Assembly (NCBI GenBank): GCA_021789555.1
Contig: JAJYJK010000006.1
Span: 1 to 36,444 of the forward strand
Direction of reading: 5' to 3'
Length of the DNA: 36,444 nt
Origin: Nitrospirota bacterium
GTDB taxonomy: Bacteria > Nitrospirota > Thermodesulfovibrionia > Thermodesulfovibrionales > JdFR-88
In this document: positions 1 to 36,444 of the stretch, in pieces
Layout of the letters: every line of letters begins with the position of its first letter
Numbering within the stretch: position 1 is the first letter of the stretch
Translations under genes and position numbers: made by a program
The notes under the pieces: generated by a model
Told to the model about the DNA's origin: nothing
Database searches by the model: none
The model's input: the letters and a program-made list of their open reading frames with translations, nothing else

Positions 1-125
1 AAAAAGGCAACCGCAACCTCTTTAGGAAGATGAGCTTCCAGGCCCAAAAACCACTGGCGGCCACAACACCATGACCGGACATTTCTACTTTGCCGGAAAC
101 CGGACATTTCTACTTTGCCTTGACA
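1..125. mobile_element. Terminal region of a probable IS21-like insertion sequence
   Basis: Two perfect 20-bp direct copies of CCGGACATTTCTACTTTGCC lie at 75-94 and 100-119, followed by TGACA at 121-125. Multiple direct repeats near the tip, and a terminus that reads TGTCA from outside inwards, are the arrangement described for IS21-family ends. A reading frame with no start in the window runs to a TGA at 72-74 and could be the C-terminus of the element's last gene (istB in this family), but 23 residues are too few to identify it. The rest of the element lies left of the window. The family assignment is from the repeat pattern only; another IS family with sub-terminal repeats is possible. Confidence 0.5.
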
Positions 126-140
126 CCGGTTTCCCTTTCC

Positions 141-169
141 TTGACTTTTTAATGACCAGACCATAAAAT
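141..169 (+). promoter_or_regulatory. Sigma-70-type promoter of the response regulator gene
   Basis: TTGACT at 141-146 and TAAAAT at 164-169 are separated by 17 bp, each matching the sigma-70 consensus at five of six positions. Only 8 nt separate the -10 hexamer from the ATG at 178 and there is no Shine-Dalgarno sequence, so transcription would start at or just before the start codon, giving a leaderless or near-leaderless message. It lies just inside the chromosomal side of the IS end at 125. Confidence 0.6.
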
Positions 170-177
170 CGAACACT

Positions 178-1089
178 ATGGGCAATGAAAGCAAAAAACT
201 CCTTCTCGCCGACGACAGCATAACCATCCAGAAGGTCGTCGAACTGGTCCTTGCCGATGAGGGCTTCGAGTTGAAACTCACTGGCAACGGGGAAGATGCG
301 CTGGAGGCGCTTTCTTCCTTCAAGCCGGATATCGTGCTTGCCGATGTGGAGATGCCGAAGATGGGCGGCTACGAACTCTGCCAGACGATAAAGAGCTCCC
401 CGGCGACCAACTCCATCCCGGTCATACTGATGGTCGGCGCCTTCGAGACCGTCGACGAAGACCTTATCAAAAAGGCCGGAGCCGACGATTACATAATAAA
501 GCCATTCGAATCCCATGACCTCGTCTCAAAACTCCGAAACGCCCTCCCGGCGGAAGAGGAGGAGCGGCTTGCCGCCGAGGGGTTTAGCGAGATACTGGCG
601 CAGGCAGCCGATGAGACGGATTTCACAGGCGGATTGGCTCGCAAAGGGTTCGAGGTGGACCATCCGAAGGATGAACTCGTTTCCGAGGAGTACGTGAAGG
701 AAGTGGTGGTTTCGCCGGTCGAAGAGGCCGCCCGGCCCGCCCCCGAAGCGAAACCGGATATGCCCGCAATCAGCCCCCCCGCAATCAACCCCGAGGAGAT
801 AAAGGCGGCGATTGAGGCCCGGGTGGGGGCATCCGTGCAGGAGGCCCTCGGTCAACTGGACCTCGCCCGCATAATATTGGAGGCCGCCGCGCCGGCCTTA
901 AGCGAAGCCGCCCGGAAAATCGCGGTCGAGACGCTTCCCGGCATAGTGGAGTCCCTTGTGTCGCAGGCCACCGCCGCCGCCATGGCCGAGACGAAAAAAG
1001 AGGTCGAGCGGGTCGTCTGGGAGACCGTGCCGGAGCTCGCCGAATCCATCATAAAAAAAGAGATAGAATCCATCAAGCAAGGGATTTAA
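178..1089 (+). CDS. Response regulator with N-terminal receiver domain and helical C-terminal region
   Basis: Residues 1-125 form a CheY-like receiver domain: acidic pair D12/D13, phosphoacceptor D56 (in LADVEMP), and K108 in IIKPF. The position usually held by Thr or Ser before the conserved Ala is Gly here (VGA, residues 86-88), which would alter the usual phosphorylation switch. Residues about 130-200 are acidic and proline-rich and probably a flexible linker. Residues about 205-303 are predicted amphipathic helices rich in Ala, Glu and Val, with no DNA-binding domain I recognise, so the output is probably protein interaction. A promoter with a minimal leader lies directly upstream, and the gene sits 29 bp before valS on the same strand. 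The partner kinase is not in the window. The receiver fold is certain; the cellular role is unknown. Confidence 0.85.
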   Translation: MGNESKKLLLADDSITIQKVVELVLADEGFELKLTGNGEDALEALSSFKPDIVLADVEMPKMGGYELCQTIKSSPATNSIPVILMVGAFETVDEDLIKKAGADDYIIKPFESHDLVSKLRNALPAEEEERLAAEGFSEILAQAADETDFTGGLARKGFEVDHPKDELVSEEYVKEVVVSPVEEAARPAPEAKPDMPAISPPAINPEEIKAAIEARVGASVQEALGQLDLARIILEAAAPALSEAARKIAVETLPGIVESLVSQATAAAMAETKKEVERVVWETVPELAESIIKKEIESIKQGI

Positions 1090-1118
1090 AGCTAACTAAC
1101 TAAAAGGCCGCCATTCTT

Positions 1119-3791
1119 ATGCCTGACCCTGAAGAGCGCAAAAGTTACGAACCAAAGGCTATTGAGCGGAAATGGTACGATTTCTGGCTCGAGAAAGGCC
1201 TTTTTAAACCGGAGATAAATCCCTCCGGCCAGCCGTATTGTATTGTCATCCCGCCACCTAACGTAACTGGTTCCCTGCACATGGGCCATGCCCTGAACGC
1301 CACCCTTCAGGACGTGCTTGTCAGATGGAAGCGGATGCAGGGCGCCAGGGCCCTGTGGCTGCCGGGCACCGACCATGCGGGCATAGCGACCCAGAACGTG
1401 GTGGAAAGAGAGCTTGCGAAGGAGAAAACGGACCGCCACCAGCTGGGCAGGGAGGAGTTCATAAAGAGGGTCTGGAAGTGGAAGGCGGAATACGGCGGCA
1501 GGATAATCCATCAGCTAAAGATGATGGGCGCGTCGGCCGACTGGTCCAGGGAGCGCTTCACCCTCGATGAAGGGCTTTCAGAGGCGGTCAGGACCGTCTT
1601 TGTGCGGCTCTACGAAGAGGGGCTCATCTACCGCTCCGGGAGGCTCATAAACTGGTGCCCCCGCTGCCGCACCGCGCTGTCGGACCTTGAAGTCGAGCAC
1701 GAGGAGGAAGAAGGCGTCCTCACTTACATAAGATATCCGCTTGCCGGCGGGAAGGGCCTCGTGACTGTTGCGACCACCAGGCCGGAGACGATGCTCGGCG
1801 ACACAGCAGTGGCCGTGAACCCATCCGATGAACGGTATAAGGACCTTATCGGCCGCAAGCTCGATCTTCCCCTCACATGCAGGCAGATTCAGATCGTCGC
1901 GGACCCGGCCGTCGAGATGGAGTTCGGCACCGGCGCGGTAAAGGTGACCCCGGCCCACGACTTCAACGACGAGGAGATAGGCAAAAGGCAAAACCCGCCC
2001 CTGGAGTCCATCAGCGTGATAGGGGCCGACGGGAAGATGACCGCGCAGGCGGGCGCAAGATACGCGGGGCTCGACCGCTACGAATGCAGAAAGCTCGTCG
2101 TGGAGGACCTCAAATCCCTTGGGCTGCTGGAAAGGGAGGAAAAACACATCCACTCGATAGGCCACTGTTACAGGTGCAAGACCGTCATCGAGCCCCTTTC
2201 AACGCCCCAGTGGTACGTAAAGGTAGAGCCGCTTGCGCGCGAGGCCATAAAGGCGGTGCGGCAGGGCAGGGTGCGCATAATCCCGGAGGGCTGGCAAAAC
2301 AGTTATTTCGCCTGGATGGAAAACATCAAGGACTGGTGCATATCGAGGCAGATATGGTGGGGGCACAGGATACCGGTATGGTATTGCAGGGAATGCGGGG
2401 AAGTAATAGTCGCCCGGGAGACCCCGGATAAATGCCCTAAATGCGGGGGGGCGTCGCCCGAGCAGGACCCGGACGTGCTCGACACCTGGTTTTCCTCCGC
2501 GCTCTGGCCTTTCTCCACCCTCGGATGGCCGGCAGAGACACCGGATCTCAAGGGCTTTTATCCGACCGCGGCCCTCGTGACGGCATTCGATATACTGTTT
2601 TTCTGGGTGGCGCGGATGATAATGATGGGACTGAAATTCATGGGGGAAGTCCCCTTCAGGGACGTCTACATCCACGCGCTCGTGCGGGACCAGGAAGGGC
2701 AGAAGATGAGCAAGTCCAAGGGCAACGTGGTGGACCCCCTCACCATAGTGGACAAATACGGCGCGGACGCCTTCCGCTTCACGCTTGCGGCCTTTGCCGC
2801 GCAGGGCAGGGACATAAAATTCTCGGAAGAACGCGTGAAGGGCTACAGGCACTTCATCAACAAGCTGTGGAACGCGGCGAAATTCATATCCATGAACACG
2901 GAGGCCGAGGCCGCCTCCTCCGCCCACGAGGTCTCCGACCTGCCAAGCCGCTGGATACTTAGCCGGCTCTCGCAGGCCGCGGAGGAGATCAACCTGGCCC
3001 TTGAGGAGTACCGCTTCAACGACGCCTCAAACAGGCTATACCAGTTCCTGTGGCGCGAGTTCTGCGACTGGTACATCGAGCTTGCGAAGACCGGGCTTGA
3101 AGACGCCGGGCAGGCAAAGGGCGTACGCTGGTGCCTGCTTTATGTGCTGGAGACAGTCTTGAAACTCCTTCATCCCTTCATGCCTTTTGTCACCGAAGAG
3201 CTCTGGCAGTCGCTCTCCCCCGCCGGTGCCGGGGGCGGAAGCAGCATAATGACCGCCGCCTATCCCAGGGACCTGCCCCGTTACCCGGAAGCGGAGGAGC
3301 AGATGGGCGCGGTCATCGACGCCATAAGCGCCGTCCGGAACATAAGAGGGGAGCTTGGCGTCCGGCCGGGGGCGAAGGTGAACATCATCGTGAACGCCTA
3401 TTCCGGGGCGGCCGTCGAGACCCTGAAAAAACACCTGCCTTATATAATGCGTCTTGCGGGCGCAGATAGTATAATTATTGGGACCGGGATTGAGAAGCAG
3501 AAGCCCAAAAAGGCCGCCGTCAACGTTATGCCGGAGCTTGAGGTCTACGTGCCCGTGGAAGGTCTCCTCGATATCGAGGCGGAGATTGAGAGGCTCGGCA
3601 AGGAACTGGGCAAGACGGACAAGGAGCTTAATTTTTGCCTTCGCAAGCTTATGGATGAGGAATTTGTGAACAAGGCGCCCGAGGCCGTGGTGGCGAAGGA
3701 GAGGGCCAAGTGCCAGGAGCTGGAGGACAAAAAGCGAAACCTGGAAGACAGCATAAACAGGCTTAAAAGCATGGAGGTGGAAAATGGCTGA
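1119..3791 (+). CDS. valS: Valyl-tRNA synthetase
   Basis: This cytoplasmic class I aminoacyl-tRNA synthetase charges tRNA-Val. The HIGH-type motif HMGH is at about residue 54 after PPPNVTGSL, and [12 protein letters not shown] is at about residue 528. The editing domain lies between them, including a [15 protein letters not shown] stretch typical of the CP1 domain. CxxC zinc-type knuckles are visible ([10 protein letters not shown] and a second CRECG...CPKCGG pair). The C-terminal ~70 residues are a charged coiled coil, the tRNA-binding arm typical of bacterial ValS. At 890 residues the length is normal. The next gene begins within the last 8 bp, implying translational coupling. Assignment is secure. 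Confidence 0.97.
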
Positions 3792-4269
3792 AGAGACATT
3801 TTCTCTGGAAGACAAAGACCTTAGCTTTGTTGAAGCCGAGTTCGTCAACATCAGGAATTCCACTATACGCGGCGTAGAGGGTTCCCGCGTGCAGATGCAG
3901 CAGGTGGCGGCGCTGAGCGTGGACGGGGAGAGGATAGACGTCACTCAGGGGGCAACCGCGATTCTGCGCGGGGGCGATGTAAGCGTCAATCAGTCCGTGG
4001 CGGGCGTTGTAGTGGGCAACAACGCGCAGCTCAATTTCGCCTTTTCGCCGATTGCCGCGGCAAAGGAGAAGATCGAGATGACGAGGTCCGCGGCGGCTAT
4101 CGTGGTCTCAAAGGACGTGAAGATGGAAAACAGCGCCTCCGTCCTCCTCGTTGCCGGAAAAGTGGAGGGCAATGTGACGACGCTCCTCAATGCCAAGACC
4201 GCCCTATGCCTTGGGGCGATGATAGGCGGCGTGCTTGGCTTTATCTCAATTTTAAGGAACCGAATCTGA
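3784..4269 (+). CDS. Conserved hypothetical protein with beta-repeat body and C-terminal membrane helix
   Basis: 161 residues. The body (about 10-135) is a run of short Val/Ile/Gly/Asn-rich strands with a loose repeat pattern (strand, charged turn, strand), suggesting a small beta-solenoid in the manner of bactofilins or polymer-forming proteins, though I cannot assign it to either. Residues about 136-156 ([16 protein letters not shown]) form one membrane segment followed by RNRI, so the protein is probably tail-anchored with the repeat body in the cytoplasm. The start is backed by GGAGG 6 nt upstream, inside the end of valS, and the gene overlaps valS by 8 bp. Position between valS and nadC suggests co-transcription. 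Function unknown. Confidence 0.8.
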
Positions 4270-5138
4270 AAGTTGAGGAGTTTTTTCCCTTCCCCGCCCC
4301 GGAGGTCTTTCCCGCCCAGGTAGGGCGGTTTCTCGCCATGGCGCTGGAGGAGGACCTCGGGCCCCAGGGCGATATAACCACCCGCCTTCTGCTGACCGAT
4401 AAACAAAGGTCCACGGCCCGGCTCGTTGCAAAAGGCGATTTCATCGTCGCCGGTCTGCCCTTCGCCGGGTTGGTCTTCCGGCTGGCGGATGAGCGCACGG
4501 AGTTCAAACCCTCGGTCAGGGAAGGCGCGAAGGTGAAAAAAAACGCCGTCCTGGCGGAGATAAAAGGTAAAACGGTCTCACTCCTTGCGGCCGAACGCGT
4601 CTCTCTGAACATTCTTCAGCGCCTCTCGGGTGTCGCCACGCTTACGGGAAAATTTGTCCAGGCCCTAAAGGGTTTCGATGTAAAGCTCTGCGATACCAGA
4701 AAGACAACCCCTGCGATGCGATACATGGAGAAATACGCAGTCAGGGCGGGCGGCGGCTTCAATCACCGTTTCGGCCTTTTTGACGGCATCCTCATCAAGG
4801 ACAACCACATTGAGGCGGCAGGCGGGATAAAAAAGGCCGTTTCGCTTGCGAGAAGGGGAGGCATGCACCTTTTGAAGATAGAGGTCGAAACCGGGGACCT
4901 GGCCGGGGTCAAGACGGCCCTGGAGGCGGGCGCGGACGTAATCATGCTGGACAATATGGGCATCCCCGAGATGAAACGGGCCGTCAGGCTTTGCGGGCAA
5001 AGGGCGCTCACTGAGGCCTCCGGCAACGTCACCCTTGAAAACGTCCGCAGGATAGCCGCAACCGGCGTGGACCTCATCTCCACGGGCGCGATAACGCACT
5101 CCGCACCCGCCGCCGATATATGCATGAGAATTTTTTAA
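4206..5138 (+). CDS. nadC: Nicotinate-nucleotide pyrophosphorylase (carboxylating), quinolinate phosphoribosyltransferase
   Basis: This cytoplasmic enzyme converts quinolinate and PRPP to nicotinate mononucleotide in de novo NAD synthesis. Family signatures are ALEEDLGPQGDITT, LSGVAT, CDTRKTTPAMRYMEKYAVRAGGG, NHRFGLFDGILIKDNHI, VEVET, DVIMLDN, and EASGNVTLENV...TGVDLISTGAITHS. The start is uncertain. ATG 4206 overlaps the upstream gene by 64 bp and has no clear ribosome site. CTG 4266 has AAGGA 7 nt upstream (4254-4258), would give a 290-residue protein, and overlaps the upstream stop by 4 bp. ATG 4338 would give 266 residues, slightly short for the family. The reported start is the outermost candidate. 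Enzyme identity is secure. Confidence 0.92.
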   Translation: MPWGDDRRRAWLYLNFKEPNLKVEEFFPFPAPEVFPAQVGRFLAMALEEDLGPQGDITTRLLLTDKQRSTARLVAKGDFIVAGLPFAGLVFRLADERTEFKPSVREGAKVKKNAVLAEIKGKTVSLLAAERVSLNILQRLSGVATLTGKFVQALKGFDVKLCDTRKTTPAMRYMEKYAVRAGGGFNHRFGLFDGILIKDNHIEAAGGIKKAVSLARRGGMHLLKIEVETGDLAGVKTALEAGADVIMLDNMGIPEMKRAVRLCGQRALTEASGNVTLENVRRIAATGVDLISTGAITHSAPAADICMRIF

Positions 5139-5190
5139 CCCGCCCACCCGCCCTTAATTGTATGGGGCTGCGCCCCCATGCCCCCCAAAA
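5137..5190. repeat. GC-rich palindromic intergenic repeat, copy A
   Basis: A run of CCCGCCCACCCGCCCTTAA is followed by a hairpin-forming stretch (ATGGGG at 5162-5167 pairing with CCCCAT at 5174-5179) and a C-run. It begins within the nadC stop codon. A related copy in inverted orientation lies at 8399-8451 and a third, degenerate, at 8271-8305. It could act as a bidirectional terminator between the converging nadC and gatB genes, but I see no clean T-tract directly after the stem. Confidence 0.5.
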
Positions 5191-5255
5191 AGGCAATAAC
5201 TCCTCGCATTGTTCTGGCAGACGGCCAACGGAGGCGGAGAGCGAGTCCTTGCAGC

Positions 5256-5302
5256 GGCAGAAAAAAAGCCCCAAAAAGCGATAGCCGCCATTGCCACGGC
5301 GG
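5256..5302 (-). terminator. Possible terminator after gatB
   Basis: Downstream of the gatB stop on the minus strand, CCGCC...GGCGG (5298-5302 pairing with 5285-5289, 8-nt loop) is followed by two T-runs (about 5270-5276 and 5259-5265). The stem is short and the first T-run starts several bases after it, so this is only a plausible intrinsic terminator. Confidence 0.3.
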
Positions 5303-5312
5303 TAAAGGATTT

Positions 5313-6758
5313 TTATTTTCCGGAGAGCTTTTTCTTAAGCAGATCGTTGATTACGCCCGGATTGGCCTTGCCCTTCGTTGCCTTCATCACCTGCCCCACG
5401 AAAAACCCGAGGAGTTTCACCTCTCCGTCCCGAAACCTCCCGGCCTCATTGGGGTTGGACGCGATGACCTGATCAACGACGGCTGAAAGCTCGGATGCGT
5501 CACTGATTTGGAGCAGACCTTTCTCCTTTACTATAAGGGCCGCGGACTTCTTGCTCCGGTACATCTCCTCGAATACCGTCTTTGCGATCTTGCCGCTTAT
5601 CGTGCCCGCGTCGATAAGGGAAAGGAGCTCGACCAGTCCTGCCGGGACGAGAGGGGACCCCTCTATGGATATCCCGTCCTCGTTCAGGAGCCTCATCAGC
5701 TCCCCCATTATCCAGTTGCTGGCCGCCTTGGGCTGCGCGCCCTTCCTCACGCATTCTTCAAACCAGTCGGCAAGCGGCCGCTCCGATGTAAGCAGGTCGG
5801 CGTCGTACTCGGGCAGGCCATAGGCGGAGGCGAACCGCTCACGTCTCGCGTCGGGCAGCTCCGGGATCGAGGCCCTTATCTCCTCTATCCATGTCTCGGC
5901 AGGCATGAAGGGGACCAAATCCGGCTCGGGGAAATACCTGTAATCATGCGCCTCCTCTTTGGTGCGCATCGATTGAGTGACGCCGGCCGCGGAATCCCAG
6001 AGCCTGGTCTCCTGGATGATTTTTTCGCCGCTTTTTATGGCGTTCACCTGTCTTTTGATTTCATACTCAAGCGCTTTCTCGACAAATTTGAAACTGTTCA
6101 TATTTTTGAGCTCGACCTTCGTGCCAAGCGCGACTGCGCCCACGGGCCTCACCGAGACGTTTGCGTCGCAGCGAAGCGAGCCCTGCTCCATGTTGCCGTC
6201 GCAAACCCCTATGTAGCGGAGTATCGTCCTTAGCTTTCGCATGTAGGCGCCGGCCTCCTCGGGGCTCTTCATATCGGGCTCCGAGACTATCTCCATGAGC
6301 GGCACCCCGGCGCGGTTCAAATCGACCAGGCTGTATGTGCCCGCACCCTCATGAATGTTCTTTCCCGCGTCCTCCTCAAGGTGAATGCGGGTGAGTCCTA
6401 TCCTTCTTGTGCCGCCCCCGACGCTGATCTCCACGTACCCGTGCTCGCAGACGGGCAGCTCGTACTGGCTTATCTGATAGCCCTTCGGCAGGTCCGGATA
6501 AAAATAGTTTTTCCTTGCAAACCGGCTGAAACCGGCTATGGAGCAGTTCATGGCCAGGCCCGTCTTTATGGTGAACTGGAGCGCCTTTCTGTTCAGGACG
6601 GGCAATGAGCCCGGCATCCCCGTGCATACGGGGCAGGTCTGGGAATTGGGCGGCAGGCCGAACTTCGTCGAGCAGCCGCAGAATATCTTCGAGTCCGTCA
6701 GGAGCTGCGCATGGACTTCAAGACCTATCACGGCTTCGTATGTATCGTTTGCGCTCAT
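5313..6758 (-). CDS. gatB: Aspartyl/glutamyl-tRNA(Asn/Gln) amidotransferase subunit B
   Basis: GatB binds misacylated Glu-tRNA-Gln or Asp-tRNA-Asn and works with GatA and GatC to transamidate it. Signatures are [13 protein letters not shown] near the start, FCGCST...[15 protein letters not shown] (a zinc-type Cys set), [61 protein letters not shown], and the C-terminal YqeY-like helical tail ending near [14 protein letters not shown] place the start at ATG 6758 (481 residues) because its ATGA overlaps the gatA stop, the coupling seen repeatedly here; an upstream start at 6779 would extend 25 bp into gatA. Length is normal for the family. Confidence 0.96.
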
Positions 6759-8203
6759 CCCGGCCTTCTCTTGTGCCAATCGGTCGACTGCTCGTAGGCA
6801 TGGGCCACCCGGATGACCGTCTCCTCATCGAAATGCCTGCCTATGAGCTGCAGCCCGATGGGCAGATTGCCCCCGGTAAACCCGCAGGGGACCGAAATGC
6901 CGGGCAGCCCCGCTAAATTTATCGAAATCGTGAAGATGTCCGAGAGATACATCTGGAGCGGGTCCGCCGCCTTCTCGCCCACCTTGAAGGCCGGCGTCGG
7001 CGACGTGGGCGTTGCTATAATATCGACGGATTTGAACGCTTCTTCGAAATCTTTTTTTATCAGGGTCCTGACCTGCTGGGCCCTGCCGTAATAGGCCTCG
7101 TAGTAGCCCGAGGAGAGGGCATAGGTGCCGAGCATTATCCTCCTTTTGACCTCCGGGCCGAAACCCTCGGCCCTGGTGTTCATGTAGGTCTCCATGAGGT
7201 CTTTGCCCCCCGCCCTGAACCCGTATTTCACGCCGTCGTACCTGGCAAGGTTCGAGGACGCCTCCGAGGTGGCAAGTATGTAATAAGTGGCGATGGCGTA
7301 AGCCGTATGCGGCAGGCTTACCTCAACCGGGACGGCCCCGAGGGCCTCGAGCTGTTTTATGGCTGCCCTGACCGCGCCTTCCACTTCTTTGTCCATGCCG
7401 GGGATGAAATATTCCCTGGGTATGCCGACCCTGATCCCTTTTATATCCATTCCCGCCGCTTTCGTGAAATCGGGTACGGGCATCGGCGCGGAGGTCGAGT
7501 CCAGCGGATCGCGCCCGGCAATGACGTTTAGAAGTATGGCCGCGTCCTTGACCGTCTTTGTGATCGGCCCGATCTGGTCCAGGGATGAGGCGAACGCCAC
7601 AAGCCCGTACCTGGACACCCTGCCGTATGTGGGTTTCAGCCCGACCACACCGCACAGGGATGCCGGCTGCCTTATGGAGCCGCCGGTGTCCGAACCAAGC
7701 GCCGCGGCGCACATCCCGGCGCATACGGCCGCGGCGGAACCCCCGCTGCTTCCTCCCGGAATGCGGTCGAGGTCCCAGGGGTTTCTGGTCGTAAAAAAGG
7801 CCGAGTTCTCCGTCGATGAGCCCATTGCGAACTCATCCAGGTTCGTCTTCCCCACAAGGACATATCCGGCGTCTGAAAGCCTGCTTGTGACCGTGCTCTC
7901 ATAGGGCGGAATAAAATTCTCAAGCATCCTCGAAGAGCAGGTAGTCTTGATCGCCTTTGTGCAGATGTTGTCCTTTATCGCCATTGGAATTCCCGCAAGG
8001 ATACCAGTATCAAGGGCACCAGTGCCGCAGGCGCCAGAGGCCATCTTGTAAGCCTGCTCGCGAGAGAGGGTGACAAAGGCCTTCACTTTCTCCTGGGCTG
8101 AATCTATACGTCTGAAAAAGGAGTCCAGGACCATTGCGGGGGTTGCCTCGCCTCTGTCCAGGACGTCTTTTAAACCCTCTATTCCAAGCTCGGACAATTC
8201 CAA
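6755..8203 (-). CDS. gatA: Aspartyl/glutamyl-tRNA(Asn/Gln) amidotransferase subunit A
   Basis: GatA is the amidase subunit that releases ammonia from glutamine for the tRNA-dependent amidotransferase. The amidase Ser-cisSer-Lys triad is visible as K77 (in MAIKDNI), S152 (in [12 protein letters not shown]) and S176 (in [10 protein letters not shown]), with spacing matching the family. I choose TTG 8203 as start: it has AGGAGG at 8213-8218, 9 nt upstream, and gives 482 residues, the usual size. The frame stays open to a GTG at 8284, but those 27 extra residues cross a promoter and a repeat and are unlikely to be translated. gatC is not adjacent: upstream there are only repeats and the divergent msbA-like gene. 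Confidence 0.96.
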
Positions 8204-8228
8204 CCTGAAATACCTCCTGTGAACATAA

Positions 8229-8257
8229 AGGATAAAGTATAAGTGGAATAATGTCAA
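8229..8257 (-). promoter_or_regulatory. Sigma-70-type promoter of gatAB
   Basis: On the minus strand TTGACA (8252-8257) is followed after 17 bp by TATCCT (8229-8234). The predicted message would have a leader of about 20 nt containing AGGAGG, in contrast to several nearby genes with no leader. Confidence 0.55.
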
Positions 8258-8270
8258 AAAGGGCATCGGT

Positions 8271-8305
8271 TCCCACCCGCCCACCTATTGAATTGAGGCT
8301 CCGCC
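8271..8305. repeat. Degenerate GC-rich intergenic repeat, copy B
   Basis: CCCACCCGCCCACCTATTG is followed by GAGGCTCCGCCCC and a C-rich stretch, resembling copy A (5137-5190) in the same orientation but with a poorer hairpin. It lies upstream of the gatA promoter. The remaining 8306-8398 holds nothing I recognise. Confidence 0.35.
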
Positions 8306-8398
8306 CCAAACCCGGCTGACGGCAAAAGACGCTGCAGAACAAGGCACAGTCCTCCGCTTAAGACAGCGTGCGTTTGCTGCACCTGCGGTTCACATTTC

Positions 8399-8451
8399 GG
8401 GGGTATGGGGGGCGCCAGCCCTCCATACCTTAAGGGCGGGTGGGTGGGTTA
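8399..8451. repeat. GC-rich palindromic intergenic repeat, copy C (inverted relative to copy A)
   Basis: GGTATGG (8402-8408) pairs with CCATACC (8423-8429), and the tract TTAAGGGCGGGTGGGTGGG follows at 8430-8448; the reverse complement matches copy A at 5137-5190 in layout and much of its sequence. It ends against the -10-like hexamer of the msbA-like gene. Confidence 0.5.
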
Positions 8452-8455
8452 TAAT
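8450..8455 (+). promoter_or_regulatory. -10 element directly before the msbA-like gene
   Basis: A perfect TATAAT at 8450-8455 sits 7 nt before the ATG at 8463. There is no Shine-Dalgarno sequence in the gap and no good -35 hexamer 16-18 bp upstream, where the GC-rich repeat lies. If used, the message would be leaderless. Confidence 0.4.
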
Positions 8456-8462
8456 ATCGGAT

Positions 8463-10208
8463 ATGCCTGAAATTGACTCCTCTATTGGCCGCAAGGAATT
8501 TTTCGCGCTCGCAAGACCGTACTGGAAGCGCATGACGGTCGCCGTTTTTATCGGCCTTTTAATCTCGGGGTTAAGGGGCGCGCTTGCCTGGCTGGTGCAA
8601 CCGGTCACCGACGGCATCCTGGTAAGAAAAAACGCCGGCATCCTGACCCTGATCCCGGTTGCGATAATGCTCATTTTCTTATTGAGGGCCGTCTTTCAGT
8701 TCTTTTACGAATACCTGATGCAATCGGTCGGTCAGAAGCTTGTGGCCAGTATGAGGGGCCGTCTCTATGACCACATATTGGAGCTGCCGATCTCGTATTT
8801 CAATGATTCCTCGAGCGGCGCGCTCATATCGCGGGTGGTAAACGACTCGGGCGCCGTTCAAAATATCGTAGCCCTTACGCTCAAGGAGCTTTTTGTCGAG
8901 GCGGCAACGACCGTCTGCCTCTTGGGATACGCCTTCTGGCTGAGGTGGGACCTTGCGCTGATGGCGGTGATCCTGCTGCCCGCGGCCTTTTACGGCGTTG
9001 ACAGGATCGCCAGACGTCTGCGCCGGATCAGCATGCGCATACAGGAAAAGGCCTCCTACATCATGGAAGACCTATCCGAGAGCTTTACCGGGATAAAGAT
9101 AATAAAGGCCTTCGTCCGGGAACAGATACAAAAAAAGCGGTTCGAGGAGCGGAACCAGGATTTTTACAGGGAAAACATGCGCTCCGTGAGGGTGAGCGGG
9201 CTCGCCACAGGCATCATGGAGATTGCCGGCGGAGCGGGCGTGGCCTTCGTCCTCTGGTACGGGGGCCGTCTGGTGGTAAACGGGCAGCTTACGGCGGGGG
9301 GGTTCACCTCGTTTCTGACCGCTATATTTCTTGTTTACACCCCTGCAAAGAGGCTCTCCAGGGTCGCCGCTGAAATACAGAAGGTCAAGGCCCCGCTTGA
9401 AAGAATTCTGGAGATATTGCGGCTCCAGGCGGAGCCGAAGGGCGGGGGGGTCCTGCCCGTGATAAATGAGGCGCTGGAGTTCAAAGATGTCTCTTTCACC
9501 TACCCGGGCAGCCCGCAAAAGGCCCTCGACGGCATAAGTTTCAGGGTGGCAAAGGGCGAAATCGTCGCCATCGTGGGGGAAAGCGGAAGCGGCAAGACAA
9601 CACTTGCAAACCTCATCCCCAGGTTCTACGAGCCGTCGAGGGGTCTTATCTCAATTGATGGCGCGGACATATCAAAGGCGGACTTGGGCGCACTGAGATC
9701 ACAGTTTGGCATGGTGAGCCAGGACGTGGTGCTTTTTAACGAGTCGGTAAAGGCAAACATAGCCTTTGGAAGGCCGGACGCTCCGGAACAGCAGATAATA
9801 GATGCCGCAAAGGCGGCATACGCCCATGATTTCATAATGGAGCTTCCCGGAGGCTATGACGCCGTCGTGGGAGAAAAAGGGGTAAAACTTTCGGGAGGGC
9901 AGAGACAAAGACTCTCCATCGCCAGGGCCATCCTGAAGGGCCCGCCGATACTCATCCTGGATGAGGCCACCTCCTCCCTCGATTCCGCAAGCGAGCTTAT
10001 TGTGCAGCTGGCCCTTGAAAACCTCATGAAAGACCGGACGACAATCATTATCGCCCACAGGCTCTCGACCGTCAGGAAGGCAACCAGGATACTGGTGATG
10101 GAAAGGGGAAAGCTCCTTGCAAGCGGGACCCATGAAGAGTTGCTGCAAGGCTCCGCGGTTTATCAAAGACTTTATTCTCTTCAGTTCGGGGCGCAATCAG
10201 CTACATGA
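8463..10208 (+). CDS. msbA: MsbA-type lipid A / lipopolysaccharide export ABC transporter (fused permease and ATPase)
   Basis: A 581-residue half-transporter with an N-terminal six-helix membrane domain (about residues 20-315) and a C-terminal ATPase. The nucleotide-binding motifs are Walker A GESGSGKTT at about 372, Q-loop SQDVVLFN, signature LSGGQRQR at about 476, Walker B ILILDEATSSLD and the H-loop in IIIAHRLS. MsbA homologues flip lipid A-core across the inner membrane as homodimers. The context supports this: a heptosyltransferase-like gene follows 7 bp later, and a GT2/O-antigen ligase operon converges on the pair. Other homodimeric exporters of the same architecture cannot be excluded from sequence alone. 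Confidence 0.88.
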   Translation: MPEIDSSIGRKEFFALARPYWKRMTVAVFIGLLISGLRGALAWLVQPVTDGILVRKNAGILTLIPVAIMLIFLLRAVFQFFYEYLMQSVGQKLVASMRGRLYDHILELPISYFNDSSSGALISRVVNDSGAVQNIVALTLKELFVEAATTVCLLGYAFWLRWDLALMAVILLPAAFYGVDRIARRLRRISMRIQEKASYIMEDLSESFTGIKIIKAFVREQIQKKRFEERNQDFYRENMRSVRVSGLATGIMEIAGGAGVAFVLWYGGRLVVNGQLTAGGFTSFLTAIFLVYTPAKRLSRVAAEIQKVKAPLERILEILRLQAEPKGGGVLPVINEALEFKDVSFTYPGSPQKALDGISFRVAKGEIVAIVGESGSGKTTLANLIPRFYEPSRGLISIDGADISKADLGALRSQFGMVSQDVVLFNESVKANIAFGRPDAPEQQIIDAAKAAYAHDFIMELPGGYDAVVGEKGVKLSGGQRQRLSIARAILKGPPILILDEATSSLDSASELIVQLALENLMKDRTTIIIAHRLSTVRKATRILVMERGKLLASGTHEELLQGSAVYQRLYSLQFGAQSAT

Positions 10209-10215
10209 GGGCCGG

Positions 10216-11364
10216 ATGATAATGAACTATCTGAGTCTCATTTCACGAAGGACGTTTCAGAGCATCATCGACAATCTCTTTCTGAAATTCATTAAAACCG
10301 GAAAAAATGAACCGGAGCGAAAAAAAAGCGTATGCCTTTTAAGGCTTGATGGCCTGGGTGACGTTGTGATGTTTGTCGATGCCATCCGTGGCTACGGGGA
10401 ATTATTCGATAAACAAGGGTATGAAATTACTCTGATAACCGAGGACTGGATTGCCCCATTATTTGAAGGATGTCCGGACCTGGGCAGGGTCATCGGCTGC
10501 GACACAAGGCGTTTCAAGAGGGATTTTGCATATCGGCTGAGATTTCTTGGCGATATCAAAAGGTCCGGTTACGACATCTTCATAAATTCATGCATAAACA
10601 GGGAACTGCTTTATGGCGACATCATGGCCCATGCCAGCGGCGCCGGATGCCGATACGGCTTTCACTCAGCGCCCCAAAAAGCCTGCGAGAAGGTAATCGG
10701 CGATCGTTTTTATACGGCATTGGCCTTGCGTCCCGAGCATATACATGAGATCGAAAAAAACGCGGCGCTGGTTGGCCTTGTGTCGGGTGAGACTTGCAAG
10801 CCCCGGAAACCCCGTATGGACTGGCACGGGAAGCCGGATAAAAAGGGCTATTTCATTATTGCGCCAGGCGCAAAAGACGCCGTAAGGAGATGGCCTGAAA
10901 TTCGATTTGCCTCGCTCTGCAGGATTTTGTACGAAGAGCTGAAATTGACCCCCGTCATCATCGGGGGAAAGGATGACGTCCAAATCGCGGATTCAATCGC
11001 CAGGGCGGCTCCCGAAATCCCCTTTGAAAATGAGGCGGGCAGACTGGATTTGCCTTCTGTGGCCGGGCTGGTCTCCGGGGCCGATTTTCTGATAGGTAAC
11101 GACAGCGGCCCGGCGCACTTGGGCGTCGCAGCCGGGACAAAGACATTTGTAATAGCGACTGGAGGCAACTTTACCAACTGTCTTTCGTATCCGGAATATT
11201 TAGGCATCGACCATATCATGATTCACCAGAGTGATAAATCATGTTTTGATTGCGGTGGAAAATGCAAATATAAGGTCGATGGGATATTCCCCTGCGTTGA
11301 AAACGTCTCCGTCGAACAGGCAAAGGAAATTGTTCTAAAGAACCTCAAGGGCCGTCAAGCGTGA
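10216..11364 (+). CDS. Glycosyltransferase family 9 (heptosyltransferase-like)
   Basis: GT9 enzymes add heptose or related sugars to the LPS inner core on the cytoplasmic face of the inner membrane. Seen here are the N-terminal VCLLRLDGLGDVVMFVDAI motif typical of WaaC/WaaF/WaaQ proteins and the C-terminal nucleotide-binding motif GNDSGPAHLGVAAG. A Cys-rich tail (SCFDCGGKCKYK...PC) resembles the C-termini of some GT9 enzymes. The start is ATG 10216 or ATG 10222; GAGGG at 10207-10211 serves either, and the open frame further upstream overlaps the msbA-like gene and is discarded. About 382 residues, normal for the family. It is probably co-transcribed with the upstream exporter. Confidence 0.85.
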   Translation: MIMNYLSLISRRTFQSIIDNLFLKFIKTGKNEPERKKSVCLLRLDGLGDVVMFVDAIRGYGELFDKQGYEITLITEDWIAPLFEGCPDLGRVIGCDTRRFKRDFAYRLRFLGDIKRSGYDIFINSCINRELLYGDIMAHASGAGCRYGFHSAPQKACEKVIGDRFYTALALRPEHIHEIEKNAALVGLVSGETCKPRKPRMDWHGKPDKKGYFIIAPGAKDAVRRWPEIRFASLCRILYEELKLTPVIIGGKDDVQIADSIARAAPEIPFENEAGRLDLPSVAGLVSGADFLIGNDSGPAHLGVAAGTKTFVIATGGNFTNCLSYPEYLGIDHIMIHQSDKSCFDCGGKCKYKVDGIFPCVENVSVEQAKEIVLKNLKGRQA

Positions 11365-11428
11365 CCTCAAAAAACCGGACCTGTTTATGGCCGCTATAGA
11401 CGCGTAATTTGTTGAAGGGCATGCCGCC

Positions 11429-12280
11429 TCAGAAATAGCGCAGCCGTCCGTTGGTCCATTTTTCGACCAGGGTATGGCCGTGGAGCGTCCGCTCCGAAAT
11501 CCTCCACCAGCGGGCCTGCAATTTCTCGCGCCTCCTGCCGATGAATCTCTTCCAGGACGTGAGCTTGTGTTTCCTGCGGTAATATGCGCGGTTTTCCTCC
11601 TCATAGGGTTTTCGCTCATCACGCGCCTCCTTGCGTATATAATCCTGCGTGACAGAGCCGAAATGATGGATGAGCGAACGCCCCGTGGTGCCCAAAACGT
11701 GTCCGGCAAGCTTCGCCCTCCGGAAGAAATCCGCGTCCTCATACTGGCCTATCCTGAAGTTTTCATCAAACAGGCCGATCTTATCGAATACACGCCGCTG
11801 CACCATGAAACATATCCCCTGGGCAATCCCCATTCGGGAAACCCGGCTCATTCGACTGATGAAGGCCCTTGCGTATGAGGCGATGTCATAGTTGTATTCT
11901 CCCTCCCTGAAGGCCGGGCTGACGATATCGGCATTTTTCTCCCTTGCAAATTCGAGAAGACCGTCAAACCAGCCGGGCGAGAGGATTATATCGTTATTGA
12001 GGACCACAATCCATTGCCCGTGAGAGGCCCTGATCCCCTGGTTCCATGCCGCGGCGCATCCGAGATTTTTCTCATTGCTGATGGTCGTAATATTTTGGCA
12101 CTCAAGCAGGTATTGGGCGGTCCCATCTGAAGAGCCGTTATTGACAACGATAATCTCGCTGTTTTCCGGGCGCGCGGCCTGGAGGCTTTCCATAAAGATT
12201 TTCGTGAAATGGAGCTGGTTGAAAACCGGTATCACTATGCTGACTGTCATTTTCGAGGCGGGGCTAACGATCATTTTCAT
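11429..12280 (-). CDS. Family 2 glycosyltransferase (rhamnosyltransferase-like)
   Basis: A GT-A fold enzyme with VSIVIPVFNQ at the N-terminus, the nucleotide-sugar site VVNNGSSDGT, and a metal-binding-type acidic motif in LNNDI. MVQRRVFDKIGLFDENFRIGQYEDADFFRRAKLAGH is the acceptor-side signature shared with rhamnosyltransferases of the WbbL type. The start is ATG 12280, whose ATGA overlaps the stop of the O-antigen ligase gene; the frame continues upstream into that gene without purpose. 283 residues. It is the last gene of the minus-strand LPS operon and converges with the GT9 gene, 64 bp away. Sugar specificity cannot be read from sequence. Confidence 0.85.
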   Translation of the reverse strand: MKMIVSPASKMTVSIVIPVFNQLHFTKIFMESLQAARPENSEIIVVNNGSSDGTAQYLLECQNITTISNEKNLGCAAAWNQGIRASHGQWIVVLNNDIILSPGWFDGLLEFAREKNADIVSPAFREGEYNYDIASYARAFISRMSRVSRMGIAQGICFMVQRRVFDKIGLFDENFRIGQYEDADFFRRAKLAGHVLGTTGRSLIHHFGSVTQDYIRKEARDERKPYEEENRAYYRRKHKLTSWKRFIGRRREKLQARWWRISERTLHGHTLVEKWTNGRLRYF

Positions 12281-13503
12281 TTCCACGCCGGGCCGGGCAA
12301 TTGCGGTCCGCATTCCTGCTTTGACAGATATCCGCCCATCAGCCCAAGTGTGAGACAATAAGCCGCGAGGTATTTGCTTAACCCTATGCTGTTTTCCGTC
12401 AGCCCGCCGATGATTACCAGCAGCGTGCTCCAGATTATTATATATCCTCCGATTCCGCCATGGTCCATGATTTCCCTTTTGCCCCATCGGATCAGTATGA
12501 ATATGAACGCCATCAGTATTATGAACCCGACCGTCCCCTGTGTGGAGAGGGTTTGCAGGAACATGTTATGGGCCTCGCACCTGACGGGAACGGGTTTGAT
12601 CCTGCCTTCGGCGATAAGCCTGTTTATAGCCGCATCCCAGCCGCCCACTCCCGTGCCAAATACCGGAGCTTTCTCATAAATCATCAGGGCGCCTTTCCAT
12701 AGTTCGAAACGGTTGCCGGTGCTCCCCCTGTAATCCTCCGAATAAATGGAGGTTATTATGGAGGTCGCCCTCTGACGCAATTCGCCGCTCAGGGAAAAAA
12801 TCAGGATAAGCGCCGGGACTGCCGAGAAGATAAAAATCCTCGCCTTGCGGCGGTCATATAAAAACAAGATAATAAGGCATGATGCGAAAACCGCAACCCA
12901 GACCCCTCTCGACTGGGAAAAAACTATGCCCCCCAGAGACGCCAGAATGCCTGCCATAATGAGCAGACGCCGCCAGAGCGATTTTCCGAAAGAGTCGCGG
13001 GACAGCAGGAGCATGATCGCGGAAGCGCATGGAAAGGCAAGGATGCCCGCATAATAGATCGGATGAGTATTGCCATCCGCCCTTTCCGCCGTTTTAAACA
13101 GCATGCCGTAATGCTGAAAAATGCCCGTCAGTCCCGAAAAAAAGGCCCCTAGCAGGAAAACGGCGATAATCTTCATCCTGTTTTTATTGCTCATGGGGCA
13201 GGTGAAGAGCAGGCCGCCCAGGAGGATTTCCCAGTATTTCACGAGCTCTCTGAGCCCATCGGCCCTGTTTGTCGAAATCAGCGCGCTTATGAAGCGGTTC
13301 AGCAAAAATATTGCCGCTATTATTATCAGGGATTGCGGCAATTGCCTGGCGGGCCTGTAGCCCGGACTGAACCTCCATATCAAAAGCAGAAGTAAACTTA
13401 TCAAGCCGAATATGTCGATGCCGGATTGCGAAAAAAATACCGATATCGAAAGGGCGCTGACAGAGGCCACAAGAATCGGCTCCATGTTTCCCAAAAATTT
13501 CAT
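12277..13503 (-). CDS. O-antigen ligase / Wzy-like integral membrane protein
   Basis: A 408-residue protein with about ten to twelve hydrophobic segments and a large periplasmic loop (about residues 235-320) containing the family pattern RFELWKGALMIYEKAPVFGTGVGGW...AHNMFLQTLSTQGTVGFI, typical of the O-antigen ligase/Wzy_C superfamily. WaaL members join O-antigen from undecaprenyl pyrophosphate to lipid A-core at the periplasmic face; Wzy members polymerise O-antigen. The two are hard to separate by sequence. The gene overlaps the upstream GT2 and the downstream GT2 by ATGA junctions, so all are translated as one operon. Lying among core-type glycosyltransferases favours ligase. Confidence 0.85.
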   Translation of the reverse strand: MKFLGNMEPILVASVSALSISVFFSQSGIDIFGLISLLLLLIWRFSPGYRPARQLPQSLIIIAAIFLLNRFISALISTNRADGLRELVKYWEILLGGLLFTCPMSNKNRMKIIAVFLLGAFFSGLTGIFQHYGMLFKTAERADGNTHPIYYAGILAFPCASAIMLLLSRDSFGKSLWRRLLIMAGILASLGGIVFSQSRGVWVAVFASCLIILFLYDRRKARIFIFSAVPALILIFSLSGELRQRATSIITSIYSEDYRGSTGNRFELWKGALMIYEKAPVFGTGVGGWDAAINRLIAEGRIKPVPVRCEAHNMFLQTLSTQGTVGFIILMAFIFILIRWGKREIMDHGGIGGYIIIWSTLLVIIGGLTENSIGLSKYLAAYCLTLGLMGGYLSKQECGPQLPGPAWK

Positions 13504-14315
13504 TTGGGACTGTTTTCCTCCAGCTCGATCAGCTTCAGGTATTTATAAAACGAGTTCAGGGCCTCTGTGAAAGCAACAATAAAACCCTCTCTTCCATCGA
13601 GGAAACCTTTTTTGAGGACATAAATCCTGAAAAAATGGGCGACAAAGGAAGTAGTCGCCCTGAATGCGGACCCTTTTTTCCCATTTTCGCGCGCTGTCCG
13701 CGCCAGCAGGGAAGAATATGCATTCAGTTTGTTAAGATATTTATCAAGATTGTCGTTTCTGGAGTGCAAAACGGGGGCGTTTAAGGCCTTTATGTTTGGG
13801 GCGATTACGCTTTCATGTATGATGGAGCCGCACAACCTGCCTTTGCTTTTTTTGAATAACCTCGTGACCCTGTCGGGCCATTCATAGCCGTGTTTGAGCC
13901 ATTTGCCCCTGTAAAGATTCTTCCTCGGGAAACTGTATGCGTCGAAGGACCCGCCGTCTTCCTCCAAGACCCGTTCAATCTCCGCCCATGTATCTTCCGG
14001 GACTTCTTCATCGGCATCGAGGACCAATACCCACTCATTCGAGCATTTATCGACGGCGCTTTGCTTCTGGAGTCCAAAACCCCTCCACTGCTCTTCAAAA
14101 ACATGGCCGCCCCATTGTTTCGCTATCTCGACAGTCTTGTCGGCGCTGCCCGAATCGACCACTATCACCTCATCTGCGCGTGATACGCTTTTGAGGCAAA
14201 CCGGCAGGTTCTTTTCTTCATTTTTTGTGATTATGGCTACCGAGATTTTTTCTTTTTTGCCGGGCCTGTTAGCGGCGCGGGCCTTAATCACCGGGATGTC
14301 CGCGGCATTTTTCAT
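13500..14315 (-). CDS. Family 2 glycosyltransferase, WaaE/KdtX-like (first of two tandem paralogues)
   Basis: 271 residues. ISVAIITKNEEKNLPVCLKSV, VIVVDSGSADKT and VLVLDADEEVP are the GT2 nucleotide-sugar and DxD motifs, and GFGLQKQSAVDKCSNEWVLVLDADE matches the LPS core beta-1,4-glucosyltransferase WaaE family closely. The C-terminal region carries FRIYVLKKGFLDGREGFIVAF, a membrane-associated amphipathic segment shared with the next gene upstream. The gene overlaps its neighbours on both sides by 4 bp. Probable role: adding a sugar to the LPS core on the inner face of the membrane. Donor and acceptor are unknown. Confidence 0.86.
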   Translation of the reverse strand: MKNAADIPVIKARAANRPGKKEKISVAIITKNEEKNLPVCLKSVSRADEVIVVDSGSADKTVEIAKQWGGHVFEEQWRGFGLQKQSAVDKCSNEWVLVLDADEEVPEDTWAEIERVLEEDGGSFDAYSFPRKNLYRGKWLKHGYEWPDRVTRLFKKSKGRLCGSIIHESVIAPNIKALNAPVLHSRNDNLDKYLNKLNAYSSLLARTARENGKKGSAFRATTSFVAHFFRIYVLKKGFLDGREGFIVAFTEALNSFYKYLKLIELEENSPK

Positions 14316-15085
14316 CTGATGTCTTTCGAACCCCTTTGCAGCTCCAGAAGCTTCGCGTATTTGAAGAAAGACCCGCCTGCCTTGAGGCTTGCCGTTACCA
14401 GGCCGTCAAATCCGTCCATGAAACCCCGCTTGAGGATGTAAATCCTCATGAACATCCAGAAGGCGTGGAAGACTGGTGTCGCGGGATTTGCGCGAATGCC
14501 TTTTGCGAAAAAATCTTCCGCGATGATTGTGGAGTACCCGTCCATCGTCTCGATCATATCCGAGTATTTTTCGAAGCAAAGATGTTCGATGGGCGCGCGG
14601 ATTTTACCCGTCACCCCTCGTGTGTCCCACCTTTCATGGATAACGGAAGTAAAAACCCCTTTTTCCCTGTTTACCAGGCGTATCTGCCAGTCGGGCCACC
14701 AGTCGCCATGCCGGAGCCATTTTCCATGAAAGAAATTTTTTCTGGGAAAGGCGTAGGCGTCCGCAGCAGGTTTCTCAAGGGCTTTCGAGATTTCCTTTGC
14801 CGTTTCCGCGGGCAGGACCTCATCGGCATCGATTATGAGCACCCAGTCGTTTGAGCATTTGTCCATAGCGCTTTGCTTTTGCGGTCCAAACCCCTTCCAG
14901 TCTTCCCTGAATATCCTGCAGCCGAACTCGCGGGCAATAGATTCGGTCTCGTCACTGGTCTTCGAATCAATAATAATGACCGTTTCTTCAAAGTCTTTGA
15001 TCGAGTCGAGACATTTTCTTATGCGGCGGGCCTCGTTACAGGCTATGATGCATGCCGAGGCTCGGATTTTTTCCCCATTTTGCAT
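14312..15085 (-). CDS. Family 2 glycosyltransferase, WaaE/KdtX-like (second of two tandem paralogues)
   Basis: 257 residues, with the same layout as its downstream neighbour: ACIIACNEARRIRKCLDSI, VIIIDSKTSDET, GFGPQKQSAMDKCSNDWVLIIDADEVLP, and MRIYILKRGFMDGFDGLV near the C-terminus. The QKQSAxDKCSNxWVL block is nearly identical between the two, showing a tandem duplication followed by divergence, presumably so that successive core sugars are added by related enzymes. It starts 3 bp after the preceding GT2 gene stop and overlaps the next by 4 bp. It lacks any N-terminal signal, so a cytoplasmic membrane-associated location is expected. Confidence 0.86.
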   Translation of the reverse strand: MQNGEKIRASACIIACNEARRIRKCLDSIKDFEETVIIIDSKTSDETESIAREFGCRIFREDWKGFGPQKQSAMDKCSNDWVLIIDADEVLPAETAKEISKALEKPAADAYAFPRKNFFHGKWLRHGDWWPDWQIRLVNREKGVFTSVIHERWDTRGVTGKIRAPIEHLCFEKYSDMIETMDGYSTIIAEDFFAKGIRANPATPVFHAFWMFMRIYILKRGFMDGFDGLVTASLKAGGSFFKYAKLLELQRGSKDIR

Positions 15086-15088
15086 CCT

Positions 15089-15883
15089 TCAGACCTCCGG
15101 CTTGGAGATGCCGTTTTCACATCTGTATCCCGGATGCGCCAGCGCATCACTGAGGATTTTTTCATTTATTTCAAGCCTCGATTTGTCATTATCCTCATGC
15201 CAGAGGTGGAAACACAGGGCCATGAAGGGGTGCTTTTTTCTTTTCAGGCCATATTTATAAAGCCTGGCCACGAGTTCGGAGTCCTCCCGCCCCCAGCCTG
15301 TAAAATCCTCATTGAAGCCGTTTACCGCGACAAGGTCGTCTCTGAAAAAACCCATATTGCAGCTCCTGGCGCCTTTCAGCCTGCTGTCCTTCAGGGACGG
15401 AAAGAACCGAAACCTCAGGAGGTGGTGCGAATTTTTTATTTCCCCCCTCAGAAAAAGACCCGGGAGATAGCCTTTTTTGACCGTCCGGGAAGGGTCAAAA
15501 GAGTCCGAGACCCCCTTGCCGAGGAGCAGTCTTTTCCCCTGGAAAAAGAATTTTCTTTGGGCAAGAGACACATGGTCCGAAACGAAATGCCGTTCGGGCA
15601 CGCAGTCACCGTCGAGGATGACGATGTAATCCCCGCCGGATTTCTTAATGGCTTCATTCCTTATCTTTGCAGCCCGGAAGCCCTGGTCCTCGTGCCGGAC
15701 ATGGAGCACCGGGCAAGGCAAGGACCTGCGCCATTGCTCAACGAGTCTGGCAGTTTCGGGGCCTGAGCCGTCATCGGCTATCAGCACCTCGTCCGGGTGT
15801 TCCGTTTGAAGCCTTACTCCTTCCAGGACTTTTCCCAAATATCCGGGTTTATTGAAGGTGGAGATGATGAGGGATAGCTTCAA
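15089..15883 (-). CDS. Family 2 glycosyltransferase with galactosyltransferase-like C-terminus
   Basis: 264 residues. KLSLIISTFNKPGYLGKVLEGV and VLIADDGSGPET are the GT2 N-terminal motifs, and VILDGDCVP is the DxD-type metal site. The later FNEDFTGWGREDSELVARLY is the WGxED motif found in GT2 enzymes related to the galactosyltransferase C-terminal domain. It directly follows the DUF3108 gene with no gap beyond the stop codon. It differs clearly from the WaaE-like pair, so it probably transfers a different sugar to core or O-antigen. Sugar unknown. Confidence 0.85.
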   Translation of the reverse strand: MKLSLIISTFNKPGYLGKVLEGVRLQTEHPDEVLIADDGSGPETARLVEQWRRSLPCPVLHVRHEDQGFRAAKIRNEAIKKSGGDYIVILDGDCVPERHFVSDHVSLAQRKFFFQGKRLLLGKGVSDSFDPSRTVKKGYLPGLFLRGEIKNSHHLLRFRFFPSLKDSRLKGARSCNMGFFRDDLVAVNGFNEDFTGWGREDSELVARLYKYGLKRKKHPFMALCFHLWHEDNDKSRLEINEKILSDALAHPGYRCENGISKPEV

Positions 15884-16630
15884 TCAGTAGCTTACCTTTT
15901 GCAGTATCGCCTTTATGGAGCCGATCTTGACCTTGCTTTCGAGCATGACGGGCATGCGCCTGGCGTCGTCGGTGAGCCAGATGTAGATATCGCCGTTTCT
16001 CCGGAATATCCCGCTGGATTTCATGACCGGCCTTATCAGTATCGTATTGAAAGTCCCGGCCCATGTCTGGACCCGCTCTTTCCTCAGGACCTGGACCTCC
16101 ACGTTCCAGACCTTCTCATCGTCGAAGATGGTCACATAAACCGGTTTGCCCACCACAAGCGGCAGGGTCCGAACGAAAAAGAAGCTCGACAGGGGGTCCA
16201 TCACGCCCGTGGGGGTCTTGAAATCCTTCTCCCGTTTGTCAGGTCCGCCCATGTAATCAATGAAGGCCGTCATTTTCCTTCCGTCGTTGCCGGCAAAGAG
16301 CAACCCGAGGTCTTTCACGTGTTTGCCCTCGTGGGACGTGACCCTGTAGGACATGGAGGCAAATGAGTCCGGTCTCGTGACGCTCTCTATCATGTCCCTT
16401 ACCTTGTAAAAGACGGAGATGTAATCGGCCGACGCCGCGGTGGAGACTATCTTGTAGCCGTCGCCGGCGTCCCTGGAAATGGAAAGCGTGGATGTGCCCG
16501 CATAGATGCCCTCCCAGGCAAGCTCAAAGGTAAGGTGTTCGGGCACCGGGATTGAAAGGGCAGACGCCGGGCGGCTCAAAAATCCCGCCAGCATCAAGCT
16601 TAAAAAACAAAAGGTGAAAACATATTTCAT
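15884..16630 (-). CDS. DUF3108 domain protein, exported
   Basis: 248 residues. A signal peptide is evident (basic start, hydrophobic FTFCFLSLMLAGFLS, then PASA as a likely cleavage site near residue 24). The rest matches the DUF3108 family: FELAWEGIYAGTSTLSI, VRDMIESVTRP, DPLSSFFFVRTLPL, and a C-terminal IWLTDDARRMPVMLESKVKIGSIKAIL ending. The family is predicted to be a periplasmic beta-rich lipid-binding-like fold; its function is not established. As first gene of the LPS operon it may act in envelope assembly, but that rests on position. The start is 24 bp from the divergent hisA start, leaving room only for overlapping promoters. Confidence 0.85.
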   Translation of the reverse strand: MKYVFTFCFLSLMLAGFLSRPASALSIPVPEHLTFELAWEGIYAGTSTLSISRDAGDGYKIVSTAASADYISVFYKVRDMIESVTRPDSFASMSYRVTSHEGKHVKDLGLLFAGNDGRKMTAFIDYMGGPDKREKDFKTPTGVMDPLSSFFFVRTLPLVVGKPVYVTIFDDEKVWNVEVQVLRKERVQTWAGTFNTILIRPVMKSSGIFRRNGDIYIWLTDDARRMPVMLESKVKIGSIKAILQKVSY

Positions 16631-16636
16631 CGGTGT

Positions 16637-16648
16637 TTATATTATACT
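16637..16648. promoter_or_regulatory. Overlapping divergent -10 elements between the DUF3108 gene and hisA
   Basis: The 24-bp gap between two divergent start codons holds an A/T block. On the plus strand TATACT (16643-16648) lies 6 nt before the hisA ATG. On the minus strand TATAAA (16637-16642) lies 6 nt, and TATAAT (16641-16646) 10 nt, before the DUF3108 ATG. Neither gene has a Shine-Dalgarno sequence. This reads as a near-symmetric bidirectional promoter giving two leaderless messages; clear -35 hexamers are not evident. Confidence 0.45.
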
Positions 16649-16654
16649 AAAGCG

Positions 16655-17431
16655 ATGCTGATAATTCCTGCCATAGATCTGCGCGAGGGGAAGTGCGTGA
16701 GGCTCCTGCAGGGCAGGGCCGAAGACGCCACGGTATACTCCGACAACCCGGCGGAGACGGCCCAAAAATGGATGTCGGCGGGCGCCGAGCTATTGCACAT
16801 AGTGGACCTGGACGGGGCTTTTTCCGGCTCCCAGCGGAACGTTGAAAGCATTAAGGCCATCAGGGGGGCCGTGGATATCGTCCTTGAGGTCGGCGGCGGC
16901 ATAAGGCGCATGGAAACCATAGACCTCCTGATATCGCTGGGCATCGAGCGGGTGATCCTGGGCACCGTGGCCGTGGAGGACCCCGGATTTCTCAGCCGGG
17001 CCTGCGACAGGCACCCGGGGAGGGTCATAGCGGGCATCGACGCCAGGGACGGGAAGGTGGCCGTGAAGGGCTGGGTCGAGACGACCGGCGAGGACGCGCT
17101 CGGGCTTGCGGGGAAGATGAAGGAGGCGGGCGTGGCGGGCATCATCTATACCGATATCTCAAGGGATGGGATGCTCACGGGGCCGAATTTCGAGGCCACT
17201 CAAAAGATGGCTGAAAACATCGACCTGCCGGTTATCGCCTCCGGCGGCGTCTCGAACATCGACGATATTAAAAAGTTGCTTGAAATAAAGGGGCTCTGGG
17301 GCGCGATTACCGGAAAGGCCATCTACAGCGGACGGCTCGATATCCGGGAGGCGATAAGGCTGTCAAAAAAGGAGTCCTCCTCCCCTAATCCCCTCCCCTC
17401 TGGGAGGGGATTTAGTAAAAGACAAGTTTAA
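16655..17431 (+). CDS. hisA: Phosphoribosylformimino-5-aminoimidazole carboxamide ribotide isomerase
   Basis: HisA is the (beta/alpha)8 Amadori isomerase converting ProFAR to PRFAR in histidine synthesis. MLIIPAIDLREGKCVRL carries catalytic D8, GIDARDGKVAVKGW carries D129, and phosphate-binding glycines appear in EVGGGIRR and VIASGGVSN. The last ~18 residues (from ESSSPNPLPSGRGF to the end) are not part of the isomerase fold: they are translated from a hairpin repeat (17375-17421) that has taken over the stop codon region. Without them the protein has the usual ~240 residues. The start codon is preceded by a -10-like hexamer at 6 nt and no ribosome site. Confidence 0.95.
   Translation: MLIIPAIDLREGKCVRLLQGRAEDATVYSDNPAETAQKWMSAGAELLHIVDLDGAFSGSQRNVESIKAIRGAVDIVLEVGGGIRRMETIDLLISLGIERVILGTVAVEDPGFLSRACDRHPGRVIAGIDARDGKVAVKGWVETTGEDALGLAGKMKEAGVAGIIYTDISRDGMLTGPNFEATQKMAENIDLPVIASGGVSNIDDIKKLLEIKGLWGAITGKAIYSGRLDIREAIRLSKKESSSPNPLPSGRGFSKRQV
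17375..17421. repeat. Palindromic repeat module X, copy 1 (inside the hisA 3' end)
   Basis: CCTCCCCTAATCCCCTCCC followed by CTCTGGGAGGGGATT: an 11-bp perfect stem (17387-17397 with 17402-17412) and a 4-nt loop, ending TTAGTAAAAG. A second copy is at 24040-24082. Here it is translated as the C-terminal extension of HisA. Confidence 0.75.
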
Positions 17432-17446
17432 TGTCTTTAGTTAGTT

Positions 17447-17491
17447 AAACCCTCTCCCTAAAAAGGGAGAGGGTTGGGAGAGGGTGTTTAA
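17447..17491. repeat. Palindromic repeat module Y, copy 1 (between hisA and hisF)
   Basis: AACCCTCTCCCT (17448-17459) pairs perfectly over 12 bp with AGGGAGAGGGTT (17464-17475) across an AAAA loop, followed by GGGAGAGGGTGTTTA. The second copy is at 23990-24038. The trailing GAGAGGGTG is the only Shine-Dalgarno-like sequence for hisF, 10 nt before its ATG. Confidence 0.75.
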
Positions 17492-17496
17492 TTTAA

Positions 17497-18330
17497 ATGC
17501 TTTCAAAAAGGATAATACCATGCCTCGACGTGAAGGACGGACGCGTAGTAAAGGGCGTCTCCTTCGTGAATTTAAGGGACGCCGGCGACCCGGTGGAAAA
17601 CGCCATTTTCTATGACGGGCAGGGCGCCGATGAGCTTGTCTTTCTGGATATCACCGCCTCGCATGAAAAAAGGGGCATCATCCTCGACGTCGTTTCAAAG
17701 ACGGCCGAGGAGGTCTTCATGCCCTTTACGGTCGGAGGCGGGATAAAGGCGATTGAGGACATCCGCGCGCTCCTGAAGGCGGGCTCCGATAAAGTATCGA
17801 TAAATACCGCAGCCGTCAAGGACCCGGGGTTTATCCGGCAGGCCGCGGAAAAGTTCGGCTCCCAGTGCATCGTTGTGGCCGTGGACGCGAAAAGGTGTGC
17901 AGGCCCCTCCGGCCGTGCGCCCGAGTGGGCCCCGGACTGGTCCGGGGCCCACCCGGAATTGCTCGTCCAGCCTGGCGAAAAGACGTGGGAGGTCTTCATC
18001 CACGGCGGGAGGACCCCCATGGGCCTCGACGCGATAAAATGGGCGAAATTCATGGAAGAGCTGGGGGCGGGCGAGATACTGCTTACAAGCATGGACAGGG
18101 ACGGCACAAAGGACGGCTACGATATAGAGCTTACCAGAGCTATCTCCGAGGCCGTGTCCATCCCCGTTATAGCCTCGGGCGGGGCCGGCACGCTGGAGCA
18201 CCTTTATGAGGCGCTATCCAAGGGCAAGGCCGATGCCGTGCTTGCCGCGTCTATCTTCCACTACAGGGAATTTTCGATAAGACAGGCCAAGGAATATCTC
18301 AGACAAAAGGGCGTTCCGGTCAGGCTCTGA
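17497..18330 (+). CDS. hisF: Imidazole glycerol phosphate synthase cyclase subunit, with an unusual loop insertion
   Basis: HisF is the (beta/alpha)8 cyclase that, with HisH, makes imidazole glycerol phosphate and AICAR. Both catalytic aspartates are visible: D11 in [11 protein letters not shown] and D130 in IVVAVDAKR. Phosphate-binding motifs TVGGGIK and ASGGAG are intact, as is [15 protein letters not shown]. Directly after DAKR, residues about 134-163 form an insertion not usual for this position, making the protein 277 residues instead of about 252. Its DNA holds a perfect palindrome at 17925-17952. The frame is kept and all active-site residues remain, so the enzyme is probably functional. 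hisH is not in the window. Confidence 0.95.
17925..17952. repeat. Perfect GC-rich palindrome inside hisF
   Basis: GTGGGCCCCGGAC (17925-17937) and its exact reverse complement (17940-17952) are separated by TG. A 13-bp perfect stem with a 2-nt spacer is far beyond chance in coding DNA and marks the core of the in-frame hisF insertion. Confidence 0.8.
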
Positions 18331-18341
18331 TCACCTCCGCC

Positions 18342-19751
18342 ATGAGCTTGCAGGAAAAGGTCCTGAAGACGGCAAAAAAATTCGGGATGTTCGGGCCCGG
18401 AGACACCGTCCTGGTTGGCCTCTCCGGCGGGGCGGACTCCGTCTGCCTGCTTAAAATCCTGCATGCGATGACGAAAGAGTATAATCTCGCCCTTCATGCC
18501 GTTTATGTCGACCACGGCCTGAGGCCGGATGAAACACCAGCCGAGATAGAGTTCGCCAAACGGGTGGCCGAGGGCTCGGCAGCCGTGTTCCACTGCGAGA
18601 AGATAGACGTGGCCTCATACGCCGGGCAAGAGGGCCTGGGGAAGCAGGAGGCGGCAAGGATACTGCGTTACGACGTCTATGAAGGGCTCGCGGGCCGCCT
18701 GGGCGCAAACAGGATCGCCCTTGGCCATACGGCGGATGACCAGACCGAGACCTTCTTCATGCGCCTTCTGAGGGGTGGAGGCAGGCGAGGGCTCTCCGGC
18801 ATCCCGCCCGTAAGGAAGATAAAGGGGAAACACATTGTCCGGCCGCTCATCGAGACCACACGGGCGGAGATAGAGGAGTTTCTCGCTGAAACGGGCACGG
18901 ATTTCATCACGGACCCCACAAATCTCAAAAACGAGTACACGCGAAACAAAATCCGCCATGATTTGGTCCCGGTCCTGAAAAAGTTCAATCCCAACCTGGA
19001 CGAGACGATACTGAGGACGACGCAGATACTCGCCGAGGAGGAGAGGTATTTCGAGAGCGCAGTCCTGAAGGGGCTTATGCGCCTTCTGAGGGACAAGACG
19101 GAGGAGGGGGTCGAGCTTTTTCTCGTCCCGCTTGAAACGATGGACACCGTCCTTCTGAGGCGCACCTTAAGGAAGGTAATCGAGCTTGTGAGGGGAATCC
19201 GGGGGCTTGATTTCGGACATGTTGAGGACATAATCGGATTGATAAAAAAGGGGAAACCGGGTGACAGGCTTTATCTGCCCGGCCCCGTCAGGGCAGTGAA
19301 AAAATACTCGACCCTGCTTGTCACCGCAAGGCCGCCGACGAGACTGGGCGCTTACCGGTTGACCTGCCCTGGAAGCGTGAGGTTTTTGGAGACGGGGGCG
19401 CTGATAAAGGCATACGTTGAGAGGGTTGGGGAGATCGCAAGGAGCGCGGCTGAAGGCGCCCCAGGAAGCAAAAAGGTCGTCCTTGACGCCGAAAAGACCG
19501 GGCTTGAGCTGACAATAAGGGGAAGGCAAAACGGGGATTATTTCTGCCCGCTTGGCTTTGGCAGGAGGAAAAAACTCCAGGATTTCTTTGTGGATGAGAA
19601 GGTGCCGAGGGACGAGCGGGACGGCATACCCATAGTCCTTTCGGGGGATGATATCGTGTGGGTCGCGGGCATGCGCGCAGACGAGAGATTCAGGGCCGGG
19701 GAAGATGCCAAAAATTTCCTTGTCCTTGAGATCACGCAGGCTGCGGGTTGA
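18342..19751 (+). CDS. tilS: tRNA(Ile)-lysidine synthase
   Basis: TilS ligates lysine to C34 of the CAU-anticodon tRNA-Ile, making it read AUA. The N-terminal PP-loop motif SGGADS is at residues 28-33; YVDHGLRPDE, LGHTADDQTETFFMRLLRGGGRRGLSGIPP and RPLIETTRAEIEEFL...TDPTN follow in order, all diagnostic for the family. The C-terminal region contains RGRQNGDYFCPLGFGRRKKLQDFFVDEKVPRDERDGIPIV, the TilS C-terminal tRNA-binding domain. 469 residues, normal. It begins 11 bp after hisF, so it is probably in the same transcript. The ribosome site is weak. Confidence 0.95.
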   Translation: MSLQEKVLKTAKKFGMFGPGDTVLVGLSGGADSVCLLKILHAMTKEYNLALHAVYVDHGLRPDETPAEIEFAKRVAEGSAAVFHCEKIDVASYAGQEGLGKQEAARILRYDVYEGLAGRLGANRIALGHTADDQTETFFMRLLRGGGRRGLSGIPPVRKIKGKHIVRPLIETTRAEIEEFLAETGTDFITDPTNLKNEYTRNKIRHDLVPVLKKFNPNLDETILRTTQILAEEERYFESAVLKGLMRLLRDKTEEGVELFLVPLETMDTVLLRRTLRKVIELVRGIRGLDFGHVEDIIGLIKKGKPGDRLYLPGPVRAVKKYSTLLVTARPPTRLGAYRLTCPGSVRFLETGALIKAYVERVGEIARSAAEGAPGSKKVVLDAEKTGLELTIRGRQNGDYFCPLGFGRRKKLQDFFVDEKVPRDERDGIPIVLSGDDIVWVAGMRADERFRAGEDAKNFLVLEITQAAG

Positions 19752-19834
19752 ACGCCCTGGCGGAATTCTGCTATATTTCTAATAAAACTGAAAGAATTTT
19801 TTTAAAAAAACTAACAGGAGGTCTTTAGGTCGAA

Positions 19835-21259
19835 TTGGTCAGAGTGAGGTTTGCCCCGAGCCCGACCGGCCATCTTCATATCGGCGGCGCCAGGACGGCG
19901 CTTTTCAACTGGCTCTTCGCCAGGCACAAGGGCGGCGTTTTCGTGCTCCGGATTGAAGATACGGACAGGGAGCGTTCAACGGAGGAATACATAGAGGCGA
20001 TAATAAAAGGGATGGAGTGGCTGAAACTCGATTGGGACGAGGGCCCCTTCCGGCAGACCGACAGGTTTGACATATATAAGGCGTGCGTCGCTAAACTGCT
20101 TGCCGAGAAAAAAGCCTATTACTGCTATTGCACCCCGGAGGAGCTTGAAGAGCGCAGGCAGAGGGCGCTGGCAGAGGGCAGGCCCCCGAGGTACGACGGC
20201 CGCTGCCGGGACCTGAAAGCGCCTGTGCCGGGCCGGACGCCGTCCGTGAGGTTTAGGATGCCGGATACGGGACAGACGGTGGTAAACGATCTTATACGCG
20301 GCCATATCTCCTTCGAAAACAGCCAGCTTGATGATTTCATCATCGCGCGCTCCGACGGCACCCCCACTTATAATTTCGTGGTCGTCGTCGACGATGTCGA
20401 TATGAAGATAACCCACGTCATACGCGGGGACGACCACATCAATAACACGCCGAAACAGGTCCATATATATAACGCCCTCGGGTACGAGGTCCCGAAATTC
20501 GCCCACTTGCCGATGATACTGGGCCACGACAAGACCAGGCTCTCGAAGAGGCACGGGGCGACCTCGGTCATGGCATACAAGGAGATGGGCTACCTGCCCG
20601 ACGCCCTTGTGAATTATCTTGCGAGGCTCGGGTGGTCCTTTGGCGACCAGGAGGTCTTTACCCGCGAGGAGCTTGTAAAATGTTTTTCTCTTGAGCACGT
20701 CGGGAAATCCGCCGCCGTCTTCAACCCCGAAAAACTCCTCTGGCTAAACGGCGAGTACATGCGAAAGGCAACGCCGGGGGAGCTCTCCGATATGGTCATG
20801 CCCCTGCTGATTGAAAAGGGTATCATAGCGGCCGGCCCGGAGGGGCCCGAGGGGATAAACCGGCAGTGGTTCGAAAAGGCGGTGGCGAGCCTCGTGGAGC
20901 GCTCCAAGACCCTTTTGCAGCTTGCCGAGGCGATGCGGTTTTACCTCTCCGAGACTGTGGAGATCGACCCCGCGGCGAAAGTTAAATTCCTGAACCTGGA
21001 GAGCCTCGATTATCTTGTGGACATAAGGGACGCCCTTGCGCGGACAGCCGAGTTCACGCATGACAATATAGAAAAGGCCTTCCGCGAGGTCGTGGAGAGG
21101 CACGGGCAAAAACTGGCCAGGGTGGCCCAGCCGGTGAGGGTCGCGGTCACCGGCGGCACCGTAAGCCCGGGTATTTTCGACGTCCTTGAGATAGTCGGCA
21201 GGGAGCGCACACTAAAGCGCCTGGAAAAAGCGATCAAGCTTGCGGGCTATGGACAGTAA
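19835..21259 (+). CDS. gltX: Glutamyl-tRNA synthetase
   Basis: This class I synthetase charges tRNA-Glu. Given gatAB in the same window it may be non-discriminating and also load tRNA-Gln with glutamate for transamidation, but that is inference. VRVRFAPSPTGHLHIGGARTALFNWLFARHKGG holds the HIGH-type motif, and RLSKRHGATSV at about residue 235 is the KMSKS equivalent. Other family blocks are LRIEDTDRERS, EGPFRQTDRFDIY, FVVVVDDVDMKITHVIRGDDHINNTPKQ and PVRVAVTGGTVSPGIFDVL. The start is TTG 19835, with AGGAGG at 19816-19821, a rather long spacing of 13 nt. 474 residues. Confidence 0.96.
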   Translation: MVRVRFAPSPTGHLHIGGARTALFNWLFARHKGGVFVLRIEDTDRERSTEEYIEAIIKGMEWLKLDWDEGPFRQTDRFDIYKACVAKLLAEKKAYYCYCTPEELEERRQRALAEGRPPRYDGRCRDLKAPVPGRTPSVRFRMPDTGQTVVNDLIRGHISFENSQLDDFIIARSDGTPTYNFVVVVDDVDMKITHVIRGDDHINNTPKQVHIYNALGYEVPKFAHLPMILGHDKTRLSKRHGATSVMAYKEMGYLPDALVNYLARLGWSFGDQEVFTREELVKCFSLEHVGKSAAVFNPEKLLWLNGEYMRKATPGELSDMVMPLLIEKGIIAAGPEGPEGINRQWFEKAVASLVERSKTLLQLAEAMRFYLSETVEIDPAAKVKFLNLESLDYLVDIRDALARTAEFTHDNIEKAFREVVERHGQKLARVAQPVRVAVTGGTVSPGIFDVLEIVGRERTLKRLEKAIKLAGYGQ

Positions 21260-22244
21260 CGCCGTCATAGGGGCCGGAAGCTGGGGGACGACCCTGGCCG
21301 TCCTGCTCGCCGGGAAGAGTCTTGACGTATCCCTCTGGGTCCATGAGGAAGACCTGGCCGGCGCGATGAAGACCACCAGGGTAAACAGCGTCTACCTGCC
21401 TGATACAAGGCTGCCTGAAAACATAAGGATATCCTCGGACCTGAAAGAGGTCCTGGACGGTGCAAGCTGCGTCATAAGCGTAGTGCCAACACAGCACATA
21501 AGGGGGATATTCAGCCGGGCAGTCCGCGCAATCGGGGACGATGCCTGCCTTCTTAGCGCGTCGAAGGGCATTGAAAACGGCACGCTGAAGAGGCCCTCGC
21601 AAATACTGGAAGAGCTTACGGGCAGGCGCGCCGCGGTGCTCTCGGGGCCCAGCTTCGCCAAGGAGGTCATCCAGAGAAAGCCGACCGCCGTGACCCTTGC
21701 GGCAAGGCAGGAGGCCGAGGCCCGGCGGCTGCAGGAGCTGCTGAACACGGGTTTCTTCCGGGTCTATACCCATGAGGACATAACGGGCGTTGAACTGGGC
21801 GGGGCGCTTAAGAACGTGGTGGCCATAGCGTCGGGCATCTCGGACGGCCTGGAGCTGGGCGGCAATGCCCGCGCGGCGCTGATCACAAGGGGGCTTGCAG
21901 AGATGAGGCGGCTGGGGACCGCCATGGGGGCGATGGAACAGACGTTCTCCGGATTAAGCGGCATAGGAGACCTTGTGCTCACCTGCACGGCCGACCTATC
22001 GAGGAATTATACCTTCGGGAAGGAATTGGCCCGCGGGCTCACCGCCCGGCAGATAATGGCAACCCGCAGGACGGTCGCCGAGGGGGTCCAGACTTCAAAA
22101 TCGGTCGTGGAGCTGGCGGCGCGGCATGGGGTAGAGATGCCGATTGCGGAGCAGGTATACAAGGTAATCTTTGAAGGCAAATCGCCGATGAAGGCCGTGC
22201 AGGAGCTCATGGGCCGCTCGCTTAAAAATGAGTTCACCTGCTAG
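21249..22244 (+). CDS. gpsA: Glycerol-3-phosphate dehydrogenase [NAD(P)+]
   Basis: GpsA reduces dihydroxyacetone phosphate to sn-glycerol 3-phosphate for phospholipid synthesis. The Rossmann motif AVIGAGSWGTTLA begins at residue 5; SASKGIENGTLKRPSQIL, VLSGPSFAKEVIQRKPTAVTLA, VELGGALKNVVAIASGISDGLELGGNARAALITRGLAEMRRLG and FSGLSGIGDLVLTCTADLSRNYTFG are all diagnostic. The start at ATG 21249 lies in the last 11 bp of gltX; the in-frame TTG at 21240 is less likely. 331 residues, normal. It is co-transcribed with gltX and larB. Confidence 0.96.
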   Translation: MDSNAVIGAGSWGTTLAVLLAGKSLDVSLWVHEEDLAGAMKTTRVNSVYLPDTRLPENIRISSDLKEVLDGASCVISVVPTQHIRGIFSRAVRAIGDDACLLSASKGIENGTLKRPSQILEELTGRRAAVLSGPSFAKEVIQRKPTAVTLAARQEAEARRLQELLNTGFFRVYTHEDITGVELGGALKNVVAIASGISDGLELGGNARAALITRGLAEMRRLGTAMGAMEQTFSGLSGIGDLVLTCTADLSRNYTFGKELARGLTARQIMATRRTVAEGVQTSKSVVELAARHGVEMPIAEQVYKVIFEGKSPMKAVQELMGRSLKNEFTC

Positions 22245-22986
22245 GACCAAACGTCCCCGCCTGAAAGAGCTAAAACTTCTTGGGATGCTCACCAGGGGCG
22301 AAATAGGGGCCCCTGAAATATTCGACCGCCTGAAACATCACCTCTATGAAGATATGGAGATGGCGAAGGTGGACCATAACCGGGACGGCATCCAGGGCGT
22401 GCCCGAGGTCATCCTGGCAAAAGGAAAACGCTCGGAAGACATCATCAAAGTGGCGCATGCGATGCACAGGCGCTCCGGGCGGTTTCTCATCACGAAGGCG
22501 TCCCGCGAGATTCATGAAAAGCTGGGCGTCGGCGGGGCCCTCTTCCACGAACGCTCGGGCATAATAACGTCGGGGGGGCTGGGGCGTAAAAAGGGCAGGG
22601 TGGTCGTCATCTCCGCCGGGACATCGGACATCCCCGTCGCCGAGGAGGCCGCGCTGACCGCCTCTTTCCTCGGCAGCAGGGCCGAAACGCTTTACGACGT
22701 GGGGGTCGCCGGTCTGCACCGGCTCCTGGGCAATATGAAAATCATCGAAAAGGCCAGGTGCCTGATAGTAGTTGCCGGGATGGAAGGGGCGCTGCCGTCG
22801 GTGGTCGGCGGGCTTACGGACAAGCCGGTAATCGCGGTGCCCACCTCAACCGGATACGGGGCGAGCCTGGGCGGACTCGCGGCGCTGCTTGCGATGCTGA
22901 ACTCCTGCGTGCCCGGCATCGCCGTGATGAACATAGACAACGGGTTTGGCGCGGGCTGCCTCGCCCACAAGATAAATACCCTCTAG
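22228..22986 (+). CDS. larB: Nickel pincer cofactor biosynthesis protein LarB
   Basis: LarB carboxylates and hydrolyses nicotinic acid adenine dinucleotide in the first step toward the nickel pincer cofactor of lactate racemase-type enzymes. The protein (252 residues) has the family's N-terminal region (KVDHNRDGIQGVPEVILAKGKR) and the PurE-like C-terminal core: GTSDIPVAEEA, TLYDVGVAGLHRLL, VVAGMEGALPSVVGGLTDKPVIAVPTSTGYG and MNIDNGFGAG. The start overlaps gpsA by 17 bp. larC and larE, the rest of the pathway, are not in the window. Its substrate derives from NAD metabolism, in which nadC of this window also acts, though they are not adjacent. It converges with trxB, 8 bp away. Confidence 0.92.
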   Translation: MSSPARTKRPRLKELKLLGMLTRGEIGAPEIFDRLKHHLYEDMEMAKVDHNRDGIQGVPEVILAKGKRSEDIIKVAHAMHRRSGRFLITKASREIHEKLGVGGALFHERSGIITSGGLGRKKGRVVVISAGTSDIPVAEEAALTASFLGSRAETLYDVGVAGLHRLLGNMKIIEKARCLIVVAGMEGALPSVVGGLTDKPVIAVPTSTGYGASLGGLAALLAMLNSCVPGIAVMNIDNGFGAGCLAHKINTL

Positions 22987-22994
22987 GGTCCGGA

Positions 22995-23951
22995 TCAGCC
23001 CACCTTGCCCCAGTCGTACTTCCTGCGTTTCTTGTGGGTTATGAATTTTTCGGCCGAAAGGGCCGCGACGGCGCCGTTTGCCGCGGCAACGACTACCTGC
23101 CGCACCTCCACACAGGTGACGTCCCCGGCGGAGAAGACCCCCGGAATCGATGTCTCCATCATCCGGTTGGTGACGATGCAGTCGCTGTCCGACAGCTCCA
23201 CGGCCTCGGTGAGGAAATCTATCAGCGGCTTGCTGCCGTGCAGGTAGACAAAAACGCCCGACAGCTCGATCTCGCCCTCGCGTTTCTCGGAATCGACGAT
23301 CCTTATCCGCTCCACGACCTCCCCGCCCAGGATGGCGGTGACAGTCGTGCCCTCCATAAGTTTCAGGTTCGGGCTCTTCAGCACCGGGTGGTCCGGCCCG
23401 ATAGCCAGTTTCTTCAACGGGCTTATGAGATAGACTTCCTTGCAGTTTCGAAGCAGGTGCCCCGCCTCCTTCAGCGCCTCTTCCGAGCCCCCGATCACGC
23501 ATACCGTCCTGCCCTTGAAAAAGGCCGCGTCGCAGACGGCGCAGTAGCTCACGCCTTTGCCCAAAAATTCGGCCTCGCCCTTGATGGTGGGCTTTCTGCC
23601 CATCGAGCCCGTGGCCACTATGACGGCCTTCCCGCTGTAGGTGCCCCCCATCGTGAAGATCTCCTTTACGTTGCCCGACAGGTTAACACCCACGACCTGC
23701 GCCTCAACATACTTCGCCCCGAAATTTATGGCCTGCCTCCTGAATATATCGAGAAGCTCCTTGCCGGAAAGCGGCGCTTCCATGCCGGGATAGTTTTCAA
23801 TCCTGCTTGCAAAGCCCAGCGCGCCCGCCGTAGGGGATTTATCTATGACGACCGCGCGGAGACCCGCCCTCGCCGTATATTGGGCCGCCGTTAGCCCCGC
23901 CGGTCCCCCACCGATTATGATCACGTCCCAGAGTTCCTGCTCCTGTTCCAT
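22995..23951 (-). CDS. trxB: Thioredoxin reductase
   Basis: This FAD- and NADPH-dependent enzyme reduces thioredoxin. FAD-binding GGGPAG is at residues 14-19, redox-active C137-A-V-C140 follows GKGVSY, NADPH-binding VIGGSEEALKEA follows the CxxC, and GVFSAGDV closes the FAD site. 318 residues, normal. Strictly, CxxC flavoprotein reductases with other partners (for example ferredoxin-dependent forms) look similar. The start codon is preceded by AAGGGGG about 12 nt upstream. A stretch of palindromic repeats (23990-24082) lies upstream, between this gene and mqnC. Confidence 0.92.
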   Translation of the reverse strand: MEQEQELWDVIIIGGGPAGLTAAQYTARAGLRAVVIDKSPTAGALGFASRIENYPGMEAPLSGKELLDIFRRQAINFGAKYVEAQVVGVNLSGNVKEIFTMGGTYSGKAVIVATGSMGRKPTIKGEAEFLGKGVSYCAVCDAAFFKGRTVCVIGGSEEALKEAGHLLRNCKEVYLISPLKKLAIGPDHPVLKSPNLKLMEGTTVTAILGGEVVERIRIVDSEKREGEIELSGVFVYLHGSKPLIDFLTEAVELSDSDCIVTNRMMETSIPGVFSAGDVTCVEVRQVVVAAANGAVAALSAEKFITHKKRRKYDWGKVG

Positions 23952-23989
23952 TTAAAGTGAAACCCCCTTTTCGCATATCCTGCTTTTGG

Positions 23990-24038
23990 TGAAACCCTCT
24001 CCCTGAAAAGGGAGAGGGTTTGGGATGAGGGTGTTTAT
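23990..24038. repeat. Palindromic repeat module Y, copy 2
   Basis: AAACCCTCTCCCT (23992-24004) pairs over 13 bp with AGGGAGAGGGTTT (24009-24021) across GAAA, then GGGATGAGGGTGTTTA. Same orientation as copy 1 at 17447-17491. It is followed here by module X, whereas near hisA module X comes first. Confidence 0.75.
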
Positions 24039-24039
24039 G

Positions 24040-24082
24040 TCATCCTCCCCTAATCCCCTCCGGGAGGGGATTTCACTAAAAG
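24040..24082. repeat. Palindromic repeat module X, copy 2
   Basis: CATCCTCCCCTAATCCCCTC runs into CGGGAGGGGATTTCACTAAAAG; AATCCCCTCC (24052-24061) faces GGAGGGGATT (24063-24072) with almost no loop, 4 bp shorter than copy 1. It lies directly downstream of mqnC on that gene's strand and could help terminate it. Confidence 0.7.
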
Positions 24083-24086
24083 ATAT

Positions 24087-25133
24087 TTAAAAATACCTGA
24101 TTATATTATACCGGGTGTCACGCTGGGCGGGCCTGAAACCGGCAGCGGCGATGGCGGCAATGATATCATCCTTCGATACCTGGTAACTGACCCCGGCCGA
24201 GGCGACCACGTTTTCCTCTATCATCGTGGAGCCGAAATCATTCGCGCCGAACCGGAGGGCCACCTGCGCCATTTTCAGCCCCTGTGTGACCCATGAGGCC
24301 TGTATGTTGGGCACGTTGTCCAGATAGACCCTGGAGACGGCCAGGACCCTGAGATATTCGACCGCCGTCGCCTGCCCGCATTTCATCTGCTTTTTTAAGG
24401 CGGTATTGCCGGACTGGAAGCTCCACGGGATGAAGGCGGTAAACCCGCCCGTCTCGTCCTGAAGGGCGCGGACCGCATCCAGGTGCCCGACGATGTCCTC
24501 CGGGGTCTCGACCGAACCGAACATCATCGTGGCCGTCGTCTTCATGCCGAGCCTGTGGGCCTCGCGCATGACGGAGAGCCACCGGCCGGATTTTATCTTC
24601 TTCGGGCTGATCGCCTCCCTCACCCTGTCGGAAAGGATTTCAGCGCCGCCCCCAGGGACGGAGTCCAGCCCCGCGTCTTTTAAAATCGAGAGTGTCTCCC
24701 TCAGCGTAAGCGACGAACGCTCCGCGAAATATGCTATCTCCGGCGGCGAATACCCGTGGATATTTATGGCCGGATAGTTTCGCTTGATATCGCTCAGCAT
24801 CCCGATGTGGTATTCGAGTCCGAGCGCCGGGTTCAGCCCGCCCTGCAGCAGTATCTGCGTGCCGCCAAGCTCCAGGGTCTCGTCGATCTTCCTGAAAAGC
24901 TCCTCGCGGCCAAGCACATACGCGTCCTTTGCGTCTTCGCGCCTCCAGAAGGCGCAAAAGCTGCAACGGTTCAGGCAGATGTTCGTATAATTTATGTTCC
25001 GGTCGACAACGAAGGTCACGTCGCCTTCCGGGTGGAGGGCCTTGCGTCTGGAGTCCGCCATGCGGCCAAGCTCAAGGAGGTCCCCTTTTTTATCTTTAAG
25101 CAGCCGCAGCGCCTCTTTTCCACCGATACGCAT
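24087..25133 (-). CDS. mqnC: Cyclic dehypoxanthinylfutalosine synthase (radical SAM)
   Basis: MqnC cyclises dehypoxanthine futalosine in the futalosine route to menaquinone. The radical SAM cluster motif is C53-x3-C57-x2-C60 in NINYTNICLNRCSFCAFWR, the INYTNIC form being typical of MqnC. Further blocks are LGGTQILLQGGLNP, HGYSPPEI, SVPGGGAEILSDRVR, TTATMMFGSVETPEDIVGHL and DETGGFTAFIPWSFQSGNT. 348 residues, normal. It starts 2 bp after mqnE and is surely co-expressed with it. Menaquinone made this way would serve anaerobic respiration, in keeping with the multihaem cytochrome further along. Confidence 0.93.
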   Translation of the reverse strand: MRIGGKEALRLLKDKKGDLLELGRMADSRRKALHPEGDVTFVVDRNINYTNICLNRCSFCAFWRREDAKDAYVLGREELFRKIDETLELGGTQILLQGGLNPALGLEYHIGMLSDIKRNYPAINIHGYSPPEIAYFAERSSLTLRETLSILKDAGLDSVPGGGAEILSDRVREAISPKKIKSGRWLSVMREAHRLGMKTTATMMFGSVETPEDIVGHLDAVRALQDETGGFTAFIPWSFQSGNTALKKQMKCGQATAVEYLRVLAVSRVYLDNVPNIQASWVTQGLKMAQVALRFGANDFGSTMIEENVVASAGVSYQVSKDDIIAAIAAAGFRPAQRDTRYNIIRYF

Positions 25134-25135
25134 AC

Positions 25136-26188
25136 CTAGCGGAGTCTCCTGTATTTGAAATCTCTGCGGACAGGTCTCTTGCCCGCCTTCTCAATCATCA
25201 GCCTTATCTCCTCTTCTGCCAGGCCGGGCCTTGTGCGGGCCCCCGCGGAGTGGGCTATCTTTTCCTCTATGACCGTGCCTTCGAGGTCGTCGGCCCCGAA
25301 CCGGAGGGCCACCTGCGAGAGTTTTTCCCCCAGCATCACCCAGTAGGCCTTGACGTGGTCAAAGTTGTCCAGAAATATCCTGCTAACGGCTATGCATTTT
25401 AAGTCCTCAAGCCCGCTTGAAGGACGGCCGCCGATCTCATTGCCGGGCTGATGGGGCAGGGGGATGAACGCCTGGAACCCGCCTGTTTCGTCCTGGAGCC
25501 GCCGGAGTTTTTCGAGATGGGCCACCCTGTGCCCGTAGTTTTCGATATGCCCGTAAAGCATCGTGGCATTGGTCTTGATGCCTGCGTTGTGGGCCGCCCT
25601 CATGACTTTAAGCCAGTCCCCGCCGCCCATCTTTTCGGGACAAAGCGCCCCCCTGACGGCGGGGTCGAATATCTCCGCCCCTCCGCCGGGCATCACGTCC
25701 AACCCGCTGTCCTTCAGCATTTGAAGGATTTTATCCAGCGGAAACCCGCTTTTTTTACGCATGTAATCCACCTCGACCGCGGTAAAGGCCTTTATGCCCG
25801 TCCGCGGGAAGGCCTTCTTTATCGCCGCGAGCATCTCCAGATAATGTTCGAAGGGCCAGTCCGGATGAAGGCCGCCCACGATGTGCACCTCGTCAAAAAG
25901 ACGCACTTTTTTCAGCTTGGAGATGATCTGCCCGATCGTCAGCTCATAAGCTCCGGCCTCGCCCCTGGAGCGGCTGAAGGCGCAAAACCTGCACCTGTTT
26001 ACGCAAATGTTGGTGGGATTGATGTGTATGTTTCTTATGTAAAAAACCTTATTGCCGTTTTTCTTCTTCGCCGTTATGGAGGCAAGCTCGCCCAGGGTGA
26101 AGATATCATCGGACTTGAAGAGTTTCAGGGCCTGGGCGGGAGTGATCCGCCCCCCAGAGGCTATCTTATCGGCAAGGCCGCCGGACAT
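25136..26188 (-). CDS. mqnE: Aminofutalosine synthase (radical SAM)
   Basis: MqnE joins 3-(1-carboxyvinyloxy)benzoate to S-adenosylmethionine, forming aminofutalosine, early in the futalosine menaquinone pathway. The cluster motif is C62-x3-C66-x2-C69 in IHINPTNICVNRCRFCAFSR, the INPTNIC form of MqnE. FDEVHIVGGLHPDWPFEHYLEML, DVMPGGGAEIFDPAVR, TNATMLYGHIE and FIPLPHQPGNEI follow. 350 residues. On its own strand a TATAAT lies 6 nt before the ATG and there is no Shine-Dalgarno sequence, so its message may be leaderless. Upstream are four 22-bp tandem repeats. Confidence 0.93.
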   Translation of the reverse strand: MSGGLADKIASGGRITPAQALKLFKSDDIFTLGELASITAKKKNGNKVFYIRNIHINPTNICVNRCRFCAFSRSRGEAGAYELTIGQIISKLKKVRLFDEVHIVGGLHPDWPFEHYLEMLAAIKKAFPRTGIKAFTAVEVDYMRKKSGFPLDKILQMLKDSGLDVMPGGGAEIFDPAVRGALCPEKMGGGDWLKVMRAAHNAGIKTNATMLYGHIENYGHRVAHLEKLRRLQDETGGFQAFIPLPHQPGNEIGGRPSSGLEDLKCIAVSRIFLDNFDHVKAYWVMLGEKLSQVALRFGADDLEGTVIEEKIAHSAGARTRPGLAEEEIRLMIEKAGKRPVRRDFKYRRLR

Positions 26189-26190
26189 TC

Positions 26191-26278
26191 ATAGATTATA
26201 AAACAAACGGGCATAGATTATAAAACAAATGGGTATGGATGATAAAAAAAACAGGTATGGATGATAAATCAAATAGGC
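26191..26278. repeat. Four 22-bp imperfect tandem repeats upstream of mqnE
   Basis: Units 26191-26212, 26213-26234, 26235-26256 and 26257-26278 are directly abutting and of exactly equal length. The first two read ATAGATTATAAAACAAA(C/T)GGG(C/T); the last two read ATGGATGATAAA followed by an A-rich part and AGG. Units 1 and 2 carry TATAAT on the minus strand, so the tandem array supplies the mqnE -10 element. Confidence 0.85.
26195..26200 (-). promoter_or_regulatory. -10 element directly before mqnE
   Basis: TATAAT on the minus strand, 6 nt before the ATG at 26188, inside the first tandem repeat; the second repeat has an identical hexamer 22 bp upstream. No good -35 hexamer at 16-18 bp. No ribosome site in the gap. 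Confidence 0.4.
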
Positions 26279-26292
26279 TGGCGTCCAAAAAA

Positions 26293-27426
26293 CTATTTCA
26301 GGGAGGGAAGGAATTTCGCCGTTTCAGTTTCTTCATCTTGTTCAATAAAGCATTGCGGGTCCTCGGAGAGGAAATCGGCCTCTCCCCTGGACATGGAGTA
26401 TGCATAGGCGATTGCGCGGCAGCCCCGGCAGGTGGCCCATCTGCGGCATGTCCCGCATCTCCCGCCGTAACGGCTCTTGTCGCGGAGAGCCCCCAGCACC
26501 GTCGAGGTCGCCCATACCTGTCTGATGGAATCCGTCCTGATATTGCCCAGGGGCAAAGGAAGCCTCCTGCAGGGTGTAATGGCCCCGTCGGCAAGGATCG
26601 TGAATCCGGATATCCCTGCCGCGCAGCCCCCGGCCGCGGTGCAGCCGGCGTCCGGATGGTTTTTGATGCTCATCTGAGAGGCCACTGGGTCTCCGGTCAC
26701 AATCTCCAGCCCGTCTATCTCCAGGGAGAGGAGGGTCTCATAGAGCTTTTTTACCTGCCCGGCGGGCAGCATCTCCCGGATAAGGCCGGAACCGCGCCCA
26801 TAGGGGACGAGCCTTGAAAACCCGAGTCTCTGGACGCCCATGCCAAGCGCAAGCGAGACCATCTCGGGCATCCGCCCGGCATTGAGGCTGGAGAGGGTGG
26901 AGTTCAGGGTAACGGTCAGGCCGGCGCCCAGAAGGTTTTTTACCCCCCACATCGCCTGGCTGAAACTGCCCCTGCCCCGGATGGAGTCATGGACTTCCTC
27001 TGGCCCCTCAACGCTTACCTGCACTGCCCTGACCCCGGCATTGACCAATGCCCTGGCCCTTTGCCTGTTTATGATCGTCCCGTTTGTAAGCACAAACACA
27101 TCAAACCCCTGAGCCCTGGCCTCGGAGATGATGTCGAACAAGTCGGCCCTCAGGAGCGGCTCGCCGCCCGTAATATTGAAGCTGGGCGAAAAATCCATCT
27201 GGTAGTTTTTCGCCCAGCTCCCCAGGGTATCCGAGATTTCGGCGATAACGCGGCCTATCTCCTTCAGCGAAAGGTCCACCCCGGCAGGCGTCTCTTTCCG
27301 GTCGGCCTGGTAGCAGTGCCTGCACCGGAGATTGCACCTTTCGGTCAGATGCCACTGGACAAAGAAATCATATTTGGCCGCCGGACCGGCGGCCTCGAGC
27401 TCTTCTAGCTCTTTCAACTGCTTCAT
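26293..27426 (-). CDS. Radical SAM/SPASM domain protein, coupled to a 36-residue peptide gene
   Basis: 377 residues. The radical SAM cluster motif is C31-x3-C35-x2-C38 in WHLTERCNLRCRHCYQ; NITGGEPLL follows. The C-terminus is a SPASM-type auxiliary-cluster domain: CTAAGGCAAG, ITPCRRLPLPLGNI, then CGTCRRWATCRGCRAIAYAYS and DPQCF. This layout is shared by haem/haem-d1 pathway enzymes (NirJ, AhbC, AhbD types) and by maturases of ribosomally made peptides. I choose ATG 27426, whose ATGA overlaps the stop of the 36-residue gene; a start at 27435 is also open. The tight coupling to a tiny gene favours a peptide maturase, but substrate and reaction are unknown. Confidence 0.85.
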   Translation of the reverse strand: MKQLKELEELEAAGPAAKYDFFVQWHLTERCNLRCRHCYQADRKETPAGVDLSLKEIGRVIAEISDTLGSWAKNYQMDFSPSFNITGGEPLLRADLFDIISEARAQGFDVFVLTNGTIINRQRARALVNAGVRAVQVSVEGPEEVHDSIRGRGSFSQAMWGVKNLLGAGLTVTLNSTLSSLNAGRMPEMVSLALGMGVQRLGFSRLVPYGRGSGLIREMLPAGQVKKLYETLLSLEIDGLEIVTGDPVASQMSIKNHPDAGCTAAGGCAAGISGFTILADGAITPCRRLPLPLGNIRTDSIRQVWATSTVLGALRDKSRYGGRCGTCRRWATCRGCRAIAYAYSMSRGEADFLSEDPQCFIEQDEETETAKFLPSLK

Positions 27427-27533
27427 TTGCGGCATATCTTCACGGGATTTTCCTTGAGTTGCCTCTTCAAATTGCCCCAGAAGATAGCCTCTTTCTCAAG
27501 CGTCCTGCTGTCGAGCGCCTTCACTTTCTTCAC
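27423..27533 (-). CDS. 36-residue Lys-rich peptide, candidate substrate of the adjacent radical SAM enzyme
   Basis: A GTG start at 27533 has a very strong ribosome site (GGAAGGAGGT at 27541-27550, 7 nt away). The 36-residue product is rich in Lys, Arg and Glu, with one Trp (FWGN, residues 18-21) and one Cys near the end (KICRK). Its TGA overlaps the ATG of the radical SAM gene as ATGA. Some radical SAM/SPASM maturases crosslink an aromatic residue to the residue two positions on (W-x-N among them), and WGN fits that pattern by eye. That is suggestive only. The frame is also open to a TTG at 27620 (65 residues), but the internal GTG has the better signal. It could instead be a small regulatory or chaperone peptide. 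Confidence 0.55.
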   Translation of the reverse strand: MKKVKALDSRTLEKEAIFWGNLKRQLKENPVKICRK

Positions 27534-27616
27534 CCCTGTCACCTCCTTCCCTGTGGTTTTTAAAATGCTATCAGGTACATCCGGGATGTCAAGCTTCCGG
27601 CCCAAAAAACAAAAAA

Positions 27617-28660
27617 TCAAAAGGTGTAATAGACGGCGGTTACCAGCCTGTAGGTGGAGACGAGCTGCGTGCCGTTTACCCTCTGCCAGAGGGGCAACTG
27701 GGCCTTGAAGGTGAGTCCGGCGTTGTAGAGGGGGACGAATTCAAATCCGGGGGCCGCCCACAGGCTGTCTTCTCCCGTGTTTGCCGGGTCGTCGAAGACG
27801 CTTGACAGGTCCGTGTAGCGGCCCATATCATCGGTTGCGCGCCCGCTGTGCAGATATGTAAGCTGGCCGGTCAGGTTCAGGAAGGGCAGCGCTCCGTACT
27901 TGGCCGAGAGGTCCGACGTGAACGTGTCGCCGAATTTATAGCCCTCATCGTTCCTGGTGGCCACCTGGTAGTTGACGTCCGCGCCGAGGAGCCACGGGTT
28001 CATGAGCCTGGTATATGCGAGTGAGACCATGGGGTCCCATGAGCCGGTCCCCGGCTGCATGTGGGCGTGAACGAACCTGCCGCTGGCGTTTTTTTCGGTA
28101 TAGGAGCCGGTCGGCGTCTTTACGCCCAGGCCAAGGGTAAGCGCCGCGTTGGGCCTTATCCGCCTGTTGGTGTAGACGCGGTAGAGCGCCGTCAGGGTGA
28201 CATCGCCCAGGCCGCTTACAGGCTCCATCGACATCGGCTCAAGCATTTGCATGCCCATACCGTCTGTCATGACCATATCCATGTCCATGGTGTTTCTGAC
28301 ATAGGGTATGGAGGCTATGACTTTCAGCCTCGGCGTGATGCCGTAGGCGAGGCCCAGGGTATACCTGGTCATCTCCATATGGGTGGGGATGGTCATATAT
28401 CTGCCCTGCGCGGCGACATCGGACGCGGATGTTTCGCGTGTCCCTTGCATGAGTTTGTCCATGTCGCTGAAACTCCACTCCAGCACGGCGGTCAGCTCAT
28501 GCGCGCCCGGCGCGTAAGCGCCGTTTACGTTCTCCTCAACCCCGCCCGCCAATTGACAGCAAAGGCCGGCCCCGAAGGCATCTGCGGAGGCGAAGTGCAG
28601 GATGAGCAAAAATGAAAACGAAGACACAAAAAGACGCAAAAATGTAACACACCTGTCCAT
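27617..28660 (-). CDS. Outer-membrane beta-barrel protein with a Met-rich segment (transporter-like)
   Basis: 347 residues with a signal peptide (hydrophobic FLRLFVSSFSFLLILHFA, likely cleavage after ADA-FGA near residue 31) and alternating polar/hydrophobic strands ending in AVYYTF, an outer-membrane C-terminal aromatic signature. GLAYGITPRLKVIASIPYV, GLGDVTLTALYRVY and LTLGLGVKTPTGSYTEK match the pattern of the phenol-degradation MetA-like transporter family (Phenol_MetA_deg). Residues about 95-150 are unusually rich in Met, Asp and His, suggesting binding of soft metals such as copper. The start has GGGAGGT 10 nt upstream. It follows the small membrane-protein gene by 48 bp and precedes the peptide/radical SAM pair. 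Confidence 0.78.
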   Translation of the reverse strand: MDRCVTFLRLFVSSFSFLLILHFASADAFGAGLCCQLAGGVEENVNGAYAPGAHELTAVLEWSFSDMDKLMQGTRETSASDVAAQGRYMTIPTHMEMTRYTLGLAYGITPRLKVIASIPYVRNTMDMDMVMTDGMGMQMLEPMSMEPVSGLGDVTLTALYRVYTNRRIRPNAALTLGLGVKTPTGSYTEKNASGRFVHAHMQPGTGSWDPMVSLAYTRLMNPWLLGADVNYQVATRNDEGYKFGDTFTSDLSAKYGALPFLNLTGQLTYLHSGRATDDMGRYTDLSSVFDDPANTGEDSLWAAPGFEFVPLYNAGLTFKAQLPLWQRVNGTQLVSTYRLVTAVYYTF

Positions 28661-28708
28661 GATTGCAAAGACCTCCCGTATTTTTTTGTCGGATTTTGTC
28701 TTTAAAAC

Positions 28709-28999
28709 TTAAAAAACGACGGCGGAAGCGGATCTGGGAGGTTTCATTTTTCGTGCGGATATTATCGAGGCCTCTGGAAGGAAGTTAAGCGTCGAAAAAA
28801 AGCATAAAAAGACAAGCAAGAGCCCCGGAGGGGCGCTCGCGGGTATACAGACCATGCCGCCGGGGGAGCCAACGTCGTTAGCGTGGCAGACGTCGAGCTG
28901 CAAAAAGGCCTTTCCGCCTGCAACCGGAGCGACGAAACCCAGGGGGTAGAGTTTCATAAAGACCGCACCGAGTAAAAGAAGCGCGAAGAGCTTCCCCAT
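28709..28999 (-). CDS. Small membrane protein of unknown function
   Basis: 96 residues from ATG 28999. Two hydrophobic segments are visible (KLFALLLLGAVFMKLYPLGF and PGLLLVFLCFFSTLNFL) flanking a short loop with two Cys and a His-Ala pair (DVCHAND...GGMVCIP). The C-terminus is basic (ARKMKPPRSAS). The frame stays open upstream to 29101, but that part would run through a strong hairpin (29014-29050) and I think it is untranslated. Genes of this kind often precede an outer-membrane barrel in metal-response loci; here the Met-rich barrel follows by 48 bp. I cannot assign a family. Confidence 0.6.
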   Translation of the reverse strand: MGKLFALLLLGAVFMKLYPLGFVAPVAGGKAFLQLDVCHANDVGSPGGMVCIPASAPPGLLLVFLCFFSTLNFLPEASIISARKMKPPRSASAVVF

Positions 29000-29013
29000 G
29001 CGCACTATTGATC

Positions 29014-29050
29014 TTCCCCGCGGCAAGGGGACCAGTCCCCCCGCGGGGAA
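29014..29050. other. Strong hairpin in the 5' region of the small membrane protein gene
   Basis: TTCCCCGCGG (29014-29023) pairs perfectly with CCGCGGGGAA (29041-29050), and inside it GGGGA (29027-29031) pairs with TCCCC (29036-29040) around a CCAG loop, leaving only CAA unpaired. No T-tract follows on either strand, so it is not an ordinary terminator. It lies 15 nt upstream of the ATG at 28999 and may be a leader structure or a palindromic protein-binding site. Confidence 0.5.
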
Positions 29051-29180
29051 TCTAATGTAAGGAAATTTTTCATCACATTCGCCCGTTTGACCCCGTGGCA
29101 AGTTTTTATCTACGTGTAATACGCTCGTTATACATTTAAACCCGGAGGCCGGCCAAGAGTCAATGGAAAAGGGAATTTTA

Positions 29181-29198
29181 ACCGCGAAAGGAGGCGGT
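29181..29198 (-). terminator. Weak candidate terminator after rlpA
   Basis: ACCGC (29194-29198 on the minus strand) pairs with GCGGT (29181-29185) over an 8-nt loop, followed by TAAAATTCCCTTTT. The stem has only five pairs and the T-run is interrupted. Confidence 0.25.
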
Positions 29199-29207
29199 CT
29201 GCGGGGC

Positions 29208-29909
29208 TCAGAAATAGCTGTTATATTGAGTAATCATCACGCCATAGCCCTCGGCGGCGAGCTTCGCCGCCACGAGGCCGGCGGCCTTTTCATCGCGGAA
29301 CTTGCCGATATTGATCCTGTAGAGCGGCCTGCCGCCGCTGCCCGATACCTTGCTCAGGTAGACATCGTCGTAATTCAGCTCCAGTATAGACCTCAGCCTG
29401 AGCGCGTTTGAAAGCACCTCGAAGGAGGCCACCTGAATAGTATAGGGGCCCGGGCCCGACCACGCTCCATTGAGAATGGATTTTACATAGGAAGGGTCCC
29501 TGCCGATTATCTGAAAGCTCACCCACCCGGAGCCCTGCCCTACGAGGCCGATGTCGAGCGCGGCCTGATAGGAGAGGTCCAGGCATCTGCCGCGCTTGAA
29601 TGGGCCCCTGTCGTTCACCGTGACGGTGGTCGAAGCGCCGCTTGAAAGATTTGTGACCTTGAGAATCGTGCCGAAGGGGAGGGTCGGGTTGGCCGCGGTC
29701 CTGTCATTCTTCCTGTATGTCCTGCCGGAAGCGGTGGGTTGCCCGATGAATTCAGGGCTGTACCAGCTTGCCATGCAGACGCCGCCTCCGCCGGGAGGCT
29801 TTTTCGACGTGACTGTAGCGCAGCCGTTGATGATGAGGAGGGCGACAGCGATGAGCAGAAGCGGGAAGGCCTTTGCGGCTCTAAAGTATGTAACGGCTGA
29901 GGTCCTCAT
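29208..29909 (-). CDS. rlpA: RlpA-family septal ring lytic transglycosylase / endolytic lipoprotein with SPOR domain
   Basis: Lipoprotein signal with lipobox INGCA (the Cys is about residue 30 from ATG 29909). The double-psi beta-barrel RlpA domain follows: [54 protein letters not shown] and [10 protein letters not shown]. The C-terminal ~75 residues ([21 protein letters not shown]...[15 protein letters not shown]) form a SPOR domain that binds denuded glycan strands at the division site. RlpA enzymes cleave such glycans. The start is uncertain: ATG 29909 overlaps the hslU end by 29 bp and gives a standard lipoprotein signal; ATG 29942 gives 11 more residues. It is transcribed with hslVU. About 233 residues. 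Confidence 0.9.
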
Positions 29910-31221
29910 CTTCCACGATTTCAGCGAGTCTTTCATCGACATACGGCTTGTCTATGACGAGCGAGCCTTTCTGTTTTTCCGGGGCCTCGAAGGAGATGTC
30001 CTCAAGCAGCTTTTCCAGGACCGTATGGAGACGCCTCGCCCCTATGTTTTCCGTCTTCTCGTTGACCGAGGCCGCGATCCCGGCAATCTTGTCGACGGCG
30101 TCGTCCTTGAATTCCAGCTCTATGCTCTCCGTGGCCAGAAGGGCGGCATACTGCTTCAGAAGGGCGTTATGCGGCTCCCTGAGAATCCTTATGAAATCGC
30201 TCTTTTCAAGGGAATCGAGCTCCACCCTTATGGGGAACCGGCCCTGCAGTTCCGGGATCAGATCGGAGGGTTTCGCGGTATGGAAGGCGCCGGCCGCGAT
30301 AAACAGTATGTGCTCCGTCTTCACCGGGCCATACTTGGTGCTGACAGTCGAACCCTCTACCACGGGCAGCAGGTCCCTCTGGACGCCCTCGCGCGAGACG
30401 TCCGGCCCGTACCCGGCGCCTTTTGCGGCTATCTTGTCTATCTCATCGATAAAGATGATGCCGGACTGCTCCGTCCTTTCCACCGCTTCCCGGTTCACCT
30501 TGTCCATGTCGATGAGTTTGTTTGCCTCTTCGTCGGCGAGTATGTCCAGCGCCTCGGCCACCTTGACCTTCCTCTTTTTGGTCTTTTCGGGCAGGAAGCT
30601 TCCCAGCATGTCTTTGAGGTTGACCTCGAGCTCCTCGAGGCCCACGTTGGAGACGATCCCGAAGGGCATGGTCCTTTCACGCACTTCTATCTCCACGTAT
30701 CTGTCGTCCAGCTTGCCATCCCTCAGCTGTGAGCGGAGCTTGTCCTTGGTCTCCCTGTGTTTTTTTCTTTCCTCATCGCTCACCGGGGCCCCGCGCAGGC
30801 CCCTGGCAAGGGGCAGCAGTATATCGATGAGCCTGTCTTCGGCGAGCTGGCGCGCGCGTTCCATTACCTTCTGCAAGTGCTCCGTGCGCACCATGTTCAG
30901 GGAGGTCTCGGTCAGGTCCCTGACCATGGATTCCACGTCGCGGCCCACGTAGCCGACCTCGGTGAATTTTGACGCCTCCACCTTGATGAAGGGCGCGTTT
31001 ACAAGCCTGGCCAGCCGCCGGGCGATCTCGGTCTTGCCAACACCCGTGGGCCCTATCATGATGATGTTCTTGGGCAGCACCTCGTCCTTCAGCTCCGGGG
31101 AGAGCCGCTGTCTGCGCCACCTGTTTCTGAGCGCTATCGCGACCGCGCGCTTCGCCTTGTCCTGGCCGATGATGTACTTGTTCAGCGCCTCGACAATCGC
31201 CCTCGGCGTCAGATCGTCCAT
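29881..31221 (-). CDS. hslU: ATP-dependent protease ATPase subunit HslU
   Basis: HslU is the AAA+ unfoldase that feeds substrates to the HslV peptidase in the cytoplasm. [35 protein letters not shown] opens the protein, Walker [12 protein letters not shown] is at about residues 57-67, Walker B is [12 protein letters not shown], and the long I-domain (about 105-240) lies between. [40 protein letters not shown] and the sensor regions follow; the C-terminal DLSRYIL tail that docks into HslV is present. I choose ATG 31221 (446 residues), which follows the hslV stop at once and has GAGGAA upstream; a TTG at 31236 is less likely. Confidence 0.97.
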
Positions 31222-31222
31222 C

Positions 31223-31750
31223 TCAGAGTTCCTCAATCAGTATCTGGTCGTTTGTATATACGCAGATCGAGGCGGCTATCCTCATCGATTTTTCGACTAT
31301 ATCCCTTGCCGCAAGCTCCGTGCTTTCCAGGAGGGCCTGGGCCGCGGCCTTCGCATAGGTCCCGCCGGAGCCGATCGAGGCTATCCCAAGCTCCGGCTCT
31401 ATCACATCGCCGGTGCCCGAGAGTATAAACGTGTGCTCCGCGTCCGCAACTATGAGCAGGGCCTCCAGCCGCCTCAGCACGCGGTCCGTCCGCCAGTCCT
31501 TCGCGAGGTCGACGGCCGACCTGACGATATTTCCCCTCTGCGCCTGTACCTTCTCCTCGAACTTCTCAAAGAGGGTGAGGGCGTCGGCAGTGGCGCCCGC
31601 AAAACCGGCCAGGATGCGGTTGTCGTAAAGCTTCCGTATCTTCCTTGCATTGTGCTTCAGCACCGTATCGCCGAGCGTTATCTGCCCGTCACAGCCGATG
31701 CAGACCTTCGCGCCGCGCCGGACGCATACTACAGTTGTGCCCTTAAACAA
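31223..31750 (-). CDS. hslV: ATP-dependent protease peptidase subunit HslV
   Basis: HslV is the threonine peptidase of the HslVU protease, acting with the adjacent hslU product. The start is TTG 31750, with GGAGGG 6 nt upstream, giving [12 protein letters not shown]; the catalytic nucleophile is the Thr exposed after removal of the short propeptide (first Thr of GTT). [44 protein letters not shown] and [19 protein letters not shown] are diagnostic. 175 residues, normal. hslU and rlpA follow in the same transcript. I did not find a convincing heat-shock promoter upstream. Confidence 0.97.
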
Positions 31751-31879
31751 AACAGTCCCTCCATCCGGAAAATCAAAGACCTTCTATGATGCAACGGGTA
31801 AGGAGACACCTTTAACAGGTCTTGATAATATATCATAAAGCCGCATCTTTATTTTACCCCGATTCCGCATTGTTTTTCA

Positions 31880-31897
31880 CTGGGGGCCCCAGCCCCC
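31880..31897. repeat. GC-rich hairpin in the hslV-cytochrome intergenic region
   Basis: GGGGGC (31882-31887) pairs with GCCCCC (31892-31897) across CCCA. No T-tract follows on either strand. It resembles the GC-rich palindromes around gatAB. The divergent intergenic region (31751-32092) otherwise holds an A/T-rich stretch near 31820-31845 and the cytochrome promoter/operator at 31943-31971. Confidence 0.4.
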
Positions 31898-31942
31898 GGA
31901 AGCGGTCTGATCCCCAAAAGCAACCTGGGGTTTCAAGCAGGC

Positions 31943-31971
31943 TTGACAATACATACCACAGGTGGTAAATC
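31943..31971 (+). promoter_or_regulatory. Promoter with embedded operator-like palindrome upstream of the cytochrome gene
   Basis: A consensus TTGACA (31943-31948) is followed after 17 bp by TAAATC (31966-31971), a weaker -10. The spacer holds the perfect inverted repeat TACCAC-AG-GTGGTA (31954-31967), placed where a bound dimeric repressor would block RNA polymerase. The leader to the ATG at 32093 would be about 115 nt. Confidence 0.45.
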
Positions 31972-32092
31972 TGTAACCGGGAGGGCAGATTTCCGCCGGA
32001 TATCAAGAATACTACCTTAAGAATATCAAACTGGCAGTCAAAGACTACCGCAGGCCGGCAGATGCATAAAACTGGAATAAGAGGTGACACAT

Positions 32093-32683
32093 ATGCCACT
32101 TATTTTGGCGGTTCTCATATTTTTCTCATTCACAGGCAAAGCCCAGGCAGTCAATCACTCCGCATATGTGCAGGCAGGGCAATGCCTGCGCTGCCATCCG
32201 AGGGCGTTGCCGTCGCACCCATTGTATGCAGCAGCCAAGACGCCGCCCGGATGGCCGACGGGACCAGGGGGCAAGATGATCTGCCGGACATGCCATGACT
32301 GCTCGGGCGCCACCTGCGTTTTGAGAAAACCCGTGCCCGCGCTCTGCAAGACCTGCCACGACTGCACGCAGGGGATGGCCTGCGTCATAAACTCCGCGCA
32401 CATTGGAAATTCCAGGGACATCGAGGCGGACATAAAAAATTGCACTTCCTGCCACAACGGGCTTAAGGGCGCGCTCAAGTTGAGAGCCGAAGACCACCCG
32501 GTGAACGTCTATTACATGGAAGTCACAAACGGCAGATTCAGGAAAATCACGGACACAAGGGTGGTCCTAATCAACGGCAGGGTGACATGCCTGTCCTGCC
32601 ACGACCCCTATAATGGCGAAAGGGCGAGGCTGGTCATGTCCAACAGGGGCAGCGCGCTTTGCCTTGTCTGCCATAATATGTGA
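32093..32683 (+). CDS. Periplasmic multihaem cytochrome c, six CxxCH sites
   Basis: 196 residues with an N-terminal signal peptide (LILAVLIFFSFTGKAQA, likely cleaved near residue 19). Six CxxCH haem-binding motifs are at residues 31-35, 64-68, 85-89, 117-121, 166-170 and 190-194. Extra Cys residues follow some sites (CHDCSGATC, CHDCTQGMAC). The last two motifs have the CLSCHDPY...GSALCLVCHN spacing of doubled-CXXCH cytochromes. Such proteins carry electrons in the periplasm in anaerobic respiration. The start is ATG 32093, with GAGGTG 6 nt upstream; a GTG at 32084 is less likely. No partner reductase gene is adjacent, so the electron acceptor is unknown. It is the last recognisable chromosomal gene before the dif-like junction. 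Confidence 0.9.
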   Translation: MPLILAVLIFFSFTGKAQAVNHSAYVQAGQCLRCHPRALPSHPLYAAAKTPPGWPTGPGGKMICRTCHDCSGATCVLRKPVPALCKTCHDCTQGMACVINSAHIGNSRDIEADIKNCTSCHNGLKGALKLRAEDHPVNVYYMEVTNGRFRKITDTRVVLINGRVTCLSCHDPYNGERARLVMSNRGSALCLVCHNM

Positions 32684-32842
32684 CCGGAAGAGCAGGTAAC
32701 TGGCGCTTCAACTTAACCCCCGGCTTTAAAAAACATGTTTGTATTAATAAGAGGCTTTACAGAAACGGATATAACCCGTGATAATTACAAAACAAATCGC
32801 AATCGCCGCCGTGCCGCGGTTGGGAAATTCCCTTCCGTATAA

Positions 32843-32870
32843 ATTTAACATAATATACAAAGTGGTGTTT
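32843..32870 (-). other. dif-like Xer recombination site: probable junction of an integrated element
   Basis: On the minus strand the site reads AAACACCACTT-TGTATA-TTATGTTAAAT. The XerD arm and the 6-bp core are identical to E. coli dif (17 of 17 bases), while the XerC arm matches poorly. A conserved XerD half joined to a divergent XerC half is the hallmark of junctions made by elements that integrate through the host XerC/XerD recombinases. The XerD arm faces the chromosomal cytochrome gene and the divergent arm faces the small-gene cluster to the right. The second junction must be beyond 36444. It also suggests the window is at the replication terminus. Confidence 0.7.
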
Positions 32871-33222
32871 GAGATGTGAGAGTAGTGTTAAAAGCCTCCG
32901 CATGTGAGACGGTCAAAGGGGCTGTGTTTAAAGCAAAAAAACCGAGGACAGTCGCGGTCGCAAGGACTTTGAGTATCCGATCCCAATACGGCCGGCTGGC
33001 CTCGCTGGCCTTGCTCTTGCGGGCCAGGGCGATTACATAGGCCGGATCATCGCCGGCAAGCAGGGCAATTCTAATACAGGTTTCATCAGTGGGAACGCTG
33101 CCGCCCCCCATGATACTGCATATAGCAGCCTGAGTGATCTCGCTTTTCATAGCTAATTGTCTGTCGCTTTTAATTCCGAGGCGGATTTTTACGTTTTGAA
33201 GATAGGCAACTATTTCAGTCAT
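32845..33222 (-). CDS. Element regulator: helix-turn-helix domain plus C-terminal membrane segment
   Basis: 125 residues from ATG 33222, which has GGGAGGA a few nt upstream. Residues about 5-65 form a Cro/XRE-like helix-turn-helix (VKIRLGIKSDRQLAMKSEIT...IMGGGSVPTDETCIRIALLAGDDPAYVIAL). WDRILKVLATATVLGFFALNT (about 80-100) is a single membrane segment, then a short tail. Small HTH proteins with one C-terminal membrane helix (DUF3693-like) are common in filamentous phages and other small mobile elements. The last residues CILC and the stop are encoded by the dif core and XerD arm, so the 3' end of the gene was completed by integration or is shared with the element's own attachment site. Probably controls the divergent replication gene. 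Confidence 0.72.
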   Translation of the reverse strand: MTEIVAYLQNVKIRLGIKSDRQLAMKSEITQAAICSIMGGGSVPTDETCIRIALLAGDDPAYVIALARKSKASEASRPYWDRILKVLATATVLGFFALNTAPLTVSHAEAFNTTLTSQTPLCILC

Positions 33223-33435
33223 TTCAATCCTCCCAGATTGTAATGATTGATTATAAACACCGTTAATAAGCATGTCAATGCGCTGTGGAATTAGAAACCG
33301 GGCTCTTAGTAAAGATTTTTCAATAGTATGGGCCACCGTCTGAGCTGTAGTAGGGGGCGGCGGGGGCTCATTTTTCTTGATTACGATTATGCAGGAAGTT
33401 AATAGCAATAAAAGGATAAAAGCCAATTTTTTCAT
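32845..33435 (-). CDS. Alternative long form: lipoprotein-like N-terminus in frame with the HTH regulator
   Basis: The same frame is open to an ATG at 33435 with a very strong ribosome site (AAGGAGGG, 7 nt upstream). The extra 71 residues begin MKKLAFILLLLLTSC, a lipoprotein-type signal, followed by a short basic stretch and a PPPPP run. A secreted lipoprotein carrying a cytoplasmic DNA-binding domain makes no topological sense, so either two products are made from nested starts or a separate small lipoprotein gene has lost its stop codon and fused to the regulator. A short Pro-rich lipoprotein recalls Rz1-type spanins or lysis proteins of phages, but that is speculation. Confidence 0.4.
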   Translation of the reverse strand: MKKLAFILLLLLTSCIIVIKKNEPPPPPTTAQTVAHTIEKSLLRARFLIPQRIDMLINGVYNQSLQSGRIEMTEIVAYLQNVKIRLGIKSDRQLAMKSEITQAAICSIMGGGSVPTDETCIRIALLAGDDPAYVIALARKSKASEASRPYWDRILKVLATATVLGFFALNTAPLTVSHAEAFNTTLTSQTPLCILC

Positions 33436-33553
33436 TTAAAAGCCCTCCTTGCAGACTTTATCGTGTTGTTTCTAAGAAAACTTTAAAGAAAAAAACAAAC
33501 ATATGTTGATTTTAAAATTTTAGGTTGCAAGTAAAATCAATAACTTACGTTTA

Positions 33554-33643
33554 GGGGGGGGTGTCATGGATGAGACGGGGGGGTGTCATGGATGAGACGG
33601 GGGGGTGTCATGGATGAGACGGGGGGTGTCATGGATGAGACGG
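33554..33643. repeat. Four iteron-like 22-bp direct repeats with G-runs
   Basis: TGTCATGGATGAGACGG plus a G-run occurs at 33562-33583, 33584-33605, 33606-33626 (one G shorter) and 33627-33643, preceded by eight Gs at 33554-33561. The units abut with no spacers, so this is not a CRISPR. Tandem ~22-bp repeats directly upstream of a gene for a DNA-binding replication-type protein are the layout of an iteron replication origin. The five G-runs on one strand could also form G-quadruplexes. The adjoining 33436-33553 is A/T-rich and otherwise without a gene. Confidence 0.75.
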
Positions 33644-33685
33644 AAAAATTGCAGGTTTTTAAAGATTACTAACATTGAGAAATCG

Positions 33686-33715
33686 TTGACAATATGTATA
33701 AACGCCGTTTAATAT
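33686..33715 (+). promoter_or_regulatory. Promoter of the element's replication-type gene
   Basis: TTGACA (33686-33691), an 18-bp spacer, and TAATAT (33710-33715), with the ATG only 7 nt further on and no Shine-Dalgarno sequence: a leaderless arrangement. It lies about 40 bp after the iteron-like repeats, so a repeat-bound initiator could autoregulate it. Confidence 0.55.
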
Positions 33716-33722
33716 ACCGTCA

Positions 33723-34484
33723 ATGGATTACAAAGAGCCATATATCATACCGGCTGAACTCTTTGAAAATCCTAGATTATTCCCTGCGGCGAAGATTCTG
33801 TGGGCGTTCATCGCAAAATCTCAAAAGAAAAAAGAAGAGCGCGTCAATAAGGAATTTGCGAGTTTTTTAAATATATCTCGAGCGACGCTAATCCGCCTAA
33901 AAGCCCATCTCGCCGCCCACGGCTATCTCGAAAAGCGGGTTTCTAAGGGCCAGATTCGCTATTTGCCCATTGATCCGGTCCTGAAAGCCCAACGGAAAAT
34001 CGAATTATTCATGACCGTGACCCGCTTTTTCAAGGAAATTCCGTCCTCGCTGCTGCTTTCCCTGCTCAATGAGGACCCCGAGAAACTACTGTTCGTCCTA
34101 GAGGTCTTGGAATGGACCTATCGGAAGGCCTCTGACCCCCCCAGATATCCCGATCGGCTCCTTAAAAAGGCATATCACCGCGGCGTGAATCCGGATCCAG
34201 ATTATAACCCTGGCTTCTGGGAGCTTGAAATACGCCATTCGGAGCTTTTAAAGGCCCGCATAGAAATAAAAAAACAAGCGGATCAGAGCCGGGCCGAAGA
34301 TCTAAAGACGCATTTCAAATTCAGTATATGGCTGGAAAGCGCTTCCGTGGCCGATATCATGGCACTGCGGAAGCTTGCGATAGAGAAGCTAAACGGCGGA
34401 GCTCCGAAAGAGGAATTTTTGCGTGAGCCCTTGATAAAAATCGAGATGTCGAAGATCTGGGAGGATCAACATGAAAGAAATTAG
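33723..34484 (+). CDS. Winged-helix DNA-binding protein, candidate replication initiator of the element
   Basis: 253 residues. The N-terminal ~80 residues (FENPRLFPAAKILWAFIAKSQ...VNKEFASFLNISRATLIRLKAHLAAHGYLEKRVSKGQIRYLPI) are a clear winged helix, of the type found at the N-terminus of plasmid and phage replication proteins such as lambda O-like and RepA-like proteins. The rest (about 95-253) is helical and charged, with no nuclease or helicase motif I recognise. Placement immediately after four direct repeats and a promoter, as first gene of a run of small overlapping genes, suggests the initiator that binds those repeats. A transcription factor is the alternative. Lower GC than the chromosomal genes by eye. 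Confidence 0.65.
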   Translation: MDYKEPYIIPAELFENPRLFPAAKILWAFIAKSQKKKEERVNKEFASFLNISRATLIRLKAHLAAHGYLEKRVSKGQIRYLPIDPVLKAQRKIELFMTVTRFFKEIPSSLLLSLLNEDPEKLLFVLEVLEWTYRKASDPPRYPDRLLKKAYHRGVNPDPDYNPGFWELEIRHSELLKARIEIKKQADQSRAEDLKTHFKFSIWLESASVADIMALRKLAIEKLNGGAPKEEFLREPLIKIEMSKIWEDQHERN

Positions 34485-34785
34485 GCTTCGTATGCGGGAT
34501 TTCAGTTTGCATCCCCAGGTGTTTCAGGCGACGCTCCAGGAATATATTTCCACCTATTGCGCTTTCAAAAATGATCCCTCGAACGAAAAAGCCGAAGATT
34601 TTATCCAGATCGGTATTTTCCTTTGCCTATATGCATTCTTTCCCACGATGCAAAAGAGATTCATGGAAACGGGGAATCTCGATACCCTCACGGCTGCGCT
34701 GATCGAGAACATAAACGATAACCTGATAATGATCGAAGATTTTTTAAAAAAAGGAGGTGATTCAGATTGGACAACAAGGTTTTAA
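34471..34785 (+). CDS. Element protein, small helical, unknown function
   Basis: 104 residues, beginning inside the last 14 bp of the preceding gene with GGGAGG 6 nt upstream of its ATG. Predicted all-helical: an amphipathic N-terminal half (FQATLQEYISTYCAF), a hydrophobic stretch FIQIGIFLCLYAFFPTM (about residues 44-60) that might be a buried helix or a membrane segment, and an acidic C-terminal helix. No family recognised. The tight overlap shows it belongs to the element's operon. Confidence 0.65.
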   Translation: MKEIRLRMRDFSLHPQVFQATLQEYISTYCAFKNDPSNEKAEDFIQIGIFLCLYAFFPTMQKRFMETGNLDTLTAALIENINDNLIMIEDFLKKGGDSDWTTRF

Positions 34786-34964
34786 TTTTCTACGCGGCGA
34801 TGCTGGGCTTTTGCTTAGGGATGCTAGTCGCCGCCCTGGATGGTAGAAGGCAGGACTTCGATAGCGAAACTTTCACGTTGGGAATAAAAGTGGGGATGGC
34901 TTTCAAGAATGTTGAGCTGGCAGACAGAATAATATCGGGGGGCGAAAATGCTAAACCGGATTAA
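34767..34964 (+). CDS. Element small membrane protein
   Basis: 65 residues. TTG start at 34767 preceded by AAGGAGGTGA, an almost ideal ribosome site, 6 nt away, inside the end of the preceding gene. VLIFYAAMLGFCLGMLVAAL (about residues 5-24) is a membrane helix, followed by a charged cytoplasmic or periplasmic tail (RRQDFDSETFTLGIK...GGENAKPD). Size and layout would suit a minor structural or membrane-associated viral protein, but no family is recognised. Overlaps the next gene by 17 bp. Confidence 0.6.
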   Translation: MDNKVLIFYAAMLGFCLGMLVAALDGRRQDFDSETFTLGIKVGMAFKNVELADRIISGGENAKPD

Positions 34965-35151
34965 AGCGGGGAAATGTCCGGATTGTGGCGGCACGTTGCA
35001 GCTGGGGACCCGCGAATTCACGGATAACCTGCACGGCTTCATGACCACGGAACGCTTTCTATGGTGCCCTAATCGCAGCTGCACTTTCGAGAAAATCTAT
35101 TTCAAGGCGAGCAAGGCAATGGTAAGACATGGATCAGGAAAGTCTACTTGA
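34948..35151 (+). CDS. Element zinc-ribbon protein
   Basis: 67 residues with C10-P-D-C13 and C40-P-N-R-S-C45, a probable four-cysteine zinc ribbon, followed by a basic C-terminus (FKASKAMVRHGSGKST). Such small zinc ribbons in mobile elements often bind nucleic acid or act as transcription modulators. Starts within the previous gene and ends within the next candidate gene. Function unknown. Confidence 0.65.
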   Translation: MLNRIKAGKCPDCGGTLQLGTREFTDNLHGFMTTERFLWCPNRSCTFEKIYFKASKAMVRHGSGKST

Positions 35152-35449
35152 TACGATAGCGGTCGGGATCAAGCGGCACATGGCCGAGGGCCGCCGCGTG
35201 CTTTTGCCTTGGCAAGGTTGGGATATCCTGATTTACGACCCTCATTTAACGGGCTGTAAATCAATCGGTATATTGTTAAAAAAGGAGGAAATCGATAATG
35301 CCGGACGAGACGACTCAGGAGGGGGAAAAGGGAAAAAAGGAATCACGCGGGGTCAAACCGGGCACGGCGCGGGGTCCGTATGTAAAAAAGCCGGAAAAAG
35401 GGTGCAAGGAAGACTTGGACGCCGCCTTCCTTCGCATCCAAGCGCTTGA
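35129..35449 (+). CDS. Element hypothetical protein with a long tail overlapping the next gene
   Basis: 106 residues if the whole frame is used. The first ~55 residues (MDQESLLDTIAVGIKRHMAEGRRVLLPWQG...GCKSIGILLKKEEIDN) look like an ordinary small folded protein. The rest is Gly/Lys/Arg-rich and lies over the start of the next gene in another frame, where that gene has a strong ribosome site. A 152-bp overlap is long even for a compact element, so the tail may be chance or a frameshift may fuse the first part to another frame. Low certainty. Confidence 0.4.
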   Translation: MDQESLLDTIAVGIKRHMAEGRRVLLPWQGWDILIYDPHLTGCKSIGILLKKEEIDNAGRDDSGGGKGKKGITRGQTGHGAGSVCKKAGKRVQGRLGRRLPSHPSA

Positions 35450-35567
35450 GGACAAAGTGACTCGCATGGAGGACAAAGGCAAAAAAGAGGAGCCCGCGGC
35501 AGAGCCCATAAAGAAACTCGCTGAGAAGGCCGCTATGCCGCCCGCTGAAGAGGAGGACTGGCTATGA
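35298..35567 (+). CDS. Element protein, charged with predicted coiled coil
   Basis: 89 residues. The ATG has AAAAAAGGAGGA 9 nt upstream. The N-terminal 40 residues are Lys/Gly/Glu-rich and disordered; LDAAFLRIQALEDKVTRMED (about residues 41-60) is a heptad-like coiled coil; the end is acidic (PAEEEDWL). Probably cytoplasmic. No family recognised. It overlaps the next gene by 4 bp. Confidence 0.6.
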   Translation: MPDETTQEGEKGKKESRGVKPGTARGPYVKKPEKGCKEDLDAAFLRIQALEDKVTRMEDKGKKEEPAAEPIKKLAEKAAMPPAEEEDWL

Positions 35568-35977
35568 AGGAAAAATCGGTAGACGGCAGCATGGAGGAGC
35601 TCGAACAAGAATTATCGGACGCACCAGATGGCCCAGGAGGGCCGAACGGGGAGGGGGGCGCTACCCCAGTACCCCCCAATCTTGAAGACCTCGACCTGGA
35701 TAAGCTCATCGAGGACATAGGCCCCGAGAATTTAGCTCAGATGGCTATCAAGGTGGCAAACGACTGGTGTACCCGCAATCAGCTGAAACCCCTAAACGAT
35801 CTCCAATGCGTTCTGGTCAAAAAAGGTCTTTCCGCCTGTCTGCTCAAATGGAAGATCGATACCAAGGCGGCCCCCGAGTGGATACTCGCGGCTGGCATTC
35901 TATGGGTCATTTATGACAAGTACAACGAGCGTAAAAAATTACTGGCCGAGAAGGCCCCGGAAAAGGAGCCGGCATGA
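35564..35977 (+). CDS. Element protein with acidic linker and one hydrophobic segment
   Basis: 137 residues. Residues 1-50 are acidic with a Gly/Pro-rich stretch (DAPDGPGGPNGEGG), residues 55-102 are helical with three Cys, EWILAAGILWVIYDKY (about 105-120) is a hydrophobic segment that may span the membrane, and the end is charged. ATGA overlaps at both ends tie it to its neighbours. A membrane-associated structural protein of a virus would fit, but this is inference. Confidence 0.6.
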   Translation: MKEKSVDGSMEELEQELSDAPDGPGGPNGEGGATPVPPNLEDLDLDKLIEDIGPENLAQMAIKVANDWCTRNQLKPLNDLQCVLVKKGLSACLLKWKIDTKAAPEWILAAGILWVIYDKYNERKKLLAEKAPEKEPA

Positions 35978-36090
35978 AGAAAATCAAACGGGGAGTCCTT
36001 TGCCCTGATTGCGGCAGGAAGACGCCGAAGGGCAAGCGAAAATATTTCCTGATCTGTCGGCATTGCCTCGCTGTGATCAGATTGACATGA
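35974..36090 (+). CDS. Tiny element zinc-ribbon protein
   Basis: 38 residues, very basic, with C10-P-D-C13 and C28-R-H-C31: two Cys knuckles that could bind one zinc ion. Start and stop both overlap neighbours as ATGA (35974 and 36087), strong evidence that it is translated. The CPDC knuckle is shared with the 67-residue zinc-ribbon protein at 34948. Nucleic-acid binding is plausible. Confidence 0.6.
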   Translation: MKKIKRGVLCPDCGRKTPKGKRKYFLICRHCLAVIRLT

Positions 36091-36444
36091 CCAGGACAAT
36101 CATTGGAATGCAGCGTCAGGGGAAAACAGAGCTTACCAAGTATTTCATACGCCGGCGACGCCGGCCCGTGATCATCGTCAATCCCCTCGACGAGAAATAT
36201 CCAGGCATTAAATTCGCCGAATATGGGATCGTGAAGCCCCATCTGGAGCTTGTCAGGTACATCAATCGCCGCGGGCTCCAGATATCCATTCCGCTTAACT
36301 TTGTGACTGGGCAGAAAGAGCATTTCAGGGTCGCCTGCGAGATCGTTAAGCGCTGTAAGGACGTCATGCTCGTGGCCGACGAGATCGATATGTTCGACTC
36401 CCCGAATAATACCGATCCGACATTCATGAAGTTGATCCAATACG
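36087..36444 (+). CDS. P-loop ATPase (HerA/FtsK or viral packaging type), truncated by window end
   Basis: The first 119 residues are visible. Walker A is G7-x4-GKT (GMQRQGKT, 7-14) at the very N-terminus; VIIVNPLDEKYPG follows the first helix, and KDVMLVADEID (about 91-101) is a Walker B with catalytic Glu E99. Walker A at the extreme N-terminus and a short distance to Walker B match the compact genome-packaging ATPases of tailless viruses (P9/A32 type) and also the HerA-like and Zot-like families. There is no membrane segment in the visible part. The choice between these needs the missing C-terminal half. It is the probable DNA-translocating or assembly motor of the element. Confidence 0.75.
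   Translation, partial: MTRTIIGMQRQGKTELTKYFIRRRRRPVIIVNPLDEKYPGIKFAEYGIVKPHLELVRYINRRGLQISIPLNFVTGQKEHFRVACEIVKRCKDVMLVADEIDMFDSPNNTDPTFMKLIQY

Follow-up and report, generated by a model that had tools for sequence, protein, structure and literature searches.

A stretch of 36,444 nucleotides from a Nitrospirota bacterium (contig JAJYJK010000006.1; hereafter, the window) carries on its minus strand a very short gene immediately ahead of a gene encoding a radical SAM/SPASM enzyme, raising the question of what the short gene encodes and whether its product is the substrate of that enzyme. An earlier note on this DNA had described the short gene as a GTG-started reading frame of 36 codons with an ideal ribosome site, and the pair as having the layout of a peptide precursor with its maturase. 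The start and the ribosome site are real, the same or a similar site being found 5' of the peptide start in a comparison of 32 loci, but the TGA that follows codon 36 is not the end of the gene. Judging from the sequence comparisons set out below, this TGA and a second one, nine nucleotides apart, are very probably both read as selenocysteine (Sec, U), giving a peptide of 42 residues with two Sec (Table 1).

Table 1. Positions of the pair, its control elements and other genes mentioned in the text
Feature	Position	Strand	Basis or remark
Shine-Dalgarno AGGAGGT of peptide gene	27541..27547	minus	sequence
Predicted selenopeptide gene, GTG start at 27533, MKKVKALDSRTLEKEAIFWGNLKRQLKENPVKICRK-U-SS-U-KS, 42 residues, stop TAG	27405..27533	minus	frame and homologues
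UGA 1, predicted Sec residue 37 (stop in the earlier note)	27423..27425	minus	TGA in 48/48 distinct genes
UGA 2, predicted Sec residue 40	27414..27416	minus	TGA in 48/48
Predicted true stop TAG of selenopeptide	27405..27407	minus	equivalent codon varies in 48 genes
SECIS-like hairpin GGCCGCC-GGUCC-GGCGGCC, also inside enzyme frame	27376..27394	minus	35 nt from UGA 1, 26 nt from UGA 2
Radical SAM/SPASM enzyme, 380 aa from ATG at 27435, CNLRCRHC cluster and seven SPASM cysteines	26293..27435	minus	translation, alignment
mqnC and mqnE	24087-26188	minus	directly downstream of enzyme
SelD of the window's genome (L115)	G000:C66:13161-14087		own in-frame TGA
YceI genes	L089 6279-6806; L090 7884-8414; L099 5440-5973; L112 2282-2821; L113 7668-8195	as enzyme	PF04264
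PEMT/ICMT-like methyltransferase genes	L094; L095 6033-6635	as enzyme	3' of enzyme

Conservation of the in-frame UGA codons

A peptide profile with Cys at both UGA places was run over 396 Nitrospirota genomes with stops read through. It identified the peptide in 59 genomes, with one match in each (E 1e-11 to 1e-19), and all 59 matches contain exactly two TGA codons, with no Cys codon, TAA or TAG at either Sec position. Cys-coded homologues would match a Cys-bearing profile at least as well; such Cys counterparts are usual for bacterial selenoprotein genes but are no requirement. Neither TGA varies amongst the 48 distinct genes, although these were gathered with a pattern requiring both, so that the unbiased evidence is the 59-genome profile result. 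The third codon, the predicted stop, does vary amongst the 48 genes, being TGA in 25, TAA in 14, TAG in six and a sense codon in three.

The DNA past the first TGA is still conserved, as K-TGA-x-[S/G/N]-TGA-[K/R]-S-stop, and the peptide C-terminus reads C-x-K-U-x-[S/G/N]-U-[K/R]-S-stop. The part of the peptide that is of chemical interest falls past the stop assumed in the earlier note. Codon changes between the TGAs are mainly AAG/AAA, AGC/AGT/TCC/TCG and GGC/GGT exchanges, mostly synonymous or swaps between S, G and N in the peptide frame. An apparent third conserved reading frame after the peptide (MKELKEL...) was rejected, as it is the Sec region in another frame.

Nearly all enzyme homologues have 5' of them a peptide of the form MKKxLSKKALxKEAAFWxxLKKxxKENPGKVC[HRQ]K, whose N-terminal part is basic with an invariant E and W (KEAxFW) and whose Cys and two Sec, residues 34, 37 and 40, make up a triad of three-residue repeats. 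The crosslink once suggested for a W-G-N (W-x-N) unit finds no support in this family, where W is invariant but the G-N that follows varies. Searches of NCBIfam, Pfam and PDB with the peptide gave no credible match, and Rfam gave nothing meaningful on the peptide region.

A SECIS-like hairpin downstream of both UGAs

The folding energy of the window's hairpin region is -23.8 kcal/mol (z -3.2). Of the 48 distinct genes, 47 carry a hairpin whose apical loop is GGU, L013 being the one without a clear example. The stem reaches at least 6 bp in 43 of the 48 genes, compared with 0.5% of shuffled sequences. Amongst 34 distinct hairpins, three of the six stem pairs vary on both sides and compensatory changes occupy 19 cells versus 5.1 in shuffles (0/500 shuffles as high), but cells are not the same as independent events and all these counts depend on hairpins chosen for their GGU loop, so the argument is carried by two other observations: stem pairing drops from 98% to 14–55% once the partner is slid, and the stem sequences are many and diverse (GTTGCC/GGCAAC, GTTGCT/AGCAAC, GGCCGCC/GGCGGCC, GGCTGCC/GGCAGCC and GGTCGCC/GGCGACC).

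The published spacing rule for bacterial SECIS elements places the loop 16–37 nt from the UGA (PMC13188914). In 39 of 47 genes UGA 1 lies 24–26 nt and UGA 2 15–17 nt from the loop; UGA 2 is at the 16-nt edge of the range in most genes and at 15 nt in one, whilst L007/L008, with spacings of 47 and 38 nt, fall beyond it. Two UGAs served by one hairpin, with the second near the edge of the range, is a demanding arrangement. Any third UGA of the common arrangement stands just 6–8 nt from the loop and can terminate translation since it lies too near the hairpin. All 25 TGA terminators are less than 16 nt from the loop; a third codon at least 16 nt away occurs in five genes and is TAG in each. These TAG codons would fit the distance rule, but the five genes are related to each other and the fit is suggestive only.

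Selenocysteine machinery

The window's genome encodes SelB (361 bits), SelA (584 bits) and SelD (333 bits) together with tRNA-Sec (73 bits). Across the genomes searched, which are mostly drafts, SelA is found in 55 of the 59 with the peptide and 119 of the 337 others (Fisher p 7e-18, uncorrected for kinship). No SelA match was found in four peptide genomes (G041, G331, G090 and G097) and no strong tRNA-Sec match in two (G003 and G009); these are probably gaps in draft genomes. The SelD gene of the window's genome has an in-frame TGA of its own, after MDIKLTSMSGCAG (SMSGCAG-U), and a hairpin follows.

The partner enzyme

The CxxxCxxC cysteines of the enzyme (C34, C38 and C41) and its seven SPASM cysteines (C271, C289, C327, C330, C336, C339 and C362) are invariant in 30 sequences. 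Amongst the NCBIfam matches listed, the enzyme is under every cut-off, the best score being 182.9 bits for AhbD (cut-off 500); TIGR04082 (SbtM) gives 136.1 bits (cut-off 350). When paralogues encoded in the same genomes were included in a tree, the enzymes associated with the peptide fell into one clade (support 100/99), separate both from SbtM and from a heme-b-synthase-like group, and with a Cys/Gly-rich-protein group as weakly supported sister (80/89). In this sister group (L019–L023) the enzyme directly follows the gene for a large membrane-type Cys/Gly-rich protein with the tail CSGCGGGGD and no UGA noted; the nearest named models for its enzyme are AhbD and ACGX (TIGR04340), with 183 bits against the ACGX cut-off of 400.

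The predicted fold of the enzyme has a pLDDT of 83, with very low confidence for the first 20 residues. The closest solved folds, amongst the matches listed, are mostly the peptide-modifying SPASM enzymes SuiB, SkfB, anSME and PqqE, at 16–22% identity to the SPASM maturases. Two of these, anSME and SkfB, have Cys residues as their targets.

At E 1e-50, 23 of 61 near relatives have a match to the enzyme, some of these matches belonging to the more distant Cys/Gly-rich group; at E 1e-80, 32 of 246 Nitrospirota genomes have one. A contig scan with the single enzyme protein matched near relatives only, and a plasmid collection gave no match.

Pairing and layout

The peptide is present in 31 of 32 enzyme-bearing genomes. 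It was not found near the enzyme in three, G064, G041 and G236, but in the last two it is encoded elsewhere, peptide and enzyme lying on different contigs and both being kept; G064 (L051/L106) is the sole genome of the 32 with an enzyme and no detectable peptide gene. The earlier note had named homologous enzymes without an upstream short gene as the observation that would count against the pairing; the gene is there, preceding the enzyme in different families and classes, and this conservation, the near-constant co-occurrence and the fold matches all uphold the layout of peptide precursor and maturase.

Two layouts are seen. L009 and the window's family have UGA 1 overlapping an AUG or GUG of the enzyme, whose frame crosses the hairpin; the loop positions (38, 35, 29, 50 and 29) share the value 2 modulo 3, which fits an enzyme frame kept through the hairpin. 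In the window the overlapping codon is an alternative enzyme ATG at 27426. Beyond the window's family, most homologues have an enzyme start that lies 100–300 nt further downstream. Tight coupling, as proposed for the pair, is therefore a feature of the window's family but does not extend to most others. The ATGA overlap on which it was based is present but is automatic, given the Lys AAA codon before the UGA, and becomes GTGA where Lys is AAG.

In the second layout an inverted repeat often lies between peptide and enzyme, many with a T-rich run behind, and such repeats fit a peptide produced in excess. Those of eight loci (L015, L016, L017, L018, L043, L044, L046 and L050) share the word AGATATG across genera, which exceeds the need of a plain terminator; the word is possibly a regulatory site or a dispersed repeat.

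Alternative explanations

Could the UGAs be ordinary stops, the product having 36 residues and the conserved stretch being an RNA element that controls translation of the enzyme? In the window's family the stretch does overlap the start of the enzyme gene and contains no stop in that gene's frame. The stretch is, however, equally conserved where the enzyme lies 100–300 nt later or elsewhere in the genome; its two TGAs are never TAA or TAG whereas the third codon does change; and the codon-wise changes in the peptide frame and the association with SelA also speak for translation, making this explanation very unlikely. Still less credible is that the enzyme belongs to the haem pathway, as an AhbC/AhbD/NirJ-type enzyme, with the short gene incidental. 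AhbD and NirJ2 are its top NCBIfam scores and, since haem-type SPASM enzymes are absent from the structural matches listed, the fold ranking alone does not decide the matter. Yet the AhbD/NirJ2-type scores are just 164–183 bits against 500-bit cut-offs, the enzymes have a clade of their own, the window's genome contains another gene, L130, that is AhbD-like (a member of its group, L126, scores 452 bits), and the enzyme is almost constantly paired with the selenopeptide. The haem role raised in the earlier note is thus not borne out.

A more serious alternative, albeit an unlikely one, is that the peptide works without modification as a small selenoprotein, its Cx2Ux2U tail binding a metal or Fe–S cluster or acting as a redox partner; in the redox-partner version the peptide delivers electrons or sulfur/selenium to the enzyme, whose substrate is something else. 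Spacing of the Cx2Cx2C type is what metal- or cluster-binding sites and redox motifs show, and the Cys/Sec triad could ligate a metal without modification; peptide and enzyme are also unlinked in G041 and G236; and most uncharacterized prokaryotic selenoproteins are thought to have redox functions (PMC13188914). Against this, the strict pairing, the leader-like peptide and the inverted repeats between the genes fit a substrate, and the closest solved folds amongst the matches listed are mostly peptide maturases. Pairing, layout and fold together make it probable that the pair encodes a selenopeptide of RiPP-like kind and a maturase dedicated to it.

Comparison with known systems

The nearest parallel for such a selenopeptide and maturase is SbtA/SbtM (TIGR04081/TIGR04082), likewise a short Sec peptide with a radical SAM/SPASM enzyme. 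This is reportedly a thio(seleno)oxazole system, described by Lewis et al. in 2021, in which SbtM modifies its Sec peptide. Matches to TIGR04081 have a signal-like N-terminus, and the motif given for the family is SGUG, in contrast to the KEAxFW leader and CxKUx[S/G/N]UKS tail seen here, and SbtM has ~540 aa with an N-terminal domain whereas the present enzyme has ~350–380 aa and no such domain. TIGR04081 does not match the window peptide and finds nothing in the window's genome; the two systems coexist at separate loci in G023, G026 and G048. Membership of SbtA/SbtM was rejected on profile scores, tree and co-residence. In Nitrospirota, TIGR04081 matches with SbtM-type neighbours occur at L120–L125, L132, L135, L136 and L139, some of them in genomes that also carry the present system.

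SuiB, SkfB, PqqE and anSME share with the enzyme the predicted fold, the SPASM domain and a peptide substrate (here a putative one), but their substrates lack Sec and an RRE/PqqD partner was not seen beside the pair. KCU-star/DUF466 and UXX-star are, like the present peptide, small selenoproteins with Sec near the C-terminus, but show no sequence match to it in NCBIfam or Pfam; DUF466 proteins carry just one Sec, at the terminus, and have homologues with Cys (PMC4607533).

In the databases and literature covered we found no family similar to this pair, which resembles the SbtA/SbtM type. No entry with the same motif or partner was found amongst those consulted in a 2026 inventory of 119 prokaryotic selenoprotein families and subfamilies, nor any paper on radical SAM with selenoprotein and SPASM in the literature open without subscription. 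A review lists the SbtA-type family, with two Sec and the motif SGUG, under the name selenobacteriocin, and has Sec-containing radical SAM substrates reported for one system, SbtA/SbtM (PMC13188914). If our reading is right, the present pair would be a second system of a radical SAM enzyme with a Sec substrate, one that is widespread in Nitrospirota. Published selenoprotein gene finders that work by Cys/TGA pairing may miss families without Cys forms, as acknowledged for one such method (PMC12013277), and the present family, which has none, points to this blind spot. Two UGAs per SECIS with a third UGA as stop would also offer a natural test of the Sec insertion distance rule.

Proposed mechanism

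Strongly supported by comparison is the opening step of the mechanism we propose, in which SelB would be recruited by the GGU-loop hairpin and Sec inserted at two UGAs, yielding a peptide of ~40 residues with the KEAxFW part followed by the C-x-K-U-x-[S/G/N]-U-[K/R]-S end. A third UGA, if present, would be too close to the hairpin for recoding and would end translation. We infer that the N-terminal part then serves as a leader to which the cognate radical SAM/SPASM enzyme binds, and that this enzyme would abstract hydrogen at the Cys/Sec triad and bring about an oxidative change, for example thio/seleno-heterocycle or thio/selenoether formation. The chemistry suggested for C34, U37 and U40 is a guess modelled on SbtM and anSME. 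More speculatively, the tail might be released, or might serve as a cofactor-like or metal/redox product.

Where the hairpin lies inside the enzyme frame and UGA 1 overlaps an enzyme AUG, as in the window's family, ribosomes that halt at UGA 1 under selenium shortage could start again on the enzyme. Taken as a whole—a second class, independent of the first, of selenopeptides that need selenium and are matured by a radical SAM enzyme, in which one SECIS recodes two UGAs and a third terminates, with the in-frame SECIS of one family switching translation to the maturase—the scheme is tentative, its chances falling a little short of even.

Neighbouring genes

No neighbour besides the pair is common to all loci. 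Conserved genes for a protease, an exporter or a leader-binding protein (RRE/PqqD) were likewise not found next to the pair. The outer-membrane barrel and small membrane protein that had been proposed as exporter or target can be set aside, as they stand beside the enzyme just in the window and at one locus of the same genus. At five loci from several families, a YceI-domain gene lies directly 3' of the enzyme gene, 10–50 nt away on the same strand, and may mark use of the product. Two other loci have there a gene for a PEMT/ICMT-like membrane methyltransferase, and in the window the enzyme gene is directly followed by mqnC and mqnE of the futalosine menaquinone pathway.
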